Of a stretch of DNA of 64,000 nt, positions 1 to 64,000 are shown piece by piece. The first letter of the stretch is position 1; every line of letters starts with the position of its first letter. The stretch covers positions 1 through 64,000 of the forward strand of contig CANPXN010000002.1 of NCBI GenBank assembly GCA_947586185.1, written 5' to 3'. A program made the translations under genes and the position numbers. The DNA comes from an uncultured Clostridia bacterium. GTDB lineage: Bacteria; Bacillota; Clostridia; Oscillospirales; Ruminococcaceae. The notes under the pieces were generated by a model, which saw only the letters and a program-made list of their open reading frames with translations, made no database searches and was not told the DNA's origin.

Positions 1-27
1 GGTTATTTTTTTAGCCTTAAAACGGTA

Positions 28-69
28 TTTTTTGCATTTTGCGTGTCACTTTTTTGCATTTTGCGTGTC
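28..69. repeat. Tandem pair of 20-bp direct repeats
   Basis: Two identical 20-bp copies (T6-GCATTTTGCGTGTC) occupy 28-47 and 50-69, with a period of 22 bp. They lie in AT-rich DNA downstream of whatever gene lies left of the window. There are only two copies, with no spacer structure and no coding potential. No function is evident. Confidence 0.7.
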
Positions 70-136
70 CGGCAACAGCAGGTCCGCTTTTTTGCTGTAT
101 TAATAATGTAAATTCTTTTGTTAATTAACATTTTAA

Positions 137-168
137 CCCCGATTTCTATTCCGGAATCGGGGATTTTT
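137..168 (+). terminator. Rho-independent terminator, plus strand
   Basis: The arms CCCCGATT (137-144) and AATCGGGG (155-162) are perfectly complementary and are followed by ATTTTTG. The T-run is on the plus strand, so this would end a transcript entering from left of the window. Confidence 0.65.
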
Positions 169-176
169 GATAAACT

Positions 177-208
177 GAGGCTCCCATCTTATGATGAGAG
201 CCTTTTTT
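177..208 (+). terminator. Second rho-independent terminator, plus strand
   Basis: The arms AGGCTCCCATC and GATGAGAGCCT pair with one mismatch and are followed by six T. It stacks on the hairpin at 137-168 and lies just outside the stop codon of the minus-strand endoglucanase. The pair of hairpins probably insulates the two convergent transcripts. Confidence 0.65.
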
Positions 209-216
209 GAGATTAT

Positions 217-2016
217 TTACTTTTTATCTGCCGGGAAGCTTGAAATTTGCTCAAGTAAGTATTTTCTGATAAATATTGAGTCGAACACATTAATTACATT
301 GTCGCCGTTAACGTCAGCAGCCGCAGCATTTTCAATTGTTTCGATTTCCTTAGTGAGGTATTTGTTCATGATTACAAGGTCTGCAACTTCAACCTTTTTG
401 CTGTTGTTAAGGTCGCCGTAAATGATTTTGTCAGGTGTTGTTTCCTGAGAATTCGTCGTATTAGGACCATCCGAAAGAACTGTTCCGCCGTCAAGGTTGC
501 TACCCTCGGTGTAAGCATAGCTGCCATAAAACTCTGAAAGGGAAAGACCAGTATCATTTTTTCCAAGAGGAATCTGGTGGTCAAGACCTATATACTTTCC
601 GGTTTCCTGAGTTTGCCAGAGCGACTTCTCCATAAGTGCATATTTCTCTTCTTCCCAGTCGATATTTGTAGAACCACGCTGTTGACCGCATGAGATATTC
701 TTCCACAATCCGCCTGTATCGCCTGAGTTTGTATTGAGACACCAAAAAGTGTGATTTATGTGGTTACTTATCATATAGTCACGGAGAAGCTCCATCCACT
801 TCTGATTTTCAGCGCCGTCCATATGTCCGCCCCATTCACCGATAAGCTCCGGAGCGATATCTTCGGCATTGATATATGCCCATGTGTCATACCAATAATC
901 GTCAAGGAGAGTCTGAGTTGTAAAATCTTTGTTAAACCAAGTCTGTGCATAAACCGACGGACCATAGTCATGAGGAGAGTAAACTATCTGGCTTGTGCCG
1001 TGTTTTGGCTTGATCGGATATTCCCTTGCGCCACGGAAGTTTCCGCCCCACCATGCTCCGATGTAAGGGGAATTGTCACGTCTATCCGCTATGCCCCAGT
1101 AATCGCCGGGCATAGCGCCACTCATGGATTGTTCAACGCCTTCGATAAAAATAAGTGCGTTAGGGTTTACGTCCAAAATTGCGTCGGCGCAGTTTGTAGC
1201 GGCATAAGCCCAGTTGTTTTCATCAGTCGAGCCGTCCCACTTTGCAGCCTTGTCACCCTCTGGTCCCTTTCCGTGAGGCTCGTTTTTAAGGTCATAGCCG
1301 ATAAGCGTATCATTGTCTTTATACTTATCTGCGAGCCACACAAGAGTATCTTGCCATATTTTAGTGGTAACCATTGTTCCGCCGGCAACCTGGTTGTTTC
1401 CGGTGGTTTCCTTGCCATACCAAAGATTATAGTTATGTCCAGAATTATCGGCATGAGGGCTGTGAATGTCGATAAACGCTTTGATTCCGTAGGTTTTGCA
1501 TTTCTGGAGAATAATGTCAAAGCCTTTGTCGCTTGTTATGAGAGTTTTTCCATCCGCCTCAACAAAATCCTTGTTGAGATTGCCGTATGTTCCCGCCTTG
1601 ACAACACCGCCATTACCATCATCCTGGTCTGTCGGCGGATTATATACAGCCTGCATACCGCCTGAGCTTATCTGATATGGAGTTCCATTCTTCCATGAAA
1701 GGAGAAGCTCGGTGGAAACAGGGAAACGGATAACGTTAATTCCTCTGTCAGCGACCTCGGAAAGCATATCGTCAATGTCACCAGCATAGAGATAGTGCGG
1801 AGAATATTCAATACAGTTCATGCCGAACCAGTTTGCACCGGTAAGCCATACCTCGTTGCCGTCCTTGTCATAGAGTCTGCTTCCCTCGGCATGCAGCCAG
1901 TCATCGTTACAGTCATCAACTGCGGCAAATGTGCCCAGTGACATACTGGACGGAACGATTGCAACAGCCATTGCAAGTGCAGCAGCAGCGGCGGCAAGTC
2001 TCTTTTTTATTTTCAT
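217..2016 (-). CDS. Dockerin-bearing endoglucanase (GH5, subfamily 1-like)
   Basis: Secreted 599-aa glycoside hydrolase predicted to cut beta-1,4-glucan (cellulose) internally. Residues 1-31 form a signal peptide (KIKKR, a hydrophobic Ala-rich core, then AAVDD). The GH5 catalytic domain runs from about 38 to 470. The acid/base Glu is in YDLKNEPHG (E246) and the nucleophile in LIGEWGGH (E394). Blocks WWGGNFRGA and SGDTGGLWK are like those of Acidothermus E1, a GH5_1 endoglucanase. About residues 534-595 form a type I dockerin with two calcium-loop repeats (GDLNNSKKVEVADL and ADVNGDNVINVFDS), each followed by a KYL helix, so the enzyme should dock to a cohesin scaffold. It is monocistronic with its own promoter and an AGGAGG-type site before the ATG. 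The exact polymer preference is inferred. Confidence 0.93.
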   Translation of the reverse strand: MKIKKRLAAAAAALAMAVAIVPSSMSLGTFAAVDDCNDDWLHAEGSRLYDKDGNEVWLTGANWFGMNCIEYSPHYLYAGDIDDMLSEVADRGINVIRFPVSTELLLSWKNGTPYQISSGGMQAVYNPPTDQDDGNGGVVKAGTYGNLNKDFVEADGKTLITSDKGFDIILQKCKTYGIKAFIDIHSPHADNSGHNYNLWYGKETTGNNQVAGGTMVTTKIWQDTLVWLADKYKDNDTLIGYDLKNEPHGKGPEGDKAAKWDGSTDENNWAYAATNCADAILDVNPNALIFIEGVEQSMSGAMPGDYWGIADRRDNSPYIGAWWGGNFRGAREYPIKPKHGTSQIVYSPHDYGPSVYAQTWFNKDFTTQTLLDDYWYDTWAYINAEDIAPELIGEWGGHMDGAENQKWMELLRDYMISNHINHTFWCLNTNSGDTGGLWKNISCGQQRGSTNIDWEEEKYALMEKSLWQTQETGKYIGLDHQIPLGKNDTGLSLSEFYGSYAYTEGSNLDGGTVLSDGPNTTNSQETTPDKIIYGDLNNSKKVEVADLVIMNKYLTKEIETIENAAAADVNGDNVINVFDSIFIRKYLLEQISSFPADKK

Positions 2017-2096
2017 TTATCATTCCTCCTTGAAAAAATAAGTTTAAAATTTTGCTTTTGAATTTGTCATTGTTCTTATTGTATATAGCTAATTAT

Positions 2097-2125
2097 ATAA
2101 TAACCTTTTTGTGTAAAATTGTCAA
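2097..2125 (-). promoter_or_regulatory. Sigma-A promoter of the endoglucanase
   Basis: On the minus strand, TTGACA (2120-2125), a 17-bp spacer and TATTAT (2097-2102) lie about 80 bp upstream of the start codon. The -35 box is a perfect consensus. No direct or inverted operator is obvious beside it. Confidence 0.65.
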
Positions 2126-2193
2126 GATTAGATGCATAATCCTGTGAATACTGCTATTAAAGCATCGGGTAAATTGTGCACTTTGACAAGAAA

Positions 2194-3537
2194 CTATTTA
2201 ATACTTGAAAGCAGTACAGTTGCGATCTGATCTGTTGAAACTTCTCCTGAAGTTCTGTTCTCGATCAGTATGCAGAATGCGATCGGGTGATCGGGGTCAG
2301 TGTCAAATCCGGTAAGGAGGGAATTTTCCTCAGCGCCATTTTTCACCTGTGCAGTACCGCTTTTTACGCCCACTGTAAATCCTGGGATCTTGCCGGAGTA
2401 ATTTTCGCCATTGCTGAGCATAATGTCCTTTACTTCCTTTGCGGCAGTTACTGAGAAGAGCCTGTCAGAATATTCTGTTTTAGCTTTTTCAGTAATTCTG
2501 CCTCTTACATTTGTTACTTTGTCTATAAGATATGGCATTGTCATTTCGCCGGTTTCATTTACAATTGCGCTTTGCCACATCATCATCTGGCATGGACTTA
2601 CCATAGTAGTGCCCTGACCCATACAGCCCCACTGGGTATTGAAATCGTTTTTGTCCTCAAGATCGGTCGAGGCTTTCTGGCACATAATACCGTCTATGGA
2701 AAATCTGCTTTCCTTGTCTCCGTTTACTGCATAGCCCATATTTCTGTAGGTTTCGATAATATCGTCAAGTCTGAATGCATTATCTTCAACAAGCTGTGCG
2801 AAGAAAGGGTTACAGCTGTTTGCAAAGCCTTCGTAAATACCCTGTGTACCGTGTCCGTAGCTGTTATGGCAGTTTATCTTTCCGCCGGTTTTATTTGTAT
2901 AGCTTCCGGAGCAGCTGAAAGACTTGCTTTCAAGCTCGTCAGTGCCCATGCTTTCTACAGCGGCAATTGTGGTTGATATTTTCTGCATTGAGCCGGGAAC
3001 CGTTTTATAAAACGCCTTACACAGAAGACTTCCCTCTTCAAGGTTTTCATAGCCTTTTAAAGGGTCAACGGAGGGTCTGCTGACGCAGACATATATTTCA
3101 CCGGTTTTATAGTTGTAGGCTATTGCACATCCGTTTTTTCCGCCGAATGCTGTATAAACCTTTTCATTAGCCGAATGGTCAAGAGTAGAGTATATGGCTG
3201 CCTTGCCGCCTTTATTTTGAATGCCTGATGTGAAGCTGTAGTTGCTGAGCTTTTCCATGTTTTTAGCCACAAGGGTATTGGTCATCTGACCGCTTGCATC
3301 GCCTATAAAATTACCTACATCCTTAAAATGTCCGGATTCATAGGAGCCGGATTCGGCGTTGTCGTCAAAAAGAATTTCGCCATTGCAATCGTAGATATAG
3401 CCGAGGTTTCTGACGCCGGAACGGCTTATATAGAATGATGCCTCTGACTGAATCTTGTAAATGAGCAGACCCATTCCCACAAGAAAAATAAACAGCATCA
3501 TTGTTATTAGCTTATTTCCTCTTTTAATGCTTTTCAT
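2194..3537 (-). CDS. Penicillin-binding protein, transpeptidase (PbpA-like class B)
   Basis: 447-aa membrane-anchored peptidoglycan DD-transpeptidase. One N-terminal transmembrane segment (about 10-27) precedes a short dimerisation region and the transpeptidase domain. The catalytic motifs are intact: SMQK (S183-K186), SCN (S241-N243) and KSGT (from K392). The SxxK box reads PGSMQK rather than the usual PGSTFK. The gene follows an FtsW/RodA-family gene by 3 bp, and an FHA gene precedes both. A class B PBP paired with a SEDS glycosyltransferase is the usual wall-synthase unit. It is shorter than classical FtsI or PBP2 and resembles the PbpA type found beside RodA in actinobacteria and clostridia. 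Confidence 0.85.
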   Translation of the reverse strand: MKSIKRGNKLITMMLFIFLVGMGLLIYKIQSEASFYISRSGVRNLGYIYDCNGEILFDDNAESGSYESGHFKDVGNFIGDASGQMTNTLVAKNMEKLSNYSFTSGIQNKGGKAAIYSTLDHSANEKVYTAFGGKNGCAIAYNYKTGEIYVCVSRPSVDPLKGYENLEEGSLLCKAFYKTVPGSMQKISTTIAAVESMGTDELESKSFSCSGSYTNKTGGKINCHNSYGHGTQGIYEGFANSCNPFFAQLVEDNAFRLDDIIETYRNMGYAVNGDKESRFSIDGIMCQKASTDLEDKNDFNTQWGCMGQGTTMVSPCQMMMWQSAIVNETGEMTMPYLIDKVTNVRGRITEKAKTEYSDRLFSVTAAKEVKDIMLSNGENYSGKIPGFTVGVKSGTAQVKNGAEENSLLTGFDTDPDHPIAFCILIENRTSGEVSTDQIATVLLSSIK

Positions 3538-3540
3538 AAT

Positions 3541-4839
3541 TTATTGAACCCTCCTGTTCTGCTGAGGATAGCCCTGAGGCGGCTGTTGAGGCCTTACGGG
3601 AACAGGGAATACCGTTGCCTGTCCTGCTTTAAGAAAGCCTGCAAGAAGCCCACATGCCATCATGGAACTTCCGCCCTGTGATATAAATGGAATTGTAACT
3701 CCTGTGAACGGTATCATATTGCATGAGCCGAAGATGTTGAGCGCCATTTGAGCGATAAACACAGCGGACGCTCCGGTTGCAAGAGTTGTGTGAAAATAAG
3801 ACCTCGGAGTATTTATAATAGATGAGGCAAGGAGCAGTATGATCATAAACACTGCAAGGAGAGCTACAAGAAGTCCCCATTCCTCACAGATAGCCTCAAA
3901 TACAATATCGGTGTTTGCCGCCGGCACTTTATATAGAGAGCCGTTTCCCGGGCCCTTTCCGAACCAGCCGCCCTCTGCAATTGCAATAAGAGCCTGACAC
4001 TGCTGCCAGCCGGTTCCGTTCTGATCGCTCCAGATATCAACATGAAGTCTTTCCTGAACATATCCCGGAGCAAATTTCAGGGCTATTACAATAACGGCAG
4101 CGCCTAAAACTGAAAGTCCGATTATAAGCTTTTTTGACAGCTTAGCCTTAGGATAGCATATTCTGAACAGGAATGCACAGCCTGCCACAGCCATAAAGGT
4201 CGGAAGGCTTCCTAAATCACGGCACCACCACTGTAGCAGGACGATCACCCCGGTAACTCCTATTAATATCCAGTTATCGTAAACGACCCTTATTCCCAGT
4301 ACCCTGTGTTTATTCTGCTGATATTTAAGGGAGGTTGCACAGACAAGGACAAAGAAAGGCTTTATAAATTCGGACGGCTGTACGGTGATAAAGCCAAGGT
4401 CGATCCACATGCCTCTGCTTCCGGTGAAAAGCAGGATTGAAAGTATCAGGACGCCTATAATGCCATAAAAGATGTATTTGCGGCTTTCTATTATACGGTG
4501 ATTCTGAGTGAGCTTAAAGCCTGCCTGACAGCATACAAGGGCAAGTATTGCAAAGATAAAGTGCTTTGTTGCAAAGCTCACCTTGCCGAAGCAGGACTGG
4601 AAAATAACGCTCATGTTCAGAATACCTATAAGCAGAAAGTCGATCGTATAGGTATTTTGCTTTAAAAATTTAAGTATAAAAAAGTATATTAGATCCGACG
4701 CAATAATAACGGCGGACAGAATAACCGGCGCAAGAATACTGTCGTAGTTTCCCTTGGCAAAGACGATTGCCAGCATTGATATATGGGACAGCAGTGTAAG
4801 AAATGTAACGCCGGTATATGATAATCCGTTTTTGTACAT
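3541..4839 (-). CDS. FtsW/RodA/SpoVE-family peptidoglycan glycosyltransferase
   Basis: 432-aa polytopic SEDS protein with about ten hydrophobic segments. It polymerises lipid II into glycan strands at the membrane. Family landmarks seen are TGSRGMWIDLG, VQPSEFIKPF, the conserved loop WWCRDLGSLP, GNGSLYKVPAANTDIVF and the final helix region FISQGGSSMMACGLLAG. The C-terminal tail (PVPVRPQQPPQGYPQQN) is Pro/Gln-rich and probably cytoplasmic. It sits 3 bp upstream of the PBP gene and 1 bp downstream of the FHA gene, so the three are almost certainly one transcript. Sequence alone does not decide between elongation (RodA) and division (FtsW) roles. Confidence 0.88.
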   Translation of the reverse strand: MYKNGLSYTGVTFLTLLSHISMLAIVFAKGNYDSILAPVILSAVIIASDLIYFFILKFLKQNTYTIDFLLIGILNMSVIFQSCFGKVSFATKHFIFAILALVCCQAGFKLTQNHRIIESRKYIFYGIIGVLILSILLFTGSRGMWIDLGFITVQPSEFIKPFFVLVCATSLKYQQNKHRVLGIRVVYDNWILIGVTGVIVLLQWWCRDLGSLPTFMAVAGCAFLFRICYPKAKLSKKLIIGLSVLGAAVIVIALKFAPGYVQERLHVDIWSDQNGTGWQQCQALIAIAEGGWFGKGPGNGSLYKVPAANTDIVFEAICEEWGLLVALLAVFMIILLLASSIINTPRSYFHTTLATGASAVFIAQMALNIFGSCNMIPFTGVTIPFISQGGSSMMACGLLAGFLKAGQATVFPVPVRPQQPPQGYPQQNRRVQ

Positions 4840-4840
4840 A

Positions 4841-5296
4841 TCAAGCTCTCTTTCTTCTGAAATACAGTGTTTTTTGACCGATCTTTATTTCATCGCCGGG
4901 TTTAAGGCGGATTTGTTTTATTTTTCTGCCGTTTACATATGTTCCGGATTTGGAATCAAGATCGGAGATCGTCCATATTCCGTCTTCAAGAGTCAGCATT
5001 GCGTGATATCTTGATACTGACATGTCCGGGAAGCGCAGGTCAACTGAAATATGCCTTCCCATCAGAATCTCTTCGGAGTTCAGAGTGAAAGCGAAGTTTT
5101 CATCGTAATCCGTCAGCATCATATGCCTTGCGGCTCTGCTCCACTGAGCCTGTACGACTTTTTTTTCTTTTGAGCAGAACGCAACGATCGCAAGAGCGCA
5201 TACGTCAATAATAATCAGCGCAGCTGCGCTGAGAATTTCCTTGAATGCGGAAAGCTTATTGGCAAATTCGCTCATGAATTCAAGAAATCCATCCAT
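4841..5296 (-). CDS. FHA-domain membrane protein
   Basis: 151 aa with one N-terminal transmembrane helix (about 15-42) followed by a forkhead-associated phosphothreonine-binding domain (about 70-148). FHA marks are GRHISVDLR, SVSRYHAML and SGTYVNGRKI. It is the first gene of the FHA-SEDS-PBP transcript and has an AAGGAG site before its ATG. In actinobacteria comparable clusters include a Ser/Thr kinase (PknB) and phosphatase. Neither is present here, so the partner phosphoprotein must be encoded elsewhere. A role in recruiting or regulating the adjacent wall synthase is inferred from context. Confidence 0.85.
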   Translation of the reverse strand: MDGFLEFMSEFANKLSAFKEILSAAALIIIDVCALAIVAFCSKEKKVVQAQWSRAARHMMLTDYDENFAFTLNSEEILMGRHISVDLRFPDMSVSRYHAMLTLEDGIWTISDLDSKSGTYVNGRKIKQIRLKPGDEIKIGQKTLYFRRKRA

Positions 5297-5332
5297 AGGT
5301 TATCTCCTTATTGTTTTTATTTGTATTATTTA

Positions 5333-5364
5333 TAGTAAACGGCAAATTAATTTGGCGTTTACTA
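5333..5364. repeat. Near-perfect palindrome (2 x 16 bp)
   Basis: TAGTAAACGGCAAATT and AATTTGGCGTTTACTA pair with one mismatch and no loop. It lies about 35 bp upstream of the FHA gene, overlapping where that operon's promoter should be. A related palindrome lies at 5426-5462. Confidence 0.7.
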
Positions 5365-5425
5365 TTTGCCGATACGCACGAAGTGAACGCAGTGAGCGAA
5401 TGTGCGAGGCATTTAAAATATTTTT

Positions 5426-5462
5426 TATACTAAACGTCAAAATAATTTTGACGTTTAGTATA
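5426..5462. repeat. Perfect palindrome (2 x 18 bp)
   Basis: Eighteen-base arms (TATACTAAACGTCAAAAT and its complement) flank a single central A. The core TA(C/G)TAAACG..AAAT is shared with the palindrome at 5333-5364. Between them is a GC-richer segment (GAAGTGAACGCAGTGAGCGAA). The pair could be the ends of a small mobile or repetitive unit, or two operator-like sites. Confidence 0.7.
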
Positions 5463-5543
5463 TTATAATACATTTTTGAAAAAATAGCAATATTTGAAAT
5501 AAAACAGAAGAAAAACTGCCATTATTTAATTTAGAATAAGTAA

Positions 5544-5704
5544 AGGCAACACCGCACAAAGATTGTACACATCTTGCTTGCATATTTTCCGTCATATCAC
5601 ACAAAAATCTCTTGACATACGCCAGTATGCCTGCGAGCTTTTTATGCAATCTGACGAAAAATCTGACTGCGCAATCTGCGCACAATCTTTGTGCGGTGTT
5701 GCCT
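5544..5704. mobile_element. MITE-like element, 161 bp with perfect 23-24-bp terminal inverted repeats
   Basis: The ends AGGCAACACCGCACAAAG(ATTGT) and its exact complement lie at 5544-5566 and 5682-5704; one further base also pairs. The element is flanked on both sides by TAA, a possible 3-bp target duplication. The interior has no plausible gene. Partial relatives occur at 25621-25636 and 27779-27813. It ends 11 bp upstream of the lon -35 box. The features fit a non-autonomous miniature element, but no transposase is in the window. Confidence 0.65.
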
Positions 5705-5715
5705 TAACTTTGCAC

Positions 5716-5744
5716 TTGCCAAAAGAGAGAAAATGTTATATAAT
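5716..5744 (+). promoter_or_regulatory. Probable lon promoter
   Basis: TTGCCA (5716-5721), a 17-bp spacer and TATAAT (5739-5744). Initiation near 5751 would give a 5' leader of about 277 nt before the lon start codon. No CIRCE sequence and no complete CtsR tandem heptad is visible. Confidence 0.6.
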
Positions 5745-5835
5745 AAGGTGTACTGTCAAATATACTCACCGCATTCCAAACTGGGTATATCTTTCGATAT
5801 AAATCCCGTAATTCTGCGTCGCAAATCCTCGCCAG

Positions 5836-5937
5836 GCGACAGCCTGCATTGCGGCGGTGGCGGTGAAGCCGCCTAAGAAGTCGTTCAATACAATCTTGTC
5901 AAAAACCATAGGTTTTGACTGTCGCCGTTTAGGCGGC
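5836..5937 (+). promoter_or_regulatory. Structured lon leader with competing stems
   Basis: GCCGCCTAA (5868-5876) can pair with TTAGGCGGC (5929-5937), enclosing a hairpin of GTCAAAA/TTTTGAC (5899-5905 and 5913-5919). The same CCGCC can instead pair locally with GGCGG (5859-5863). GCGACAG (5836-5842) can pair with CTGTCGC (5919-5925). These pairings are mutually exclusive, as in a switchable leader. No known riboswitch or thermometer class was recognised. Confidence 0.4.
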
Positions 5938-5991
5938 TCTCCAATAGACTTTGTCTGCTGAGAGATTAAAGATTAGTATTATTAATCTGGA

Positions 5992-6027
5992 AAGGAGAAC
6001 AGATTTTTTATCTGTGATATATATAAA
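5992..6027 (+). promoter_or_regulatory. lon ribosome-binding site with intervening hairpin
   Basis: The only good Shine-Dalgarno (AAGGAG, 5992-5997) is 30 nt from the ATG at 6028, too far for normal initiation. Between them ACAGAT (5999-6004) and ATCTGT (6010-6015) form a 6-bp hairpin that would shorten the effective distance to about 13 nt. No other in-frame start lies closer. Confidence 0.5.
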
Positions 6028-8436
6028 ATGGCAGAAGTATCAGAAACAAAAAAAGAACTTATTATGCCTGCGGTTGCAATGAGGGGACTTGTTGCTTTTC
6101 CTGGTATGGTTATGCACTTTGATGTGGCAAGAGAAATTTCTGTTGCCGCAGTTGAAGAAGCTCTTAAAAATGACAGAAAAATCTTTCTTACTGCTCAGAA
6201 GGATGTTTATGTGGAAAGTCCTGAAAAGGATGACCTTTTCAAAATCGGCGTTATCGCTGAGATAAGACAGACCCTTAAAACTCCGGATAATATAATGAGA
6301 GTGCTTGTGGAGGGTATTCAGCGAGCTAAGATTGCAGAATTTGAAAATGACGGCAGAATGATAAAATGTACCGTTAAAAAGCTCCCGAATTATGGCCGTA
6401 CAAAGCCTGATCCTGTTGAGACTCTTGCTATCGTAAGGTCTGTTAAGGATATTTTTGATCGCTACAGCTCTCTTGTACCGAGAATGCCAAACGAGCTTTC
6501 AGCCTCTGTTCTGTGTCAGGATGATCCTGTAAAGCTTTTTGAGAATATTGTTTTCAATATAAATCTTGAATTTGGGGACAGACAGCTGCTCCTTGAGGAA
6601 TCAAATATACTTACACGTCTTGGTATGCTTTATGGCTGCCTTGTACGTGAGGTGGAAGTCCTTGAAATGGAAAAGCAGATACAGGATGAGGTACATGAAA
6701 ATCTGGACAAGAATCAGCGTGAATACTATCTTCGTGAACAGCTTCGTGTTATTTCTGCACAGCTTGGAGACGACGACGGCAATGAAGAAGCATACGACTA
6801 TATGGACAGGATATATGCTTTGAAGCTTTCCGATGAAAATACTGAAAAGCTTATTAAGGAGGCTGAGCGCCTTACAAAAATGCCGGGTTCATCTCAGGAG
6901 GCATTTGTAATAAGGAACTATCTTGATACGGTTCTTGAATTGCCGTGGAATAAGGAAACAAAGTCAAAGCTTGATATTTCTAAAGCAGAAAAGGTTCTGG
7001 ACAAGGACCATTACGGCATGAAAAAGGTTAAGGAAAGAATCCTTGAAAGTATTGCGGTACATGGTCTTATGCCTAAGGTAACAGGACAGATCATTTGTCT
7101 TGTCGGTCCTCCGGGCGTTGGAAAAACCTCTATTGGACGTTCGATCGCCAAAGCTCTTGGAAAAAAATATGTAAGAGTTTCCCTTGGCGGTGTAAGGGAT
7201 GAGTCGGATATCAGAGGTCACAGAAAGACCTATGTGGGAGCTATGCCGGGACGTATTATCACTGCGCTGAAACAGGCAGATTCAAAAAATCCTATGATTC
7301 TTTTTGATGAAATTGATAAAATGGGAAACGATTTTAAGGGAGACCCGTCTTCAGCGATGCTGGAGGTTTTAGACAGCGAACAGAATAAGGAGTTTCGTGA
7401 CCACTATATTGAAATACCTTTTGATCTGAGCGAGGCTTTGTTTGTAACCACTGCAAATACGCTGGACACTATCCCTGCGCCTCTTCTTGACAGAATGGAG
7501 GTTGTGGAGCTAAGCAGCTATACAAGGGAAGAGAAGTTCCATATTGCAAAGGAGCATCTTGTTTCAAAGCAACTAAAAAAGCATGGGTTAAAGGCTTCAC
7601 AGATGAAAATAAGCGATGATGCAGTTTATGCGATCATTGATTTTTATACAAAGGAAGCCGGTGTACGAAACCTTGAAAGAAAAATTGCCGGTTTGTGCAG
7701 AAAAGCTGCTAAGGAGATCGTTTCCGGCAATGCTAAGCGTGTTTCCTTTACCCTTAAAAATCTTGAAAAGTATCTCGGTTCTAAAAAATATCTGCCGGAC
7801 GAAAGAAGTAAGGAAAATGAAGTTGGCGTTGTAAACGGACTTGCATGGACTTCCGTCGGCGGTGTCCTGATGCCTCTTGAGGTTTTGGTGCTGGATGGAA
7901 AGGGAAATATAGAGCTTACCGGATCACTGGGCGATGTCATGAAGGAAAGTGCAAAGCTTGCTGTAAGCTATGCAAGAAGCGTTGCGGATAAATATGGCAT
8001 AGATAAAAGCTTTTATAAGGAAAAGGACATACATATACACGCCCCTGAGGGTGCAGTTCCTAAGGACGGCCCGTCGGCAGGCGTTTCAATGACTACCGCT
8101 CTTGTTTCGGCTCTGTCGGGAATGCCTGTAAGATGCGATGTAGCTATGACCGGTGAGATCACTCTTCACGGAAAGGTCCTTCCAATAGGAGGCCTTCGTG
8201 AAAAGACTATGGCTGCATATAAGGCAGGCATAAAGACGGTTATTATTCCGGAGGCAAACAGAGGCGATCTGGACGAAGTTGACGAGATCGTTAAAGCTTC
8301 TCTTGAATTTGTTTTTGCTTCAAAGCTGGAACAGGTTCTTGATACGGCTCTTGTAAAGCCGGGGAGCGAGGGCGCTGTTATGATCATTTCCCAGGATAAC
8401 GGAGAGCATACAGCCGGTGTTGCTGTCCGTTCGTAA
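6028..8436 (+). CDS. lon: ATP-dependent protease Lon
   Basis: 802-aa cytoplasmic AAA+ serine protease that degrades damaged and regulatory proteins, acting as a hexamer. The N-terminal substrate domain (about 10-205, starting [15 protein letters not shown]) and a coiled region precede the ATPase domain with Walker A GPPGVGKT (from about 359) and Walker [11 protein letters not shown]. The C-terminal protease domain has the catalytic dyad S683 (DGPSAGVSM) and K726 (GGLREKT). Length is normal. It is first in a lon-engB-lysA run, with engB starting 9 bp after its stop. The leader upstream is unusually long and structured. The lon-ysxC/engB order is common in Firmicutes. Confidence 0.97.
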
Positions 8437-8445
8437 GGAGGCGTT

Positions 8446-9045
8446 ATGAATTACAACAAAGCAGAGTTTACTGCGGCATATGGAACATTTTCACAGCTTC
8501 CGCCGTGCAGCAGAATGGAAATAGCTTTTGCTGGCCGTTCAAATGTGGGAAAATCAACGCTTATAAATAAAATATTTAACCGGAAAAATCTGGCGAGAGT
8601 AAGCTCAGTGCCGGGAAAAACGGCTACCATAAATTTTTACGGACTTGAAAATGTGTATTTTGTGGACCTTCCCGGATACGGTTATGCTAAAATTGCAAAG
8701 TCTGAAAAACGCCGCTGGTCAGAGCTTATTGAGGGCTACCTCAACTCTGACAGGGATATAAGACTTGTGTTCCTGCTGATAGATATGCGCCATGCGCCGT
8801 CGGCAGATGATATACAGATGATAAATTACCTGATTGAAACTCAGCTGCCCTTTGTTATAATCCTCACAAAGGCGGACAAGCTGAAAAAAACTGCCCGTAT
8901 GGAACGAATGGAGGGATTCCGAGAGGAGATACCATACTTTGATGACATACACATAATCCCGTTTTCCTCCCAGACCTTTGAGGGAGTGGAACAAGTTCGG
9001 GAAATCATTGAGGATTTAGCCGCTGAAGATGAGGAAGATATATAG
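8446..9045 (+). CDS. engB: Ribosome-biogenesis GTPase YsxC/EngB
   Basis: 199-aa cytoplasmic GTPase needed for late 50S subunit assembly. It shows G1 GRSNVGKST, the switch and G2 region GKTATINFY, G3 DLPGYGYAK, G4 LTKADK and G5 near IPFSSQT. The start has a GGAGG site (AAGGAGGCGTTATG) overlapping the end of lon. The stop lies 22 bp before the lysA start chosen here, so translation is likely coupled. Confidence 0.95.
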   Translation: MNYNKAEFTAAYGTFSQLPPCSRMEIAFAGRSNVGKSTLINKIFNRKNLARVSSVPGKTATINFYGLENVYFVDLPGYGYAKIAKSEKRRWSELIEGYLNSDRDIRLVFLLIDMRHAPSADDIQMINYLIETQLPFVIILTKADKLKKTARMERMEGFREEIPYFDDIHIIPFSSQTFEGVEQVREIIEDLAAEDEEDI

Positions 9046-9067
9046 CTTCATGGAAAGGACGAGAGAT

Positions 9068-10366
9068 ATGTTTGTATCTGAAAATTTAAGTGTTAATGAA
9101 AAAGGACACCTTACAGCCGGAGGAGTCGATACCGTAGAGCTTGCAAAGCAGTATGGCACACCGCTTTATGTTATGGACGAGAATCTTATAAGAAAGCACT
9201 GTGCAAGCTTCAAAAACAGCATTGATAAGTATTATGACGGAAAGGGACTCGTTTGTTATGCAAGCAAAGCTTTTTGCTGCAAGGAAATGTGCAGAGTTAT
9301 GATGAGCGAGGGAATCGGTCTTGACGTTGTTTCTATAGGTGAGTTATATACTGCTAAATGTGCTGGCGCTGATTTTGAAAAGATTTGCTTCCATGGAAAT
9401 AATAAAACCGATGAGGAGCTTGAATTTGCAGTTGAAAATAACGTCGGCAGAATCATAGTTGACAATATTTTTGAGCTGGAGCGCTTAAACAGCATTGCTG
9501 AAAAGAAGAATGTTACAGCAAATATAATGTTCAGGATCAAGCCGGGCGTTGACGCACATACGCATAATTTTATAAGGACGGGTCAGATTGACAGCAAGTT
9601 CGGGTTTGCCCTTGAAACAGGCGAGGCATTTGAAGCGGTTAAAGAGGCAGTTTCATGCAGTCATATTCACCTGAAGGGACTGCATTGTCATATCGGTTCA
9701 CAGATCTTTGACATAGCTCCTTTTGAGGAGGCAGCAAGGGTAATGCTCGAATTTATCGCAAAGATCAAAAAAGAGCTTGACTTTGAGGTTGATGAGCTGA
9801 ATCTTGGAGGCGGTTTCGGCATAATGTATACGGAAGATAACGATCCTGTTCCGTATGAAAATTATATGGAAAAGGTATCAGAGGTTGTTAAGTCATGCTG
9901 TAATCAGCTTAACATTAAGCAGCCGTTCATACTTATTGAACCTGGACGCTCAATTGCCGGACCTGCCGGAATCACTTTGTATACAGTTGGTGGTGTAAAG
10001 CATATTCCTGATATAAGGACATATGTTTCAATTGACGGCGGCATGATCGACAATCCAAGGTATATTCTGTATCAGTCAGAGTATGAAGCATTAGTTGCAA
10101 ACAGGGCAGGGGAGCCAAGAGATACCAAGGTGACAATTGCCGGAAAGTGTTGCGAGAGCGGAGACCTTATTGGAGAGGGAATGAAACTCCAGAAGGTAGA
10201 GCCGGGGGATGTTATCGCTGTATGCGCAACAGGTGCTTACAATTATTCAATGGCCTCAAATTACAATAGAATCCCAAGACCTCCTGTTGTGTTTATTAAG
10301 GACGGACAGTCAAGGGTAGTTGTAAAGAGAGAAACCCTTGAAGAGATCGTAGCAAATGACATCTGA
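9068..10366 (+). CDS. lysA: Diaminopimelate decarboxylase
   Basis: 432-aa PLP enzyme of fold type III that converts meso-diaminopimelate to lysine, the last step of the pathway. The PLP Schiff-base lysine is in YASKAF (about K67). Other hallmarks are HCHIGSQ, NLGGGFGIMY, IEPGRSIAGPAG, CCESGD and GAYNYSMASNYN. A longer in-frame reading begins at 9029 inside engB, but the ATG at 9068 has GGAAAGG about 10 nt upstream and matches the family N-terminus (MFVSENLSVNEKGHL). It is the third gene of the lon operon; the combination with lon is contextual rather than functional. A terminator follows at 10399-10437. Confidence 0.95.
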   Translation: MFVSENLSVNEKGHLTAGGVDTVELAKQYGTPLYVMDENLIRKHCASFKNSIDKYYDGKGLVCYASKAFCCKEMCRVMMSEGIGLDVVSIGELYTAKCAGADFEKICFHGNNKTDEELEFAVENNVGRIIVDNIFELERLNSIAEKKNVTANIMFRIKPGVDAHTHNFIRTGQIDSKFGFALETGEAFEAVKEAVSCSHIHLKGLHCHIGSQIFDIAPFEEAARVMLEFIAKIKKELDFEVDELNLGGGFGIMYTEDNDPVPYENYMEKVSEVVKSCCNQLNIKQPFILIEPGRSIAGPAGITLYTVGGVKHIPDIRTYVSIDGGMIDNPRYILYQSEYEALVANRAGEPRDTKVTIAGKCCESGDLIGEGMKLQKVEPGDVIAVCATGAYNYSMASNYNRIPRPPVVFIKDGQSRVVVKRETLEEIVANDI

Positions 10367-10398
10367 TATATAACGCTCGGTTGCTATAGCGTGAAATA

Positions 10399-10440
10399 AA
10401 GCCCACAGAGGAAATACTCCTCCGTGGGCTAATTTTATTT
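10399..10440. terminator. Bidirectional terminator between lysA and the MFS gene
   Basis: AGCCCACAGAGGA and TCCTCCGTGGGCT form a 13-bp stem with one mismatch and a 5-nt loop. It is followed by AATTTTATTT on the plus strand and preceded by an A-rich tract on the other side. It serves the convergent lysA (+) and MFS (-) genes. Confidence 0.75.
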
Positions 10441-11748
10441 GTTAAAATGCTTCAAAGACTTCTTTTCAATTGAATGTATGTCCTTATTATTTTTGAAATA
10501 CAGGCATACTCCGGTTCCTATAAAGGCGATTATGAAGAAGAATAAAGCCGCTCCGCTGCCTTTACCGCAGCCGAAAAGGGCGGTAAGAATATTGTTTTTC
10601 TGAGAAGACATTATTGGCTCGCATATGTAATCCACAGCCAGTCCGCCAAGAAAATAGCCTACAGGAATCGTAAAAAATTGAAGTGAATTTCTTACTGAAT
10701 AAATTCTGCCTTGAATTTCAACGGGTATATTCAGACGCATAATAGCGTCCAGATTTGTGTTCATGATCGGAATTGCAATCCATCCAAGAAAGCCGCCAAG
10801 ACTCCATACCCATACATTTCTGCCCAAAGCAAGAAGAATATTTTCGGTACTCATTGAAAACAGCAGACAGCTGCATATTACCTTTACCCGACTTTTAGGC
10901 GGCTTTACAGCGGATGCAATAATACTTCCGGCAAGAGTTGATATTCCGATTACCGTATTTACAACTCCCATTGCTTTTTCCGAGCCGCCTTCTCTTGAAA
11001 GCATCATTGCAGGAAATGCTGCATTGTACATTGAGGCTACAAGGTTAATTGCTGAAAGAAACATAATTAGATTAAAAATGCCCCTTTGTTTTTTAAGCCA
11101 TATAAGTCCGCTTTTTACAGAAGCAATAAATTTTTCATTTTTATTTTTAAAAGAGTCAGCTTCCGGAATTTTTATAAAAAGCAGAAGTATCAGAAATGCT
11201 GCACTAAATGTAAACAGGTCGAAAAATATGACTGTTTTCATTCCGAATACGCCCATAACAGCTGTTGTTATTATTGGTGTGAAGATTGAATTTATTGAGC
11301 TTGAGAGATATCGGAATCCGCCTATTTTCTGATAAAATTTTTCCGGCGTAAGCCTTGTAACGGCTACTTCAGAAGCCGGCTGCTGTGCAGTATTCATAAG
11401 ACCGTTTATAGCGTTAATTATATAGATATGCGGTATTTTCAGGTTTCCCGTTTCCAGCAGGATCATTATAATTACTGTTGTCATAGCTGATATGCTGTCG
11501 CAGACAAGCATAGTTTTTTTCTTATTCCATTTATCGGATAATGTGCCGGCAAATATGCTGAAAAGCACATACGGCGCATAGGAACAAACCATCAGCATTG
11601 CAGTGGTCAGCGCTGAGCCTTTTTGATTATACGACCAGATCACAAGTGCGTAAGCTGTCATTGAACTGCCAAGTGCAGAAAATGACTGGCTGAACCAAAG
11701 CATAAGAAAATAACGCATTTCAGACAATGTGTTAAAGAATTTTTTCAT
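10435..11748 (-). CDS. MFS transporter, DHA3/macrolide-efflux-like family
   Basis: 437 aa with about twelve hydrophobic segments. The N-terminus (FLMLWFSQSFSALGSSMT) and the loop-2 motif GTLSDKWNKKKTML match the DHA3 branch of the major facilitator superfamily, which includes Mef-type macrolide exporters. Proton-driven efflux of a drug or metabolite is the likely role; the substrate cannot be read from sequence. It is monocistronic on the minus strand. A palindrome overlaps its ribosome-binding region (11761-11784). The C-terminus is charged and Lys-rich. Confidence 0.82.
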   Translation of the reverse strand: MKKFFNTLSEMRYFLMLWFSQSFSALGSSMTAYALVIWSYNQKGSALTTAMLMVCSYAPYVLFSIFAGTLSDKWNKKKTMLVCDSISAMTTVIIMILLETGNLKIPHIYIINAINGLMNTAQQPASEVAVTRLTPEKFYQKIGGFRYLSSSINSIFTPIITTAVMGVFGMKTVIFFDLFTFSAAFLILLLFIKIPEADSFKNKNEKFIASVKSGLIWLKKQRGIFNLIMFLSAINLVASMYNAAFPAMMLSREGGSEKAMGVVNTVIGISTLAGSIIASAVKPPKSRVKVICSCLLFSMSTENILLALGRNVWVWSLGGFLGWIAIPIMNTNLDAIMRLNIPVEIQGRIYSVRNSLQFFTIPVGYFLGGLAVDYICEPIMSSQKNNILTALFGCGKGSGAALFFFIIAFIGTGVCLYFKNNKDIHSIEKKSLKHFNK

Positions 11749-11760
11749 TTTACCTTACTC

Positions 11761-11784
11761 CTAACTATTATTATTTTCAGTTAG
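11761..11784. repeat. Inverted repeat at the MFS gene 5' region
   Basis: CTAACT (11761-11766) and AGTTAG (11779-11784), separated by 12 AT-rich bases, lie just upstream of the start codon. It could be an operator or an mRNA hairpin sequestering the ribosome-binding site (GGAGTAAGG). The arms are short and may be chance. Confidence 0.35.
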
Positions 11785-11902
11785 TGTGCAAGGTAATTCG
11801 GAACAGAATTAGCAGTTGATTTTGCTCTGTACAGACCTGTTCCGTAAAACCCTGCACAGAGCGTTATCAATACATAATCTCATTTTATGATTTCTCCATT
11901 TT

Positions 11903-11953
11903 AGAACTTGTCTTCATAAGGAATTTGTGCGGATGCTTGTGAAGACAGGTTCT
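11903..11953. repeat. 14-bp inverted repeat downstream of aspS
   Basis: AGAACTTGTCTTCA (11903-11916) and TGAAGACAGGTTCT (11940-11953) pair with one G-U. No T-run follows on either strand, so it is not a canonical terminator. It is a 3' stem-loop of the aspS transcript. The rest of 11749-11994 shows nothing recognisable. Confidence 0.5.
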
Positions 11954-11994
11954 TAATATTACAGCCTGCGCATTGCTGCGAAGGCTGCTTTTGT

Positions 11995-13776
11995 TTATTC
12001 GTTTTCAGTATCTGCAACTTTAATGCCAAGAACATCAAGGCTATCCTTGTCCACAGCTGATGGGCATTCTGACATAAGTTCGCTTGCATTCTGAACCTTA
12101 GGGAATGCTGTTACATCCCTTAGGCTCTCAGCGTGAAGCATTGTCATTGCAAGTCTGTCAAGACCTATTCCAAGACCACCGTGAGGAGGAGCGCCGTATT
12201 TATATGCTTCAACAAGGAATCCGAACTTTGCTTCGATCTCCTCATCAGTAAGTCCAAGGGACTGGAACATTTTCTGCTGAAGCTCATAATCGGTAATACG
12301 AATTGAACCTGATGACAGCTCTGTACCGTTAAGAACAAGGTCAAATGCCTTTGCAATAACCTTTTCCGGAGCGCTGTCAAGGTACTGTATGCACTCGTCC
12401 TTTGGCATAGTAAACGGGTGGTGCATAGCCACATAGCTTTGCGTATCCTCATCATATTCAAAGAAAGGAAAATCTGTGATCCACAGGAAATTGAACTTAT
12501 CCTCAGGGATCATATCGAGCTTTTTAGCAACGGCAAGTCTCAGCGCTCCTAAAACAGGCAGCGTAATTTTGTTTTTGTCTGCAACTATAAGGGCGGTATC
12601 ACCCTTGCAGCAGCCGATTTTTTCGAGAATAGCCGAAAGCTCTTCTTCCGTAAAGAATTTTGAGAATGGACATGATGGCTTTTCGTCAACCCAGCGTACA
12701 TACGCAAGGCCCTTAGCGCCGATTCCACGAACCATTTCTGTAAGCTTGTCTATTTCTTTTCTGCTAAGTACTGAGGAAGAATTTTTTGCAACGATAGCAC
12801 GAACGCTTCCGCCGTCTTTAACAGCATTTGCAAAAACACCGAATTCACAGTCCTTTACCATATCGGAAATATCCTGAATCTCCATACCGAATCTGGTGTC
12901 CGGCTTGTCCGAGCCATAGCGGTTCATGGCTTCGTTATAGCTGAGTCTTGGCAGAGGAACAGGAATATCCATATCAAGAACATTTTTAAACAGATATGAG
13001 ATAAATCCTTCTGTCATCTGCAATATATCATCAACATCAACAAATGACATTTCAAGGTCGATTTGTGTAAACTCAGGCTGTCTGTCAGCTCTCAGGTCTT
13101 CATCACGGAAGCATCTTGCAAGCTGAATATACCTGTCCATGCCTGCAACCATAAGCAGCTGCTTATAGATCTGCGGTGACTGAGGAAGGGCATAGAATTT
13201 ACCGTTGTGTACTCGTGAAGGGATAAGGTAATCTCTTGCTCCCTCCGGAGTGGACTTCATCATCATCGGAGTTTCTATTTCTGTAAAGTCGTTTGCATAG
13301 AAATACTCTCTTGCTGCCTTTGCGATTTTATGGCGCATAATAAGATTATGCTGCAACGGCTGACGGCGAAGGTCCAGATACCGATATTTAAGCCTTAGCT
13401 CCTCGTTGACCTTTGTATCGTTTGTGATCTCAAAAGGCGTAGTCTGAGCCTTAGCAAGGATTCTGAGGTCGGAAACGATAATTTCAACTTCTCCGGTTTT
13501 AATTTCCTTGTTAACGCTTGCACGCTTTTCAGCAATACCCTTAGCCATAAGGACGTATTCGCTTCTGCATGATGCAGCCTTTTTGAATATTTCCCTGTCC
13601 GTTGTATCGTTGAAAGCAAGCTGTACAATACCGGTTTTATCTCTTAAATCAATAAAAATAAGATTACCAAGATCTCGTATTTTCTGAACAAAGCCGCCTA
13701 CAACGACTTCAGTACCGGCCTGTGTTACGTCTCCGCAGTAGTGTGTGCGTTTGAGGCCGTTCATGTTATCTGACAT
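11995..13776 (-). CDS. aspS: Aspartyl-tRNA synthetase
   Basis: 593-aa class IIb synthetase that charges tRNA with aspartate. The OB-fold anticodon domain (about 1-110, VGGFVQKIRDLGNLIFIDLRD) precedes the catalytic core with motif 2 (FRDEDLRADRQPEFTQID) and motif 3 (GIGLDRLAM), plus the bacterial GAD insert. Length is typical of bacterial AspRS. It is last in the hisS-YbjQ-aspS run, 14 bp after the YbjQ stop, with GGGAG upstream of the ATG. No T-box leader is visible. AspRS of this length may be discriminating or non-discriminating; that is not decided here. Confidence 0.95.
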   Translation of the reverse strand: MSDNMNGLKRTHYCGDVTQAGTEVVVGGFVQKIRDLGNLIFIDLRDKTGIVQLAFNDTTDREIFKKAASCRSEYVLMAKGIAEKRASVNKEIKTGEVEIIVSDLRILAKAQTTPFEITNDTKVNEELRLKYRYLDLRRQPLQHNLIMRHKIAKAAREYFYANDFTEIETPMMMKSTPEGARDYLIPSRVHNGKFYALPQSPQIYKQLLMVAGMDRYIQLARCFRDEDLRADRQPEFTQIDLEMSFVDVDDILQMTEGFISYLFKNVLDMDIPVPLPRLSYNEAMNRYGSDKPDTRFGMEIQDISDMVKDCEFGVFANAVKDGGSVRAIVAKNSSSVLSRKEIDKLTEMVRGIGAKGLAYVRWVDEKPSCPFSKFFTEEELSAILEKIGCCKGDTALIVADKNKITLPVLGALRLAVAKKLDMIPEDKFNFLWITDFPFFEYDEDTQSYVAMHHPFTMPKDECIQYLDSAPEKVIAKAFDLVLNGTELSSGSIRITDYELQQKMFQSLGLTDEEIEAKFGFLVEAYKYGAPPHGGLGIGLDRLAMTMLHAESLRDVTAFPKVQNASELMSECPSAVDKDSLDVLGIKVADTENE

Positions 13777-13790
13777 TTTAAAAGAACTCC

Positions 13791-14102
13791 CTATTTAAAT
13801 TTTACGGCAGTGCCATAAGCAATTACTTCGGCAGCGCCTTGCATTACCGCTGAAGAGCAGTACCTTACATTTACAATTGCATCTGCGTTCATTGCCTGAG
13901 CCTCATCGACCATTCTTTTAGTTGCCAAAGCTCTTGCGTTATCCATCATTTCCGTATAGGCTTTAAGCTCGCCGCCTATGAGGGTTTTAAAGCTCTGTGT
14001 GATGTCACGGCCTACATTTTTTGTCTGGATCGTGCTTCCCTTTACGATACCAAGCATTTCAAGCTCTTTGCCGGTAATATAATCAGTATTTACTAATATC
14101 AT
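13791..14102 (-). CDS. YbjQ/UPF0145 family protein
   Basis: 103 aa, soluble, UPF0145 (YbjQ) family, which forms ring-shaped pentamers of unknown function. Typical segments are ILVNTDYITGKE, GGELKAYTEMM, MNADAIVNVRY and AEVIAYGTAV. An in-frame GTG lies three codons upstream at 14111, but the ATG at 14102 has GGAG at a workable distance and gives the usual MI(L)V start. The start lies inside the 3' end of the upstream 77-aa membrane protein gene, so the two are translationally coupled. Confidence 0.85.
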   Translation of the reverse strand: MILVNTDYITGKELEMLGIVKGSTIQTKNVGRDITQSFKTLIGGELKAYTEMMDNARALATKRMVDEAQAMNADAIVNVRYCSSAVMQGAAEVIAYGTAVKFK

Positions 14103-14316
14103 CTTCTTCACCGCTCCTTATTTCTTCTAATCTTTCAATAAATACAAATATAACAACTCCAATAAGTCCGATAGCCGGAAGCCCAAAAAGAAGCTTTATC
14201 AGAAAAGGCATTCCCGGTGTAAAAACAAACAGGAATAAATAGCCGATAAGATAAATCAGGGTAATGGCTGAAATAACAATTGGAGCAATTAACTTTTTAA
14301 GATGGGATTTTTTCAT
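14083..14316 (-). CDS. Small two-helix membrane protein, unknown
   Basis: 77 aa. A basic N-terminus (MKKSHLKK) is followed by two hydrophobic helices (about 9-34 and 41-62) and an acidic tail (EEIRSGEEDDISKY). No family recognised. The ATG overlaps the hisS stop by 4 bp (ATGA) and its 3' end overlaps the YbjQ gene, so it is embedded in a coupled run. The arrangement suggests partnership with the YbjQ protein, but this is inference only. Confidence 0.7.
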   Translation of the reverse strand: MKKSHLKKLIAPIVISAITLIYLIGYLFLFVFTPGMPFLIKLLFGLPAIGLIGVVIFVFIERLEEIRSGEEDDISKY

Positions 14317-15617
14317 TGCATATCCTTTAAAACATTGCCGTACATATCCGAAACAGCAATGTTTGAGAAGTTGTCCGTAAATTTATCGTCAAGAGCAATT
14401 TCAATCTGCTCTCCGGTTTTCATGTTTTTAAGCTTAGCGCAGCCGCTTTCAAGCTCATTATCTCCAAGAACCATAGTGTAAGCAGCTCCGATTTTGTCAG
14501 AATATTTCATCTGAGCTTTAAGGCCTCTGCCGACAACGTCGATCTCTGCCCAGAAGCCTTCATCTCTTAGTGCTTTAGCCAAAGAAATGGCTTTTGGTAC
14601 AGCTTTTTCGTCCATTGGCGCAATGTAAATATCACATGTTTCAGGCTGAATAAATTCACATCCCTGACTTTCCATTGTAAGGATAAGTCTTTCAAGACCC
14701 ATAGCGAATCCAAGCGCCGGGGTATGCTGACCTCCGAGCTGCTCAATAAGCCCGTCGTATCTTCCACCTCCGCATACAGTACCCTGTGCGCCGATGTCGG
14801 TGGTTACAAATTCAAAAACCGTTTTTGTATAATAATCAAGACCTCTTACGATTTTAGGGTCTATTGTATATTCAATATTCATTACCTTAAGGTATTCCTT
14901 GAGCTTTTCAAAATGCTCTGAGCACTCGTCGCATAGATAATCAATGATGAGTGGAGCGTCTTTTGCAATGTCCTGGCATATAGGACTTTTACAGTCAAGT
15001 ATACGCATAGGATTTTTTTCAAGCCTTGATTTACATGTATCGCAAAGCTCATCCTTTTTATCGGAAAAATAGGCTTTAAGCGCTTTATGGTATTCTGCAC
15101 GACAGGAAGGGCATCCTATTGAATTGATTTTCAGTTCAATATTTTTTAATCCCAGCCTGTCAATAATATCCTTTGCAAGGGATATTATTTCAGCGTCGGC
15201 ACAAGGCTTTTCACTTCCTGCCATTTCAAGTCCGAACTGGTGGAACTCACGAAGTCTGCCTGCCTGAGGACGTTCGTGGCGGAAGCAGGAAAGTATATAA
15301 AAAGCTCTCTGAGGCATGGCTTCATTAAGCATACCGTTTTGGAGCATTGCCCTTATTGTGCCGGCAGTACCCTCCGGACGGAGAGTAAACTTTGTTTCCT
15401 TGGCAATAACCGAGTACATTTCTTTCTGAACTACATCGGTAGTTTCTCCTACTGAGCGCTGAAAAAGCTCGGTGTTTTCAAATGTAGGTATGCGTATTTC
15501 TTTGAAACCGTATGTTTCCGCAGTTTCACGTGCAGTTTTTTCAACGGTATACCACTTATGTATATTTTTAGGCGTAACGTCTTCTGTTCCGTTAGGCCTC
15601 TTGATACTAAGAGCCAT
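14313..15617 (-). CDS. hisS: Histidyl-tRNA synthetase
   Basis: 434-aa class II synthetase. It shows the N-terminal RPNGTEDV, motif 2 region FRHERPQAGRLREFHQFG, the histidine signature loop GLDYYTKTVFEF and motif 3 region GFAMGLERL, followed by the C-terminal anticodon domain. The open frame extends to 15662, but the ATG at 15617 has a strong GGGAGG 5 nt upstream and fits the family start (MALSIKRPNGTEDV). A Cys-rich insert (CPSCRAEYHKAL, CDTCKSRLEKNP) resembles zinc-binding inserts of clostridial HisRS. No T-box is seen upstream. Confidence 0.95.
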   Translation of the reverse strand: MALSIKRPNGTEDVTPKNIHKWYTVEKTARETAETYGFKEIRIPTFENTELFQRSVGETTDVVQKEMYSVIAKETKFTLRPEGTAGTIRAMLQNGMLNEAMPQRAFYILSCFRHERPQAGRLREFHQFGLEMAGSEKPCADAEIISLAKDIIDRLGLKNIELKINSIGCPSCRAEYHKALKAYFSDKKDELCDTCKSRLEKNPMRILDCKSPICQDIAKDAPLIIDYLCDECSEHFEKLKEYLKVMNIEYTIDPKIVRGLDYYTKTVFEFVTTDIGAQGTVCGGGRYDGLIEQLGGQHTPALGFAMGLERLILTMESQGCEFIQPETCDIYIAPMDEKAVPKAISLAKALRDEGFWAEIDVVGRGLKAQMKYSDKIGAAYTMVLGDNELESGCAKLKNMKTGEQIEIALDDKFTDNFSNIAVSDMYGNVLKDMQ

Positions 15618-15691
15618 AAAAACCTCCCGGGGTAAAATATATTGGCATATCTGACTGAGCAAACATCAGCCATGTTTTATATAGTTGACAA

Positions 15692-15713
15692 AACGTTCTC
15701 CTATGAGAACGTT
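15692..15713 (-). terminator. Stem-loop after mgsA, weak terminator
   Basis: AACGTTCTC and GAGAACGTT are perfect 9-bp arms around a 4-nt loop, followed on the minus strand by TTTTG. It lies between mgsA and hisS and could end or attenuate the upstream transcript. The T-run is short. Confidence 0.45.
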
Positions 15714-15827
15714 CTTGTTCAATAGCTGCGTTAAGAGTATTTGCCTTTTAAGAAAAGAAATTATGTACAAAAATACATACGCATTTCTTTTGAGACAAAT
15801 TCTGAAACGTAGAGAATTTTGCCTGAA

Positions 15828-16232
15828 TCATATATGAGGATGACCGATTTCTCTCCAGTCGAGATCTCCTCTTTCAAGAGCGAGTATGAGAGCTTCTGCT
15901 GTGGCTATATTTGTTGCGACAGGTACATTATGTACATCGCAAAGTCTTAAAAGGTCCATATCATTAGGCTCACTTGCCTTTGGGTTGATGGGATCCCTGA
16001 AAAACAGCAAAACATCAATTTCATCGCAGGATATTCTTGCGCATACCTGTTGATCGCCGCCCTGTGAGCCGCTTAAATATCTCTGTATATTAAGTCCGGT
16101 TGCTTCACTGACAAGCTTTCCAGTAGTTCCGGTTGCACAGATATTGTATTTTGATAAAATTCCGCAGTAAGCTATACAGAACTGCACCATAAGTTCTTTT
16201 TTTGAGTCATGTGCTATAAGAGCAATAGTCAT
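15828..16232 (-). CDS. mgsA: Methylglyoxal synthase
   Basis: 134-aa cytoplasmic lyase that converts dihydroxyacetone phosphate to methylglyoxal and phosphate, an overflow bypass of glycolysis. The start IALIAHDSKK, the phosphate site TGTTGK, the catalytic stretch SGSQGGDQQV (with the essential Asp) and FFRDPI match the family. It is downstream of minD, as in many clostridial mre-min-mgsA clusters, with an AAAGGA site before ATG. The 168-bp gap to minD shows no clear promoter. Confidence 0.95.
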   Translation of the reverse strand: MTIALIAHDSKKELMVQFCIAYCGILSKYNICATGTTGKLVSEATGLNIQRYLSGSQGGDQQVCARISCDEIDVLLFFRDPINPKASEPNDMDLLRLCDVHNVPVATNIATAEALILALERGDLDWREIGHPHI

Positions 16233-16400
16233 TTCTTAATCCTTTCTATACATAAAGTATGTAGTATATTTAATTGTTTTGAGTATATCAGCGTTTAAGG
16301 CTGCCGCCGAACCTGATTGATTCTTATATAATTTGAATGTCAGCGTTCCGGCTGAATAAACTTTTCTTTGTATTATAATTTTACGCTGGTATGAGCTTAT

Positions 16401-17132
16401 TTATACAGTAAGCGGAACATACTGACCCTTAATTCGTCTTGCAATGGCGTCGAATGCATTAAAGGAAACAGAATTTTTTGAGAGCTTGCTGCCTTTTCCG
16501 AAAGCCTTTGCAAGCATTTTGTCATCCGGGATCACTCCAATGAGCTGAATCCCGGTATTGTCAATAACCTCATCAAAGCTTTTTACAAGGCCAAGGTTTA
16601 AATAATCCGAATTAGCTTTATTAATGACAAGACGCTGATTTATACAGCCTTTTTCATAAAATTTATCCGAAGCCTTGGCTGCATCTCTTATGCTGATTTT
16701 GTCAGGAGTTGCAGCTGTGAGAAGAATATCGATCATATCGGCAATATCCAGAACACATTTTAAAAGTCCTGCGCCGGTATCAATGATTATAAATTCATAT
16801 TTTTCTTTTAGCTCAGTTAAAAGCTTTTTTAGCTTTAAGGAGTTTACGTTTATAAATGGATTATCAGGGGAGCATATGATTGAAAGCTTTTCCGCTCCCG
16901 GAACACTTACAACAGTTTCCTCAACAGTATATCTGCCGCTGAGCACAGAAGACAAATCGTGCTTTACCATATCTTCTATACCGAAGAAAATATCCATACA
17001 TCTGAATCCCAAATCAAGCTCAAGTATCAAAACATGGTTTCCCTGCTTTTCAAGAGCATATCCCAGTCCGGCACATACAGTTGACTTCCCAGTGCCGCCT
17101 TTTCCGGAAGTGACTGTGATAATTTTTGACAT
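16401..17132 (-). CDS. minD: MinD-family septum-site ATPase
   Basis: 243-aa deviant-Walker ATPase of the ParA/MinD family. It has the P-loop GKGGTGKST with the signature first lysine, switch regions (LELDLGFRCMD and IIIDTGAG) and a C-terminal amphipathic stretch (FDAIARRIKGQY) like the MinD membrane-targeting helix. A GTG at 17168 is in frame, but it coincides with the expected transcription start of the promoter at 17176-17203. The ATG at 17132, with GAGGAG upstream, is preferred. It sits after PBP2 in the mre cluster. No minC or minE is next to it, although minC often precedes minD in such clusters. Confidence 0.85.
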   Translation of the reverse strand: MSKIITVTSGKGGTGKSTVCAGLGYALEKQGNHVLILELDLGFRCMDIFFGIEDMVKHDLSSVLSGRYTVEETVVSVPGAEKLSIICSPDNPFINVNSLKLKKLLTELKEKYEFIIIDTGAGLLKCVLDIADMIDILLTAATPDKISIRDAAKASDKFYEKGCINQRLVINKANSDYLNLGLVKSFDEVIDNTGIQLIGVIPDDKMLAKAFGKGSKLSKNSVSFNAFDAIARRIKGQYVPLTV

Positions 17133-17175
17133 AGATGCTTTGATTCTCTCCTCAAATGATAAATTCACTTTATTA

Positions 17176-17203
17176 TTATACCATAAAAAAATTCGTTTTC
17201 AAA
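17176..17203 (-). promoter_or_regulatory. minD promoter
   Basis: On the minus strand, TTGAAA (17198-17203), a 16-bp spacer ending TGG, and TATAAT (17176-17181). It sits between the PBP2 terminator and minD, so minD-mgsA is likely a separate unit from mreBCD. Confidence 0.6.
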
Positions 17204-17273
17204 GTAAAAATCTCAATAAATAATAAAATCATGCAAACTGACTGATTTTTTTGGTTCATATTTGTTGATACTA

Positions 17274-17303
17274 AACAAAAAAGGACGTATAAACACGTCC
17301 TTT
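17274..17303 (-). terminator. Terminator after PBP2
   Basis: AAAGGACGT and ACGTCCTTT form a 9-bp stem around ATAAAC. On the minus strand the stem is followed by TTTTG, giving a T-run that begins within the stem. It ends the mreBCD-PBP2 transcript. Confidence 0.75.
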
Positions 17304-17311
17304 AAAAAATC

Positions 17312-19294
17312 TTATTCTAATTCGCCGTAATATTTTTCATATGACTGTATAATGTCGCGAATCATGTATTTAGAGTATTCTCCGCCCTCTACGATTCCTG
17401 CGAAAGCAATTTTAGGGTTATCAGCTGGAGCGAAGCCTATAAAACATGAGTCAGTACCTCTCGGCGACTGAGGCGTACCTGTTTTGATAGCAACTCTGTA
17501 ACCAAGGTTGCTGAGGGAATGCTCCGCCGGGATATTGTTGGTTGAAGCCTCTACCATACCTTCTGTTACATAGTCGTAAACATAATCGTAATTGAGCTTT
17601 ATTGTGTCAGCAGTTTTCGCCTTTTTTTCCTCAATAACATTATCCATTGAGTAATCATAGATGCTGTCCACAAGGTGAGGAGTGTATCTTACTCCGTCAT
17701 TGGCGATCGTTGAAGCAACACATGCCATCTGGAGTGGGGTAACCGCTGTTTCTGACTGACCGATTCCGGCCTGGAGAAGGTGACCTACAGTCCAGTCCAT
17801 ATTAAGCTCGATATACGTTTTAGGGCATGCAACATATCCTGCTGTGTCACCGCATTCAATACCGGTGCTTTTTCCGTAGCCGTATCGTCCGGCATAGGAA
17901 GCAAGCTTATCTATGCCAAGTCTCTGTGAAAGCTCATAGAAGTAGATGTTGCATGAAACCTTGAGCGCTCCAACTACGCTGATGTCGTTGTGATAGCCGG
18001 TACAGTGCATTACAACATCAATGTACTTATAATTTCTCTGACATCTGTAGGTTGACTGACCGTTTACAATGCCTTCGTTAAGTCCTGCGGTTGCTGTAAT
18101 AGGCTTGAAGGTTGAACCAGGACGGTAGAGTCCATCCGTTGCTCTGTCAAGCAGGGGAGTATTTTCTCCGTTGAGTATCTCCTCATATTTTGTTTTGTAA
18201 TCCTTCAGGTTGTAAGTAGGAGCAGTTGCCATGCCCAAAACAGCATTGCTTTCCGTATCGAGAACAACAATGGCTCCAGCGTTAACGTCCTTATACTTGC
18301 CCTTATCCATGCCTTTTAGGTCGGTCATGAAGTCTGCGAGAATTTTTTGCAGTTCTTTCTGATATTCACTGTTGACTGTAAGCTTTACTGAGTGACCGCC
18401 CACCGGCTCCTGGGTGACATCTGCTGAAACAACTGCACCGTTTTCAATAGTAACAGTCTTTTTTCCGTCCTTGCCTTTAAGCTCATTTTCGAGGCTTTTT
18501 TCAAGTCCGCTTTTGCCGACGGTATCGTTCATGGCATAGCCTTTGGCTTTAAGCTCCTTATATTCGTCGGCGAATATAGGGCCTACAGTGCCAATTTCAT
18601 GAGGGAGCACATCTCCCTGAGCGATTTCTCTTACAGCTTCCTCCACAATGTCAATGCCTTTGAGCTGAACTCCCAGTTCTTTAAGCTTTGTTACGGTGTC
18701 GATAGGGACATCCTCACACAGCGTAAAGCAGTTGCCGATGGAAAAGTCTCTCAGTAGCATTTCATACCTTATGCCAGCAATAGTTCTGATGTCGCTTTGA
18801 GTATATTTTTCATCCTTGATCTCATAGTCGTCAATGAGCTTGTCGATACAGTTTTCGGCAGTTGCATAAACATTGAGCTTTAAAAGGGACTTCATTTTTT
18901 CGATATCTGCATCCCTTCCGGATTCAAAATCATAAGGCTCAGCCTTTGAGACCGGCATGGTGTCGTTCCATGTCAGAGCGTTTTCCGACAGGATCTTTAT
19001 GGTTTTCATAAGGATATCGTTTGCTTCTTTATTGTCGGACGGAAAAAATGCGTCGTCGATGATAACGTTATATCCGACTTTGTTTTCAATAATTGGTTTA
19101 CCCTCAGAATCAACGATCTCGCCTCTGACGCTTTTTATGGTTTGCGTATATACGGACGGAATAGTTGTTTTGTTTAAGTATGAATCCCCGTTTACAATCT
19201 GTATGGTCATAAGCTTGATGCATCCCATTGCAACAGCGATTACGACCACCCCTACAAGTATGGCGCTTCTGATTTTTTCAAATATTTCTTTCAT
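17312..19294 (-). CDS. mrdA: Penicillin-binding protein 2 (elongation transpeptidase)
   Basis: 660-aa class B PBP. An N-terminal transmembrane helix (about 9-30) is followed by the dimerisation domain (RGEIVDSEGKPI motif) and the transpeptidase. The catalytic motifs are STFK near residue 394, SCN near 446 and KTGT near 603. It crosslinks lateral peptidoglycan with RodA in the elongasome. It immediately follows mreD, the standard mreBCD-mrdA order. Two insertions rich in Asp/Lys in the N-terminal half are typical of clostridial PBP2. Confidence 0.92.
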   Translation of the reverse strand: MKEIFEKIRSAILVGVVVIAVAMGCIKLMTIQIVNGDSYLNKTTIPSVYTQTIKSVRGEIVDSEGKPIIENKVGYNVIIDDAFFPSDNKEANDILMKTIKILSENALTWNDTMPVSKAEPYDFESGRDADIEKMKSLLKLNVYATAENCIDKLIDDYEIKDEKYTQSDIRTIAGIRYEMLLRDFSIGNCFTLCEDVPIDTVTKLKELGVQLKGIDIVEEAVREIAQGDVLPHEIGTVGPIFADEYKELKAKGYAMNDTVGKSGLEKSLENELKGKDGKKTVTIENGAVVSADVTQEPVGGHSVKLTVNSEYQKELQKILADFMTDLKGMDKGKYKDVNAGAIVVLDTESNAVLGMATAPTYNLKDYKTKYEEILNGENTPLLDRATDGLYRPGSTFKPITATAGLNEGIVNGQSTYRCQRNYKYIDVVMHCTGYHNDISVVGALKVSCNIYFYELSQRLGIDKLASYAGRYGYGKSTGIECGDTAGYVACPKTYIELNMDWTVGHLLQAGIGQSETAVTPLQMACVASTIANDGVRYTPHLVDSIYDYSMDNVIEEKKAKTADTIKLNYDYVYDYVTEGMVEASTNNIPAEHSLSNLGYRVAIKTGTPQSPRGTDSCFIGFAPADNPKIAFAGIVEGGEYSKYMIRDIIQSYEKYYGELE

Positions 19295-19307
19295 TGTAAA
19301 CCTTTCT

Positions 19308-19916
19308 TTAAGCTTTCATTGCCTCGTCCATGGTTTTAGCTCTTTTTGGGTAAAAATGTTTTATTATAGGCTTTATCACGAGATAAACAAAAGGTGCAGA
19401 AATAACTGTATAGATAAAGCATGGCATTGAAACTGATGAGAAAATCTTTCCAGAGCTTTCATAGTTCCACATTGCATACATAAAGAAGTAGTCCAGTATC
19501 TCATGAACAGCCGAGTATGCGGTGGTGAGCAGTAAAACGTTTACCCAGTTTTGCAGCAGATAATGCTTGAACAGCAGAGATGTCAAAACGCTTATAACAA
19601 TTAAGAATACTGCGTTGTATCCGAAAAGCCTACCTGATGCAATATCAAGAAGAAGTCCGCAGGAAGCTCCGAGAGCCGTTGCAGGATATTCTCCTTCATT
19701 CATACATATGGCAGTACAAAGAGGAATAAACAATATCGGCTTTATGCCTCCTCCGGTACTCATAATGATTGTGCATACAAATACAAGGAATATAAACAGT
19801 GTCCATCTTATAAACGCACATCTTTTTATTATCTGGGTTCTTGTATAGTGCTTTACAGGCTTTATTTTTTTTGCCTTTATTTTTCTTATTTGGGACGCTG
19901 ATTTAATCCTCTTCAC
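19308..19916 (-). CDS. mreD: Rod-shape determining protein MreD
   Basis: About 202 aa with a very basic N-terminus (some 45 residues, Lys/Arg-rich) followed by five or six hydrophobic helices. GEYPATALGASCGLLLDIASGR is a typical MreD region. It links MreC to the elongasome in the membrane. The open frame extends to 19952 (TTG). The GTG at 19916 has AGAAGG at about 8 nt and overlaps the mreC stop by 14 bp, so I prefer it; a GTG at 19925 is also possible. The unusually long basic N-terminus may bind phospholipid or RNA. Confidence 0.85.
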   Translation of the reverse strand: MKRIKSASQIRKIKAKKIKPVKHYTRTQIIKRCAFIRWTLFIFLVFVCTIIMSTGGGIKPILFIPLCTAICMNEGEYPATALGASCGLLLDIASGRLFGYNAVFLIVISVLTSLLFKHYLLQNWVNVLLLTTAYSAVHEILDYFFMYAMWNYESSGKIFSSVSMPCFIYTVISAPFVYLVIKPIIKHFYPKRAKTMDEAMKA

Positions 19917-20763
19917 CCTTTTCACCTTCTTCGCCGAAGTCTGTAATAACAATTACGCTGCTTATCTCCTTTACGTCAACAACCGGTTTTATAACAGCGT
20001 ATGCGTTAAGACCGCTTTCCTCAATGCCTGTTTCCTCAACGTTTCCAATAATATAGCCCTGAGGGAACTGACCGCTGTTACCCGATGTTATTATAAGATC
20101 TCCTTCACGTATCTTGTTGCTTTTGTCAACATAGATCATCTTGCATTTTCCCGATTCTGCGTAGTTTATGTTTCCTTCAACGATTCCGGTATCACGGCTT
20201 TCAACACAAAGAGCTCCCACTGATAAATCCGGTGATAAAATAGTTCTTACGGTGGAATATGTATCAGCGGTTTCATATATGATTCCGACAAGTCCTTCAT
20301 CTGTTACAACAGGATCGTAAAGTGAAATTCCGTTATTAGTTCCCTTATCAATAACAAATGTTCCATAAGGATCGTTTGCGGTACGGGAAATAATAGTGCA
20401 TGGAGAAGAGAATTTGAAATACGGATGCTCCTCCTTTATGCCTATAAATTTTTTCAGGTCTGAAAGCTCGGATTTTATATCTTCGTATTGTACAAGCCTT
20501 TCGTTCAGGTCGGCTATCTGTTTTCTTAGCTGCTCGTTTTCATCCTTGTATTTTTCCGAGTTGGAAACAGCGTCAAGTGCATTTTTGACCTTCCCTGAAA
20601 CGGTATTCGAGAATTTTTTGACAGGATTCAGAATAACGCTTATAGCCTGAGAGCTGCCTATAGTATGACCCGCCTGACTTGCAGAGAAAAGTGCAAACCC
20701 GGCTGCTGCGGCTATGACAAATAGTATTACCTTGAATTTTGTACTTTTAAAAAATTCGCCCAC
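19903..20763 (-). CDS. mreC: Rod-shape determining protein MreC
   Basis: 286-aa bitopic membrane protein with a transmembrane helix at about 10-28, a coiled coil at about 65-100 (ENEQLRKQIADLNERLVQYE) and a periplasm-facing double beta-barrel domain. It shows VIDKGTNNGI, DEGLVGII and TSGNSGQFPQG, which are MreC landmarks. The start is GTG with GGAGG 7 nt upstream; an out-of-frame ATG overlaps it. It ends in an acidic tail (DFGEEGEKGEED). It stabilises the elongasome together with MreD and PBP2. Confidence 0.93.
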   Translation of the reverse strand: MGEFFKSTKFKVILFVIAAAAGFALFSASQAGHTIGSSQAISVILNPVKKFSNTVSGKVKNALDAVSNSEKYKDENEQLRKQIADLNERLVQYEDIKSELSDLKKFIGIKEEHPYFKFSSPCTIISRTANDPYGTFVIDKGTNNGISLYDPVVTDEGLVGIIYETADTYSTVRTILSPDLSVGALCVESRDTGIVEGNINYAESGKCKMIYVDKSNKIREGDLIITSGNSGQFPQGYIIGNVEETGIEESGLNAYAVIKPVVDVKEISSVIVITDFGEEGEKGEED

Positions 20764-20836
20764 ATTTTCGCCTCCCTCCGGTAGTGGTACACAGTATTCC
20801 TTTTACAGTATTAAGGCGGGTATTTCCCGCCTCACA

Positions 20837-21853
20837 TCAGTAATAGCGGACGTCGTCTGCAAGTGCGTCCTCAAACTTGTCTAAGTCTTCAAGAATTTTG
20901 CCGGTTCCCTCTGCAACGCAGTCCAGGGGATATTCAGCGATATAAACCGGCATTCCGGTTTCACGGTTTATAAGCTTGTCAAGGCCTCTCAGCAGTGCTC
21001 CGCCTCCTGCCAGGGTAATTCCCTGATCAATTATATCGGCAGACAGCTCCGGAGGAGTTTTTTCCAGAGTAATCTTGATCGCCTCAATAACTCTTGAAAG
21101 AGGCTCTGTAAGAGCGTCTCTTATTTCTGTTGAAGTAACGGTAATATTTTCAGGAAGACCGTTCAAAAGATTTCTGCCCTTGATTTCCATGGTATTTTCA
21201 TTTTCGCTTGGAAATGCCGAGCCGATCTCAATTTTTATATTTTCTGCGGTTCTTTCGCCGATAAGGAGGTTATACTTCTTTTTGATAAAGTTGATTATCG
21301 CTCTGTCAAATTCATCTCCGGCGACTCTGACGGAGCGGGATGTTACAATACCTCTCAGAGAAATAACAGCGACCTCGCTTGTACCGCCGCCGATATCTAC
21401 TATCATGCTTCCCGACGGCTCTCCCACCGGAAGACCTGCTCCCACAGCGGCAGCCATAGGTTCTTCAATGATAAAAACTCTTTTTGCTCCTGCATTTTCT
21501 GCGGCTTCCTTTACGGCTCTTTTCTCAACAGCCGTAACGCCTGACGGAATACATATTATTACTCTTGCTTTTGTGAAAAAAGTTCCTCTGAGGGCTTTTT
21601 TAATAAACTCCTGAAGGAGAGTTGTTGTTATATCAAAGTCAGCGATAACGCCGTCTTTAAGAGGTCTTACAGCAACGATGGAACCCGGAGTTCTGCCTAT
21701 TACCTCTTTGGCTTTTTTGCCGACATACTTAGCTTTGTCAGTGCGTGTATCCACTGCAACTACCGAGGGTTCACGGATAATAATACCCTTTCCCCTCATG
21801 TAGACAAGGGTATTGGCAGTACCCAAGTCTATGCCTATATCTTTAGTAAACAT
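20837..21853 (-). CDS. mreB: Rod-shape actin homolog MreB
   Basis: 338-aa bacterial actin that organises lateral wall synthesis. Nucleotide-binding motifs are visible: phosphate-1 [10 protein letters not shown], phosphate-2 [12 protein letters not shown] and the adenosine region [15 protein letters not shown]. The frame extends upstream to 21934, but the ATG at 21853 ([14 protein letters not shown]) is the family start and has AAAGGAG 11 nt upstream. A promoter lies about 100 bp upstream. The final residues ([16 protein letters not shown]) are acidic. Confidence 0.95.
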
Positions 21854-21956
21854 CCCTTTTATTACTCCTTTATGTTCTTTGTTTTCATTCTTCTGTCTGC
21901 ATACATGCTTTCTCTCTGACGTGGTTTTCCACACACAGAAAAAACCGTATGTAAAT

Positions 21957-21985
21957 ATTATACCACCAAACCAAATCTTTCACAA
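21957..21985 (-). promoter_or_regulatory. mreB promoter
   Basis: On the minus strand, TTGTGA (21980-21985), a 17-bp spacer and TATAAT (21957-21962), with TGG before the -10 (extended -10). It is expected to drive mreB-mreC-mreD-PBP2. Confidence 0.65.
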
Positions 21986-22105
21986 CAATTTTTATAAGAA
22001 AAACTGTCGATTTGAATTTTCTGCATTTTAATTATTTTCAGGCATAAAAAGACCGTGAAAATTGTTGAAAAAGTCAAGTATGTAATGCAGACTTTGCCGA
22101 CTGGT

Positions 22106-22366
22106 TTAAACGTTGATAGCTTTTGCAAGCTTCGGATAAACCGCAACGGCAATGAGCATGCAGATGATCTGAGCTACATTTATTTTGAAGCTGAATCCAA
22201 AGGTAAGGGATATTATTGAAAGATCAAGGGTTGAGGGCTTTAATTCAATGCCCTTTGAATAGGCGAGCCATTGGAGATTATCAACATCGGACGCTCCGGC
22301 AGCGGCAATTCCGCCCAGTATTGCCGCCGCTATAATAAGCAGTATCAGAAGAACTTTGTTTTTCAT
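22106..22366 (-). CDS. DUF4321-like small membrane protein
   Basis: 86 aa with two hydrophobic helices (about 4-24 and 58-80). The segment LDLSIISLTFGFSFKINVAQ matches the signature region of DUF4321 proteins, which commonly sit next to mreB in clostridia. The frame extends to 22537, but the ATG at 22366 has AGAAAGG 8 nt upstream and gives a normal-length protein. The longer version would overlap dut and carry a polar leader. Function unknown; an envelope or elongasome role is suggested by position. Confidence 0.8.
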   Translation of the reverse strand: MKNKVLLILLIIAAAILGGIAAAGASDVDNLQWLAYSKGIELKPSTLDLSIISLTFGFSFKINVAQIICMLIAVAVYPKLAKAINV

Positions 22367-22475
22367 GTTATGACCTTTCTGGTTGTAAACCATTATGTAA
22401 AAATTTGAGTTTGAAATTTTATTTTTTAAAACAGCGCCGTGCAAATCCGTAAGGCGTATTTTGTGTGGTGCTGCA

Positions 22476-22913
22476 TTAGATTCCGGTTGAGCCGAAGCCT
22501 CCCGAGCTTCTTGAAGTATCGTCAAGGTTTTCGGCAATTTCGATTTCAGGAAGTATTACAGGACTGACCACAAGCTGAGCGATCCTCATACCATTTGTCA
22601 CTGTAAAGCATTCTGAGCTGTGGTTTATAAGTGGTACCTTTATTTCTCCACGATAGTCGCTGTCGATAACTCCCACGCAGTTTGCAAGGGAAATTCCGCT
22701 TTTGGCTGAAAGTCCGGAGCGTGGGTATATCAGCAATGCAGCTTCGTTTGTATCCGGCGATGCTGACAAACCGGTGGGTATCAGCTTTATCTCCCCCGGT
22801 GCAATAACAACATCCTCGTCAAGGCATGCCGAAATGTCTGCGCCGGCGCTTCCCTTTGTTGCACGTTTGGGTATAACGGCGTTTTCTCTTAGCTTTTTTA
22901 TTTTAAGTTTCAT
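22476..22913 (-). CDS. dut: dUTP diphosphatase
   Basis: 145-aa homotrimeric dUTPase that hydrolyses dUTP to dUMP, keeping uracil out of DNA and feeding dTMP synthesis. The five conserved motifs are visible: GSAGADISA, PRSGLSAKSG, NCVGVIDSDYRGE, GMRIAQLVV and the C-terminal arm RSSGGFGSTG. The ATG overlaps the upstream peptidase stop by one base (TAATG). Confidence 0.96.
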   Translation of the reverse strand: MKLKIKKLRENAVIPKRATKGSAGADISACLDEDVVIAPGEIKLIPTGLSASPDTNEAALLIYPRSGLSAKSGISLANCVGVIDSDYRGEIKVPLINHSSECFTVTNGMRIAQLVVSPVILPEIEIAENLDDTSRSSGGFGSTGI

Positions 22914-24955
22914 TATTTTATACCTCTGTAATAAAGTCCTCTTGTAATTTCCTCAGGTCTGACATCGCTGCCATACTTATACATTTTGGCTGCTGCAATT
23001 ACCTCTTTTGGCTTTTCGTCTGTAAAATACAGCGTAATAAAATCTGCATTTTTTATATCGTCGAGTCTGTCAGCCATATAGAGGGTCTGAGGGTTTAAAA
23101 GCTCCACATAATTCTGTCTGCACAGTATTTTATATGTCCTGCCTGTTCTGTCCTGGAGCTGCTTTCTGCATTTCCCACAGCCGATTTCATTTTTAACAGG
23201 GCAGCACCTATTGATCATTACCGGAAGCTTTCCATAGGCTATAATGCCTCTTTTTATATTTCCTCCGAGTTTGTTTACATATGAAAGCTTTGTCTCAAAG
23301 GATATGGTCACATCTTCAAGTCCTATATTTTTAAGAGCTTTAAGACTGTAGGAGTTTGTGATGTTAAGTCCGAAATCCCCATGGAGGGAATATCCATATT
23401 CGTAAGCTTTGAAGTAGGCGATATTGCCGCATAAAAGGTGGGAATAGCCCTCATGATAAAGCTCTTTCAGAGCGGCAAAAATATTCTTCTCATTTATTAT
23501 GAACCGGGGAGGCTCAATTATTATTTTTTCCTTAGGAAGATTTATTTTACAGCTTTTTAAGAGCCTTAAAGGTATTATAAAGCTGTCTGCGAAGCTTTCG
23601 TTTAACAGGCAAAGCTGATCTTCGTTTTCGACTCTTATTCTTAGCTGTCTGCCGCAGCAGGAATGCTCCTGAATGCTGCATAAAAACGGATGTGTCAAGG
23701 CGCTGCCCTTTGCTTTGGCAATTCTGTTTCTGTCAATTTCTTCGCAAGCCTTTCTTCTTAGCTCGTTTACAGCTTTGGCGCTTATAGTCAAATCGCTGTC
23801 CATGTCAACTTTGATTCCGCCATAGCTATATACGGTATCGCCAAGCTTTGAAAGCTGACGTTCAAGGAACTCATGGCTGACAGGCTTTTTAACCGCTCTT
23901 TCCGGAGCTTCTCCCAGAACCTCGGCACGGCAGCCGTCGGAGGATAATGCCGTAAGCCTTACCGGTTGATTTTCCTTTATACTCATTTCAAAGCATAGAT
24001 CTGCCGCTTTCTGTTTATGTCTGCAAAGCTGCTTTAAGTCCTGAATGGAGTTTCTTGTATTTAAAACATCGTCTCTGTCTCTTCTTCCGAACATGTTTTC
24101 ACGCTTTCCGGTAAAATATCCGTCCGTAAAGCCGTTTCTTGAAAAGGCTGCACGGAGCATGTCCATATCCGGCTTTTCGCCCTCAAGAGCCTTTTTGCAT
24201 GCTGTTACTGCTGCGGCAACATATTCAGGACGCTTCATTCTACCTTCGATTTTCAGAGAGGAAATTCCCATTAAGGCGATGTCTTCAAGCTTCTTCACAA
24301 GGGACAGGTCCTTTAGTGAAAGAGAATATACATCAGGATTTCCGGATGCGGAAAAGGGAAGTCTGCATGGCTGAGCGCAAAGGCCTCTGTTAGCGCTTCT
24401 TTCACCGATTACAGCGGAAAGATAGCACTGACCTGAAACGCACATGCAAAGAGCTCCGTGGACAAATATCTCCGTTTCGATCCCTGTATCGCATACCGCC
24501 TTTATATCCTCTTTTGACATTTCACGGGAAAGCACAACACGCTTAAAACCCATTTCTGCTGCTTTTTCAGCGCCATATACGCTATGTATGGTCATTTGGG
24601 TGGAGGCATGCAATACAGCCTCAGGAAATATTTCCCGTATGATCGAAGCCGCACCGATATCCTGAACTATGAAAGCGTCAACTCCGCACTTGGCGGCATA
24701 GCTTATAAACTCTGCAAATTCCTCAAGCTGGCTGTCAAAAATAATAGTGTTAACGGTTAGATGAAACTGTGCGCCATAAAGATGTGCAAGCTCCACTGCT
24801 TTTTCAAGCTCTCCGGAATCAAAATTAGAGGCGTTCTGCCTTGCGGAAAAGGCTTTACCGCCGGCATATACAGCGTCTGCACCGCAGGATAGAGCGGCTT
24901 CAAGCGCCTCCATGCTTCCAGCAGGAGCAAGTATTTCGGGTCTGTTTTTATTCAT
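22913..24955 (-). CDS. U32-family peptidase / tRNA-rRNA hydroxylation protein (RlhA-like)
   Basis: 680-aa cytoplasmic protein. The N-terminal U32 domain (about 5-300) has LAPAGSMEALEAAL, GADAVYAGG, HASTQMTIHS and the cysteine cluster CMCVSGQCYLS...CAQPCRLPF, probably metal- or Fe-S-binding. A long C-terminal half with CCPVKNEIGCGKC corresponds to the DUF3656 arrangement of E. coli RlhA (YdcP), which installs 5-hydroxycytidine in 23S rRNA. Older annotation calls these collagenase-like peptidases. It starts 2 bp after zapA, a common clostridial pairing. RlhA-type function is inferred from architecture and length. Confidence 0.85.
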   Translation of the reverse strand: MNKNRPEILAPAGSMEALEAALSCGADAVYAGGKAFSARQNASNFDSGELEKAVELAHLYGAQFHLTVNTIIFDSQLEEFAEFISYAAKCGVDAFIVQDIGAASIIREIFPEAVLHASTQMTIHSVYGAEKAAEMGFKRVVLSREMSKEDIKAVCDTGIETEIFVHGALCMCVSGQCYLSAVIGERSANRGLCAQPCRLPFSASGNPDVYSLSLKDLSLVKKLEDIALMGISSLKIEGRMKRPEYVAAAVTACKKALEGEKPDMDMLRAAFSRNGFTDGYFTGKRENMFGRRDRDDVLNTRNSIQDLKQLCRHKQKAADLCFEMSIKENQPVRLTALSSDGCRAEVLGEAPERAVKKPVSHEFLERQLSKLGDTVYSYGGIKVDMDSDLTISAKAVNELRRKACEEIDRNRIAKAKGSALTHPFLCSIQEHSCCGRQLRIRVENEDQLCLLNESFADSFIIPLRLLKSCKINLPKEKIIIEPPRFIINEKNIFAALKELYHEGYSHLLCGNIAYFKAYEYGYSLHGDFGLNITNSYSLKALKNIGLEDVTISFETKLSYVNKLGGNIKRGIIAYGKLPVMINRCCPVKNEIGCGKCRKQLQDRTGRTYKILCRQNYVELLNPQTLYMADRLDDIKNADFITLYFTDEKPKEVIAAAKMYKYGSDVRPEEITRGLYYRGIK

Positions 24956-24957
24956 GC

Positions 24958-25326
24958 TTATTTTGCTTCTTTTGTCTTCTTTATAGGCTTCTCTTCCTTT
25001 GTCAGCTGTTCCAGCTGAAGTCTGAGCTGCTGCACTTCCTTTATGGCGTTGTCACGCTCTATGCGTGCTTTGCCTGCCTCGTCAACATATGCCTTAGCTT
25101 GTGCTCTTATGTTTTCTATGCTTGTATTCGCCTTGCTCAGGTCGTCAAGAGTTGACAGAGCGACCATAATAGCAGCGGAATACGGAGAAACCGAGGCATT
25201 TGAAGCAGTAAGGCTTGTGATCCTTTTTTCCAGATGCTTTGCAAGGTTATATACATAGCTCGGAGCTTCCTCTGTTTGAAGATTGTATTCCTTTCCGCAT
25301 ACGGTAAATTTAACTTTATTCAGCAT
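24958..25326 (-). CDS. zapA: Cell division protein ZapA
   Basis: 122 aa. The N-terminal ZapA fold (KVKFTVCGKEYNLQTEE, then YVYNLAKHLEKRI) is followed by a long coiled coil (about 70-112) and a Lys-rich tail. ZapA bundles FtsZ protofilaments at the division ring. It begins the zapA-U32-dut run, with AAAGGA before ATG. It is slightly longer than B. subtilis ZapA because of the basic tail. Confidence 0.88.
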   Translation of the reverse strand: MLNKVKFTVCGKEYNLQTEEAPSYVYNLAKHLEKRITSLTASNASVSPYSAAIMVALSTLDDLSKANTSIENIRAQAKAYVDEAGKARIERDNAIKEVQQLRLQLEQLTKEEKPIKKTKEAK

Positions 25327-25419
25327 AATTCCATCCTTTCGATGTCAGAACTTGTTCTTAACGTTCATCTTTCTGTACTAAGCTTATAGGCAGTGATCCA
25401 CTGCGGAGCTTATTAAAAT

Positions 25420-25562
25420 TTAGGGCAAGATGTCCTCCGCCATTTAGGTGAGGGCACCATTTCCGTATTCAGTAAGTGATACGATCCCTTGCTAAATACT
25501 CCGTGCGGCTAAAGCCGCACCTTGCCCACGTTAAATGACGGGACAAGCCCCTTATTTAATTA
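25420..25562 (-). repeat. 143-bp structured interspersed repeat, copy A
   Basis: About three quarters identical to 40118-40260 over the full 143 bp, both starting TTAGGGCAAGAT and ending in an AATTA on the plus strand. Read on the minus strand it folds. An outer stem is GGGCAAGGTG with CATCTTGCCC, enclosing a perfect hairpin GTGCGGC-TTTA-GCCGCAC and a third stem GTATTTAG/CTGAATAC. It lies between lexA and zapA, 3' of a minus-strand gene as in copy B. It has no coding potential. Confidence 0.75.
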
Positions 25563-25620
25563 TAATATATTTTGTCGGATTTTGAAATACCCGACAGAAA
25601 TTTTTTATTGCTGACCGAAA

Positions 25621-25636
25621 TGTGCGGTGTTGCCTT
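25621..25636. mobile_element. Remnant end of the MITE-like element
   Basis: TGTGCGGTGTTGCCTT is identical to the outer 16 bp of the right end of the element at 5544-5704, and a following TAA is also shared. The adjacent inner sequence has diverged. The lexA stop codon (25635-25637) falls at the tip, so the end of lexA was set or trimmed by this element. Confidence 0.5.
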
Positions 25637-26219
25637 AAAAGTATCTCACAAGGGCAACGACCTTTCCGGCAACCTCCATTTCCTTAACTATGATCGGGTC
25701 CATAGTGTCGTTTTCCGGCTGGAGCCGGAAGTATCCGTCCTCCTTGTAGAAGGTTTTTACAGTTGCCTCCTCCTCATCGTTTACAAGGGCAACGATTATG
25801 TCGCCGTTTTCAGCATACGGAGTCTGCTCCACGATAACAATATCGCCGCTGAAAATACCTGCGTTTATCATACTGTCGCCTCTGACTTTAAGTGCAAAAA
25901 GAGGATTGCTGTAATTCCTGTCGCCTTTAAAGCTTATGTAGTCGGTTATATTTTCTATCGCTGTAATAGGGGTTCCTGCGGCAACAGTTCCTACAAGAGG
26001 AACCGCTCCGCTGGTGTAGCCTGTAAGCTTTATGGCACGGTTGTGGTTGTCGATCTTTTCAATATAGCCCTCGTCAACCAGCATGGAAATATATCTGTGA
26101 ACAGTTGAAGTTGACTTTATGCCCAGCGCAGTGCAGATCTCTCTTACAGTGGGCGCATATCCGTCGTCGATACGGTTCTTTATATATTCGTAAATTGCAG
26201 TAGCTTTTTCATTGAGCAT
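25635..26219 (-). CDS. lexA: LexA repressor
   Basis: 194-aa SOS repressor. An N-terminal winged helix-turn-helix (about 1-65, TVREICTALGIKSTSTVHRYI) is joined to the autocleavage peptidase domain. The Ala-Gly scissile bond is in GTVAAGTPI, the catalytic serine in RGDSMINAG and the lysine in EATVKTFYK. It lies 3 bp downstream of murC with no promoter of its own visible, so SOS autoregulation must act through an upstream promoter or is absent. No GAAC-N4-GTTC box was seen locally. Confidence 0.93.
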   Translation of the reverse strand: MLNEKATAIYEYIKNRIDDGYAPTVREICTALGIKSTSTVHRYISMLVDEGYIEKIDNHNRAIKLTGYTSGAVPLVGTVAAGTPITAIENITDYISFKGDRNYSNPLFALKVRGDSMINAGIFSGDIVIVEQTPYAENGDIIVALVNDEEEATVKTFYKEDGYFRLQPENDTMDPIIVKEMEVAGKVVALVRYF

Positions 26220-26222
26220 TAT

Positions 26223-27650
26223 TTACCCCTTATCCTTTAATTTTTTCAGAATCATCTTAGCAACCTTGTATACATCTCCGCAGCCAAGTGTTATTACAAG
26301 GTCGCCGTCCTGTGCGTTTTCGCATACGTAATTGCATACATCGTCAAAGTTCTGATATTTGCGGGTATCCGTATATTCTGCGCTTTCGTCCTGTGGAAAA
26401 TAAACGCATCCGTCAATTTTTTCTGCAAGGTTTCTTGTAAAAATATTATATGTGTTTTTTTCTCTCGACCCCATGATATCAGTGAGGACAGCCTTGTCAG
26501 GAATCGACAGAGCTTTAGCAAAATCATCAAGGAGTATTGAGGTTCTTGAGAAAGTAAACGGCTGGAATACTGCCCATACGTTTTTATATCCCATATCCAT
26601 TGCAGCTTTAAGAGTGACTGAAAGCTCCGTCGGGTGATGAGCATAGTCGTCGGCAATGGTAATGCCTTTTTCCTTGCCGATAAGCTCGAAGCGTCTACCC
26701 GCTCCTCTGAAATCACTTAGCCCTTTCTGTATATCGCTGAAAGCTGCTCCGGCATAGTCTGCTGAGGCTATAGCTGCAAGGGCGTTCATAACGTTATGCA
26801 TGCCGGCTACGTGTAGTGTGATTTTGCCAAGCAGCTCTCCCTTGCGGTATGCGTCAAATTCTGTTTCCATTCCGGAAACTCTGGTGATATTTAAAGCATA
26901 GTAGTCATTTTTGCTGTCAAGACCAAATGTAATTAATCTTTTTCCCTCTATGCCCTCTATTGCTTTCAAGGTGTTTGCATCATCGCCGTTTATGATGAGA
27001 GCCTTTGTAGCCTTTGATGCAAACTTATGAAAGGATTTGATTATGTTTTCAAGATTTTTGAAGTAGTCAAGGTGATCCTCGTCAATGTTCAGTATGACCG
27101 CAGCGTCCGGGTAGAGCTTTAAGAATGTGTCAACAAATTCGCATGACTCACATACCATTATATCGCTTTTTCCTGCACGTCCGCTTCCACCGATACAAGG
27201 GAGCTTGCCGCCTATAAATGCAGAAAGGTCAATGCCTGCGGTATAGAGTATCTGAGTGATCATGGAGGTTGTAGTCGTTTTTCCATGAGTGCCTGATACG
27301 CAGATCGCATTGTCATACCAGCTTGTGACGATGCCTAAAAGCTCACTTCTTTCAAGTACCGGAACGCCGGAGGCCTTTGAAGCGATAAGCTCCGGATTAT
27401 CCGCCATAATAGCGGCAGTATGGACTATCAGATCAGCGCCCTCGATATTTTCCGCACGCTGTCCTACAAAAACGGGAATACCCATTTTTCTTACTGCGTC
27501 AAGGGTTTCCGTTTCGTTATTGTCGGAGCCTGTCAGGTAGTAGCCCTGGGAGTGCAGGATCTGTGCCAGAGGATACATGCCCGAGCCTCCTATACCGATA
27601 AAATGTATGTGCTTTTTGCCTTGTAAGATATTCTTATCCAATGTACTCAT
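26223..27650 (-). CDS. murC: UDP-N-acetylmuramate-L-alanine ligase
   Basis: 475-aa cytoplasmic ATP-dependent ligase that adds L-Ala to UDP-MurNAc, the first peptide step of wall precursor synthesis. It shows the UDP-binding start IHFIGIGGSGMYPLA, the P-loop SGTHGKTTTTSM, NIDEDHLDYF and the C-terminal Mur ligase domain (DDYAHHPTELSVTL). The frame continues to 27677, but neither start has a strong Shine-Dalgarno. The ATG at 27650 is preferred by family length. Confidence 0.95.
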   Translation of the reverse strand: MSTLDKNILQGKKHIHFIGIGGSGMYPLAQILHSQGYYLTGSDNNETETLDAVRKMGIPVFVGQRAENIEGADLIVHTAAIMADNPELIASKASGVPVLERSELLGIVTSWYDNAICVSGTHGKTTTTSMITQILYTAGIDLSAFIGGKLPCIGGSGRAGKSDIMVCESCEFVDTFLKLYPDAAVILNIDEDHLDYFKNLENIIKSFHKFASKATKALIINGDDANTLKAIEGIEGKRLITFGLDSKNDYYALNITRVSGMETEFDAYRKGELLGKITLHVAGMHNVMNALAAIASADYAGAAFSDIQKGLSDFRGAGRRFELIGKEKGITIADDYAHHPTELSVTLKAAMDMGYKNVWAVFQPFTFSRTSILLDDFAKALSIPDKAVLTDIMGSREKNTYNIFTRNLAEKIDGCVYFPQDESAEYTDTRKYQNFDDVCNYVCENAQDGDLVITLGCGDVYKVAKMILKKLKDKG

Positions 27651-27778
27651 TCCAATCTTTAAGTTAAATTTTATCATTTGCTTTATGAGAAGATTCTCAA
27701 TATTATATGAATATTTTACCCGTCTGCGTTCAATAATATCCCATGTAACGCAAGGAAGTGCTGATTAAATCCGGTGTA

Positions 27779-27813
27779 CAGATTGCGCAGCAGAATTTTT
27801 TGTCAGATTGCAT
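27779..27813. mobile_element. Degenerate fragment of the MITE-like element
   Basis: These 35 bases match the reverse complement of 5644-5678 at about 30 of 35 positions (CAGATTGCGCAG...GTCAGATTGCAT). Weaker resemblance continues to about 27890. The termini are lost. It lies between murC and spoVG in the spoVG upstream region. The rest of 27651-27933 shows no gene. Confidence 0.45.
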
Positions 27814-27933
27814 GGAAACAACGTATGGATACTATGAGTGTATAAACGAGTTTCTGTGCTGTATGGCTTAGAATAAGCAATCTGTGCCAAGCCGTAAGCA
27901 TTTCCTTAAACACCATAAGGAGGTCATCTTGAA

Positions 27934-28224
27934 ATGGATATTACAGACATCAAAATCAGAAAGCTGATTGCAGAGGGGAGACTCAGAGCCATTGTTTCCG
28001 TAACAATGGATGATATGCTTGCAGTACACGACATTAAAGTCGTTCAGGGAGATGAAAGGCTGTTTGTGGCTATGCCGAGCAGAAAGGATGAAAACGGAGT
28101 TTTCCGTGATATAGTTCATCCGATCTCTCCTAAGTCAAGAGCCGATATTGAAAATCAAATCCTTGACGCCTACAGCCGTCATGCTGCCCTTGCCGAAGCT
28201 GAAAATCAGACGCCGGCAAGCTAA
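27934..28224 (+). CDS. spoVG: SpoVG family RNA-binding regulator
   Basis: 96 aa. The family pattern is clear: MDITDIKIRKL, RLRAIVSVTMDDMLAVHDIKVVQG, LFVAMPSRKDENGVFRDIVHPI and a C-terminal helix with an Ala/Glu-rich tail. SpoVG proteins bind RNA/DNA and affect septation, sporulation and virulence genes in Firmicutes. They also occur in non-sporulating species. A strong AAGGAGG site (27917-27923) precedes the ATG. It is monocistronic with its own terminator. Confidence 0.93.
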   Translation: MDITDIKIRKLIAEGRLRAIVSVTMDDMLAVHDIKVVQGDERLFVAMPSRKDENGVFRDIVHPISPKSRADIENQILDAYSRHAALAEAENQTPAS

Positions 28225-28230
28225 AGCCCC

Positions 28231-28257
28231 ACTGCCGTTATATGCGGCAGTTTTTAT
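28231..28257 (+). terminator. spoVG terminator
   Basis: ACTGCCG (28231-28237) and CGGCAGT (28245-28251) form the stem, followed by TTTTTATTT. It sits 6 bp after the spoVG stop and overlaps the 3' end of the convergent NUDIX gene. Confidence 0.8.
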
Positions 28258-28790
28258 TTAGAGAGCATCATATATGCTTTGAGAATGCCTATCTGCGTTT
28301 TGGCGTCCTTGATCTCTCCGTTTAAAACCATTTCCGCTGCTTTTTTCAGCGGCATTTTTGTTACCTCAAGAAATTCGTCCTCGTCAAGCTGCTGCTTTTC
28401 ATATATAAGACCTTTGGCAAGATATACATGTATGATTTCTGTTACATATGCCGGAGTAGGCAGTATTTCTCCGAGGTATTTATACTCGCTGCATGTACAG
28501 CCTGTTTCCTCAAGAAGCTCACGTTTTCCGGCGTCGTAATGATTTTCTCCCGGTTCAAGCTTTCCGGCAGGAACTTCAAGCAGCACCCTGTGGTGAGGAT
28601 AGCGGTACTGCTTTACCATGAGAACTTCGTTGTCGTCCGTTACCGGTATAACGCATACGCCTCCTGAGTGATGGACCACGTCACGATCAGCTTCCTTTCC
28701 GTTTTCAAGCAGAGCGGTATCAGAAGTCACATAAAAAATACGACCTTTGTATACTTCCTTTGAATCAACGGTTTTTTCTTCAAGATGCAT
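28254..28790 (-). CDS. NUDIX hydrolase, ADP-ribose pyrophosphatase type
   Basis: 178 aa. The NUDIX box is complete (G-x5-E-x7-REL-x-EETG within GKLEPGENHYDAGKRELLEE), and the N-terminal strand (YKGRIFYVTSDTALLENGK) with QYRYPHHRVLLEVPAGKLE matches ADP-ribose pyrophosphatases (NudF/YqkG). It hydrolyses ADP-ribose to AMP and ribose 5-phosphate. Its ATG directly follows the YfhO-family stop (TAAATG), with GGAGG inside the upstream gene, so the two are translationally coupled. Confidence 0.9.
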   Translation of the reverse strand: MHLEEKTVDSKEVYKGRIFYVTSDTALLENGKEADRDVVHHSGGVCVIPVTDDNEVLMVKQYRYPHHRVLLEVPAGKLEPGENHYDAGKRELLEETGCTCSEYKYLGEILPTPAYVTEIIHVYLAKGLIYEKQQLDEDEFLEVTKMPLKKAAEMVLNGEIKDAKTQIGILKAYMMLSK

Positions 28791-31283
28791 TTATTTTTCC
28801 TCCCTGTTTCTGTGATGTTCTTCTGTAAGCCTGCGTTCATACTGTTTCTGAATCTCACAGCAGCTTTCTGCATTGTAGTCATAGCAGTGGCTGAATTGAG
28901 CGGTCTTTCTTTCAGGCTTTCTTATGCGGAAAATAACTATATAGGCTGTAAGCAGAATGATTCCCGCAATAGAAATAAGCGCTCCGGTCTTGAGCCCCGG
29001 TGTTTCATACTTAAATTCTATCTTGTTTTCTCCGGCGGACGCTTTAACTGCCATAAATCCGTAGTTTACCTTTTCAACATCGGTAGGCTTGCCGTTTACA
29101 TATGCTGTCCAGCCGTCATCGTAAGGAACGCTGAAAAAAACAAGGTTATCCTTTTCAAGACTGATCTTAGCTTTGAAGCCATCCGAGTCGTATATGAATG
29201 AAGAGCAGGTTTCTCTTTGCCTGTCCATACAATCTGAAATATATGTTTGCTCGTCCAGCTCGTGTGTCATATCGAAAGGCAGCTTTTCAATTATGTCGGA
29301 ATATTTTTCGATCTGTTCCTCAGAAAGAGCAAGTGATCTTATAAGAAGCTTTTTTCTTGTATCGTTAGAGTAGCTTTCAGCCTTCTTGGCATCAATGTAG
29401 TAATCGTAGGTAAAGCCCTCAGGAATGTAGTACTTGTTTTCATAAATATAAAATTCGTTCTGTGTATCAATATATTCAAAGCCGGGGAGGTCGATACTGT
29501 AGGTATAGTCCTCTTTTTCATCGTCATAGACCTTGTCAAAATAGTATTTTACTGAGAAAAGACCTCTCATTGTGTAGTCCTCAAGAGGAACTCTTGAAGC
29601 AACATCTCTTGTTATGCCAAGGCCGTTATAAAATTCCATAATACTTCCCGGAACAATGCTCTGAAAGGCTCTCATTGAGGAATATCCCCAGAACATAGGG
29701 TAGTTGTCATAATTTTCAGAAATATCAATACGATAGAACTGATTTTCTTCCTCAGGCAGCGAGATATTTTCTCCTCCGTTAATTCCGTTGTTAATATAGG
29801 TGTCCGGATATGGACCAAGTGAAACGCCGAAATAAATGACTGAGCCTGTGCATATTACGCATGCAGCTGCGGTGTAAGCGACGGCTGCCTTCATAAAGCT
29901 TTTACCTTTTTTACGCTTATGATTTATTCCAAACAGTACTGCAATTCCTACGGCAGTTATAATTGCTGTTATTGCGAAGAAGGCAGGATAGTTAGCAAAT
30001 TCAAGCCAGTGTACCTTATCCTCCTTGTCCTTTGTCGGGAGAAAAGAAATTACTGCAAAAGCTCCGAGCACTACTGCACAGACTTTTATTCCCGGCATGA
30101 GATCCGTATCCCTGTCGTCAAGAGCCTTTGCGGTCATCATTGCCATTATGAGGATCGGCATGTAGAACCATCTTGCGTAATATGAGCTGTTAAGCATATA
30201 GAACATGCTGTTCAGTATAGGTATAAATGCCATGATCATACATATTACAACAAGCTTTACAGACCAGTGCTTTTTATGAGCCTTGGAGTATGCAATAACT
30301 CCCGCCATTGAAAACATCGGGAGGTATCCTCCGATTGAAGACCATTTTCCTCCGTTAGTGCTGAAAAGGTTTGGCCTTGCCGGAACATCCGGTATCATGA
30401 AGAAGCTCTGAATAATTCTTATGATTCTTGTCCTGTCATTATAGGTCACAAGGTCAAGACCGTAAAGACGTTCATTTATGCGGTAGTTTCCAAGTATCGC
30501 AAGAGCTGACGGAAGAAGAAGTACAGCGGCGATCATAACGCCTATAACGGACTCAAGGGCGATCCCCCAGAATTTCCGCCATGTTATTTTAAAGTCCGGG
30601 CTTTTAAGCCTCAGCAGCAGGTATATGATAACAAATACGACCTGGCCTGTGAAGAAGAAATAATTTACTATTGCCATCATTGCAACGGCAAGTGCGAAAA
30701 CGCCACGACGTTCGTTATTTACTCTTTCTTCAAGGGCAATGAGCAGGAGAGGGAACAGCGCAGTTACATCCTGAAAGTGGTTGAAGAATAGATTAAACAT
30801 CTGGAAGCCTGAGTATGCGTAAAGAAGACTTCCTATAAGTGCGGCATTTTTATTTTTCACAAACCGTCTTATATATGCATATGAGGTAACTGCTGCAACT
30901 CCGTGTTTAAGGCAGAGAAGAAACGGCATCAGAAAAGTGACCCAGCTGTTCGGGAATATAAGGGTTATCCAGAAAAACGGACTTCCCAGAAGATAGAAGG
31001 AATAGGAGCCTACAAAATTTGAACCGAGGTCAGTATTCCAGTTCCAGCCAAGACCTTCCTCACGAATAAATTTATGAGCAAGATTATAGAAAGGTATTTG
31101 CTGGGAGTTATAATCCCCGTAGTAGGTATAATAGCCTCCTGTGTAAATTATTATTGGTATCATCAGAATGAGCAGTGAAAAAAAGCCAAGCAGAAACACA
31201 GTGAGGTATTTTTCATTGCTCCTCAGAGAAATAGGCGATTTTTTATTTTTCAATTTGTCATTATCCTTTCGGTTTAGTAGCAT
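28791..31283 (-). CDS. YfhO-family polytopic membrane protein
   Basis: 830 aa with about 12-14 hydrophobic segments in the first 480 residues and again at the end, and a soluble extracytoplasmic region (about 510-780). The start (FSLLILMIPIIIYTGGYYTYYGDYNSQQIPFY) and GLGWNWNTDLGSNFVGSYSFY match YfhO, a GT-C-like family implicated in glycosylating lipoteichoic acid or other surface polymers. The C-terminal soluble part contains VPYDDGWTAYVNGK, a common YfhO signature. Substrate unknown. It is the first gene of a two-gene unit with the NUDIX hydrolase. Confidence 0.88.
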   Translation of the reverse strand: MLLNRKDNDKLKNKKSPISLRSNEKYLTVFLLGFFSLLILMIPIIIYTGGYYTYYGDYNSQQIPFYNLAHKFIREEGLGWNWNTDLGSNFVGSYSFYLLGSPFFWITLIFPNSWVTFLMPFLLCLKHGVAAVTSYAYIRRFVKNKNAALIGSLLYAYSGFQMFNLFFNHFQDVTALFPLLLIALEERVNNERRGVFALAVAMMAIVNYFFFTGQVVFVIIYLLLRLKSPDFKITWRKFWGIALESVIGVMIAAVLLLPSALAILGNYRINERLYGLDLVTYNDRTRIIRIIQSFFMIPDVPARPNLFSTNGGKWSSIGGYLPMFSMAGVIAYSKAHKKHWSVKLVVICMIMAFIPILNSMFYMLNSSYYARWFYMPILIMAMMTAKALDDRDTDLMPGIKVCAVVLGAFAVISFLPTKDKEDKVHWLEFANYPAFFAITAIITAVGIAVLFGINHKRKKGKSFMKAAVAYTAAACVICTGSVIYFGVSLGPYPDTYINNGINGGENISLPEEENQFYRIDISENYDNYPMFWGYSSMRAFQSIVPGSIMEFYNGLGITRDVASRVPLEDYTMRGLFSVKYYFDKVYDDEKEDYTYSIDLPGFEYIDTQNEFYIYENKYYIPEGFTYDYYIDAKKAESYSNDTRKKLLIRSLALSEEQIEKYSDIIEKLPFDMTHELDEQTYISDCMDRQRETCSSFIYDSDGFKAKISLEKDNLVFFSVPYDDGWTAYVNGKPTDVEKVNYGFMAVKASAGENKIEFKYETPGLKTGALISIAGIILLTAYIVIFRIRKPERKTAQFSHCYDYNAESCCEIQKQYERRLTEEHHRNREEK

Positions 31284-31336
31284 TTTTGTTATACATGAAT
31301 ATACTGTTAGTAGGCTTTAAAGGTATGGAATATGCC

Positions 31337-31813
31337 TTAAAGGTCTACGATATTGGTCATGACACCGGCGTCGGTGATCTCAATGATCCCGAATGACGGG
31401 CGGTTTCCGTCACGGGGACAGGACGCGCTTCCGGGGTTCATGATGTACATCCCGTCGCAGTATTCCATATGACGTTCATGGCTGTGGCCGTAAAGAACAA
31501 TATCTGCTCCTGCTTTTTTTGCATCTCTTTTGATTATTTCAAGGGAGTATTTTATTGCGAGCTTGTGACCGTGAGCGGCAAAAATCGTATGCTTATCATC
31601 CGGACTAAAAATAATATGGTCCGGGCTTAGGCTTGCAAGATCGCAGTTTCCGGCGGTGTGCATAATTTTCTTTTCGGGAAACTTTTCACAGATACGGTTC
31701 AGCTCACGCTCTCCGTCGCCGAGGTGTATATAAATATCGGCATAATAATTCTCAAATATATTTTCCAGCGCACGGTAGCTTCCGTGGCTGTCTGACATAA
31801 CTATAATTTTCAT
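31337..31813 (-). CDS. YfcE/MJ0936-type metallophosphoesterase
   Basis: 158 aa. Metal-ligand motifs are visible: MSDSHG, HLGDGE, GNCD, AAHGH and YGHSHER. Such proteins hydrolyse phosphodiesters; the physiological substrate is unknown. The frame reaches 31834, but the ATG at 31813 has GGAGA five nt upstream and begins at the usual strand MKIIVMSDSHG. It has its own promoter (31901-31929). Confidence 0.9.
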   Translation of the reverse strand: MKIIVMSDSHGSYRALENIFENYYADIYIHLGDGERELNRICEKFPEKKIMHTAGNCDLASLSPDHIIFSPDDKHTIFAAHGHKLAIKYSLEIIKRDAKKAGADIVLYGHSHERHMEYCDGMYIMNPGSASCPRDGNRPSFGIIEITDAGVMTNIVDL

Positions 31814-31900
31814 CTTTTCTCCTTGTGAATCCATGGTGATTTTATGCTCTGCTGTCCATCGGATTTTATTTTTTCAGGACGGCTTAGTATATATAAAAAA

Positions 31901-31929
31901 ATTATAACATAAATATAGAATAAATACAA
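31901..31929 (-). promoter_or_regulatory. Promoter of the phosphoesterase gene
   Basis: On the minus strand, TTGTAT (31924-31929), a 17-bp spacer ending in TGT (extended -10) and TATAAT (31901-31906). Confidence 0.6.
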
Positions 31930-31975
31930 TATTTTTGAGAATTTGTTTTAGTAATTTTAGAAAAGAGGTTAATCT

Positions 31976-32221
31976 ATGGCTAATATTGATCCAAAAAAAG
32001 CGGATGGTTTGCTTAAAGCTGTAAGCAAAAAAATAGGTGTTCCGCCTGAAACTCTGAAACAACAGCTTGAACAGGGTAAGTTTGACAGCGCTCTTAATAG
32101 TATGAATCAGAGTGACGCTGCTAAATTCCAGCAGGTAATGAATAATCCTAAGCTAATGGAAAAATTCATGTCAACGCCTCAGGTTCAGGCACTTTATAAC
32201 AAGCTGACAGGCGGAAAATAA
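31976..32221 (+). CDS. Small protein, unknown
   Basis: 81 aa, soluble, Lys/Gln/Met-rich, mostly helical in appearance (ADGLLKAVSKKIGVPPETLKQ, then KFDSALNSMNQSDAAKFQQV). No signal peptide, membrane helix or cysteine. No family with a name recognised. It has an AAAAGAGG site before ATG and is the first of four co-oriented small genes with gaps of 31, 11 and 10 bp, so it should be co-transcribed with the BofA-like gene. Confidence 0.75.
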   Translation: MANIDPKKADGLLKAVSKKIGVPPETLKQQLEQGKFDSALNSMNQSDAAKFQQVMNNPKLMEKFMSTPQVQALYNKLTGGK

Positions 32222-32252
32222 AACTTTGTATGAAAGGGGAGTACCTGCTGAA

Positions 32253-32597
32253 ATGGAAGACTTAATGGGAAAAATTCAGGAGGTGCTCTCCGATGAAGAA
32301 AGCATGAAGCAGCTAAGTGAGCTTGCACAAATGTTTTCTTCTGAAAGCGGCAACGACAGTACTGACAATAGTCAGCAGACGGCTCCGGATATGGGTTTTG
32401 ATGTGTCAAAGCTTTTGCTTGTGCAGAATGCCATGCAAAGCGCCGGCAATGATAAGAATACGGAGCTTCTGCTGGCGCTTCGTCCGTTTTTAAAAGATGA
32501 AAAACAGGCAAAGGTCGATAAGGCCGTTAAGGTTTTAAAGCTTCTTGCCGTCTGGAATGTGCTGAAGGACAGCGGACTTATGAATGATTTGTTTTGA
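32253..32597 (+). CDS. Small protein, unknown, second gene of cluster
   Basis: 114 aa. An acidic, Ser/Gln/Asn-rich N-terminal half (SSESGNDSTDNSQQ) is followed by a helical C-terminal half (FDVSKLLLVQNAMQSAG, then NTELLLALRPFLKDEKQ and VLKLLAVWNVLKDSGL). The frame extends 27 nt upstream to a TTG, but the ATG at 32253 follows AAAGGGG. The D-x-SKLLL / NTELLLALRPFL rhythm recurs in the next protein. No known family recognised. Confidence 0.75.
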   Translation: MEDLMGKIQEVLSDEESMKQLSELAQMFSSESGNDSTDNSQQTAPDMGFDVSKLLLVQNAMQSAGNDKNTELLLALRPFLKDEKQAKVDKAVKVLKLLAVWNVLKDSGLMNDLF

Positions 32598-32608
32598 GGT
32601 GTACGGCA

Positions 32609-32956
32609 ATGAATATGGCTGAATTTAACAAAATGAACAGTGCTATGAGAAACGACGCTATGAGGCGAAGACGTGAGATGTACAGCCGCACCGGCGAAAG
32701 ACCGCCTGTTAAAGACGTACATGCAGAGGAGTCTATAAAGCAGGAGCATAAAAGAATACCGGAAAAAAGCATGCATGGAGCATCCGGCAGAAAGCCGAAT
32801 CAAGGTGTGAATCCGATAAATAATATTCTGTCAGGGATTTTCAGCGATGGCAAGGTAGATAATGAAAAGCTTTTGCTCATAGGACTTGCGTTCATTCTTG
32901 CAAAAGAGGGAGCTGACATAAAGCTGCTTATTGCACTGGGATATATAATGCTTTGA
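32609..32956 (+). CDS. Small protein with tandem hydrophobic tail, unknown
   Basis: 115 aa. The N-terminal 70 residues are very basic and Met-rich (MRNDAMRRRREMYSRTGER, HKRIPEKSMHG). The C-terminus has two similar hydrophobic helices (NEKLLLIGLAFILAKEGAD then IKLLIALGYIML), looking like a hairpin membrane anchor. The ATG at 32609 follows GAGGTG. A nearly identical end pattern is known to me only as uncharacterised clostridial proteins. It probably works at the membrane with the BofA-like neighbour. Confidence 0.72.
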   Translation: MNMAEFNKMNSAMRNDAMRRRREMYSRTGERPPVKDVHAEESIKQEHKRIPEKSMHGASGRKPNQGVNPINNILSGIFSDGKVDNEKLLLIGLAFILAKEGADIKLLIALGYIML

Positions 32957-32966
32957 GGAGGACGTT

Positions 32967-33221
32967 ATGTACAATTATATTTTTAAGGGATTATTTGTTA
33001 TTTTAGGACTTGTTATGCTTGTATATTATGCAAGAAGAAAGCATACCATTGCTTCTGCTTTTTCCGGAATGCTAAGCGGAGCAATTGCTCTTGGAGTTCT
33101 TCACTATTTCGGTCAGGAGATAGGCTATGCGCCTCCTCTAAACCTTTTTAACACGTCAGTATCGCTTATTCTCGGTGCACCCGGGGTTATGCTGCTTCTT
33201 GCAGCAAATACATTAATTTAA
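32967..33221 (+). CDS. BofA-like membrane protein (pro-sigma-K processing inhibitor family)
   Basis: 84 aa with two hydrophobic helices at about 5-22 and 27-45 and a third at the end. The final segment PPLNLFNTSVSLILGAPGVMLLLAAN matches the BofA family signature (NPxTxxxxGxLGxPGxxLL). In Bacillus, BofA holds the SpoIVFB protease inactive during sporulation. Family members also occur where that pathway is not established. It is the last gene of the four-gene cluster, with GAGGAGG before ATG. Confidence 0.78.
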   Translation: MYNYIFKGLFVILGLVMLVYYARRKHTIASAFSGMLSGAIALGVLHYFGQEIGYAPPLNLFNTSVSLILGAPGVMLLLAANTLI

Positions 33222-33223
33222 GG

Positions 33224-33262
33224 CAAAAAAATACAGCACCACAAAATGTGATGCTGTATTGC
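33224..33262. terminator. Terminator between bofA-like and rplL
   Basis: AATACAGCACCACA (33230-33243) and TGTGATGCTGTATT (33247-33260) form a 14-bp stem with a 3-nt loop and one G-U. On the minus strand it is followed by seven T, so it chiefly ends rplJ-rplL. It can also serve the convergent small-gene transcript. Confidence 0.8.
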
Positions 33263-33278
33263 TTTAAGTAATGTAAAA

Positions 33279-33647
33279 TTACTTGATTTCGATTGTAGCG
33301 CCAGCTTCTTCGAGCTTTGTCTTGAGCTCTTCAGCTTCAGCCTTTGAAACGCCTTCCTTAAGAGCCTTAGGAGCTGATTCAACAACTTCCTTAGCTTCCT
33401 TAAGACCAAGACCAAGAGCGTCCTTAACAGCCTTGATAACAGGCATCTTAGCATCGCCGAATGATGTAAGAACTACATCAAATTCAGTCTTTTCTTCTGC
33501 AGCAGCAGCGCCGCCAGCAGCAGGAGCAGCAGCAACAGCAGCTGTTACACCAAATTCTTCCTGAATAGCGTCTACGAGTTCAGCAAGCTCTAATACTGAA
33601 AGAGCTTTAATTTCTTCAATAAAATTTAAAATCTTTTCTGAAGCCAT
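33279..33647 (-). CDS. rplL: 50S ribosomal protein L7/L12
   Basis: 122-aa stalk protein that recruits translation factors. The N-terminal dimerisation domain ([25 protein letters not shown]), an Ala-rich hinge ([13 protein letters not shown]) and the C-terminal factor-binding domain ([19 protein letters not shown]) are complete. It follows rplJ by 51 bp in the standard rplJL operon. Confidence 0.98.
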
Positions 33648-33698
33648 GATAATTAATCTCCTTAAATTTAATTTTATGCGGCAGTATACTGCCTTTGA

Positions 33699-34208
33699 TT
33701 ATGCTGCGTCCTCAGACTTGCTGTCAGCAACAGCTTTAAGAATAGCAGCAAGACCCTGAATAGGACCCTGTAATGAACCAACCAGCTGAGCCAGAAGAAC
33801 ATCCTTTGAAGGAATCTTTGAAAGAGCTTTTACACCGGCTGCATCATAAATTTCGCCGTCAACAAAACCTGCTTTAAGCTCAAACTTACCGTCAAGAGCT
33901 TCAGCATATTTGCCCAGTACTCTTGCAGGAGCTGTCTGATCGTCGTTTGAAATAGCAATAGCTGTTGTTCCCTCGAGAACGCTTTCAAGCTCCTCCATGC
34001 CTACATTTTTCATAGCAAAACGAAGCAGTGAATTCTTTTCAACTGAGTAATGAACGCCTTCTTCACGAAGTTCACGTCTCATTTTTGTATCTTCGTCAAC
34101 AGTAATACCCTTATAGTCAACGATTACGCATGAAACAGCGCCCTTGAGAAGCTCTGTAAGCTGTTCAACCTTAGCCTTTTTTGCTTCTAAAACCTTTTCG
34201 CTTGGCAT
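33699..34208 (-). CDS. rplJ: 50S ribosomal protein L10
   Basis: 169-aa stalk base protein that binds 23S rRNA and L7/L12 dimers. The N-terminus (VLEAKKAKVEQLTELLKGA, VVDYKGITVDEDTKMR) and the C-terminal helix region are normal. Expression should be autoregulated through the L10 leader immediately upstream. Confidence 0.97.
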   Translation of the reverse strand: MPSEKVLEAKKAKVEQLTELLKGAVSCVIVDYKGITVDEDTKMRRELREEGVHYSVEKNSLLRFAMKNVGMEELESVLEGTTAIAISNDDQTAPARVLGKYAEALDGKFELKAGFVDGEIYDAAGVKALSKIPSKDVLLAQLVGSLQGPIQGLAAILKAVADSKSEDAA

Positions 34209-34253
34209 TATAGTTTCACCTCCGATTATGTTCTAATCGTATCAGGATAATGC

Positions 34254-34377
34254 AAAAAGCCTTTTCCCGGAATCCGAGAAAAGGCAGAATAATTACTTAA
34301 ATTACCATGCACATTCCTCGGCTGGATTTACGGCAAAAGCCACCAGCTGTCTTTAGAATACGATTTGTTTTAACAAC
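34254..34377 (-). ncRNA. L10 leader (rplJ autoregulatory RNA)
   Basis: On the minus strand the leader contains AAGACAGCTGGTGGC (complement ends at 34353) and CCAGCCGAGGAAT (34313 onward), the conserved core of the L10 leader family. L10-L12 binds such sites. It is followed by an attenuator hairpin GCCTTTTC/GAGAAAAGGC (34259-34285 region) with TTTTTG. The order of promoter, leader, terminator, rplJ fits transcription attenuation. Confidence 0.9.
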
Positions 34378-34383
34378 TTTAAT

Positions 34384-34412
34384 ATTATAGCATGAACCTC
34401 AGCATATGTCAA
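34384..34412 (-). promoter_or_regulatory. rplJL promoter
   Basis: On the minus strand, perfect TTGACA (34407-34412), 17-bp spacer and perfect TATAAT (34384-34389). Confidence 0.88.
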
Positions 34413-34420
34413 GCACTTTT

Positions 34421-35608
34421 TTATTTTTTATCAAAAATTACGCTTAGAGCTTTTTTCAGCTGTGCATCTTCCTTATGTTCAAGCTTTGAAATATCAGTAT
34501 CTTTTGGGAGGGCAACGGTATAGTCCGGCTTCAGTCCTACTCCGTGATAGCACTCCGACTTAGCAGTTTTATATTTTGCGATAGTTACCGTAAGTCCGCC
34601 TCCGTCGTCAAGAGGGATGGAGTCCTGCATAATGCCTTTTCCAAATGTGTTTTCCCCTATAAGTACTGCCTTGTCAAAGTCACGGAGTGCTGACGCAAAA
34701 AGCTCTGCGGCGCTGGCAGTTCCTCCGTTTACAAGTACTGCCATAGGAAGGTCAAGCTCATCTGCGTCCGAACGGCAGATCACATCGGTGCTGCCGTCTC
34801 TGTAAATTGCCGTTGCAACATCTGCTTTGGGCAGAAGCGGGTCAAGACATCCCTCAACTGCGCTTACAAGGCCACCGCCGTTATCCCTGACATCAAAGAC
34901 AATAGCCTTTGCACCGTCTTTAACGAGCTTATCAAGGGCTTCATTGAATTGGCTCTCCGTAGTTTCCTTATAGTGAGTTATTCTGATATAGCCTATATTA
35001 TTTTCAAGCATTTCACCGCTTGCAGTAACTTCCTGAATTTCCTGTCTTGTAAGAGTGTAGTCTGAATCCTTTCCATTTCTTCTGACTGTTACAGTAACAT
35101 TAGTTCCTTTCTTGCCCCTTATGGCTTTAACCGATTCCTGATAGCCTGTTTCAACAACATCCTTTCCATTGACTGAAACGATAAGGTCATCTGGCTTTAT
35201 ACCGGCTTTTGCGGCAGGGGAGTCCTCTTTGACTTCTATTACAAGGATATAACCGTTGTCGTCCATATTTGCAGTAATGCCCACGCCGTTTATGCTGCCC
35301 TTTGCATTTGCAACAGACTGATCATATTCTTCCGGAGTCATATATTTTGAATATTTATCGTCAAGTCCTGAAACAAGACCCTTGATTGCGGAGTTCAGAA
35401 CGCTTTCCTCATCAACATCCTTATAGTACATTTCGTTTATCTTTTCATCAACGACATGCAGTCTTTGGTATTTATCAGAAAACTCCTTTACATCCTTCAT
35501 ATTGCTGCCGCAAACCTGAAATGCAAAGGTGCATGCTGCGGCAAAAGTGATAGCAGATGAAGCAGCGGCTATTATTGCAGCCGAACGTATACTGATTTTC
35601 TTATCCAT
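34421..35608 (-). CDS. C-terminal processing peptidase (S41, CtpA-type)
   Basis: 395-aa membrane-anchored serine protease. An N-terminal hydrophobic helix (about 10-30) is followed by a PDZ domain (about 95-185, SINGVGITANMDDNGYILVI, KAGIKPDDLIVSVNG) and the S41 catalytic domain with the serine in NGGTASAAELFAS and the lysine in GENTFGKGIMQ. It acts outside the membrane on C-terminal tails of envelope proteins. It lies downstream of ftsE-ftsX-M23 hydrolase, a common Firmicute order, so its target may be the hydrolase system. Confidence 0.92.
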   Translation of the reverse strand: MDKKISIRSAAIIAAASSAITFAAACTFAFQVCGSNMKDVKEFSDKYQRLHVVDEKINEMYYKDVDEESVLNSAIKGLVSGLDDKYSKYMTPEEYDQSVANAKGSINGVGITANMDDNGYILVIEVKEDSPAAKAGIKPDDLIVSVNGKDVVETGYQESVKAIRGKKGTNVTVTVRRNGKDSDYTLTRQEIQEVTASGEMLENNIGYIRITHYKETTESQFNEALDKLVKDGAKAIVFDVRDNGGGLVSAVEGCLDPLLPKADVATAIYRDGSTDVICRSDADELDLPMAVLVNGGTASAAELFASALRDFDKAVLIGENTFGKGIMQDSIPLDDGGGLTVTIAKYKTAKSECYHGVGLKPDYTVALPKDTDISKLEHKEDAQLKKALSVIFDKK

Positions 35609-35628
35609 AAATTTCAGTCACTTTCTAA

Positions 35629-35658
35629 TACAAAATAAGGGCAAGTCACCTTGCCCTT
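35629..35658 (-). terminator. Terminator between the M23 gene and ctpA
   Basis: AAGGGCAAG (35637-35645) and CTTGCCCTT (35650-35658) form a 9-bp stem with a 4-nt loop, followed on the minus strand by ATTTTG. It ends or attenuates the ftsEX-M23 transcript before ctpA. Confidence 0.7.
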
Positions 35659-35684
35659 GATATTTTATGGTTATATAAACAAGT

Positions 35685-37106
35685 TTATGCAGAGTATCTG
35701 CCTACATACGGTGCCGGATTAACTCTTGAACCGTTAACATGCACTTCAAAATGCAAATGATAGCCGGTAGAATATCCCGTTGCGCCTACAGAACCGATAG
35801 CCTGACCTCTTGAAACGGACTGACCTACTGAAACATTTACAGAAGCGCAGTGACCGTAAAGAGTTGAAAGACCATTACCGTGGTCGATAACGACATAGTT
35901 TCCGAAGCCGCCGTTACAGCCACAGCTTGAATGCTTAGGTGAATTATGCGGACAGCCTGTTTTTACAAGTATAACAGTACCTGATTCAGCTGCACATACA
36001 GACGCACCGCTGATACCGCCGCCGGCAATATCAAGTCCGCCGTGAAGTGAACCCCATCTATAGCCGTAGCCGCTGGATATGTAGTTAAATCCCGGAACAG
36101 GCCAGCCAAGCGTACCTGAATATGAGCCTGAACCACTCGTACCTGCAATAGAACCGTTTCCGGCAGTGCTTGATGAAGTGTTTGAACTGTTTGAGGAAGA
36201 TGAGTTGTTGCTTGATGAATTGTTTGAAGAGCTGTTGCTAACGCTGCTCTGAGCTGCTTTTTTTGCTGCAACAGCTGCCTCAGCCTGACGCTTTTTGATT
36301 GCAGCCTGAATTGAAGCTACCTCACTGTCAATAGCGTCGTTTTCCTTCTTCTTTTCGCTGACAGTTCTCTCTCTTGAAGCCTTTTCGTTTTCAAGGGACT
36401 GCTGAATTTCCTTGGACTTTTCACTTGCAGCATTGAGCTTTTTAATTTCGTCGTTAAGCTCTTTCTTATATTTTTCCTGTTCTTCAAGAGATTTGCTGAG
36501 ATCGTCCTTTTCTATCGCAAGCTGAGCCTTAGCTTCTTCAAACTGTTCAAGCTGAGTTTTAAGCGAATTGATAAGGTCGTCATCATGCTTTGCAACGCTT
36601 GAGATAAGCTCAATTCTTGAAAGCATATCATAGAAATCAGTTGAGCCTACCAAAGCGGACGCCAGACTGTCGTTGCCATTTACATACATTGCAAGAAGCC
36701 TGTCCTTAAACTGTTCAAGACCCTCGTCAATGTCGTCCTGCTTATTATCAATATCAACTTCAAGATCGCTGATCTTCTTTTCCTTTTCCTTAATATCTTT
36801 ATTGATCGTCTCGATCTGTGAGTTTACAATATCAATATTTTTATTCTGGAGGTCGATCTGATTCTGGAGCTCTTTTTGTTTTTCTTTACTTTCTTGGATA
36901 TCAGATTCATATGAATCGATCTCTTTCTGAAGCTCCTTGATCTTCTTTGCATTTTCAGCCTTTTCAGCTTCAAGGTCGCTTATTGTTTTAGCAACTACCG
37001 GAGTTGTATTCACAGTAGGCATATATGTAAGCGTTCCGGCAGTAATAACTGCAAATATTGAGATCGCTGCGAGCTTCATGACAAGTTTCTTTTTTGACAT
37101 CCTCAT
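35685..37106 (-). CDS. M23 peptidoglycan hydrolase with coiled coil (EnvC/PcsB-like)
   Basis: 473-aa secreted or membrane-tethered protein. It has a signal segment (about 8-40), a long coiled coil (about 40-275, Lys/Glu/Gln-rich), a low-complexity Ser/Asn linker (about 290-325) and a LytM domain. Zinc ligands are in SLHGGLDIAG and GYHLHFEVHV, with the central H in YGHC, so it should be an active endopeptidase. The LytM domain has an unusual Cys/His-rich insert (KTGCPHNSPKHSSCGCNGG). Position after ftsE-ftsX matches EnvC/PcsB, hydrolases switched on by FtsEX at the septum. No good Shine-Dalgarno separates the ATGs at 37106 and 37100. Confidence 0.9.
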   Translation of the reverse strand: MRMSKKKLVMKLAAISIFAVITAGTLTYMPTVNTTPVVAKTISDLEAEKAENAKKIKELQKEIDSYESDIQESKEKQKELQNQIDLQNKNIDIVNSQIETINKDIKEKEKKISDLEVDIDNKQDDIDEGLEQFKDRLLAMYVNGNDSLASALVGSTDFYDMLSRIELISSVAKHDDDLINSLKTQLEQFEEAKAQLAIEKDDLSKSLEEQEKYKKELNDEIKKLNAASEKSKEIQQSLENEKASRERTVSEKKKENDAIDSEVASIQAAIKKRQAEAAVAAKKAAQSSVSNSSSNNSSSNNSSSSNSSNTSSSTAGNGSIAGTSGSGSYSGTLGWPVPGFNYISSGYGYRWGSLHGGLDIAGGGISGASVCAAESGTVILVKTGCPHNSPKHSSCGCNGGFGNYVVIDHGNGLSTLYGHCASVNVSVGQSVSRGQAIGSVGATGYSTGYHLHFEVHVNGSRVNPAPYVGRYSA

Positions 37107-37148
37107 AATTTTTACCGCATAAAAGCGGCTTTACACCACCAATCCTGA

Positions 37149-38057
37149 TTATACATTAAGATGCTTTCTCGTACTTATAACGCTTCCGATTGCTCCTACA
37201 AGAGCACCTGAAAGAATGTATGTACCTGTAACCTTCCAGGCAATGGAGTCGAATGAAATGATACTTCCGACGCCGATAATATTTAGAATATTGACCTCGT
37301 TTGTCAGAAGATCGACTACTGCGTCATACCCCAGCCAAGTAATTATTGTCGCAAATCCTCCGGCAATAATACCTGTAATCATGCCTTCAACGAAAAACGG
37401 CACTCGTATAAATGCGTTTGTAGCGCCTACATACTTCATGATACTGATTTCGTTGCGCCTTGCAAAAACGCTGGCTTTTGTAGTATTTGAAATAATCACC
37501 ATTGAAACTATGGCGAGAGCTATAATAATAGCGGTTGCTATTACTGTCACTATTTTTCTCATTTCCGTGAGAATGTTTACAAAGTCAAGAGGAGCTCTTA
37601 TCTTGAAAATATGGTCAAGCTCGTCTATGAGAGAGATCGTTTCAGATATTTTGGTAATATCCTTTATACTTACTCTGAATGAATCAATAAGAGGATTGTC
37701 GTCTCCAAGCGACTTAAAAACCTCTGCATATTCTTCCATGCTCTGCTGCATTGAATCATATGCTTCTTCTCTTGAATAAAATTCAACAGAGTTTATGTTA
37801 TCCATTTGTTTAAGTTTTGCTTCTACATCATCGGTTTCTTCCTTGGTTATGTCCTTATCAAGGAATACGACGATTTCATTTTTTGATTCAATTCCTCCGA
37901 TAATGGAATTGATATTTACATAGAAGAGTACAGATATACCTACCAGAAGTATTGAAACAAGTAAAACGCAGAAGGAGGCAAAAGCCATCATTCTGTTTTT
38001 CCATACGTTTTCAACACCCTGATTTACAAGGTATCTGATACCGCTAAGCTTCATCAT
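37149..38057 (-). CDS. ftsX: Cell division protein FtsX
   Basis: 302-aa ABC-type permease-like protein with four transmembrane helices (one near 20-45, three after about 170) and an extracellular domain (about 50-160) that binds the wall hydrolase. Markers are VFLDKDITKEE, VEFYSREEAYD and RNEISIMKYVGATNAFIRVPF. The ATG at 38057 has GGAGG at 5 nt; the TTG at 38069 is less likely. It overlaps the ftsE stop by 14 bp. Confidence 0.94.
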   Translation of the reverse strand: MMKLSGIRYLVNQGVENVWKNRMMAFASFCVLLVSILLVGISVLFYVNINSIIGGIESKNEIVVFLDKDITKEETDDVEAKLKQMDNINSVEFYSREEAYDSMQQSMEEYAEVFKSLGDDNPLIDSFRVSIKDITKISETISLIDELDHIFKIRAPLDFVNILTEMRKIVTVIATAIIIALAIVSMVIISNTTKASVFARRNEISIMKYVGATNAFIRVPFFVEGMITGIIAGGFATIITWLGYDAVVDLLTNEVNILNIIGVGSIISFDSIAWKVTGTYILSGALVGAIGSVISTRKHLNV

Positions 38058-38730
38058 TTGCGCCTCCAATCACTTCATCGAAGACAATGGAACCGGAGTT
38101 GATGTTAATAATTCTTCCTCCGAAATGTCTTACAAGGTCGTGTTCGTGAGTAACCATTAAAATGGTTGTTCCGCAGTCGTTGATACCTTTTAAAAGCTCT
38201 ACGATTTCGTATGAAAGCTCAGGGTCGATGTTTCCTGTAGGCTCGTCTGCAATAATGAGCTGAGGGTCGTTTACAAGAGCTCTTGCAATGGCCACACGCT
38301 GCTGCTCACCGCCTGAAAGCTCGTTAGGATAAGCGTTTGACTTGTCCTGAAGTCCCACAAGGCTTATAACATACGGGACTCTTTTTCTTATGTATTTTCT
38401 CGGAGCGTCAATAACACGGAGAACGAAAGCAACGTTTTCATAAACTGTCATTGTCGGAATAAGCCTGAAATTCTGGAATACAAATCCAATTGTTCTGCGA
38501 AGCTCTGGGATCTTTTTCTTTTTAAGTCTGCTGAGGTTATAGCCGTTTACCATAACCACACCGCTTGTTGCGTCAATTTCCTTTAAAATAAGCTTGATAA
38601 GAGTACTTTTGCCTGCACCGGATGAACCGACAACAAATGCAAATTCACCGTCATTAATTTTCAGACTGACATTGTTTAATGCATCTACACCCGTGTTATA
38701 AGTGACGGATACATTTTTTAGTTCTACCAC
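38044..38730 (-). CDS. ftsE: Cell division ATP-binding protein FtsE
   Basis: 228-aa ABC ATPase partner of FtsX. It has Walker A GSSGAGKSTL, Q-loop FVFQNFRL, signature NELSGGEQQRVAIARAL, Walker B LIIADEPTG and H-loop VTHEHD. ATP hydrolysis drives FtsX to activate the M23 hydrolase downstream. The start is GTG (38730). Confidence 0.96.
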   Translation of the reverse strand: MVELKNVSVTYNTGVDALNNVSLKINDGEFAFVVGSSGAGKSTLIKLILKEIDATSGVVMVNGYNLSRLKKKKIPELRRTIGFVFQNFRLIPTMTVYENVAFVLRVIDAPRKYIRKRVPYVISLVGLQDKSNAYPNELSGGEQQRVAIARALVNDPQLIIADEPTGNIDPELSYEIVELLKGINDCGTTILMVTHEHDLVRHFGGRIININSGSIVFDEVIGGANDEA

Positions 38731-38811
38731 AAAGACACCTTCCTTTGGCGATTTAAAACCGTTTCGATTACTCTGTCAAATCCCCGACCCTGACATATCA
38801 GAAAGCCTGTC

Positions 38812-39897
38812 TTAAAATTTAACCGGATTAGCCGATAAGTATTTCTTTACCATAAGCGCGATCTTAAATATGATCGCATGGTCAAATTCTCTCAGGTCAA
38901 GACCTGTGAGCTTCTTTATTTTTTCGAGCCTGTACACAAGAGTATTTCTGTGTACGAAGAGCTTTCTTGATGTTTCTGATACGTTCAGGTTGTTTTCAAA
39001 GAATTTCTGAATTGTGAAAAGAGTTTCATGATCCAGTGATTCAATGCTGCCTCTTTTAAACACCTCATGTAGAAATGTTTCACAGAGAGTTGTAGGCAGA
39101 TGATAAATGAGTCTTGCGATACCAAGATTGTCATAGCTTACGATATTCTTGTCAGTATCAAACACCTTGCCGACCTCAAGAGCCATCTGAGCCTCCTTGA
39201 ATGAACGGGCAAGCTCCTTAACACCGACTACGGCAGTTCCTATACCAACATTTACTCTTGTATAGAATTCGCTGCTGAGAGTATCGGCAATGGAACGTGC
39301 AAGCTTTTCAAGATCCTTGGAATCAACAGAGCTTTTTATTTCTTTTACAAGGACTATATCGCTTTCGGTAATATTGAACACGAAGTCCTTGTTTTTATCA
39401 GGGAACAGGTTCTGGATAACGTCATAGGCAGAAATATCGTTTGCTGAAACGATCCTGATGAGGAACACGACTCTGCTGATTTCAGCATTGAAGTGAAGCT
39501 CTCTTGCCTTGATCACAATATCACCCGGCAGAACATTGTCGAGCACAACATTCTTGATAAAATTGTTTCTGTCATATTTTTCATCGTAATACTGTTTTAT
39601 ATTTGACAGGCTGATAGCCATAATGCTTGCATACTTTGCGGCATTGTCGTCCACGCCTTCTACAAAAACAGCATACTCCGGCTTTACCCTTGAACCGAAC
39701 GGCTTGTAGGTATAGCCGTCACGGATAAAAATATCGTGAGAATCGCTCAGGTCCAGCGATACAAATTCGTTTGTAGTTCCCACCTTTGTCAGATCACTGC
39801 ATGCAATGATTGTAGCTGTTTCATCCACAACGCCTATCACTGCATTGATTGCATCTCTCATCTGATGTACGAGTCCCTGAAATAATCTGTTAGACAT
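38812..39897 (-). CDS. CdaR/PucR-family transcriptional regulator
   Basis: 361 aa. The N-terminal half resembles the sugar-diacid recognition domain of CdaR (VHQMRDAINAVIGVVDE), followed by a GGDEF-like regulatory segment and a C-terminal PucR-type helix-turn-helix (NVSETSRKLFVHRNTLVYRLEKI). The frame extends to 39936, but the ATG at 39897 follows AAAGGA at about 8 nt. A palindrome at 39989-40013 overlaps its predicted promoter, consistent with autoregulation. The effector is unknown; nearby genes give no metabolic hint. Confidence 0.82.
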   Translation of the reverse strand: MSNRLFQGLVHQMRDAINAVIGVVDETATIIACSDLTKVGTTNEFVSLDLSDSHDIFIRDGYTYKPFGSRVKPEYAVFVEGVDDNAAKYASIMAISLSNIKQYYDEKYDRNNFIKNVVLDNVLPGDIVIKARELHFNAEISRVVFLIRIVSANDISAYDVIQNLFPDKNKDFVFNITESDIVLVKEIKSSVDSKDLEKLARSIADTLSSEFYTRVNVGIGTAVVGVKELARSFKEAQMALEVGKVFDTDKNIVSYDNLGIARLIYHLPTTLCETFLHEVFKRGSIESLDHETLFTIQKFFENNLNVSETSRKLFVHRNTLVYRLEKIKKLTGLDLREFDHAIIFKIALMVKKYLSANPVKF

Positions 39898-39975
39898 ATC
39901 AGCATTCCTTTCTGTTTTATACATAAATTTGTGCAATGCTTTTAAGATGTCTTAATATATTACAAATTGTAACAC

Positions 39976-40013
39976 ATTATACACGAGAGTTTGTTAATAA
40001 ACTGTTAACAAAC
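39976..40013 (-). promoter_or_regulatory. Promoter/operator of the CdaR-like regulator
   Basis: TATAAT (39976-39981 on the minus strand) lies about 80 bp upstream of the start. The palindrome GTTTGTTAA (39989-39997) / TTAACAAAC (40005-40013) straddles the expected -35 position, which is itself a poor match. A regulator bound here would block or replace -35 contacts. Confidence 0.5.
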
Positions 40014-40117
40014 TGTGAACAATTTTAAAGTCGCACAAATTTCAATATTAATTTTTGTTTATTCAATACATGCGCTGAATCGGATTGTAACCGAACTGTA
40101 ATTGCACCTGTAATAAC

Positions 40118-40260
40118 TTAGGGCAAGATATCCCACTCCTTTTAGGCGAGGATACCATTTTTGTATTCAGTAATTGATGCAATACATCACTGAATACTCC
40201 GTGTGGCTAAAGCCGTATCTTGTCCAAGTTTAATGAAAGGGCAAGTCCCTTATTGAATTA
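40118..40260 (-). repeat. 143-bp structured interspersed repeat, copy B
   Basis: Same length and about three quarters identical to 25420-25562. On the minus strand the outer stem is GGACAAGATA with TATCTTGCCC and an inner hairpin is GTATTCAGTGATG/CATC-AATT-ACTGAATAC. The last three bases of the plus-strand copy are the argS stop codon, so the element begins exactly at the end of argS. Nothing else is evident in 40014-40117. Confidence 0.75.
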
Positions 40261-42021
40261 CATTTTTTCCGGACAGTTAATTTTAAGGATTCCAAGGGAA
40301 TTTTTAAGCGCCTGTCTTACGCTCATACAAAGTACAAGTCTTGCTTTTTTAAGCTCGTCCGTTTCAGCATTTTTAACGCTGCAAGCGTCATAGAACTTAT
40401 GAAAATGTGTTGCGAGGTCGATAGAATACTTTGTGATCTTTGCCGGGTCATAGTTCTTAGCAGCGCTGTCGATTTCTCCCGGCATTGCTGCAAGCAGCCT
40501 TATAAGCTCGATTTCCTGAGGCTTGTCCAGAATATTCAGCTCTTCAATACTGAATTTATCTGCGGTGAAGCCCTGCTCTGCAAGATTTGATATAAGGCTG
40601 CATATTCTTGCATGGGCATACTGAACATAGTAAACAGGGTTCTGCGAAGACTGTTCAACAGCCAGATCAAGGTCAAATTCAAAGTGAGAATTTGCTTCAC
40701 GAAGGTTGAAGAAAAATCTTGCAGCGTCAATTGGAATCTCATCAAGAAGTGTTACAAGGGTAATAGCCTTTCCGCTTCTTTTTGAAAGCTTAGCGACTTC
40801 GCCGTTCCTCATAAGTCTTACCATCTGCATAAGCACAACATCCAGCTTAGCTGCGTCCACGCCGAGGGCTGTAAGTGCGGCTTTAAGTCTTGGAACATAT
40901 CCGTGGTGGTCAGCGCCAAGAATGTCGATAGCCTTATCGTAGCCTCTTGTGACCAGCTTGTTATAGTGGTATGCAATATCCGGAACAACGTAGGTAGGGA
41001 TTCCGTTTGAGCGTACAAGTACAAAATCCTTGTCAGCGCCGAACTGTGAAGCCTTGAACCATACAGCGCCCTCCTGTTCGTAGGTATATCCTTTTTCGGT
41101 AAGGGTTTCCACGATCTTCATAACATCTCCGCTGCTGTGGAGAGTACTTTCTCTGAACCAGTTGTCGTATACGATCCTGTACTTTTTAAGATCTCTTTCA
41201 AGACCTGCGATATTTTTTGGGAGAGCGTAGTCAACCAATGCTTTTTTCCTGTCTTCCACAGAAGACTCGGCGACCTCTGTGCCGTTTTCCTTTAAGTAGT
41301 TCAGTGCATGCTCTATAATATCAACGCCTCTGTATGCGTCTTCCGGCATAGGAAACATATCTTCATCGCTGTAAACGGCTTTGCAAATATCCTCGTCGCT
41401 GCTGGATTTATCCATAATGCTTTTGCCGTCGCTGCTGCAAAGCTGCATAAAGCGAAGCTCCAGGGATTTACCGAACTTTTCGATCTGATTTCCGGCATCG
41501 TTAACATAAAACTCACGCTGTACGTCATAGCCTGCCCAGCTCATTATCTCGGCAAGACCGTCACCGATAGCGCCGCCTCTTGCGTTGCCAACGTGCATAG
41601 GACCGGTAGGATTGGCTGAAACAAATTCAACGAGAACCTTTTTTCCTTTTCCGGTTTCTGTCTTTCCGTAATTATCTTTTTCGGTGATAACGGTATTTAC
41701 AACCTCCGAGAACCATCTTCTTCCAAGAAAAAAGTTAATAAATCCCGGACCTGCAATTTCAACACGGTCAAAATAAGTTCCGTCGAGAACAATTTCTTCG
41801 CATATCATTTCGGCAATTTTTCTCGGAGCCGATTTGAATATTTTAGCGCATACCATGGCGGTATTTGCAGCAAAATCCCCATGGGATTTATCAGCCGGAA
41901 TTTCAACTCTGAAATCCGGGAGAGGTTCTGACGGAGCTTTTCCCGAAGCTACGAGTCTTCCGAGGGAATCGAGCATAAGCTCACGAATCTGAGCCGAAGC
42001 AAGCTTAATTAAGTCTGCCAT
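40258..42021 (-). CDS. argS: Arginyl-tRNA synthetase
   Basis: 587-aa class I synthetase. The N-terminal Add-1 domain precedes the HIGH-type motif in VEFVSANPTGPMHVGNARGG. The KMSKS region reads AKLSKRSGKAITL, and the C-terminal DALR domain has SQNPVYYVQYAHARICSLI. It follows the DUF1934 gene by 19 bp, as ywiB-argS in Bacillus. Its stop is the edge of the structured repeat at 40118-40260. Confidence 0.97.
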   Translation of the reverse strand: MADLIKLASAQIRELMLDSLGRLVASGKAPSEPLPDFRVEIPADKSHGDFAANTAMVCAKIFKSAPRKIAEMICEEIVLDGTYFDRVEIAGPGFINFFLGRRWFSEVVNTVITEKDNYGKTETGKGKKVLVEFVSANPTGPMHVGNARGGAIGDGLAEIMSWAGYDVQREFYVNDAGNQIEKFGKSLELRFMQLCSSDGKSIMDKSSSDEDICKAVYSDEDMFPMPEDAYRGVDIIEHALNYLKENGTEVAESSVEDRKKALVDYALPKNIAGLERDLKKYRIVYDNWFRESTLHSSGDVMKIVETLTEKGYTYEQEGAVWFKASQFGADKDFVLVRSNGIPTYVVPDIAYHYNKLVTRGYDKAIDILGADHHGYVPRLKAALTALGVDAAKLDVVLMQMVRLMRNGEVAKLSKRSGKAITLVTLLDEIPIDAARFFFNLREANSHFEFDLDLAVEQSSQNPVYYVQYAHARICSLISNLAEQGFTADKFSIEELNILDKPQEIELIRLLAAMPGEIDSAAKNYDPAKITKYSIDLATHFHKFYDACSVKNAETDELKKARLVLCMSVRQALKNSLGILKINCPEKM

Positions 42022-42040
42022 TAAAAATTCAAACCTTTCT

Positions 42041-42463
42041 TTACGCTGGGCGTATATTTAATATTATTTCATTATCTGACATGTAACTGGAGTTGATATC
42101 AATAGTATACTTCATGTATATACTGCCGCACATGCCGTCAAGCTTATTTTCAATTTTATGAGTATAAATTCCAACCACCATTTCGCCGTAAGGCGTTCCG
42201 TAGTGGCAGTGATGTTTTTTTCCGGGTTCGATCATAAGGTCAGAGCGTGAAGAGCCCTGCCTTACGATCGAAGCGTATTTTTCTTCTTTTATAGTGATGT
42301 CCGTAACGGAGCCTTCAAAGCCGGTTGCCTCGGAATCCTTATAGGAGATGATCTGACAGTCATTCTTTTCTTCATAAGTACCCTCAGTGATAAGCTTTGC
42401 CTCGCTTTTTTCTCCGCCGACTAACTGTACGCTTTTCATTTCTATAATAACTTTGCTTTTCAA
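42041..42463 (-). CDS. DUF1934 (YwiB-like) beta-barrel protein
   Basis: 140-aa small soluble protein of the DUF1934/YwiB family, a calycin-like fold of unknown function usually encoded immediately before argS. Features: EGTYEEKNDCQIISYKDSE, then YGTPYGEMVVGIYTHKI and a final Y-x-IDINSSYMSDNEI. The start overlaps the murI stop by 4 bp (ATGA). Confidence 0.85.
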   Translation of the reverse strand: MKSKVIIEMKSVQLVGGEKSEAKLITEGTYEEKNDCQIISYKDSEATGFEGSVTDITIKEEKYASIVRQGSSRSDLMIEPGKKHHCHYGTPYGEMVVGIYTHKIENKLDGMCGSIYMKYTIDINSSYMSDNEIILNIRPA

Positions 42464-43275
42464 TTTAAGTCCTCTAAATTACAGCTGAACACTTCTCCGT
42501 TAACCTTATGACAGAGAAAGTGCTTTGCATTTTCTTCAAACAGCTCGGTGCTGTCGCTTACATAAAAAGTGTTGTGTCCCTTTTCAGTGCTTTCTGTGAG
42601 CATGTCATTTTCCATAAGACATACCTGAGCGTATTTTGCCGCCTCCTCGCCGGAGGAAATAAGGGTTACATTTTCACCCATGAAATCGGCTATTATATCT
42701 TTTATTACCGGATAGTGAGTGCATCCCATAATAAGAGTATCCACGCCTTCGTTTTTAATTGGAGTGAGGTATTCCTCTGCGGCAAGCTTTGTTATCTTGT
42801 TATCCCTCTGGGTATATCCGTTTTCAACGAGGTGTACAAAGAGGGGACAGGCATTGCCTATAACGGCAGCCTTAGGATTGATATTTTTTATCGCCTTTGC
42901 AAAGCTGCCGCTTCTTATCGTTGCTGGAGTTCCTATAACTCCAATCCTGCCGTTTTTTGTTGCTCCGCACGCAGCCTGAGCGGCGGGGAGCACAACTCCT
43001 GTAAAGGGCATATCGTCAACCAGCGGCTTTGAACCTATAGTTGAGCTTACTGTACCGCAGGCTGCGATTATCATTTTTATTTTATGATGCCGCAGGAAAT
43101 TCACATCCTGTCTTGCATATTTAAGAATAGTTTCTTTACTGCGGCTTCCGTAAGGTATTCTTGCGGTATCCCCGAAGAAGATAATATCCTCGTTGGGAAG
43201 CAGTCTGTTAAGCTCTTTTACGGCAGTAAGACCGCCTACGCCAGAATCAAAAACTCCGATAGCGTCATTATTCAT
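42460..43275 (-). CDS. murI: Glutamate racemase
   Basis: 271-aa cofactor-independent racemase that makes D-glutamate for peptidoglycan. The N-terminal GVFDSGVGGLT, catalytic cysteine in IIAACGTVSST and second cysteine in LIMGCTHYPV are all present. It is in a ddl-murI run, so two D-amino-acid steps of wall precursor synthesis are co-transcribed. Confidence 0.96.
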   Translation of the reverse strand: MNNDAIGVFDSGVGGLTAVKELNRLLPNEDIIFFGDTARIPYGSRSKETILKYARQDVNFLRHHKIKMIIAACGTVSSTIGSKPLVDDMPFTGVVLPAAQAACGATKNGRIGVIGTPATIRSGSFAKAIKNINPKAAVIGNACPLFVHLVENGYTQRDNKITKLAAEEYLTPIKNEGVDTLIMGCTHYPVIKDIIADFMGENVTLISSGEEAAKYAQVCLMENDMLTESTEKGHNTFYVSDSTELFEENAKHFLCHKVNGEVFSCNLEDLN

Positions 43276-43295
43276 AGCATAAGTTCCTTTTTCAA

Positions 43296-44369
43296 TTAAT
43301 AATTTCTGTCGGCGTTGTCAATAGCCTGTTCAATAAGCTTGTCAATGAGATAGCTGTAGGTCATGCCAAGGTCTTCCATAAGCTTCGGGTACATGCTTAT
43401 GGACGTAAAGCCCGGCATGGTGTTTATTTCGTTAAGAATTACCTCTCCTTTATCTGTGAGAAAGAAGTCAACTCTTGAAAGTCCCTTGCATCCCATTGCC
43501 TTATAGGCGTCCACAGCTACTTCTCTTATTTCCTTAGCGCTTTCGTCAGGTATTTTAGCCGGAATAATGAGTCTGACCGAATTATTGATATACTTTGAGT
43601 CATAGTCGTAGAAGTCATTGCTTTTGCCGATCTCTCCGACAAACGAAGCAAAAGGTGAATCGTAACCGAAAACGGCTACCTCAAGCTCCTGACCCTTTAT
43701 AAACTCCTCTATAATTACCTTGTTGTCATGGGAGAATGCGATCTTTACAGCCTCTTTGAGCTCTTCCATGTTGTCAGCCTTGTTGATGCCGATTGAAGAG
43801 CCTGCATTTGCCGGCTTTACAAAGAGAGGAAATCCAAGGTCGTCGGAAATATCAGTGCAAACTTTGTCGAGGTGATTTAAGTTTCTGTGAGTGATCATTC
43901 TCCATTTAGCGGTTCTTATGTTGTTGTAGTCGAGGATCGAATGGGTATGCGTCTTATCCATACAGGATGCCGAAGCAAGAAGACCGCAGCCTACATAAGG
44001 GATCCTGCAAAGGTCAAGAAGCCCCTGAATAGTGCCGTCCTCGCCGTTTTTGCCGTGGAGAACAGGGAACACCACATCGACTTTTTTTATAGAGTATTCA
44101 CCGTTTTCAAGGGTAATGATGCCCTTGTGAAGAGGGTCCGGAGAAATAATTGCAGAGGAGCAGTCGGAATCCTTTTCCCATTCTCCGGAGGCAATATTGC
44201 TAACGTCTCCCGGATAGTAGAGCCAGCGTCCTTTCTTGGTAATACCAATACAGATTACCTCGTATTTGTCCTTTGGCATGTTCTCAATAACATTTGTTGC
44301 TGAAATAAGCGAAATATCATGCTCGCTTGACGCACCGCCGAAAATGACTGCGACTTTGATTTTTGACAT
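43296..44369 (-). CDS. ddl: D-alanine-D-alanine ligase
   Basis: 357-aa ATP-grasp ligase that joins two D-Ala for wall precursors. The start VIFGGASSEHDISL, substrate region HGKNGEDGTIQGLLDL, VKPANAGSSIGI and metal site EINTMPGFT are visible. EINTMPGFT with the upstream region is like D-Ala-D-Ala rather than D-Ala-D-Lac ligases, but this is not decisive. It is the first gene of the ddl-murI-DUF1934-argS transcript. Confidence 0.95.
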   Translation of the reverse strand: MSKIKVAVIFGGASSEHDISLISATNVIENMPKDKYEVICIGITKKGRWLYYPGDVSNIASGEWEKDSDCSSAIISPDPLHKGIITLENGEYSIKKVDVVFPVLHGKNGEDGTIQGLLDLCRIPYVGCGLLASASCMDKTHTHSILDYNNIRTAKWRMITHRNLNHLDKVCTDISDDLGFPLFVKPANAGSSIGINKADNMEELKEAVKIAFSHDNKVIIEEFIKGQELEVAVFGYDSPFASFVGEIGKSNDFYDYDSKYINNSVRLIIPAKIPDESAKEIREVAVDAYKAMGCKGLSRVDFFLTDKGEVILNEINTMPGFTSISMYPKLMEDLGMTYSYLIDKLIEQAIDNADRNY

Positions 44370-44706
44370 GACCGTACAACTCCTTATAAAAAATTAAGAC
44401 AGCTCCGCAGCAGAAAATACCGGCAGAATTTGCATTATAATTGTATATCAGAAGATCACATAGTAATTTTAAAGCATATTTAATGTGTATATGCAATAAA
44501 AATTCTGTACAACAATAGCGGCGCTGTCCTCAATACGCACGATATGTATCAATATATTTTAACATATTTCACAAAAAACTTCAAGCATTTTTCACAAATC
44601 GGGTATAAAAAATTCTTTTTTTGCTGTCTGAAACGTTCTGGTAATATATTTATACTATTTTAAATAAAAAAATATTATTCTTCTATGAAAAAGTTAACCG
44701 AAACTC
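44370..44706. other. Divergent intergenic region ddl / rpmG
   Basis: AT-rich gap between divergent operons. A weak minus-strand promoter for ddl (TTGCAT-17-TTTAAA, around 44457-44483) is possible. No gene, strong hairpin or repeat is seen in the rest. Confidence 0.4.
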
Positions 44707-44735
44707 TTGACTTATATAATTTTCCATGCTATAAT
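44707..44735 (+). promoter_or_regulatory. rpmG-secE-nusG-rplKA promoter
   Basis: TTGACT (44707-44712), 17-bp spacer and TATAAT (44730-44735). The leader to rpmG is about 93 nt and contains CCGAAAAACGG and AT-rich sequence, with no clear terminator. Confidence 0.8.
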
Positions 44736-44834
44736 GTTAGTACCTCTTTTAGGGGTTTATTTTTTTGTCCCTAATCTGAGGGAGGCAAACTATTTATTCC
44801 GAAAAACGGAAGAATTTCGTCAGGAGGTGCCGAT

Positions 44835-44984
44835 ATGAGAGTAAAGGTGACTTTAGCTTGTACAGAATGCAAGCAGCGCAATTATTGTACGAAGAAGAAC
44901 AAGAAGAATGATCCTGACAGACTTGAGATGAATAAATACTGCAAGTTCTGTAAGAAGCATACTCTTCACAAAGAAACTAAGTAA
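44835..44984 (+). CDS. rpmG: 50S ribosomal protein L33
   Basis: 49-aa ribosomal protein. It keeps two zinc-binding CxxC pairs (CTEC and CKFC), the zinc-containing form. The start is [12 protein letters not shown] and the end is [16 protein letters not shown] lies 7 nt before the ATG. It is the first gene of the rpmG-secE-nusG cluster, its usual Firmicute place. Confidence 0.95.
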
Positions 44985-44999
44985 ACCGGAGGTCGTATC

Positions 45000-45248
45000 A
45001 TGTCTAAAGAAGATAATGTAAAAGAAAAAAAGACCTCGGACAAGTCCAAAGCTAAGAAGCCTAACAGAATTGTAAAATGGTTCAAGGACCTTAGAAGCGA
45101 ATTTAAGAAGGTTGTATGGCCTTCTAAAAAAACTGTTGTAAATAATACGACTGTTGTTCTTATAACAATGGTTGTTTCCAGCATTTTTGTTGGCGCACTG
45201 GACTTTGGTCTGCTCAAGCTGTTCAAGTTTGTTTTGAGCTTGGGATGA
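45000..45248 (+). CDS. secE: Preprotein translocase subunit SecE
   Basis: 82-aa protein of the SecYEG channel. The basic cytoplasmic N-terminus is followed by the conserved amphipathic FKDLRSEFKKVVWPSKK and one transmembrane helix (about 52-75). It starts 15 bp after rpmG with CCGGAGG upstream. Confidence 0.95.
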   Translation: MSKEDNVKEKKTSDKSKAKKPNRIVKWFKDLRSEFKKVVWPSKKTVVNNTTVVLITMVVSSIFVGALDFGLLKLFKFVLSLG

Positions 45249-45274
45249 GAACTTTTATGACGGGAGGAATTTGA

Positions 45275-45802
45275 ATGTCAGAAGCGGCAAAATGGTATGT
45301 TATCCATACGTATTCAGGCTATGAGAACAAGGTTGCTCAGAATATTGAAAAGGTTGTGGAAAACAGAAAGCTTCACGATTTGATCCTGGAAGTAAGGGTT
45401 CCTACCGAAAAGGTAACAGAAATTACTGACGGCAAGACTAAGGAAGTCGAAAGAAAGACTTTTCCCGGATATGTATTGCTGAAAATGGTTTATACCGACG
45501 ATTCATGGTATGTTGTAAGAAACACAAGAGGCGTTACGGGCTTTGTAGGTCCCGGCTCAGATCCGACTCCGCTTTCAGAGGAGGAGGTAAAGGCTCTTGG
45601 CGTTGAGACCGGAAAGACCGTTCAGGTCAATTACGAAATCGGCGATCAGGTTCGTGTTACAGGTACTGCAATGGACGGCTTTGTCGGTATAGTTCAGGAA
45701 ATCAACCTTGAAGACGGAACAGTTGACGTTATGATCTCAATGTTCGGTCGAGAAACTCCGGCTACACTTGCGTTAAATCAGGTTGTTAAGCTGGATGATT
45801 AA
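45275..45802 (+). CDS. nusG: Transcription antitermination factor NusG
   Basis: 175-aa RNA polymerase elongation factor. The NGN domain (AKWYVIHTYSGYENKVAQNI, FPGYVLLKMV, VRNTRGVTGFVG) is followed by a KOW domain (GDQVRVTGTAMDGFVGIV). It links transcription with translation and Rho. GGGAGG precedes ATG. Confidence 0.97.
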   Translation: MSEAAKWYVIHTYSGYENKVAQNIEKVVENRKLHDLILEVRVPTEKVTEITDGKTKEVERKTFPGYVLLKMVYTDDSWYVVRNTRGVTGFVGPGSDPTPLSEEEVKALGVETGKTVQVNYEIGDQVRVTGTAMDGFVGIVQEINLEDGTVDVMISMFGRETPATLALNQVVKLDD

Positions 45803-45836
45803 AAATTAAAATGACATAAAGCGTTAAAGCTTTAAA

Positions 45837-45874
45837 GTGGGAGAGATAAAATATTCTTATCTCGCTGTCACCAC
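45837..45874 (+). promoter_or_regulatory. Stem-loop leader before rplK
   Basis: GTGG (45837-45840) faces CCAC (45871-45874), and GAGATAA (45843-45849) pairs with TTATCTC (45857-45863). The motif GTGGGAG...ACCAC recurs in front of rplA at 46379-46436. Possible ribosomal-protein binding or RNase processing site. Confidence 0.45.
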
Positions 45875-45895
45875 GTAAATGGAGGTACGAAAAGC

Positions 45896-46321
45896 ATGGC
45901 ACAGAAAGTAGTCGGCTATATTAAGCTTCAGATTGCAGCAGGCAAAGCTACTCCTGCTCCGCCGGTTGGTCCAGCTCTTGGTCAGCACGGTGTTAACATT
46001 ATGGCTTTCACAAAGGAATTTAACGAAAGAACAAAGAACGATATCGGTATGATCATACCGGTCGTTATCACAGTTTATGCAGACCGTTCTTTCTCATTTA
46101 TCACAAAGACACCGCCGGCAGCAGTTCTTATCAAGAAGGCATGCGGCATAGAAACTGCTTCAGGTGTTCCTAACAAGACAAAGGTTGCGAACATCACAAA
46201 GGAACAGGTTCAGAAAATTGCAGAACAGAAAATGCCTGATCTGAACGCAGGTTCACTGGAAGCTGCTATGAGCATGATCGCTGGTACAGCTCGCTCAATG
46301 GGTATTGTAGTTGTTGATTAA
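45896..46321 (+). CDS. rplK: 50S ribosomal protein L11
   Basis: 141-aa stalk-base protein that contacts the GTPase-associated rRNA. The start [20 protein letters not shown] and [14 protein letters not shown], and the end [18 protein letters not shown], are standard. It is followed by rplA in the usual order. Confidence 0.98.
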
Positions 46322-46378
46322 TTACTTGACGAATGCCGGGTAAAAGCCGTTTTTAAAGGCTTTCTGCGGCTTCTCAAT

Positions 46379-46436
46379 GGTGGGAGGAAAATTCCGCTAA
46401 CCGGATATGCGAACAGAAGCAGTCCGGTATTACCAC
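46379..46436 (+). promoter_or_regulatory. Candidate L1 autoregulatory leader before rplA
   Basis: GGTGGGAGG (46379-46387) and TACCAC (46431-46436) bracket a hairpin ACCGGA/TCCGGT (46400-46405, 46423-46428). L1 represses its own mRNA in many bacteria through a mimic of its rRNA site; here the position and GGGAGG motif suggest that, without proof. Confidence 0.45.
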
Positions 46437-46455
46437 TTAATATGGAGGATTTATA

Positions 46456-47151
46456 ATGAAACACGGCAAGAAATATATAGACAGCTTAAAGGCTGTTGAT
46501 ACTTCAAAGCAGTATGAATCTGCTGAAGCTCTTGATTTAGTTTGCAAGAATGCAAAGGCTAAATTTGATGAAACTGTTGAAGCTCACATTCGTCTGGGCG
46601 TTGACTCAAGACATGCTGACCAGCAGGTAAGAGGCGCAGTTGTTCTTCCTAACGGAACTGGTAAGAACGTAAGAGTATGCGTTTTCTGCAAGGAAGACAA
46701 GTATGATGCAGCAAAGGAAGCCGGCGCTGATTACGTTGGCGGACAGGATCTTGTTGACAAGATCACAAAGGAAAACTGGATGGACTTTGATGTCGTTGTA
46801 GCTTCACCTGACATGATGGGTCTTGTAGGACGTCTTGGTAAGGTTCTCGGTCCTCGTGGACTTATGCCAAACCCTAAGGCTGGAACAGTTACACCTGATG
46901 TTGCAAGAGCTGTTACAGAAGCTAAGGCAGGTAAGATAGAATATCGTCTTGATAAGACAAATATTATTCACTGCCCGATCGGTAAGGCTTCATTCGGAGC
47001 TGAAAAGCTTGAACAGAACTTCTCAACTCTTATGGAAGCTGTTGTAAAGGCTAAGCCAGCAGCTACAAAGGGTACTTATCTTAAGTCCTGTACAGTAGCT
47101 TCAACAATGGGTATTGGTATCCAGGTTGCAACTACTAAGTATGGAGTTTGA
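46456..47151 (+). CDS. rplA: 50S ribosomal protein L1
   Basis: 231-aa L1-stalk protein. Conserved [20 protein letters not shown], the signature [16 protein letters not shown] and the end [18 protein letters not shown] are present. It is last in the operon, followed by a strong terminator. Confidence 0.98.
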
Positions 47152-47171
47152 TTTAGGTTAAAAATTAAAAG

Positions 47172-47198
47172 CGGACAGTTTATCCTGTCCGTTTTTTT
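47172..47198 (+). terminator. rplA operon terminator
   Basis: CGGACAG (47172-47178) and CTGTCCG (47185-47191) form the stem, with seven T following. Confidence 0.88.
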
Positions 47199-47203
47199 AT
47201 GTC

Positions 47204-47689
47204 TTAATATCCGTCCGTCTGAATGGATTCGTCGTTGTCAATCCAGTCGCTGACCTTCATGACTGTGTATTCATCATGGGTATTCCTTGCAATAACTGTT
47301 TCAATTCCGGCATTTATGATCATTCTTTTGCACATAAGACACGGTTCTATTTCGCCGAACAGCTTTTCTGTTTTGGCATCGTGGCATGCAAGATAAAGGG
47401 TCGAGCCGATAAGATCGTTTCTGGAGGCGGATATAATGGCGTTTGCCTCAGCATGAACTGAACGGCACAGCTCATAGCGCTGCCCCTTTGGCAGTGACAG
47501 CTTTTCACGGTTGCAGTATCCAAGGTCAGAGCAGTTGGCTCTTCCCCTTGGAGCGCCGTTGTAGCCTGTGGCGATTATTTCATCATTTTTAACGATAATA
47601 GCTCCGAAATTTCTTCTGAGGCATGTCCCTCTTTCAAGAACGGTTTCAGCTATATCAAGATAGTAATTTGTTTTATCACGTCTTTTCAT
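47204..47689 (-). CDS. ComEB-type dCMP/cytidine deaminase
   Basis: 161 aa, zinc-dependent deaminase of the dCMP deaminase family (ComEB in Bacillus). Metal and catalytic residues are in VHAEANAI (His and Glu) and PCLMCKRMII (two Cys). CSDLGYCNREKL is a family insert. It would make dUMP from dCMP, which fits with dut elsewhere in the window. The frame extends to 47797, but the ATG at 47689 has GGAG at a good distance. Convergent with the rplA terminator. Confidence 0.88.
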   Translation of the reverse strand: MKRRDKTNYYLDIAETVLERGTCLRRNFGAIIVKNDEIIATGYNGAPRGRANCSDLGYCNREKLSLPKGQRYELCRSVHAEANAIISASRNDLIGSTLYLACHDAKTEKLFGEIEPCLMCKRMIINAGIETVIARNTHDEYTVMKVSDWIDNDESIQTDGY

Positions 47690-47830
47690 AAAAATCTCCA
47701 TTCTGCCGCTCTTAAACTGAAAATCCCCAGCGGCATTGAGATTTCCGGATGCAGGTTTACCTAATATTATTATATATAATTTTTCAGAATATTGCAATAC
47801 CCTGTCTGAAAAACAGAAAGGAAGATGCTC

Positions 47831-48691
47831 ATGAAAAATCTTACCAATATCGGTGTTATAAAGGAGCTTATGGAAAGGTACGGCTTTTCCTTTTCAAAGG
47901 GGCTGGGGCAGAACTTTCTTATTAATCCATCAGTATGCCCGAGAATAGCTGAGGAGGGCTTTGCCGGCAGCGGATACGGCATACTGGAAATCGGCACCGG
48001 CTTTGGAACTCTTACCGCAGAGCTTGCTAAAAGAGCGGATAAGGTAACAGCGGTTGAGATTGACAAAAGGCTTCTTCCGGTGCTCAGTGAAACACTCAGC
48101 GGATTTGATAATGTAAAGATCATAAATGACGATATTATGAAGGTGGATTTAGGGGAGCTTATTAAAAATGAATTTGACGGTTTGAAGGTTGCTGTATGCG
48201 CAAATCTTCCGTATTACATCACTTCGCCGGTTATTATGCTGCTCCTTGAAAGCGAGCTTCCCATAACGGCTATTACGGTAATGGTTCAGAAAGAGGCAGC
48301 GGTGAGATTGACTGCAAAGCCGGGAACAAGGGAATCCGGGGCTGTGACTGTTGCAGTGAATTATTATGGAGAGGTGGAAACGCTGTTTAATGTTTCAAGG
48401 GGGAGCTTTATGCCGGCTCCAAAGGTGGATTCCGCAGTTATACAGATACGTCCTGATCGTAAGTACAGAAATATGGTTCGCAATAAGGAGCTTTTTTTCA
48501 AAGTAGTAAAGGGAGCTTTCTCACAGAGACGAAAGACAATGGTAAACTCCCTGTCATCCGCTGCCGGCATTCCAAAGGATGCAATTTTCAGCGCCCTTGA
48601 AAAAGCCGGACTTCCGGAAACTGTAAGAGCTGAAAAGCTTGACATGGAAAGTCTGATAAGCTTCACAAATTTACTTGATTGTACATTGTAG
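47831..48691 (+). CDS. rsmA: 16S rRNA dimethyladenosine transferase (RsmA/KsgA)
   Basis: 286-aa SAM-dependent methyltransferase that dimethylates two adjacent adenines in 16S rRNA helix 45. The N-terminal SKGLGQNFLINP, SAM motif I LEIGTGFGTLT, motif IV CANLPYYITSPV and the C-terminal RRKTMVNSL are present. The ATG at 47831 is 9 nt from AAAGG and preferred over 47825. Confidence 0.95.
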   Translation: MKNLTNIGVIKELMERYGFSFSKGLGQNFLINPSVCPRIAEEGFAGSGYGILEIGTGFGTLTAELAKRADKVTAVEIDKRLLPVLSETLSGFDNVKIINDDIMKVDLGELIKNEFDGLKVAVCANLPYYITSPVIMLLLESELPITAITVMVQKEAAVRLTAKPGTRESGAVTVAVNYYGEVETLFNVSRGSFMPAPKVDSAVIQIRPDRKYRNMVRNKELFFKVVKGAFSQRRKTMVNSLSSAAGIPKDAIFSALEKAGLPETVRAEKLDMESLISFTNLLDCTL

Positions 48692-48742
48692 ATTATTCCC
48701 GTTCATTGCCGTACAAATTATCTTATAATTTCTCAGTAGCAT

Positions 48743-48775
48743 GCGACAATTAATTTCACGGAATTATTGTATAAT
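48743..48775 (+). promoter_or_regulatory. Putative spoIIE promoter with Spo0A-box-like site
   Basis: TATAAT (48770-48775) has no well-spaced -35, but GCGACA (48743-48748) sits 21 bp upstream. The same bases read TTGTCGCAT on the minus strand, close to the Spo0A box (TTGTCGAA). Bacillus spoIIE uses such a 21-bp-spaced, Spo0A-activated promoter. The match has one off base. Confidence 0.4.
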
Positions 48776-48836
48776 TTTTGTGGATACCGAATAAAAGTAA
48801 TATTATGCGGTAAATAATTGTGGCAGGTGTTTTAAG

Positions 48837-51074
48837 ATGTTAAAAGAAATGGTACTTGAAAGAAACAGGAAATCAGGCGGAGTCGTTTTTATGGCGGCCG
48901 CATTTTTATGCTCGGCTTTTCTGGCATATGCTGCGGCGGGTTCATCAGTGTTTACTATTCCCGCAGCTTTTGCAGCGGCGCTTCCTCCGGTATATTGTCT
49001 GTCGGCGGCAGTGGGGAGCGTTGTTACATATTTTCTATGTGGAAAGGCGTCGGCTTCAGCAATGGTAATTTGCTCTCTTGCGATTATCGGGATAGGAAAG
49101 TGGATATCCGCAGCTCATGCAGACGCTAAGCTAAGCGGTACACTTGCCGGAGCTTCAACCGGGATCACAGGGCTGCTTTTTGGTATCATTGTAGAACACA
49201 GCCTTGTGCGGGGTATAGTATATGTAATAATAGGAGTTATCACAGGTGCGGCAGCTTTTTTTATATACAGGTCAATTGAGATCGCAAAGGAAGATGACAT
49301 TAAGCTTGATAAAAATGCGCTGACAGCTTTTTCAGCTATATATATAATTATAGTGGCTATTTTATGTGGCTTTAATATATCTGTGCTTAACGTCGGAAGA
49401 ATAGTCGGAGTTGCCGCCGTTCTTTATGCGGCGAAAAGTTATAGACATGTTGGCGGAGTCATGTGCGGAGTGCTTACTACAGCCGGTATATTTATATCCT
49501 CATCAGAGCTGGGGCTTCCGGCGGCATTTCTCGGGATCGCCGGACTTGGGGCAGGATTGGTTTCAAGCTACAGCAAGGTAACGATGTCGGCGGTTTTGAT
49601 GACGGTAAGTTTTTTAGGACAGCTTATGGTTGGGATGAATGACGCTTCATTTTGCATGCAGGCTGATATTGCTTTAGGCTGCATTGCGTTTATGGCAACT
49701 CCGTTTCATCTTATAAAGTTCAACGCTGTGCTTGCTGAGGATGAGGATGACAGCGGCGCTGAAAGACTTGTAAAGGCAAGAATGGACTTTGTTACATGTT
49801 CACTTGCAGATGTGAGAAAAAGCGTTGAGGATATGATCAAGGTTCTGGATAAGAAAAAGGTTCCTTTCAGCACTGTTGATGAAGTAAGCAGCCGTATCTG
49901 TGGAAAATGCCGCAACAAGCTCTACTGCTGGAACGACAATTACAATCGAACGAACGCATGCTTTATAAAGCTGGAGAAGATGCACCTCCCGGATACGGAC
50001 AGCTTTCCGACAGGGCTTGACTATTGTGGAAGAAAAGCCGATCTTGTTGAAAGCTTTGTGAGATGCCGTAAGGAAGAAAACATAAATAAAATGCTTTCGG
50101 CAAGACTTTCTGAGGCACAGAGCTTTTTGTTCAGCCAGATGGAAACTACGGAGGAAATAATATCTGCAATTTCTGATAAAATTAATTTCAGATATTCAAG
50201 GCTTATGACCAAGCGTCTTTGCGATTCACTTGACAGATACAGCGTCGGGTTCAACACTGCGGTAGCATATTATAACAGTCGTGACAGACTGGTAGCAGAG
50301 CTTTATACGGATAAAAACTGGGACGAGGATCCGGAAGAGATCGCTGAGATGCTTTCGGCAGGAATGAGAGTCAGGCTCACGTCATGGGAACCGTTTTCCT
50401 CGGAAAATGAGCAGTGCATCAGATTTGTACAGGAAACGGCATACAAGCCTGAGTGGAAGATCGCTCAGAGCAGTGCAAATGACGGCGAGCCTATAGGTGA
50501 CAGCTGTAGCTTTTTCTGCGACGGCTTCGGCTATTGCTATATGCTCATATCCGACGGCATGGGCAGCGGAAAGCAGGCGGCAGTTGATTCGGCGATAGTA
50601 TCCAGTATTTTCAAGCGCCTTGTAAAATCAGGAATTGACTGCACTGCGGCAATAAAGATACTTAATTCTATCATGCTTACAAAGTCGGAGGACGAAAGCT
50701 TTGCGACTCTCGATGTGGCGAGGATAGACCTTGAAACCTGTGAGCTGACGCTGATAAAATCCGGAGCGTCCTCAACCATAATAAAATATCCGGATTCGGT
50801 TATGATGTTTGGTTCTCCGTCAAGCCCTATCGGAATAATAAGAAATGCTGAGCCTTACTGCAAGGTATGTAATTTCGAGGAGTCGGACATACTTGTAATG
50901 TTGTCAGACGGAGTAAGCGATTCGTTGTATTCATATATCAAGGAGCAGCTCCTTTCAGAGTGCAGTCTTGAGGAGCTTGTGAATAATATCAGACGTGCAG
51001 CTGAGGAAAAATCAAACGGAGGAATGAGGGATGATATAACAGTTGCGGCATTAAAATTGGGAAGAGAACATTAG
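48837..51074 (+). CDS. spoIIE: SpoIIE-like membrane-bound PP2C phosphatase
   Basis: 745-aa protein with about ten N-terminal transmembrane helices (1-300), a regulatory region with clustered cysteines (SSRICGKCRNKLYCWND, then ACF) and a PPM/PP2C phosphatase domain (about 555-743: MLISDGMGSGKQA, FATLDVARIDLETCELTLIKSGA, VMLSDGVSD, RDDITVAALKL). In Bacillus SpoIIE dephosphorylates SpoIIAA to activate sigma-F in the forespore and marks the polar septum. Metal-binding Asp residues are intact. No spoIIAA or spoIIAB is nearby. It is a single gene between ksgA and glgB. Confidence 0.88.
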   Translation: MLKEMVLERNRKSGGVVFMAAAFLCSAFLAYAAAGSSVFTIPAAFAAALPPVYCLSAAVGSVVTYFLCGKASASAMVICSLAIIGIGKWISAAHADAKLSGTLAGASTGITGLLFGIIVEHSLVRGIVYVIIGVITGAAAFFIYRSIEIAKEDDIKLDKNALTAFSAIYIIIVAILCGFNISVLNVGRIVGVAAVLYAAKSYRHVGGVMCGVLTTAGIFISSSELGLPAAFLGIAGLGAGLVSSYSKVTMSAVLMTVSFLGQLMVGMNDASFCMQADIALGCIAFMATPFHLIKFNAVLAEDEDDSGAERLVKARMDFVTCSLADVRKSVEDMIKVLDKKKVPFSTVDEVSSRICGKCRNKLYCWNDNYNRTNACFIKLEKMHLPDTDSFPTGLDYCGRKADLVESFVRCRKEENINKMLSARLSEAQSFLFSQMETTEEIISAISDKINFRYSRLMTKRLCDSLDRYSVGFNTAVAYYNSRDRLVAELYTDKNWDEDPEEIAEMLSAGMRVRLTSWEPFSSENEQCIRFVQETAYKPEWKIAQSSANDGEPIGDSCSFFCDGFGYCYMLISDGMGSGKQAAVDSAIVSSIFKRLVKSGIDCTAAIKILNSIMLTKSEDESFATLDVARIDLETCELTLIKSGASSTIIKYPDSVMMFGSPSSPIGIIRNAEPYCKVCNFEESDILVMLSDGVSDSLYSYIKEQLLSECSLEELVNNIRRAAEEKSNGGMRDDITVAALKLGREH

Positions 51075-51122
51075 AAATTTAAGGCCATATGTATAATTGC
51101 ATAAATTTGAGCACCCGTTAGC

Positions 51123-51151
51123 TTGACATATTTGTCATATTGTACTAAAAT
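51123..51151 (+). promoter_or_regulatory. glg operon promoter
   Basis: TTGACA (51123-51128), 17-bp spacer and TAAAAT (51146-51151). The leader to glgB is about 105 nt with no clear hairpin. Confidence 0.75.
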
Positions 51152-51263
51152 CAACAAGTGAAACTATATAGATTTTATGAAATTTATTTAAGTTGCCTAA
51201 AAATGCTTGAATAGTGTGCTCTAAAATGTTAAAATATATGTAATAAGAATAGGAGGAGTTTGT

Positions 51264-53246
51264 ATGAACAGTAACAGTTACGGCAACATACCAAGTACTT
51301 ATGAATTTCCGCTGTATCTTTTTTATCAGGGGAAGAACAGCGAGTCGTATAAATTTTTCGGAGCACATGTCACAGAGATTGACGGGAAGGAGTATCATTG
51401 CTTCAGAGTATGGGCTCCGAATGCAGAGTCAGTTTCCGTAGTAGGTGACTTCAACAGCTGGGATGATAAGGAAAACGAAATGGTAAAGATCGCAGACGGT
51501 GTATGGGAAACCTTTATACCTAAGCTGAAACAGTTTTCTTCTTATAAGTACAGCATAGAGTCAAGGACAGGAAAGAGAATTTTAAAGTCGGATCCTTATG
51601 CATGCCATTTTGAAACACGTCCGGGAACTGCGTCCAAAATATATGAGAGCGGTTATAAGTGGACGGATGAGAAGTGGTTTGAGAAAAAGTCGAAAAAGGT
51701 GATCTATAAAAGCCCAGTGAACGTTTATGAGGTTCATATGGCGTCATGGAAGCGTGACGAAAAGGGTGACTATTATGGATATATTGATTTTGCAGATAGG
51801 ATCATTCCTTATCTGAAAAAGATGTCCTACACCCATATTGAGCTTATGCCTCTTACGGAATACCCGTTTGACGGTTCATGGGGTTATCAGGTCACAGGAT
51901 ATTATGCTCCTACATCAAGATTTGGAACTCCGGACGACTTTAAGCGCATGATCGACATGTTCCACGAAGCTGAAATAGGCGTTATTCTTGACTGGGTTCC
52001 TGCTCATTTTCCAAAGGATGCAAGCGGTCTTTATGAGTTTGACGGCACATGCTGCTATGAATATACTGATGAGAGAAAGCGTGAGCATAAATCTTGGGGA
52101 ACGAGAGTGTTTGACTACGGTAAGGGCGAGGTATGCTCATTCCTGATTTCAAGCGCTAATTACTGGGTTTCGGAGTATCATGTGGACGGATTGCGAGTTG
52201 ATGCGGTGGCGTCAATGCTCTATCTTGATTATGACAGACGTGACGGGGAATGGAGCCCTAATATATACGGCGGTAAGGAAAATCTTGAGGCAATTGAGTT
52301 TTTGAAGCATCTTAATGAGGCTGTGTTCAGAAATAATCCGGATGTACTTATGATCGCCGAGGAATCAACAGCATGGCCTATGGTAACAAAGCCTACTGAT
52401 ATAGGTGGACTTGGCTTTAACTTCAAGTGGAATATGGGCTGGATGAACGATATGCTTTCTTATATGTCCCTTGATCCTATGTACAGGGCGTTCAATCATG
52501 ATAAGATCACTTTTTCGTTCTTCTACTGCTTTTCGGAAAACTATGTTCTTCCGATTTCTCATGACGAGGTAGTTCACGGTAAATGCTCAATGATCGAAAA
52601 AATGCCTGGTCCTTATGAGGGCGACAAATTTGCATCATACAGAGCTTTCCTTGCATATATGATGGCTCATCCGGGAAAGAAGCTTCTGTTCATGGGTCAG
52701 GAGTTTGCTCAGGTGCGTGAGTGGAATTATGAAAGCCAGCTTGACTGGAAGCTCCTTGAAAAGGAAAAGCACAGCCAGATGCTGAAATTCAGCGAAACTC
52801 TTAACAAGTTCTATATTGAAAATTCACCGCTCTGGCAGAATGATGATTCTTGGGAAGGCTTTAGCTGGATCTCAAACGACGACTACAAACAGAGTATAAT
52901 TGCGTTCAGACGTATTTCTGATGTTGGTCACGAGCTTATTGCAGTATGCAATTTTGTTCCGGTTGGAAGAAACGATTATAAGATCGGAGTTCCGTATCCG
53001 GGAGTTTATAAGGTCGTTTTCAATACGGACAGTAAGGAGTTCGGCGGAAACGGTCTGTCGGAAACATATGTAAGATCAAAGGAATACCCTATGCATGGCT
53101 TTGATAACAGCGTATCACTTACGATCGCTCCTTTGTCAGTAATGTATCTTAAAGCTATTCCTATGAAGAAAACAGCTGAATATACTAAAAAAGATATTTA
53201 TAATATTAATAGAAAAGCCGCTGGTGAAAGTGATGCGGAAAAATAA
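51264..53246 (+). CDS. glgB: 1,4-alpha-glucan branching enzyme
   Basis: 660-aa GH13 enzyme that makes alpha-1,6 branches in glycogen. The N-terminal CBM48 domain (about 30-125, FRVWAPNAESVSVVGDFNSWDD) precedes the catalytic barrel: nucleophile D in VDGLRVDAVASM, acid E in IAEESTAWP, and SHDEVVHGK. The C-terminal beta domain follows. An AGGAGG site precedes ATG. It heads a four-gene glycogen operon. Confidence 0.96.
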   Translation: MNSNSYGNIPSTYEFPLYLFYQGKNSESYKFFGAHVTEIDGKEYHCFRVWAPNAESVSVVGDFNSWDDKENEMVKIADGVWETFIPKLKQFSSYKYSIESRTGKRILKSDPYACHFETRPGTASKIYESGYKWTDEKWFEKKSKKVIYKSPVNVYEVHMASWKRDEKGDYYGYIDFADRIIPYLKKMSYTHIELMPLTEYPFDGSWGYQVTGYYAPTSRFGTPDDFKRMIDMFHEAEIGVILDWVPAHFPKDASGLYEFDGTCCYEYTDERKREHKSWGTRVFDYGKGEVCSFLISSANYWVSEYHVDGLRVDAVASMLYLDYDRRDGEWSPNIYGGKENLEAIEFLKHLNEAVFRNNPDVLMIAEESTAWPMVTKPTDIGGLGFNFKWNMGWMNDMLSYMSLDPMYRAFNHDKITFSFFYCFSENYVLPISHDEVVHGKCSMIEKMPGPYEGDKFASYRAFLAYMMAHPGKKLLFMGQEFAQVREWNYESQLDWKLLEKEKHSQMLKFSETLNKFYIENSPLWQNDDSWEGFSWISNDDYKQSIIAFRRISDVGHELIAVCNFVPVGRNDYKIGVPYPGVYKVVFNTDSKEFGGNGLSETYVRSKEYPMHGFDNSVSLTIAPLSVMYLKAIPMKKTAEYTKKDIYNINRKAAGESDAEK

Positions 53247-53303
53247 AATACTAATGTAAATAATAATTGATGCTGCTTTGTTGGCAGCGGTCAGGAGGAT
53301 ATT

Positions 53304-54506
53304 ATGTATATTAAAAAGGAATGTGTAGCTATGCTTCTTGCAGGCGGTCAGGGAAGCAGGCTTTATGCACTTACACAGAAGGTTGCAAAGCCGGCAGTGC
53401 CATATGGCGGTAAATACAGGCTTATTGATTTTCCGCTTTCTAACTGTACAAATTCAGGTATAGATACAGTGGGCGTTCTTACTCAGTATCAGCCTTTAGT
53501 GCTTAACGATTACATCGGCAATGGTCAGCCTTGGGATCTTGATAAGCTCCACGGAGGCGTTCATGTTCTGCCGCCGTATCAGACCTCTGCCGGCGCTTCA
53601 TGGTATGAGGGTACTGCAAATGCTATCTATCAGAATATGAGCTTTATTGAAAGATATGACCCGGAATATGTAATCGTTCTCGGCGGCGATCATATCTATA
53701 AAATGGATTATTCAAAGATGCTTGATTTTCATAAGAAAAATGAAGCTGACTGTACTCTTGCTGTTTTTGATGTTCCTTATGAAGAGGCAAGCAGAATGGG
53801 TATTATGACATGCGACGATCAGTATCGTGTGCTTAAATTTACAGAAAAGCCTAAGCAGCCTGATTCAACTCTTGCTTCAATGGGTATTTATGTGTTCACA
53901 TGGAGCAAGCTCAGAAAATATCTTATCGAAAATGAAAACGCCAATACAGGTTCAAAGGACTTTGGAAAGGATATTATTCCTGCAATGCTCAGGGATCAGC
54001 AGCGTCTGTTTGCTTATCCGTTTGAGGGCTACTGGAAGGATGTTGGTACTCTTGACAGCCTTTGGGAAGCAAATATGGACCTTTTAAGTCCAAGTGTTCC
54101 GCTTGATCTTTATGATAAGAAATGGAAGATCTATTCAAGAAATAATAACATGCCTCCTCAGTATATCGGAGGTAGCGCAGAAGTTGAAAATTCAATGATT
54201 TCCGAGGGCAGCGATATTAACGGTAAGGTAGATTTTTCAGTAATTTTCTCAGGTGTTACAATAGAAGAGGGCGCTACTGTAAATTACAGTATAATCATGC
54301 CGGGTACTGTTGTAAAGGCTGGAGCAGTTGTTGAATATGCAATAGTCGGTGAAGACTGCGTGGTAAATTCCGGTGCAAAGATCGGAATGAGCCCGGAGGC
54401 TGTTGAAAACAGAGACGAATGGGGTATTGCCGTAATCGGCCATAATGTTGATGTTTCTGAGGGAGCAAAAGTTCTTCCTAAACAGATCATATCAGAAAAT
54501 GTCTAA
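53304..54506 (+). CDS. glgC: Glucose-1-phosphate adenylyltransferase, catalytic subunit GlgC
   Basis: 400 aa, makes ADP-glucose from ATP and glucose 1-phosphate. The nucleotide loop [14 protein letters not shown] and [18 protein letters not shown] are intact, and [11 protein letters not shown] and [12 protein letters not shown] match the active site. The C-terminal left-handed beta-helix (hexapeptide repeats) carries regulation. AGGAGG precedes ATG; glgD follows 15 bp later. Confidence 0.96.
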
Positions 54507-54521
54507 GGAGGAAATTTAGTA

Positions 54522-55646
54522 ATGAGCGTTAAAAAAAGTATACTCGGCCTTATTTTTGCAAGCATGCATGATGAAGCTGTAATAGATTTAACAAAGAAAA
54601 GAACAATGGGTTCGATTCCTTTTGCAGGACGATACAGACTGATCGACTTTCCGCTTTCCAATATGGTTAACTCTGGTATAAAAGAAGTCGGCGTTATAAC
54701 AAAGTCAAATTACGGTTCGCTCCTTGATCATCTTGGCTCAGGAAGAGAGTGGGACTTATCCAGCAAACACGGCGGACTTCACCTGCTTCCTCCGTTCAGT
54801 CATGTTGACAGCGGAATTTACAGAGGAAGACTGGAAGCTTTAAACGGCGTATGGGATTTCGTTGAGCATTCTTCGGCAGAATATGTCCTGATGTCAGACT
54901 GTGATGTTGTTACGACAATTGACTACAGAAAGGTCGTTGACTACCATGTAAGCAGTGAAGCTGATATAACTGTTGTATGCGGTAAGTATGCTTATGACAG
55001 CAGCAAGAATCAGTCTGCTACTGTTTTCGGCGTAGATGAAGAAGGAAGAATAAACGATGTAATGATCAATCCTCAGATTTCCGGAGAATGCTGTATAGGA
55101 CTCGGAATGTTTGTGGTAAGCAAGGCTTTCCTCAAGGATATTGTCGTTGCATGCGCAAGCAGAGGACAATACAGCTTTGCAAAGGATATTCTTCAGGCTC
55201 GCAAGGATGACTTTAAGATCATGGCTTATGAGCATGACGGCTATTTCTCAAAAATTGATACAATAAATGCTTATTATGAAGCAAATATGGAGCTTCTTAA
55301 TACTGAGAACAGAAATAACCTGTTTATTAAGTCATCTCCTGTCTATACAAAGATTCGTGATAACGGTCCTGTAAAGTTTGGACTTGAGTCTGAAATAAAA
55401 AATTCTCTTATTGCAGACGGATGCGTAATTGAAGGCAAGGTTGAAAACTGTGTGCTTTGCAGAGGTGTAAAAATCGGCAGGGATTCAGTTGTTAAGGACT
55501 GTGTGCTTATGCAGGATACTGTAATAGGCGATAAGTGCCGTATTAACTCCATAATAGCAGATAAGAATGTTGAAATTGGTGATGAGAAGGTACTGACCGG
55601 CTCTGAGACTTATCCTTTGTATATCGGAAAAAAAGCAAAAATCTGA
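54522..55646 (+). CDS. glgD: GlgD, regulatory/non-catalytic ADP-glucose pyrophosphorylase subunit
   Basis: 374-aa paralogue of Glg[16 protein letters not shown] is conserved, but the N-terminal GGxGxRL nucleotide loop is replaced (GLIFASMHDEAVIDLTKKR), and the GGDHIY block is MSDCDVV, so catalysis is not expected. In Firmicutes GlgD modulates GlgC in a heterotetramer. C-terminal hexapeptide repeats are present. AGGAGG precedes ATG. Confidence 0.93.
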   Translation: MSVKKSILGLIFASMHDEAVIDLTKKRTMGSIPFAGRYRLIDFPLSNMVNSGIKEVGVITKSNYGSLLDHLGSGREWDLSSKHGGLHLLPPFSHVDSGIYRGRLEALNGVWDFVEHSSAEYVLMSDCDVVTTIDYRKVVDYHVSSEADITVVCGKYAYDSSKNQSATVFGVDEEGRINDVMINPQISGECCIGLGMFVVSKAFLKDIVVACASRGQYSFAKDILQARKDDFKIMAYEHDGYFSKIDTINAYYEANMELLNTENRNNLFIKSSPVYTKIRDNGPVKFGLESEIKNSLIADGCVIEGKVENCVLCRGVKIGRDSVVKDCVLMQDTVIGDKCRINSIIADKNVEIGDEKVLTGSETYPLYIGKKAKI

Positions 55647-55672
55647 TCGGTTTGAAAGGGACGGTTTAAATT

Positions 55673-57100
55673 ATGAATATATTATTTGCAGCAAGTGAAG
55701 CTAACCCATATATAGCTTCCGGCGGTCTTGCAGATGTTTCTGGCTCGCTGCCTCAGGCGATATATCAAAAAGGTCATGACTGCAGAATAGTAATTCCGCT
55801 TTATAAGAACATTCCTGCTAATCTAAAAGCGTCAATGACGTTTTTGACTCATATAACAGTTGACGTTGCCTGGAGGAAGCAATACTGTGGAATTTTCACT
55901 TCAATCTGCAAGGGAGTAACATATTATTTTATTGATAATGAATATTACTTTGGAAGAGATGGCATTTACGGCTTTTATGACGACTGTGAAAGATTTTCCT
56001 TCTTTTCAAGAGCAGTTCTTGAAATGCTCAGGTATATTGATTTCAAGCCGGATGTTATTCATGCAAACGATTGGCAGACTGCTTTGATTCCGGTTTATTA
56101 TCAGGTGTTTTATAAATATCAGCAGGGCTATGATAAGATTAAGTCAGTATTTACTATCCACAATATTCAGTATCAGGGAAATTACGGTAAAGAGGTTCTC
56201 AGTGAAGTAATGGGCATACCGCTTTATCATACAAGCCTGCTGGAATATGACGGTGCTATAAATATGATGAAAGGCGCTATTGAAACGGCAGATAAGATCA
56301 CTACCGTTAGTCCGAGCTATGCTTGGGAAATTCTTGACCCGTGGTACTCACATGGCATGGACAGAGCCCTTGTAAACAAGCAGTATAAGCTATGTGGATT
56401 CCTGAATGGTATAGATGTTGACGGATACAATCCTGAAACAGACGAAATAATTGCAGCAAATTATACATCAAAGAGCATAAAAAATAAAAAGGTCTGCAAA
56501 GCTGCGCTGATTGAAGAGATGGGTCTCCAGGAGGGTGACGAGCCGGTTATCGGTATTGTTACAAGGTTCGTTTCCCACAAGGGTATAGACCTTATAAGAT
56601 ATGTTTTTGAGGATCTCATAAAAGCAGGCTTTAAGTTTGCGATCCTTGGAAGCGGCGAAAAAATTTACGAGGATTTCTTTAAAGAGATGCAGTGGCGTTA
56701 TCCTGATAAGGTAAGCGTTTCCCTTGGATTTATTCCGGAGCTTGCTAAAAAAATCTACGCCGGAGCCGATATGTTCCTTATGCCGTCCCAGAGTGAGCCT
56801 TGCGGACTTGCCCAGATGGTTGCAATGCGTTATGGAACTATACCAATTGTCCGTGAAACAGGAGGTCTTCGTGATTCTGTCAAGGATTACGGTGACGAGG
56901 GCGGAAATGGATTTACATTTAAAACATATAACGCTCATGATATGCTTAATGCATGTATGCGTGCTAAAGAGGTATTTGGCGATAAACGTAAGTGGAACAG
57001 AATCATAAAGCGTGATATGGAAGAGGATTTCAGCTGGAGCAATTCAGCAGAGCTTTATATAGGTCTTTATAAAGAGCTTGCAAATTCGGTTGAAGATTAA
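55673..57100 (+). CDS. glgA: Glycogen synthase (ADP-glucose)
   Basis: 475-aa GT5 glycosyltransferase that elongates glycogen from ADP-glucose. It has the N-terminal NILFAASEANPYIASGGLADV with the KxGGL-type loop modified to ASGGL, HANDWQTALIPVY, FTIHNIQYQGNYG and the C-terminal donor site MPSQSEPCGLAQMVAMRYG. The first residue of the loop is Ala-Ser rather than Lys-(T/V), worth noting. It is the last gene of the operon. Confidence 0.95.
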   Translation: MNILFAASEANPYIASGGLADVSGSLPQAIYQKGHDCRIVIPLYKNIPANLKASMTFLTHITVDVAWRKQYCGIFTSICKGVTYYFIDNEYYFGRDGIYGFYDDCERFSFFSRAVLEMLRYIDFKPDVIHANDWQTALIPVYYQVFYKYQQGYDKIKSVFTIHNIQYQGNYGKEVLSEVMGIPLYHTSLLEYDGAINMMKGAIETADKITTVSPSYAWEILDPWYSHGMDRALVNKQYKLCGFLNGIDVDGYNPETDEIIAANYTSKSIKNKKVCKAALIEEMGLQEGDEPVIGIVTRFVSHKGIDLIRYVFEDLIKAGFKFAILGSGEKIYEDFFKEMQWRYPDKVSVSLGFIPELAKKIYAGADMFLMPSQSEPCGLAQMVAMRYGTIPIVRETGGLRDSVKDYGDEGGNGFTFKTYNAHDMLNACMRAKEVFGDKRKWNRIIKRDMEEDFSWSNSAELYIGLYKELANSVED

Positions 57101-57105
57101 ATATG

Positions 57106-57141
57106 AGAAAAAGGCTGTCATACTTTTGTATGGCAGCCTTT
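57106..57141. terminator. Bidirectional terminator between glgA and bioY
   Basis: AAAGGCTGTCATA (57110-57122) and TATGGCAGCCTTT (57129-57141) form a 13-bp stem with one G-U. On the minus strand it is followed by TTCTCATATT after TTT, giving a T-run for bioY; on the plus strand TTTACTTTAA follows for glgA. Confidence 0.78.
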
Positions 57142-57163
57142 TACTTTAATGATTTTCTAAAGC

Positions 57164-57721
57164 TTATTCAACAAGCTTTGTCTTTTTCAGAACAGGTTTT
57201 ATTGCAAGTCCAGCAATAACTGCAATAAGTATTTTCAGAAGATCAAATGGTATGAATGGATAAACGCATACCTTCATGGCATAGCTGAGCTTTGCATCGG
57301 ATGTAATTACAAACCATATTGTTCCGAAGAGATAACATACTGTCAGTCCGATCAGCATACTTACTACGGCGGAAATAGCAAAGCGGATCTTGCTGTCTGA
57401 ATTTTTGCAGAATATATGTACTCCTACAGAAACTATCAGCGCAACAAAAATATATCCGATTTTGTAACCTCCTGTAGGACCGAAAAGAACCGCCGGACCT
57501 CCTATCATTCCTGTGAAAATAGGAACGCCGAAGCCGCCTAAAATTAAGTAGGCAAGTACCGAACCGAATGCGCAGAGAGGCGGAAGTACAATTCCGGTCA
57601 GGTATACGGCGAAAAGGGTTAACGAAAAAGGCACAGGCTGCATTGGAATTTGAATCTGTGCTAAAATAGCAAGAACTGCTGTAAAGAGTGCAGAAATTGT
57701 TATTTTCATTGTTTTTGACAT
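57164..57721 (-). CDS. bioY: Biotin transporter BioY (ECF S component)
   Basis: 185 aa with six hydrophobic helices. The BioY signature is present: LAQIQIPMQPVPFSLTLFAV and YLILGGFGVPIFTGMIGGPAVLFGPTGGYKIGY. It captures biotin for an energy-coupling factor transporter; no EcfA/T genes are nearby, so it would share a global module. The GTG at 57730 is in frame, but the ATG at 57721 has GGGAG at about 9 nt. Controlled by a BirA-like operator. Confidence 0.93.
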   Translation of the reverse strand: MSKTMKITISALFTAVLAILAQIQIPMQPVPFSLTLFAVYLTGIVLPPLCAFGSVLAYLILGGFGVPIFTGMIGGPAVLFGPTGGYKIGYIFVALIVSVGVHIFCKNSDSKIRFAISAVVSMLIGLTVCYLFGTIWFVITSDAKLSYAMKVCVYPFIPFDLLKILIAVIAGLAIKPVLKKTKLVE

Positions 57722-57745
57722 AATAATCACTCTCCCATCAATGCT

Positions 57746-57799
57746 ATTTTAGCATATAATGGGACAATTGTCAACTATAAATTTTATAAAGGTGACAAT
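57746..57799 (-). promoter_or_regulatory. bioY promoter with BirA-type operator
   Basis: Promoter on the minus strand: TTGACA (57769-57774), 17-bp spacer, TAAAAT (57746-57751). Operator: ATTGTCAAC (57767-57775) and GGTGACAAT (57791-57799), inverted halves 15 bp apart with one mismatch, resembling BirA boxes. The inner half includes the -35 box, so biotin-loaded BirA would block polymerase. Confidence 0.7.
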
Positions 57800-58920
57800 T
57801 ATTGTTGATTCAGTGTTCCGTGTGACAGCGATTTAAGATACTCGTTGATAAATCCGTCAATGTCTCCGTCCATTACTGCGCCGATATTTCCTGTTTCAAA
57901 GCTTGTTCTATGGTCTTTTACAAGGGTATAAGGCATGAACACATAGGAGCGTATCTGAGCGCCCCAGGCAATTTCTTTCTGGACTCCTTTTATATCTGAT
58001 ATTTTTTCAAGATGCTCACGTTCTTTAATTTCCACAAGCTTTGAGCGCAGCATTTTCATAGCGTAATCACGGTTTTGGAACTGGCTTCGCTGAGTCTGGC
58101 AGGAAACAACAATACCGGTCGGCAGATGGGTGATTCTGATAGCGGATGAGGTCTTATTGATGTGCTGTCCACCTGCACCGCTGGCACGGAATGCGTCAAC
58201 CTTCAGGTCCTCAGGGCGAATGTCGACCTCAATGCTGTCGTCAATTTCAGGCATTACTTCAACTGCGGCAAAGGATGTGTGTCGGCGTCCCGATGAATCA
58301 AATGGGGAGATTCTTACAAGACGGTGAACGCCTGCTTCGGATTTAAGATAGCCATATGCGTTTTCGCCTTCAATGAGCAGGGATGCGCTTTTAATTCCAG
58401 CTTCATCGCCGTCAAGGTAATCCAGCAGATTGATTTTGAAGCCGTGGCTTTCAGCCCATCTGTTATACATACGGTAAAGCATTTCAGTCCAGTCCTGAGC
58501 CTCAGTACCGCCTGCTCCGGCATGAAAAGTAATAATAGCGTTTTTGGCGTCATATTCTCCTGTTAAAAGGGTGGAGAGCTTTTCGCTTTCAAGCTTTTTC
58601 TTGAACTTTTCAAGCTCATCTGTTATTTCCGGAATGGAGCTTTCATCATTTTCTTCTATTGAAAGCTCAGTAAGGGCGATCAGATCTTCCAGCATTGATG
58701 AAAGCGTTTCAAGACTGTGAATTTTGTTTTCTATGCTTTTGGTACGCTGGAGAACCTTCTGAGATTTTTCAAGGTCATCCCAAAATCCTGGTTCAGCAGC
58801 CTTGTTTCTCAGCTGCTCAAGCTCTGCCTTTGAATTTTCAATGTCGAGAACATCGGCAAGCTCTGTGATTTCAGGTCTGTAGCCGTTAAGTTCAGTTTTA
58901 AGGTCATCTAATAAAATCAT
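57799..58920 (-). CDS. prfB: Peptide chain release factor 2
   Basis: 373-aa class I release factor for UGA and UAA. The UGA/UAA-reading SPF tripeptide is in LVRISPFDSSGRRHTSF and the catalytic GGQ in RASGAGGQHINKT. The reading frame is continuous from ILLDDLKTELNGYRPEI onward, with no CTTTGA slippery site, so the common autoregulatory frameshift is absent. The minus-strand end lies next to the bioY operator. Confidence 0.94.
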   Translation of the reverse strand: MILLDDLKTELNGYRPEITELADVLDIENSKAELEQLRNKAAEPGFWDDLEKSQKVLQRTKSIENKIHSLETLSSMLEDLIALTELSIEENDESSIPEITDELEKFKKKLESEKLSTLLTGEYDAKNAIITFHAGAGGTEAQDWTEMLYRMYNRWAESHGFKINLLDYLDGDEAGIKSASLLIEGENAYGYLKSEAGVHRLVRISPFDSSGRRHTSFAAVEVMPEIDDSIEVDIRPEDLKVDAFRASGAGGQHINKTSSAIRITHLPTGIVVSCQTQRSQFQNRDYAMKMLRSKLVEIKEREHLEKISDIKGVQKEIAWGAQIRSYVFMPYTLVKDHRTSFETGNIGAVMDGDIDGFINEYLKSLSHGTLNQQ

Positions 58921-58978
58921 ATATACTCCTTCTTTGAAGACTGCAATAAATCAGCCTTAATGATCAATACATATTACT

Positions 58979-59007
58979 ATTATACTACAAAAAATCAGTA
59001 ACTGCAA
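58979..59007 (-). promoter_or_regulatory. prfB promoter
   Basis: On the minus strand, TTGCAG (59002-59007), 17-bp spacer and TATAAT (58979-58984). It is back-to-back with the promoter at 59036-59064. Confidence 0.6.
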
Positions 59008-59035
59008 ATTTTTCTTAATTTTAATATAAAAATGT

Positions 59036-59064
59036 TTGAAAAACCATGAAATATGTGGTATAAT
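59036..59064 (+). promoter_or_regulatory. Promoter of the RING-finger gene
   Basis: TTGAAA (59036-59041), 17-bp spacer with TGG before it, and TATAAT (59059-59064), an extended -10. Leader of about 155 nt. Confidence 0.65.
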
Positions 59065-59223
59065 AAATTTAAATGCTTTGCAAAGGAAAACATAAAAGTC
59101 CGTTTCGTGTTACTTTTTGGCATTTTCAACTAATGAAGCATCATTGTGAATGTTTTATTTGCAATGGAGCATAGTATTGTAGGATATTCGTATTCGGTCG
59201 ATACCGTAATTCAGGAGGTCACT

Positions 59224-60156
59224 ATGGCTGATTTTATAGGATCAAAATGTGTAATATGCAATGAGTATATAAAAGCAGGGGATGACGTGGTAGTTTGTCC
59301 GGATTGCGGAACACCGTATCATAGAGCGTGTTATCAGCATGAGGGGAAGTGTATCAATACTGAGCTTCATGAAACAGGCGGAAGCTGGCAGGACGTCCGC
59401 AGGCAGGAACAGCAGGAGGACGCTTGTGAGGATAAGAAGATATGCCCTGTATGCGGAGCGGAAAACAAGCCTCACAGCTTTGTCTGTGAAAAGTGCGGTG
59501 AGTTTTTTATAAAGGGCGACGGCATTAACGAACATTCCGGAGCCGGACCGCAGCAGCCATTTGGAGGAATGGCTTTTGACCCAAACGACCCTTTCTGTGG
59601 AATGGATCCTGAAGAAAAGTTTGAACAGGATGTTGAGCTTGGGGAAATAGCCGAATATGTCAATACCAATAAGCTTTATTATCTGAGCTTTTTCAAGAGG
59701 CTGAAGGAAACCGGAAGAAAGATATCAATGAATATTATATGTCTGTTTTTTCCTCAGCTTTATTTTGCAAACAGAAAAATGCTGCTTATGACTGTACTGA
59801 CGGTTATTTTTACTACTGTAATGTATATCCCGTCATGTATTATTGATATGGCTGCTCTTGGCATGGCTGATAACCTTACGTCCTTAGCTACAAGCTCATC
59901 GTTCAAAGCTCTTGCATGCGCAGCTTCATATTTAAATCTTGGATTTGAAATTCTGCTGTGTCTTTTTGCAAATTGGATTTATTACAGGCATGTTATTAAA
60001 AGGGTAAAGCAGATAAAGGATAATTCCGAGTCATTGTATGACGCTCATAAAGTAATAAGAGTAAGCGGCGGAACAAGCGTTTTAAGCGTGGTGATCGCTC
60101 TTGCCGCACAGATTTTGTTGTTATTTTTATTGGTTCTTTTTGTTTCGCATATATGA
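59224..60156 (+). CDS. Prokaryotic RING-finger / zinc-ribbon membrane protein
   Basis: 310 aa. The N-terminus carries a RING-like zinc site: C9-x2-C12, C25-x2-C28, H33, C36 and C43 (CVICNEYIKAGDD, CPDCGTPYHRACYQHEGKC), matching the prokaryotic RING family 1 pattern. A zinc ribbon follows (C74-x2-C77, C88-x2-C91). A Gly/Pro linker leads to a membrane domain with three or four helices (about 172-310). The frame opens at 59146, but the ATG at 59224 has AGGAGG. Eukaryotic RINGs act as ubiquitin ligases; no bacterial activity is established. Function unknown. Confidence 0.82.
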   Translation: MADFIGSKCVICNEYIKAGDDVVVCPDCGTPYHRACYQHEGKCINTELHETGGSWQDVRRQEQQEDACEDKKICPVCGAENKPHSFVCEKCGEFFIKGDGINEHSGAGPQQPFGGMAFDPNDPFCGMDPEEKFEQDVELGEIAEYVNTNKLYYLSFFKRLKETGRKISMNIICLFFPQLYFANRKMLLMTVLTVIFTTVMYIPSCIIDMAALGMADNLTSLATSSSFKALACAASYLNLGFEILLCLFANWIYYRHVIKRVKQIKDNSESLYDAHKVIRVSGGTSVLSVVIALAAQILLLFLLVLFVSHI

Positions 60157-60198
60157 ACTGAATTAGAATCAAGTTAAAGATATATATTGGAGGATACT

Positions 60199-61074
60199 AT
60201 GAAAATAAAAAAAGCCATCATTCCTGCCGCAGGACTTGGAACGAGGGTTCTTCCTGCAACAAAAGCAATACCAAAGGAAATGATTCCTATTGTGGATAAG
60301 CCTGCGATACAATATATCGTTGAGGAGGCGGTTAGAAGCGGCATTGAAGATATACTGATTATAACAAGCCGTGGAAAATCTGCTATTGAAGACCATTTTG
60401 ACAAGATGCCGGAGCTGGAGCAGAAATTGGCAGCAGGAGGAGAGTCTAAAAAGAAGCTTCTTGATGATGTAATCGCTTCATCACAGCTTGCAAATATCAC
60501 TTATGTAAGACAAGCTGAGCAGAAAGGCCTTGGACATGCTGTTTTACAGGCTAAGCAGTTTGTGGGAAGAGAGCCTTTTGCAGTAATGTACGGCGACGAT
60601 GTAATTATCGGCGAAGACCCATGTATAGGACAGCTTATAAGAGCTTATGAGGAAACGGGTATGAGTGCGGTCTGTATGAAGGAAGTGCCTAAAGAGGATA
60701 TTCAGAAATATTCTTCCATGAAAGTTGAACCTATAAAGGACAACCTTTACAGAATTACGGATATGATTGAAAAACCTAAGCCGGGTCAGGAATTTTCAGC
60801 ATTTTCGATACTTGGAAGATGTGTTCTTCCTCCTGAGATTTTTGATATACTGGAGGAGATTCCTTATGGCGCCGGAGGCGAGCTTCAGCTTACCGATGCT
60901 ATGAAGGTTATCGCTAATAAGCAGGGTATGGTAGGTGTTGACTTTACCGGTACAAGATATGACATGGGCAATAAGTTCGGAGTTTTAAAAGCTGCAATAG
61001 AAGTTGGTCTTGACCATGAGGAGATCGGTGAGGAGCTTAGAAAATATATAAAGGAACTGTCGAAAAATCTTTAA
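60199..61074 (+). CDS. galU: UTP-glucose-1-phosphate uridylyltransferase
   Basis: 291-aa enzyme that makes UDP-glucose for surface glycans and galactose metabolism. The nucleotide loop AAGLGTRVLPATKAIPKEM, QKGLGHAVLQAK, FAVMYGDDVI and GTRYDMGNKFG are present. The TTG at 60187 is in frame, but the ATG at 60199 has GGAGG upstream. Neighbours do not suggest a dedicated pathway. Confidence 0.95.
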   Translation: MKIKKAIIPAAGLGTRVLPATKAIPKEMIPIVDKPAIQYIVEEAVRSGIEDILIITSRGKSAIEDHFDKMPELEQKLAAGGESKKKLLDDVIASSQLANITYVRQAEQKGLGHAVLQAKQFVGREPFAVMYGDDVIIGEDPCIGQLIRAYEETGMSAVCMKEVPKEDIQKYSSMKVEPIKDNLYRITDMIEKPKPGQEFSAFSILGRCVLPPEIFDILEEIPYGAGGELQLTDAMKVIANKQGMVGVDFTGTRYDMGNKFGVLKAAIEVGLDHEEIGEELRKYIKELSKNL

Positions 61075-61081
61075 ATAGTAC

Positions 61082-61110
61082 TTGACAAAATTCCTTTTAT
61101 AGGATATAAT
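61082..61110 (+). promoter_or_regulatory. rpsF-ssb-rpsR promoter
   Basis: Perfect TTGACA (61082-61087), 17-bp spacer and perfect TATAAT (61105-61110), about 60 bp before rpsF. Confidence 0.88.
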
Positions 61111-61169
61111 TAATCTGTTATCCTTGCCCGCATATTGTGGCGGGTGAAATCCAGGAGGAGGTGTGCAGT

Positions 61170-61460
61170 ATGGCAAAAGTATCTGCTAAGTATGAAGTTA
61201 TGGCAGTTTTCAGCATTGCTGAAGGCGAAGATAAGGTAAAGGCTCTTGTTGAAAAGTTCAAGGCTCTTATCGAAAAGAACGGAACTGTTGAAGAGGTCAA
61301 CGAGTGGGGCAAGCGTAAGCTCGCATATCCTATCAATGATGAAACAGAGGCTTACTATGTTCTCTATACATTTGAGAGCAAGCCTGATTTTCCGGCTGAG
61401 CTTGACAGAGTGTTCAAGATCACAGACGGCGTTCTGCGTTCAATGATTACAGTTAAGTAA
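61170..61460 (+). CDS. rpsF: 30S ribosomal protein S6
   Basis: 96-aa protein that binds S18 on the platform. KYEVMAVFSIAEGEDKVKALVEKF, WGKRKLAYPINDETEAYYVLYTF and the end DRVFKITDGVLRSMIT are typical. The ATG at 61170 has AGGAGGAGG upstream; the frame opens 33 nt earlier. Confidence 0.96.
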   Translation: MAKVSAKYEVMAVFSIAEGEDKVKALVEKFKALIEKNGTVEEVNEWGKRKLAYPINDETEAYYVLYTFESKPDFPAELDRVFKITDGVLRSMITVK

Positions 61461-61486
61461 TCTTTGAAAAAAAGGAGGAACTTCAG

Positions 61487-61990
61487 ATGCTGAATAAGGT
61501 TATTTTAATGGGAAGGCTCACTGCTGACCCTGAGTTAAGACAGACAACAAGCGGCATTTCAACCTGTCGTTTTAGAGTAGCGGTTGATCGTGGATACAAG
61601 TCAAGAGATACCGGAGAAAGACAGGCTGATTTTATAAATGTTACCGCATGGAGACAGACCGCTGAATTTGTTCACAGATATTTTTCAAAGGGCAAAATGA
61701 TCATAGTTGAGGGAAGCCTGAGAAATAATGATTATACCGATCAGAACGGTGTAAGACATTATAGTATGGATGTACAAGCTGATAATGTAAGCTTTGGTGA
61801 ATCAAAGAGCGCTTCCAGCGGTGTTTCAGTAAGTGAAAATAACTTTCAGCAGCCTGCAAATTCCCAGCCTGTACAGCAGAATTATCAGCAGTCATCACCG
61901 GCACATACTCAGCCGGCAGATGAAGCGATTCAAATCGGAGATCTGGGAGATTTTGAAGAGATCCTCAGTGACGGCGAAGTACCGTTTTAA
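61487..61990 (+). CDS. ssb: Single-stranded DNA-binding protein
   Basis: 167 aa. The OB fold ([49 protein letters not shown]) is followed by a Gln/Pro/Ser-rich linker and the acidic tip [13 protein letters not shown] that recruits partners. It sits between rpsF and rpsR, the usual Firmicute arrangement. Confidence 0.97.
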
Positions 61991-62022
61991 TCTATAACTT
62001 TGTATTTAAGGAGGTTACTGTA

Positions 62023-62265
62023 ATGGAAAGAGAAAGAAATTCTCGCGGCGCTAAAAGACCTCGTAAAAAGGTTTGTATGTTCTGTGCTGACAGAGTTGAA
62101 ACAATTGACTACAAGGATATTGCAAAGCTCAGAAAGTGCATGACTGACAGAGCTAAGATTCTGCCAAGACGTGTTACCGGAACATGTGCATTTCATCAGC
62201 GTCAGTTAACTGTTGCTATCAAGAGAGCAAGATATGTTGCATTGCTCCCATACGTAAGCGATTAA
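62023..62265 (+). CDS. rpsR: 30S ribosomal protein S18
   Basis: 80-aa platform protein. It carries four cysteines (CMFC, RKC and GTC), the zinc-binding form of S18 rather than the cysteine-free form of Bacillus. [23 protein letters not shown] and [13 protein letters not shown] are conserved. AAGGAGG precedes ATG. Confidence 0.97.
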
Positions 62266-62282
62266 TTGAATTTGACATATTT

Positions 62283-62313
62283 AAAGCGATCGGTCAAGCC
62301 GGTCGCTTTTTTC
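62283..62313 (+). terminator. rpsR terminator
   Basis: AAAGCGATCGG (62283-62293) and CCGGTCGCTTT (62299-62309) form an 11-bp stem with a TCAAG loop, continuing into TTT. Confidence 0.85.
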
Positions 62314-62366
62314 ATATGACAATTAAGATGATGGTATTGCTGCGCTTAATAATGGGACGATGTTGA

Positions 62367-62537
62367 CTATAAAATTTCATATTCAAAGTTTTCCCATTTA
62401 AGTCTTGTTCCTATGTCGCACCCTTCGGGAAGCAGTGCAAGAGCAATGAACATTTCATCACCACTGCCGTTATCTGTTCTTTTCAGTGTGGCATATTCGC
62501 CTTCGATTTTTTCAAGTATGTATTCAGCAGGTTCCAT
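62367..62537 (-). CDS. DUF3006-like small protein
   Basis: 56 aa, too short for routine ORF calls. The pattern EYILEKIEGEYATLKR...MFIALALLPEGCDIGTRLKWEN resembles DUF3006 (ERIEGxYAVLE...LPEGxxxGDxL), small beta-barrel proteins of unknown function. A strong AAGGAGGG site precedes the ATG at 62537, and codons look native. The gene is bounded by rpsR's terminator and the next plus-strand gene. Alternative: an unrelated small protein; the full-family match is by eye. Confidence 0.7.
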   Translation of the reverse strand: MEPAEYILEKIEGEYATLKRTDNGSGDEMFIALALLPEGCDIGTRLKWENFEYEIL

Positions 62538-62648
62538 TAAAACCCTCCTTTTTGTATATGATAGCAGAAATTTTCTATAAGGTCAAGATTTTCACAAAAA
62601 AACTTTTTGAAACATACAATATATAAAAATTAATTCGGAGGGATTTTT

Positions 62649-62993
62649 ATGGAAAGTATGCTTGTAACCGCTACTCTGCTTCTCTGTGTGATTCTGGGAA
62701 TTGAGCTTGTGAAAATATGGGCAAAGCTAAAAGCTTCCGGTAAGCGCTATGGCTGCGATATTTTCGGAGTGATCCCTGTTTACCCCGAGGATAATCCTGA
62801 GCTTAAACTCAGAAGCTGTATAAGCAGTATGCGCTGGAGTGAAAATGTCCCGATACATAAAATAATCATTTTGGATATGGGAATGAGCCTTGAAAGCGCT
62901 GAAATATGCCGGAATATATGCAATGAATTTGAATTTGCAGAGATTTGTAAACCTGAGGATATTAAAAATATTTTCCAACAGCAGAAAAAATGA
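62649..62993 (+). CDS. Small membrane-tethered protein, unknown
   Basis: 114 aa. An N-terminal transmembrane helix (about 4-22) is followed by a soluble domain with an alternating strand-helix pattern (YGCDIFGVIPVYPED, then VPIHKIIILDMGMSLESAEICRNI) that looks like a Rossmann or glycosyltransferase half-fold without catalytic motif. No family recognised. GGAGG lies 6-8 nt before ATG. It is not strictly co-transcribed with recD2: a 226-bp gap with a promoter follows. Confidence 0.7.
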   Translation: MESMLVTATLLLCVILGIELVKIWAKLKASGKRYGCDIFGVIPVYPEDNPELKLRSCISSMRWSENVPIHKIIILDMGMSLESAEICRNICNEFEFAEICKPEDIKNIFQQQKK

Positions 62994-63003
62994 TGTAAAA
63001 TAA

Positions 63004-63032
63004 TTGCTTTTTATGCTGAAAAAATGTATAAT
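63004..63032 (+). promoter_or_regulatory. recD2 promoter
   Basis: TTGCTT (63004-63009), 17-bp spacer and TATAAT (63027-63032). Initiation near 63039 gives a leader of about 180 nt. Confidence 0.6.
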
Positions 63033-63064
63033 AATAAAGGTATGCTATATATCCTTGTACTTTT

Positions 63065-63201
63065 ATAGATGAGGCAAGTAAGCTTGCCGAAATCTATTCG
63101 TCATATTTTTCGGTTGTTACCTTTGGTTAGGGGAAAAATGACGCTTTAATTAAAATATTGCTCCAGCCAATTTGGTATGGTCTAATTGGTGGAGCAATAT
63201 T
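63065..63201 (+). ncRNA. Three-hairpin structured leader upstream of recD2
   Basis: Hairpin 1: ATAGAT-GA-GGCAAG/CTTGCC-GAA-ATCTAT (63065-63097) with a purine internal loop. Hairpin 2: CGTCA..TTTTTC (63099-63111) with GAAAAATGACG (63133-63143). Hairpin 3: AATATTGCTCC (63154-63164) with GGAGCAATATT (63191-63201), perfect 11 bp extended by CCAATT/AATTGG. No T-run follows hairpin 3, and the Shine-Dalgarno starts right after it. No known RNA family was recognised; it could be cis-regulatory or a separate small RNA. Confidence 0.55.
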
Positions 63202-63219
63202 ATGCAGAGGGAGATTTGA

Positions 63220-64000
63220 ATGGAGCAGGAATCATTAAAAATTGAGGGAACTGTTGAAAATGTTCTTTTCAGAAATGAATCCAACGGTTATACAGTCATT
63301 GAAATTGACGCCGGAAATGATCTTGTGACAGTTGTCGGCGAGCTTGGCGATGTTGAAACCGGAGAGAAGCTCCTGCTGGAGGGAAATTACGTTAATCATT
63401 CAAGATTTGGTACTCAGTTCAAAGCTGATTACTGTGAGAGAACGCTTCCTAATACGGCAGTCAATATCTGCAAATATCTTTCTTCAGGTGCAATTAAGGG
63501 TATCGGTCCGTCACTTGCAAAAAAAATTGTGGACGCTTTCGGTTCGGATACTCTTGAAGTAATGGAAAAAGAGCCTCAAAAGCTCCTTGAAATAAGGGGC
63601 ATTTCTCCTAAGAAGTGTGAAAGCATTGCCGGGGAGGTTCAGAAGCTTTTTAACCTGAGAAATGTAATGACGTTTTTATCTAAGTACGGCGTCAAGGCAG
63701 GATATGCAATGAGGGCATACCAGAAATGGGGCTTTCAGGCTATTGAAATAATAAAGGCAGACCCATATCAGCTTTGCAGCTATGGAGTGGAGCTTGAATT
63801 TAAAAAGGCGGAGGTAATTGCCAGGGAAATGGATGTTCCTGTTGATTCTCCCAAGCGAGTTGCGGCAGGGTTTATATACCTCCTCCAGCTGAATGCAGAT
63901 GCAGGTCATTCCTGCGTTCCGCTGGATACATTTCAAAAGATCGTATGTAAATATCTGAGTATTAGTGAAAAGCTGTTCTTTGATGTATACAATGAGCTTA
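63220..64000 (+). CDS. recD2: RecD2-type DNA helicase, N-terminal part (cut by window)
   Basis: First 260 codons of a RecD-like helicase; the frame is open at the window end. The start KIEGTVENVLFRNESNGYTVIEI and the OB-like and helix-hairpin-helix segments (IKGIGPSLAKKIVDAFG, LLEIRGISPKKCESIAGEV) are the N-terminal region specific to RecD2, which lacks RecBC partners. It unwinds 5' to 3' and works in DNA repair. Its Walker motifs lie beyond the window. AGAGGGAG precedes ATG. Confidence 0.92.
   Translation, partial: MEQESLKIEGTVENVLFRNESNGYTVIEIDAGNDLVTVVGELGDVETGEKLLLEGNYVNHSRFGTQFKADYCERTLPNTAVNICKYLSSGAIKGIGPSLAKKIVDAFGSDTLEVMEKEPQKLLEIRGISPKKCESIAGEVQKLFNLRNVMTFLSKYGVKAGYAMRAYQKWGFQAIEIIKADPYQLCSYGVELEFKKAEVIAREMDVPVDSPKRVAAGFIYLLQLNADAGHSCVPLDTFQKIVCKYLSISEKLFFDVYNEL

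What the first reader, a model, noticed from the sequence alone, without database searches (positions are those of the whole stretch)
25420..25562. 143-bp structured repeat, copy A, with compensatory base change relative to copy B
Copies at 25420-25562 and 40118-40260 have identical length and about 75% identity. In the outer stem, one closing pair is G-C here (GTG/CAT) but A-T in copy B (ATA/TAT), while the helix is retained. A CTTG(T/C)CCC upstream segment could pair with the same CAAG strand instead, giving a switch-like choice. Both lie 3' of minus-strand genes (lexA, argS). This suggests an RNA-level repeat family rather than chance.
Basis: partly seen in the sequence, partly recalled or inferred. 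Interest (0 to 1): 0.62.

Follow-up and report, generated by a model that had tools for sequence, protein, structure and literature searches.

The report
Hairpin-folded jumping DNA in gut Clostridia
The two matching 141-base sequences are old copies of a small, protein-less jumping DNA element that folds into several hairpins, inserts right after the letters ATAA, and has spread to dozens of copies per genome in many gut Clostridia, apparently as a stripped-down relative of the IS605 family of single-strand transposons.

Summary
Copies A (25419-25559) and B (40117-40257) are 80% alike and share one fold. They belong to a dispersed family: about 20 copies in this genome, up to 79 in a relative, and members in several families of the order. 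A model built without any sequence from this genome finds A and B (E = 1e-9 and 2e-5). Compensatory changes are extensive: the outer helix has 17 different 5' arms, 95% paired with their own partner versus 48% when partners are swapped.

The family is mobile DNA. Four precise empty sites and several nested insertions show insertion directly after ATAA, with no target duplication. The element starts with C (or T) and ends in TTGAA. There are no terminal inverted repeats, nothing outside the junctions is conserved, and orientation is biased with replication strand. A 25-nt terminal hairpin also occurs alone after ATAA. The left end is homologous to left ends of IS605-type (ISEfa4-like, tnpA+tnpB) elements.

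Best reading: a PATE-like, non-autonomous single-strand transposon family moved in trans by a Y1 transposase. The mobilising enzyme was not proven.

The parts
25419..25559 (+). Element copy A (141 nt), old and diverged copy
   Evidence: 90% identical to the family query; model R2, built without sequences of this genome, E=1.4e-9
25415..25418 (+). Left junction AAAA, decayed from target ATAA
   Evidence: Position homologous to the invariant ATAA of other copies
25423..25429 (+). Outer helix P1, 5' arm GGGCAAG (copy A)
   Evidence: Fold; partner specificity across lineages
25430..25460 (+). Hairpin P2 (copy A); same hairpin as the left end of IS605-type elements
   Evidence: Fold; homology
25465..25499 (+). 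Hairpin P3 (copy A)
   Evidence: Fold; covariation
25503..25520 (+). Hairpin P4 (copy A)
   Evidence: Fold; covariation
25521..25527 (+). Outer helix P1, 3' arm CTTGCCC (copy A); can alternatively pair with GGGACAAG at 25540-25547
   Evidence: Fold; alternative pairing test
25531..25559 (+). Right-end hairpin P5 ending TTATTTAA (family TTATTGAA) (copy A)
   Evidence: Fold; right-end profile
40117..40257 (+). Element copy B (141 nt), right end abuts the argS stop codon
   Evidence: 86% identical to the family query; R2 E=1.5e-5
40113..40116 (+). Target ATAA left of copy B
   Evidence: Sequence; flank profile; empty sites
40121..40127 (+). Outer helix P1, 5' arm GGGCAAG (copy B)
   Evidence: Fold
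40128..40158 (+). Hairpin P2 (copy B), carries the compensatory A-T for G-C
   Evidence: Sequence and fold
40163..40197 (+). Hairpin P3 (copy B)
   Evidence: Fold
40201..40218 (+). Hairpin P4 (copy B)
   Evidence: Sequence and covariation
40219..40225 (+). Outer helix P1, 3' arm CTTGTCC (copy B)
   Evidence: Fold
40229..40257 (+). Right-end hairpin P5 ending TTATTGAA (copy B)
   Evidence: Fold; right-end profile

Best explanation
A and B are old copies of a non-autonomous mobile element of the PATE kind (short, palindromes near the ends, no terminal inverted repeats, no target duplication), related to IS605-type single-strand transposons. SHOWN: precise insertion after ATAA without duplication; the element runs from a pyrimidine to TTGAA; both ends are kept in deletion derivatives; a 25-nt right-end hairpin also occurs alone after ATAA; orientation bias relative to GC skew; the left end (target-AAC, P1, P2) is homologous to the left end of ISEfa4-like tnpA+tnpB elements. 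INFERRED: a Y1 (HUH) TnpA supplied in trans binds the hairpins of the single-stranded top strand, most likely on the lagging-strand template. The conserved GTTGAAT before the right-end hairpin acts as guide: GTT pairs with AA|C at the left boundary, and the adjoining bases pair with the right end. TnpA excises the strand as a circle and joins it 3' of a new ATAA. In this genome no Y1 gene was found and the copies have decayed, so A and B are probably inactive.
For: Empty sites: L158 vs L187; L217 vs L318, L271 vs L303/L315, L394 vs L395. Nested insertions exactly at another member's ATAA: L123, L338, L344, L255. Flank profile: ATAA at least 94% per base, TTGAA ending, no other conserved position. 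Orientation: element strand on the G-rich strand in 54 of 73 (p=5e-5), 54 of 70 with clear skew (p=6e-6), while gene-strand bias is weaker, 46 of 73 (p=0.03); G248 16 of 19 with clear skew (p=0.004). Internal deletion derivatives keep both ends. 25-nt mini-elements: 11 preceded by exact ATAA in three genomes. IS605 left-end homology: L190 45.5 bits, L410 41.9, L478/L479 30-31, versus a maximum of 22.9 in 340 shuffles and 15-17 for IS200-type controls; 307 vs 0 matches for the L190 left end and its shuffle. The same left-end anatomy is seen in viral-contig IS605 elements. G248, with 79 copies, carries such an element with an intact 135-aa tnpA frame. IS608 precedent for target choice by base pairing, insertion 3' of a tetranucleotide, right guide GAAT (PMC5934647). 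PATE definition (PMC3119063).
Against: Y1 genes are missing from several copy-rich genomes (G044, G210, G314, G152), and Y1 presence is hardly enriched in carriers: 8 of 15 versus 152 of 394 overall. No autonomous element with the ATAA/TTGAA ends was found among about 60 right ends with up to 3.5 kb upstream. The IS605 elements have a different target (TTTAAC) and right end (about TCAC). To my knowledge PATEs are not described as keeping internal hairpins such as P3 and P4, so their conservation is unexplained. Orientation bias is absent in U.9_2 (14 of 25) and in unfiltered G248 (23 of 38). MAG assemblies distort repeats.
Confidence: 0.78

Rival explanations
1. RNA-level family: copies encode a structured RNA or cis-element with a switch between two pairings, acting near lexA and argS.
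For: Strong + strand RNA fold, compensatory change, alternative pairing of the P1 3' arm above swapped partners, G-U more frequent than A-C in helices P1, P4 and P5.
Against: No Rfam match. Copies stand in many unrelated places in either gene orientation with no conserved neighbours. Precise empty sites and a fixed insertion target. G-T wobble is tolerated in single-stranded DNA as well. For copy A the only promoter-like match lies on the opposite strand outside the element and is within chance.
Confidence: 0.1
2. Mobile element moved by a RAYT / TnpA-REP enzyme, i.e. REP-like repeats.
For: Single 25-nt hairpins occur as independent units; a RAYT-like 253-aa protein is present in RUG11951 and a 49% relative in RGIG9115.
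Against: That protein is absent from 17 of 19 genomes tested, including copy-rich G043, G044, G045. No GTAG/GTGG foot at the hairpin. Left end matches IS605-type elements instead.
Confidence: 0.05
3. Spread by reverse transcription of a structured RNA (group II-intron-like or other retroelement).
For: Structured strand, lagging-strand-like orientation bias also seen for retrohoming (general knowledge), base-pairing near both boundaries.
Against: No 5'-truncated series: derivatives lose the middle and keep both ends. 25-nt copies exist. No group II intron family hit.
Confidence: 0.03
4. Other recombinase with a 2-bp AA core (serine recombinase IS607-like or IS110 with bridge RNA): AA at both boundaries would be the crossover core.
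For: Boundaries ATAA|...TTGAA| share AA, so a 2-bp core cannot be told from no duplication.
Against: No conservation right of the insertion point; left end homologous to Y1-type IS605 elements. These enzyme families were not searched for.
Confidence: 0.04

Closest known systems
PATEs (palindrome-associated transposable elements) of Haloquadratum walsbyi, PMC3119063
   Same: No terminal inverted repeats, palindromes near the ends, no target duplication, too short for a transposase, palindromes similar to IS605-type elements, core-deleted short versions; other small inserts target the near-terminal palindrome (seen here too in P2).
   Different: Different domain of life and sequence; here a long-range helix P1 and inner hairpins P3/P4 are kept by compensatory change, and target/right end differ from the IS605 elements in hand.
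IS200/IS605 family, ISEfa4-like group (tnpA Y1 + tnpB)
   Same: Left end: T(T/A)TAAC, short spacer, P1, hairpin P2 with CCCCNCCTC..GGNGG; 83% over 48 nt between L190 and G248 copies.
   Different: No genes; target ATAA instead of TTTAAC; right end TTATTGAA after a GACGGGGC hairpin instead of TCAC after a CCACCTCTATAGGTGG hairpin.
IS608 (H. pylori), PMC5934647
   Same: Inserts 3' of a 4-nt target kept in the left flank; ends fold as single strands; right guide GAAT just before the right hairpin, as in GTTGAATGACGGGG here.
   Different: Target TTAC, right end TCAA, autonomous.
REP / REPIN with TnpA-REP (PMC6006769, PMC3116915)
   Same: Short hairpins in many copies between genes, moved in trans, solo hairpins.
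   Different: No GT[AG]G foot, no matching REPtron, defined 141-nt composite unit.
MITEs
   Same: Small, non-autonomous, intergenic, many copies.
   Different: No terminal inverted repeats and no multi-base target duplication.

Membership tests
PATE | no terminal inverted repeats | tested here: met
   Left end ATAA|CTTAGG..., right end ...TTATTGAA| are not inverted repeats
PATE | palindromes close to both termini | tested here: met
   P2 near left end, P5 at right end
PATE | no target duplication | tested here: met
   Four empty sites; a 2-bp AA duplication cannot be excluded formally
PATE | too short to encode a transposase | tested here: met
   About 113-200 nt; no long copy among about 60 inspected
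PATE | end palindrome similar to IS605-type elements | tested here: met
   Left end only; right end not similar
PATE | moved by an IS605-type TnpA in trans | not testable with these tools
   Needs an assay; co-occurrence of Y1 with the family is weak
IS200/IS605 (autonomous member) | carries tnpA and/or tnpB | tested here: not met
   No such gene between the ends
IS200/IS605 (autonomous member) | insertion 3' of a fixed 4-5 nt target kept at the left | tested here: met
   ATAA
REP/REPIN | GTAG/GTGG foot and cognate TnpA-REP | tested here: not met
   No such foot; RAYT-like gene in 2 of 19 genomes
MITE | terminal inverted repeats and target duplication | tested here: not met
Known RNA family (Rfam 15) | score above gathering threshold | tested here: not met

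The most novel reading that the evidence does not exclude
The element is more than a pair of transposase-binding ends: the long-range helix P1, its competition with the 3' tail, and hairpins P3/P4 are kept by compensatory change in lineages whose sequences share almost nothing there. The folded strand (ssDNA or RNA) may therefore have a function of its own, for example bringing the two ends together and timing strand transfer, in a single-strand transposon with an ATAA target and no recognised transposase of its own.
Probability: 0.3. Interest if true: 0.7.

Novelty: new variant of a known kind. Interest (0 to 1): 0.52.

Why it matters
No Rfam family matches it, and the searches of the held literature found no description of it, although it reaches 79 copies in a 2 Mb genome and occurs in several families of the order. 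It gives near-identical copies, empty sites and mini-elements with which to test how single-strand transposons recognise targets by base pairing and how non-autonomous copies parasitise them. It is also a warning: strong RNA-like covariation at intergenic sites in these bacteria can come from a DNA transposon, which matters for scans for new regulatory RNAs and for assembly of such genomes.

Tried and rejected
Rfam search at gathering and relaxed thresholds: no family. RAYT/TnpA-REP as general mobiliser: absent from most carriers. IS200-type TnpA genes in carriers: their own ends differ. TnpB PF07282 as constant partner: 1 of 12 genomes; the G248 element has an interrupted tnpB. Y1 co-occurrence with the family: weak. 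Autonomous copy with the same ends: none found. Plasmid and phage collections: no similar DNA. Apparent internal deletions in RUG11951 copies were set aside as probable scaffolding artefacts (runs of N, repeated joins). Model R1 had a poor automatic structure and R2 replaced it. The arms for the covariation count were picked by hand as pairing arms, so only the comparison with swapped partners is informative. Model R2 does not recover IS605 left ends as full matches; the homology rests on sequence.

Full report
OBSERVATION. Copies A and B exist as described, with the same length and a common fold. BLAST gives 80% identity. As + strand RNA, copy A folds at -59.4 kcal/mol (z = -7.1, 0 of 200 shuffles as good) and B at z = -4.3. 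The fold is an outer helix P1 (GGGCAAG/CTTGCCC) around hairpins P2, P3 and P4, followed by a right-end hairpin P5. Judging by other copies, the exact element is 25419-25559 and 40117-40257 (141 nt each). The flanking genes lexA and argS are confirmed; the argS stop codon directly follows the right end of B.

A FAMILY. The own genome holds 14 BLAST matches and 26 model matches at E<=1. Relatives hold versions with the same layout but different helix sequences. An exact 23-nt core from P2 hits 110 stretches in GTDB genomes, mostly Clostridia MAGs, with many near-identical copies in RUG11951, U.9_2 and UBA11956. A right-end pattern gives 46, 32, 21 and 15 copies in G042, G043, G045 and G005, and none for the reversed control pattern. 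Model R2, built only from G005, G043 and G045, finds copy A at E=1.4e-9 and B at 1.5e-5 and no further full copy in the window. It finds members in 15 of 394 genomes of the order, in six of its families, at a strict threshold, and 79 copies in G248. No Rfam family matches.

COVARIATION. In 23 representatives P1 has 17 different 5' arms and 19 different 3' arms. Arms pair with their own partner at 95% of positions and with swapped partners at 48%. P3 gives 95% vs 47% and P4 96% vs 60%; P5 hardly varies. Arms were chosen by eye as pairing arms, so the swap is the control that counts. The bases AAC at the left boundary can pair with a GTT just after P1 in most lineages. In the G000 and G248-like lineages and some others the 3' arm of P1 can alternatively pair with the 3' tail. 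Over 15 lineages this exceeds swapped partners (0.0006 of shuffles reach it), but it is only 3 nt in three lineages.

IT MOVES. Four empty sites were found: L158 vs L187, L217 vs L318, L271 vs L303/L315, and L394 vs L395. In each, the empty allele reads ...ATAA (or a one-base variant) joined directly to the right flank, and the filled allele has the element starting with C and ending in TTGAA between them. Several insertions sit exactly at the ATAA boundary of another member. Flank profiles show ATAA on the left at 94% or more per base, TTGAA as the end, and nothing else on either side. Shortened copies lose the middle and keep both ends, down to 56 nt. A 25-nt unit, TGACGGGGCNNNGCCCCTTATTGAA, occurs alone after exact ATAA at least 11 times in three genomes.

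SINGLE-STRAND SIGNATURE. The folded strand lies on the locally G-rich strand in 54 of 73 copies of three genomes (p = 5e-5; 54 of 70 where the skew is clear, p = 6e-6). The bias toward the gene-rich strand is weaker (46 of 73, p = 0.03). In G248 it is 16 of 19 with clear skew (p = 0.004) but 23 of 38 overall. If the G-rich strand is the leading-sense strand, as is usual in Firmicutes (general knowledge), the folded strand is the lagging-strand template, the strand that IS608 and ISDra2 use (PMC6006769).

LINK TO IS605. Upstream of tnpA in the IS605-type elements (tnpA+tnpB) of G046 and G248 lies a left end that aligns with the family's left end. L190: TTTTTTAACCTAAATGGGCAAGAAGTCCCCCGCCTCAAAGGCGGTGGG. 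G248 copy: TTTTATAACTTAGGCAAGATGTCCCCCGCCTCAAAGGCGGCGGG (83% over 48 columns, E=1.5e-7; 307 matches, none for its shuffle). In a direct test L190 and L410 score 45.5 and 41.9 bits; the best of 340 shuffles scores 22.9 and IS200-type controls 15-17. The same left-end anatomy (TTTAAC, P1, P2, P1') recurs in ISEfa4-like elements of viral contigs. Their target and right end differ (TTTAAC, about TCAC). In IS608 the cleavage sites are read by base pairing with guides, not by the protein (PMC5934647), so such shifts are plausible. The IS608 right guide GAAT also precedes the right-end hairpin here.

MECHANISM. The best account is a PATE-like element (definition in PMC3119063) moved in trans by a Y1 transposase. 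Shown: mobility, target, ends, orientation bias, left-end homology. Inferred: the enzyme, the ssDNA circle, the guide role of GTTGAAT. Against it: Y1 genes are missing from several carriers, and co-occurrence (8 of 15 carriers vs 152 of 394 overall) is weak. A transposase lost after use, or missed in fragmented genomes, would explain this, but so would an unknown enzyme.

WINDOW COPIES. This genome (100% complete) has no Y1 match, its copies are diverged, and the left target of A has decayed to AAAA. A and B are most likely inactive fossils with no demonstrated role for lexA or argS.

VERDICT. A real and so far undescribed family, as far as Rfam and the held literature show; new variant of a known kind. 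The conserved internal hairpins remain the unexplained and most interesting part.

Noticed in passing
window 25623-25637; L147 3050-3270; L158, L187, L090: A second, unrelated small repeat with inverted ends TAAGGCAACACCGC...GCGGTATTGCCTTA lies inside or beside family members in four strains. Its terminal 15 nt (TGCGGTGTTGCCTTA) also form the stop-codon end of lexA in the window.
   Followed up: partly
L277, L279, L282, L284-L286, L292, L295, L296 (U.9_2) and L090: A recurrent insert of about 60 nt (TCTCGCCTGTCGGCTCGGTCGG...GTGTCCACCGGACACCCGCAC) sits in the P2 hairpin of many copies and at the same place in another species. It resembles the SMR-A inserts that target near-terminal palindromes of PATEs in Haloquadratum (PMC3119063).
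   Followed up: no
L452, L462, L467, L398, L403 (G248); L209, L235, L043 (G005); L351 (G043): 25-nt mini-elements TGACGGGGCNNNGCCCCTTATTGAA directly after ATAA; the full-length element looks like a core ending in GTTGAA plus this unit, each ending in TTGAA.
   Followed up: partly
L364, L377, L387, L394, L395 (G210): Here the element sits inside a larger repeat of about 260-400 bp (GTCTGTAGAAAAAGGTCAAT...), which also occurs without it.
   Followed up: partly
L038, L041, L062, L240, L246, L280, L289: The right end often lies just upstream of a ribosome-binding site and start codon (TTATTGAA|GGAGG..ATG), so insertions may place a strong hairpin in a 5' UTR.
   Followed up: no
window 34244-34374 -: Ribosomal protein L10 leader (RF00557, 71.2 bits), the only Rfam hit in the window.
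   Followed up: no
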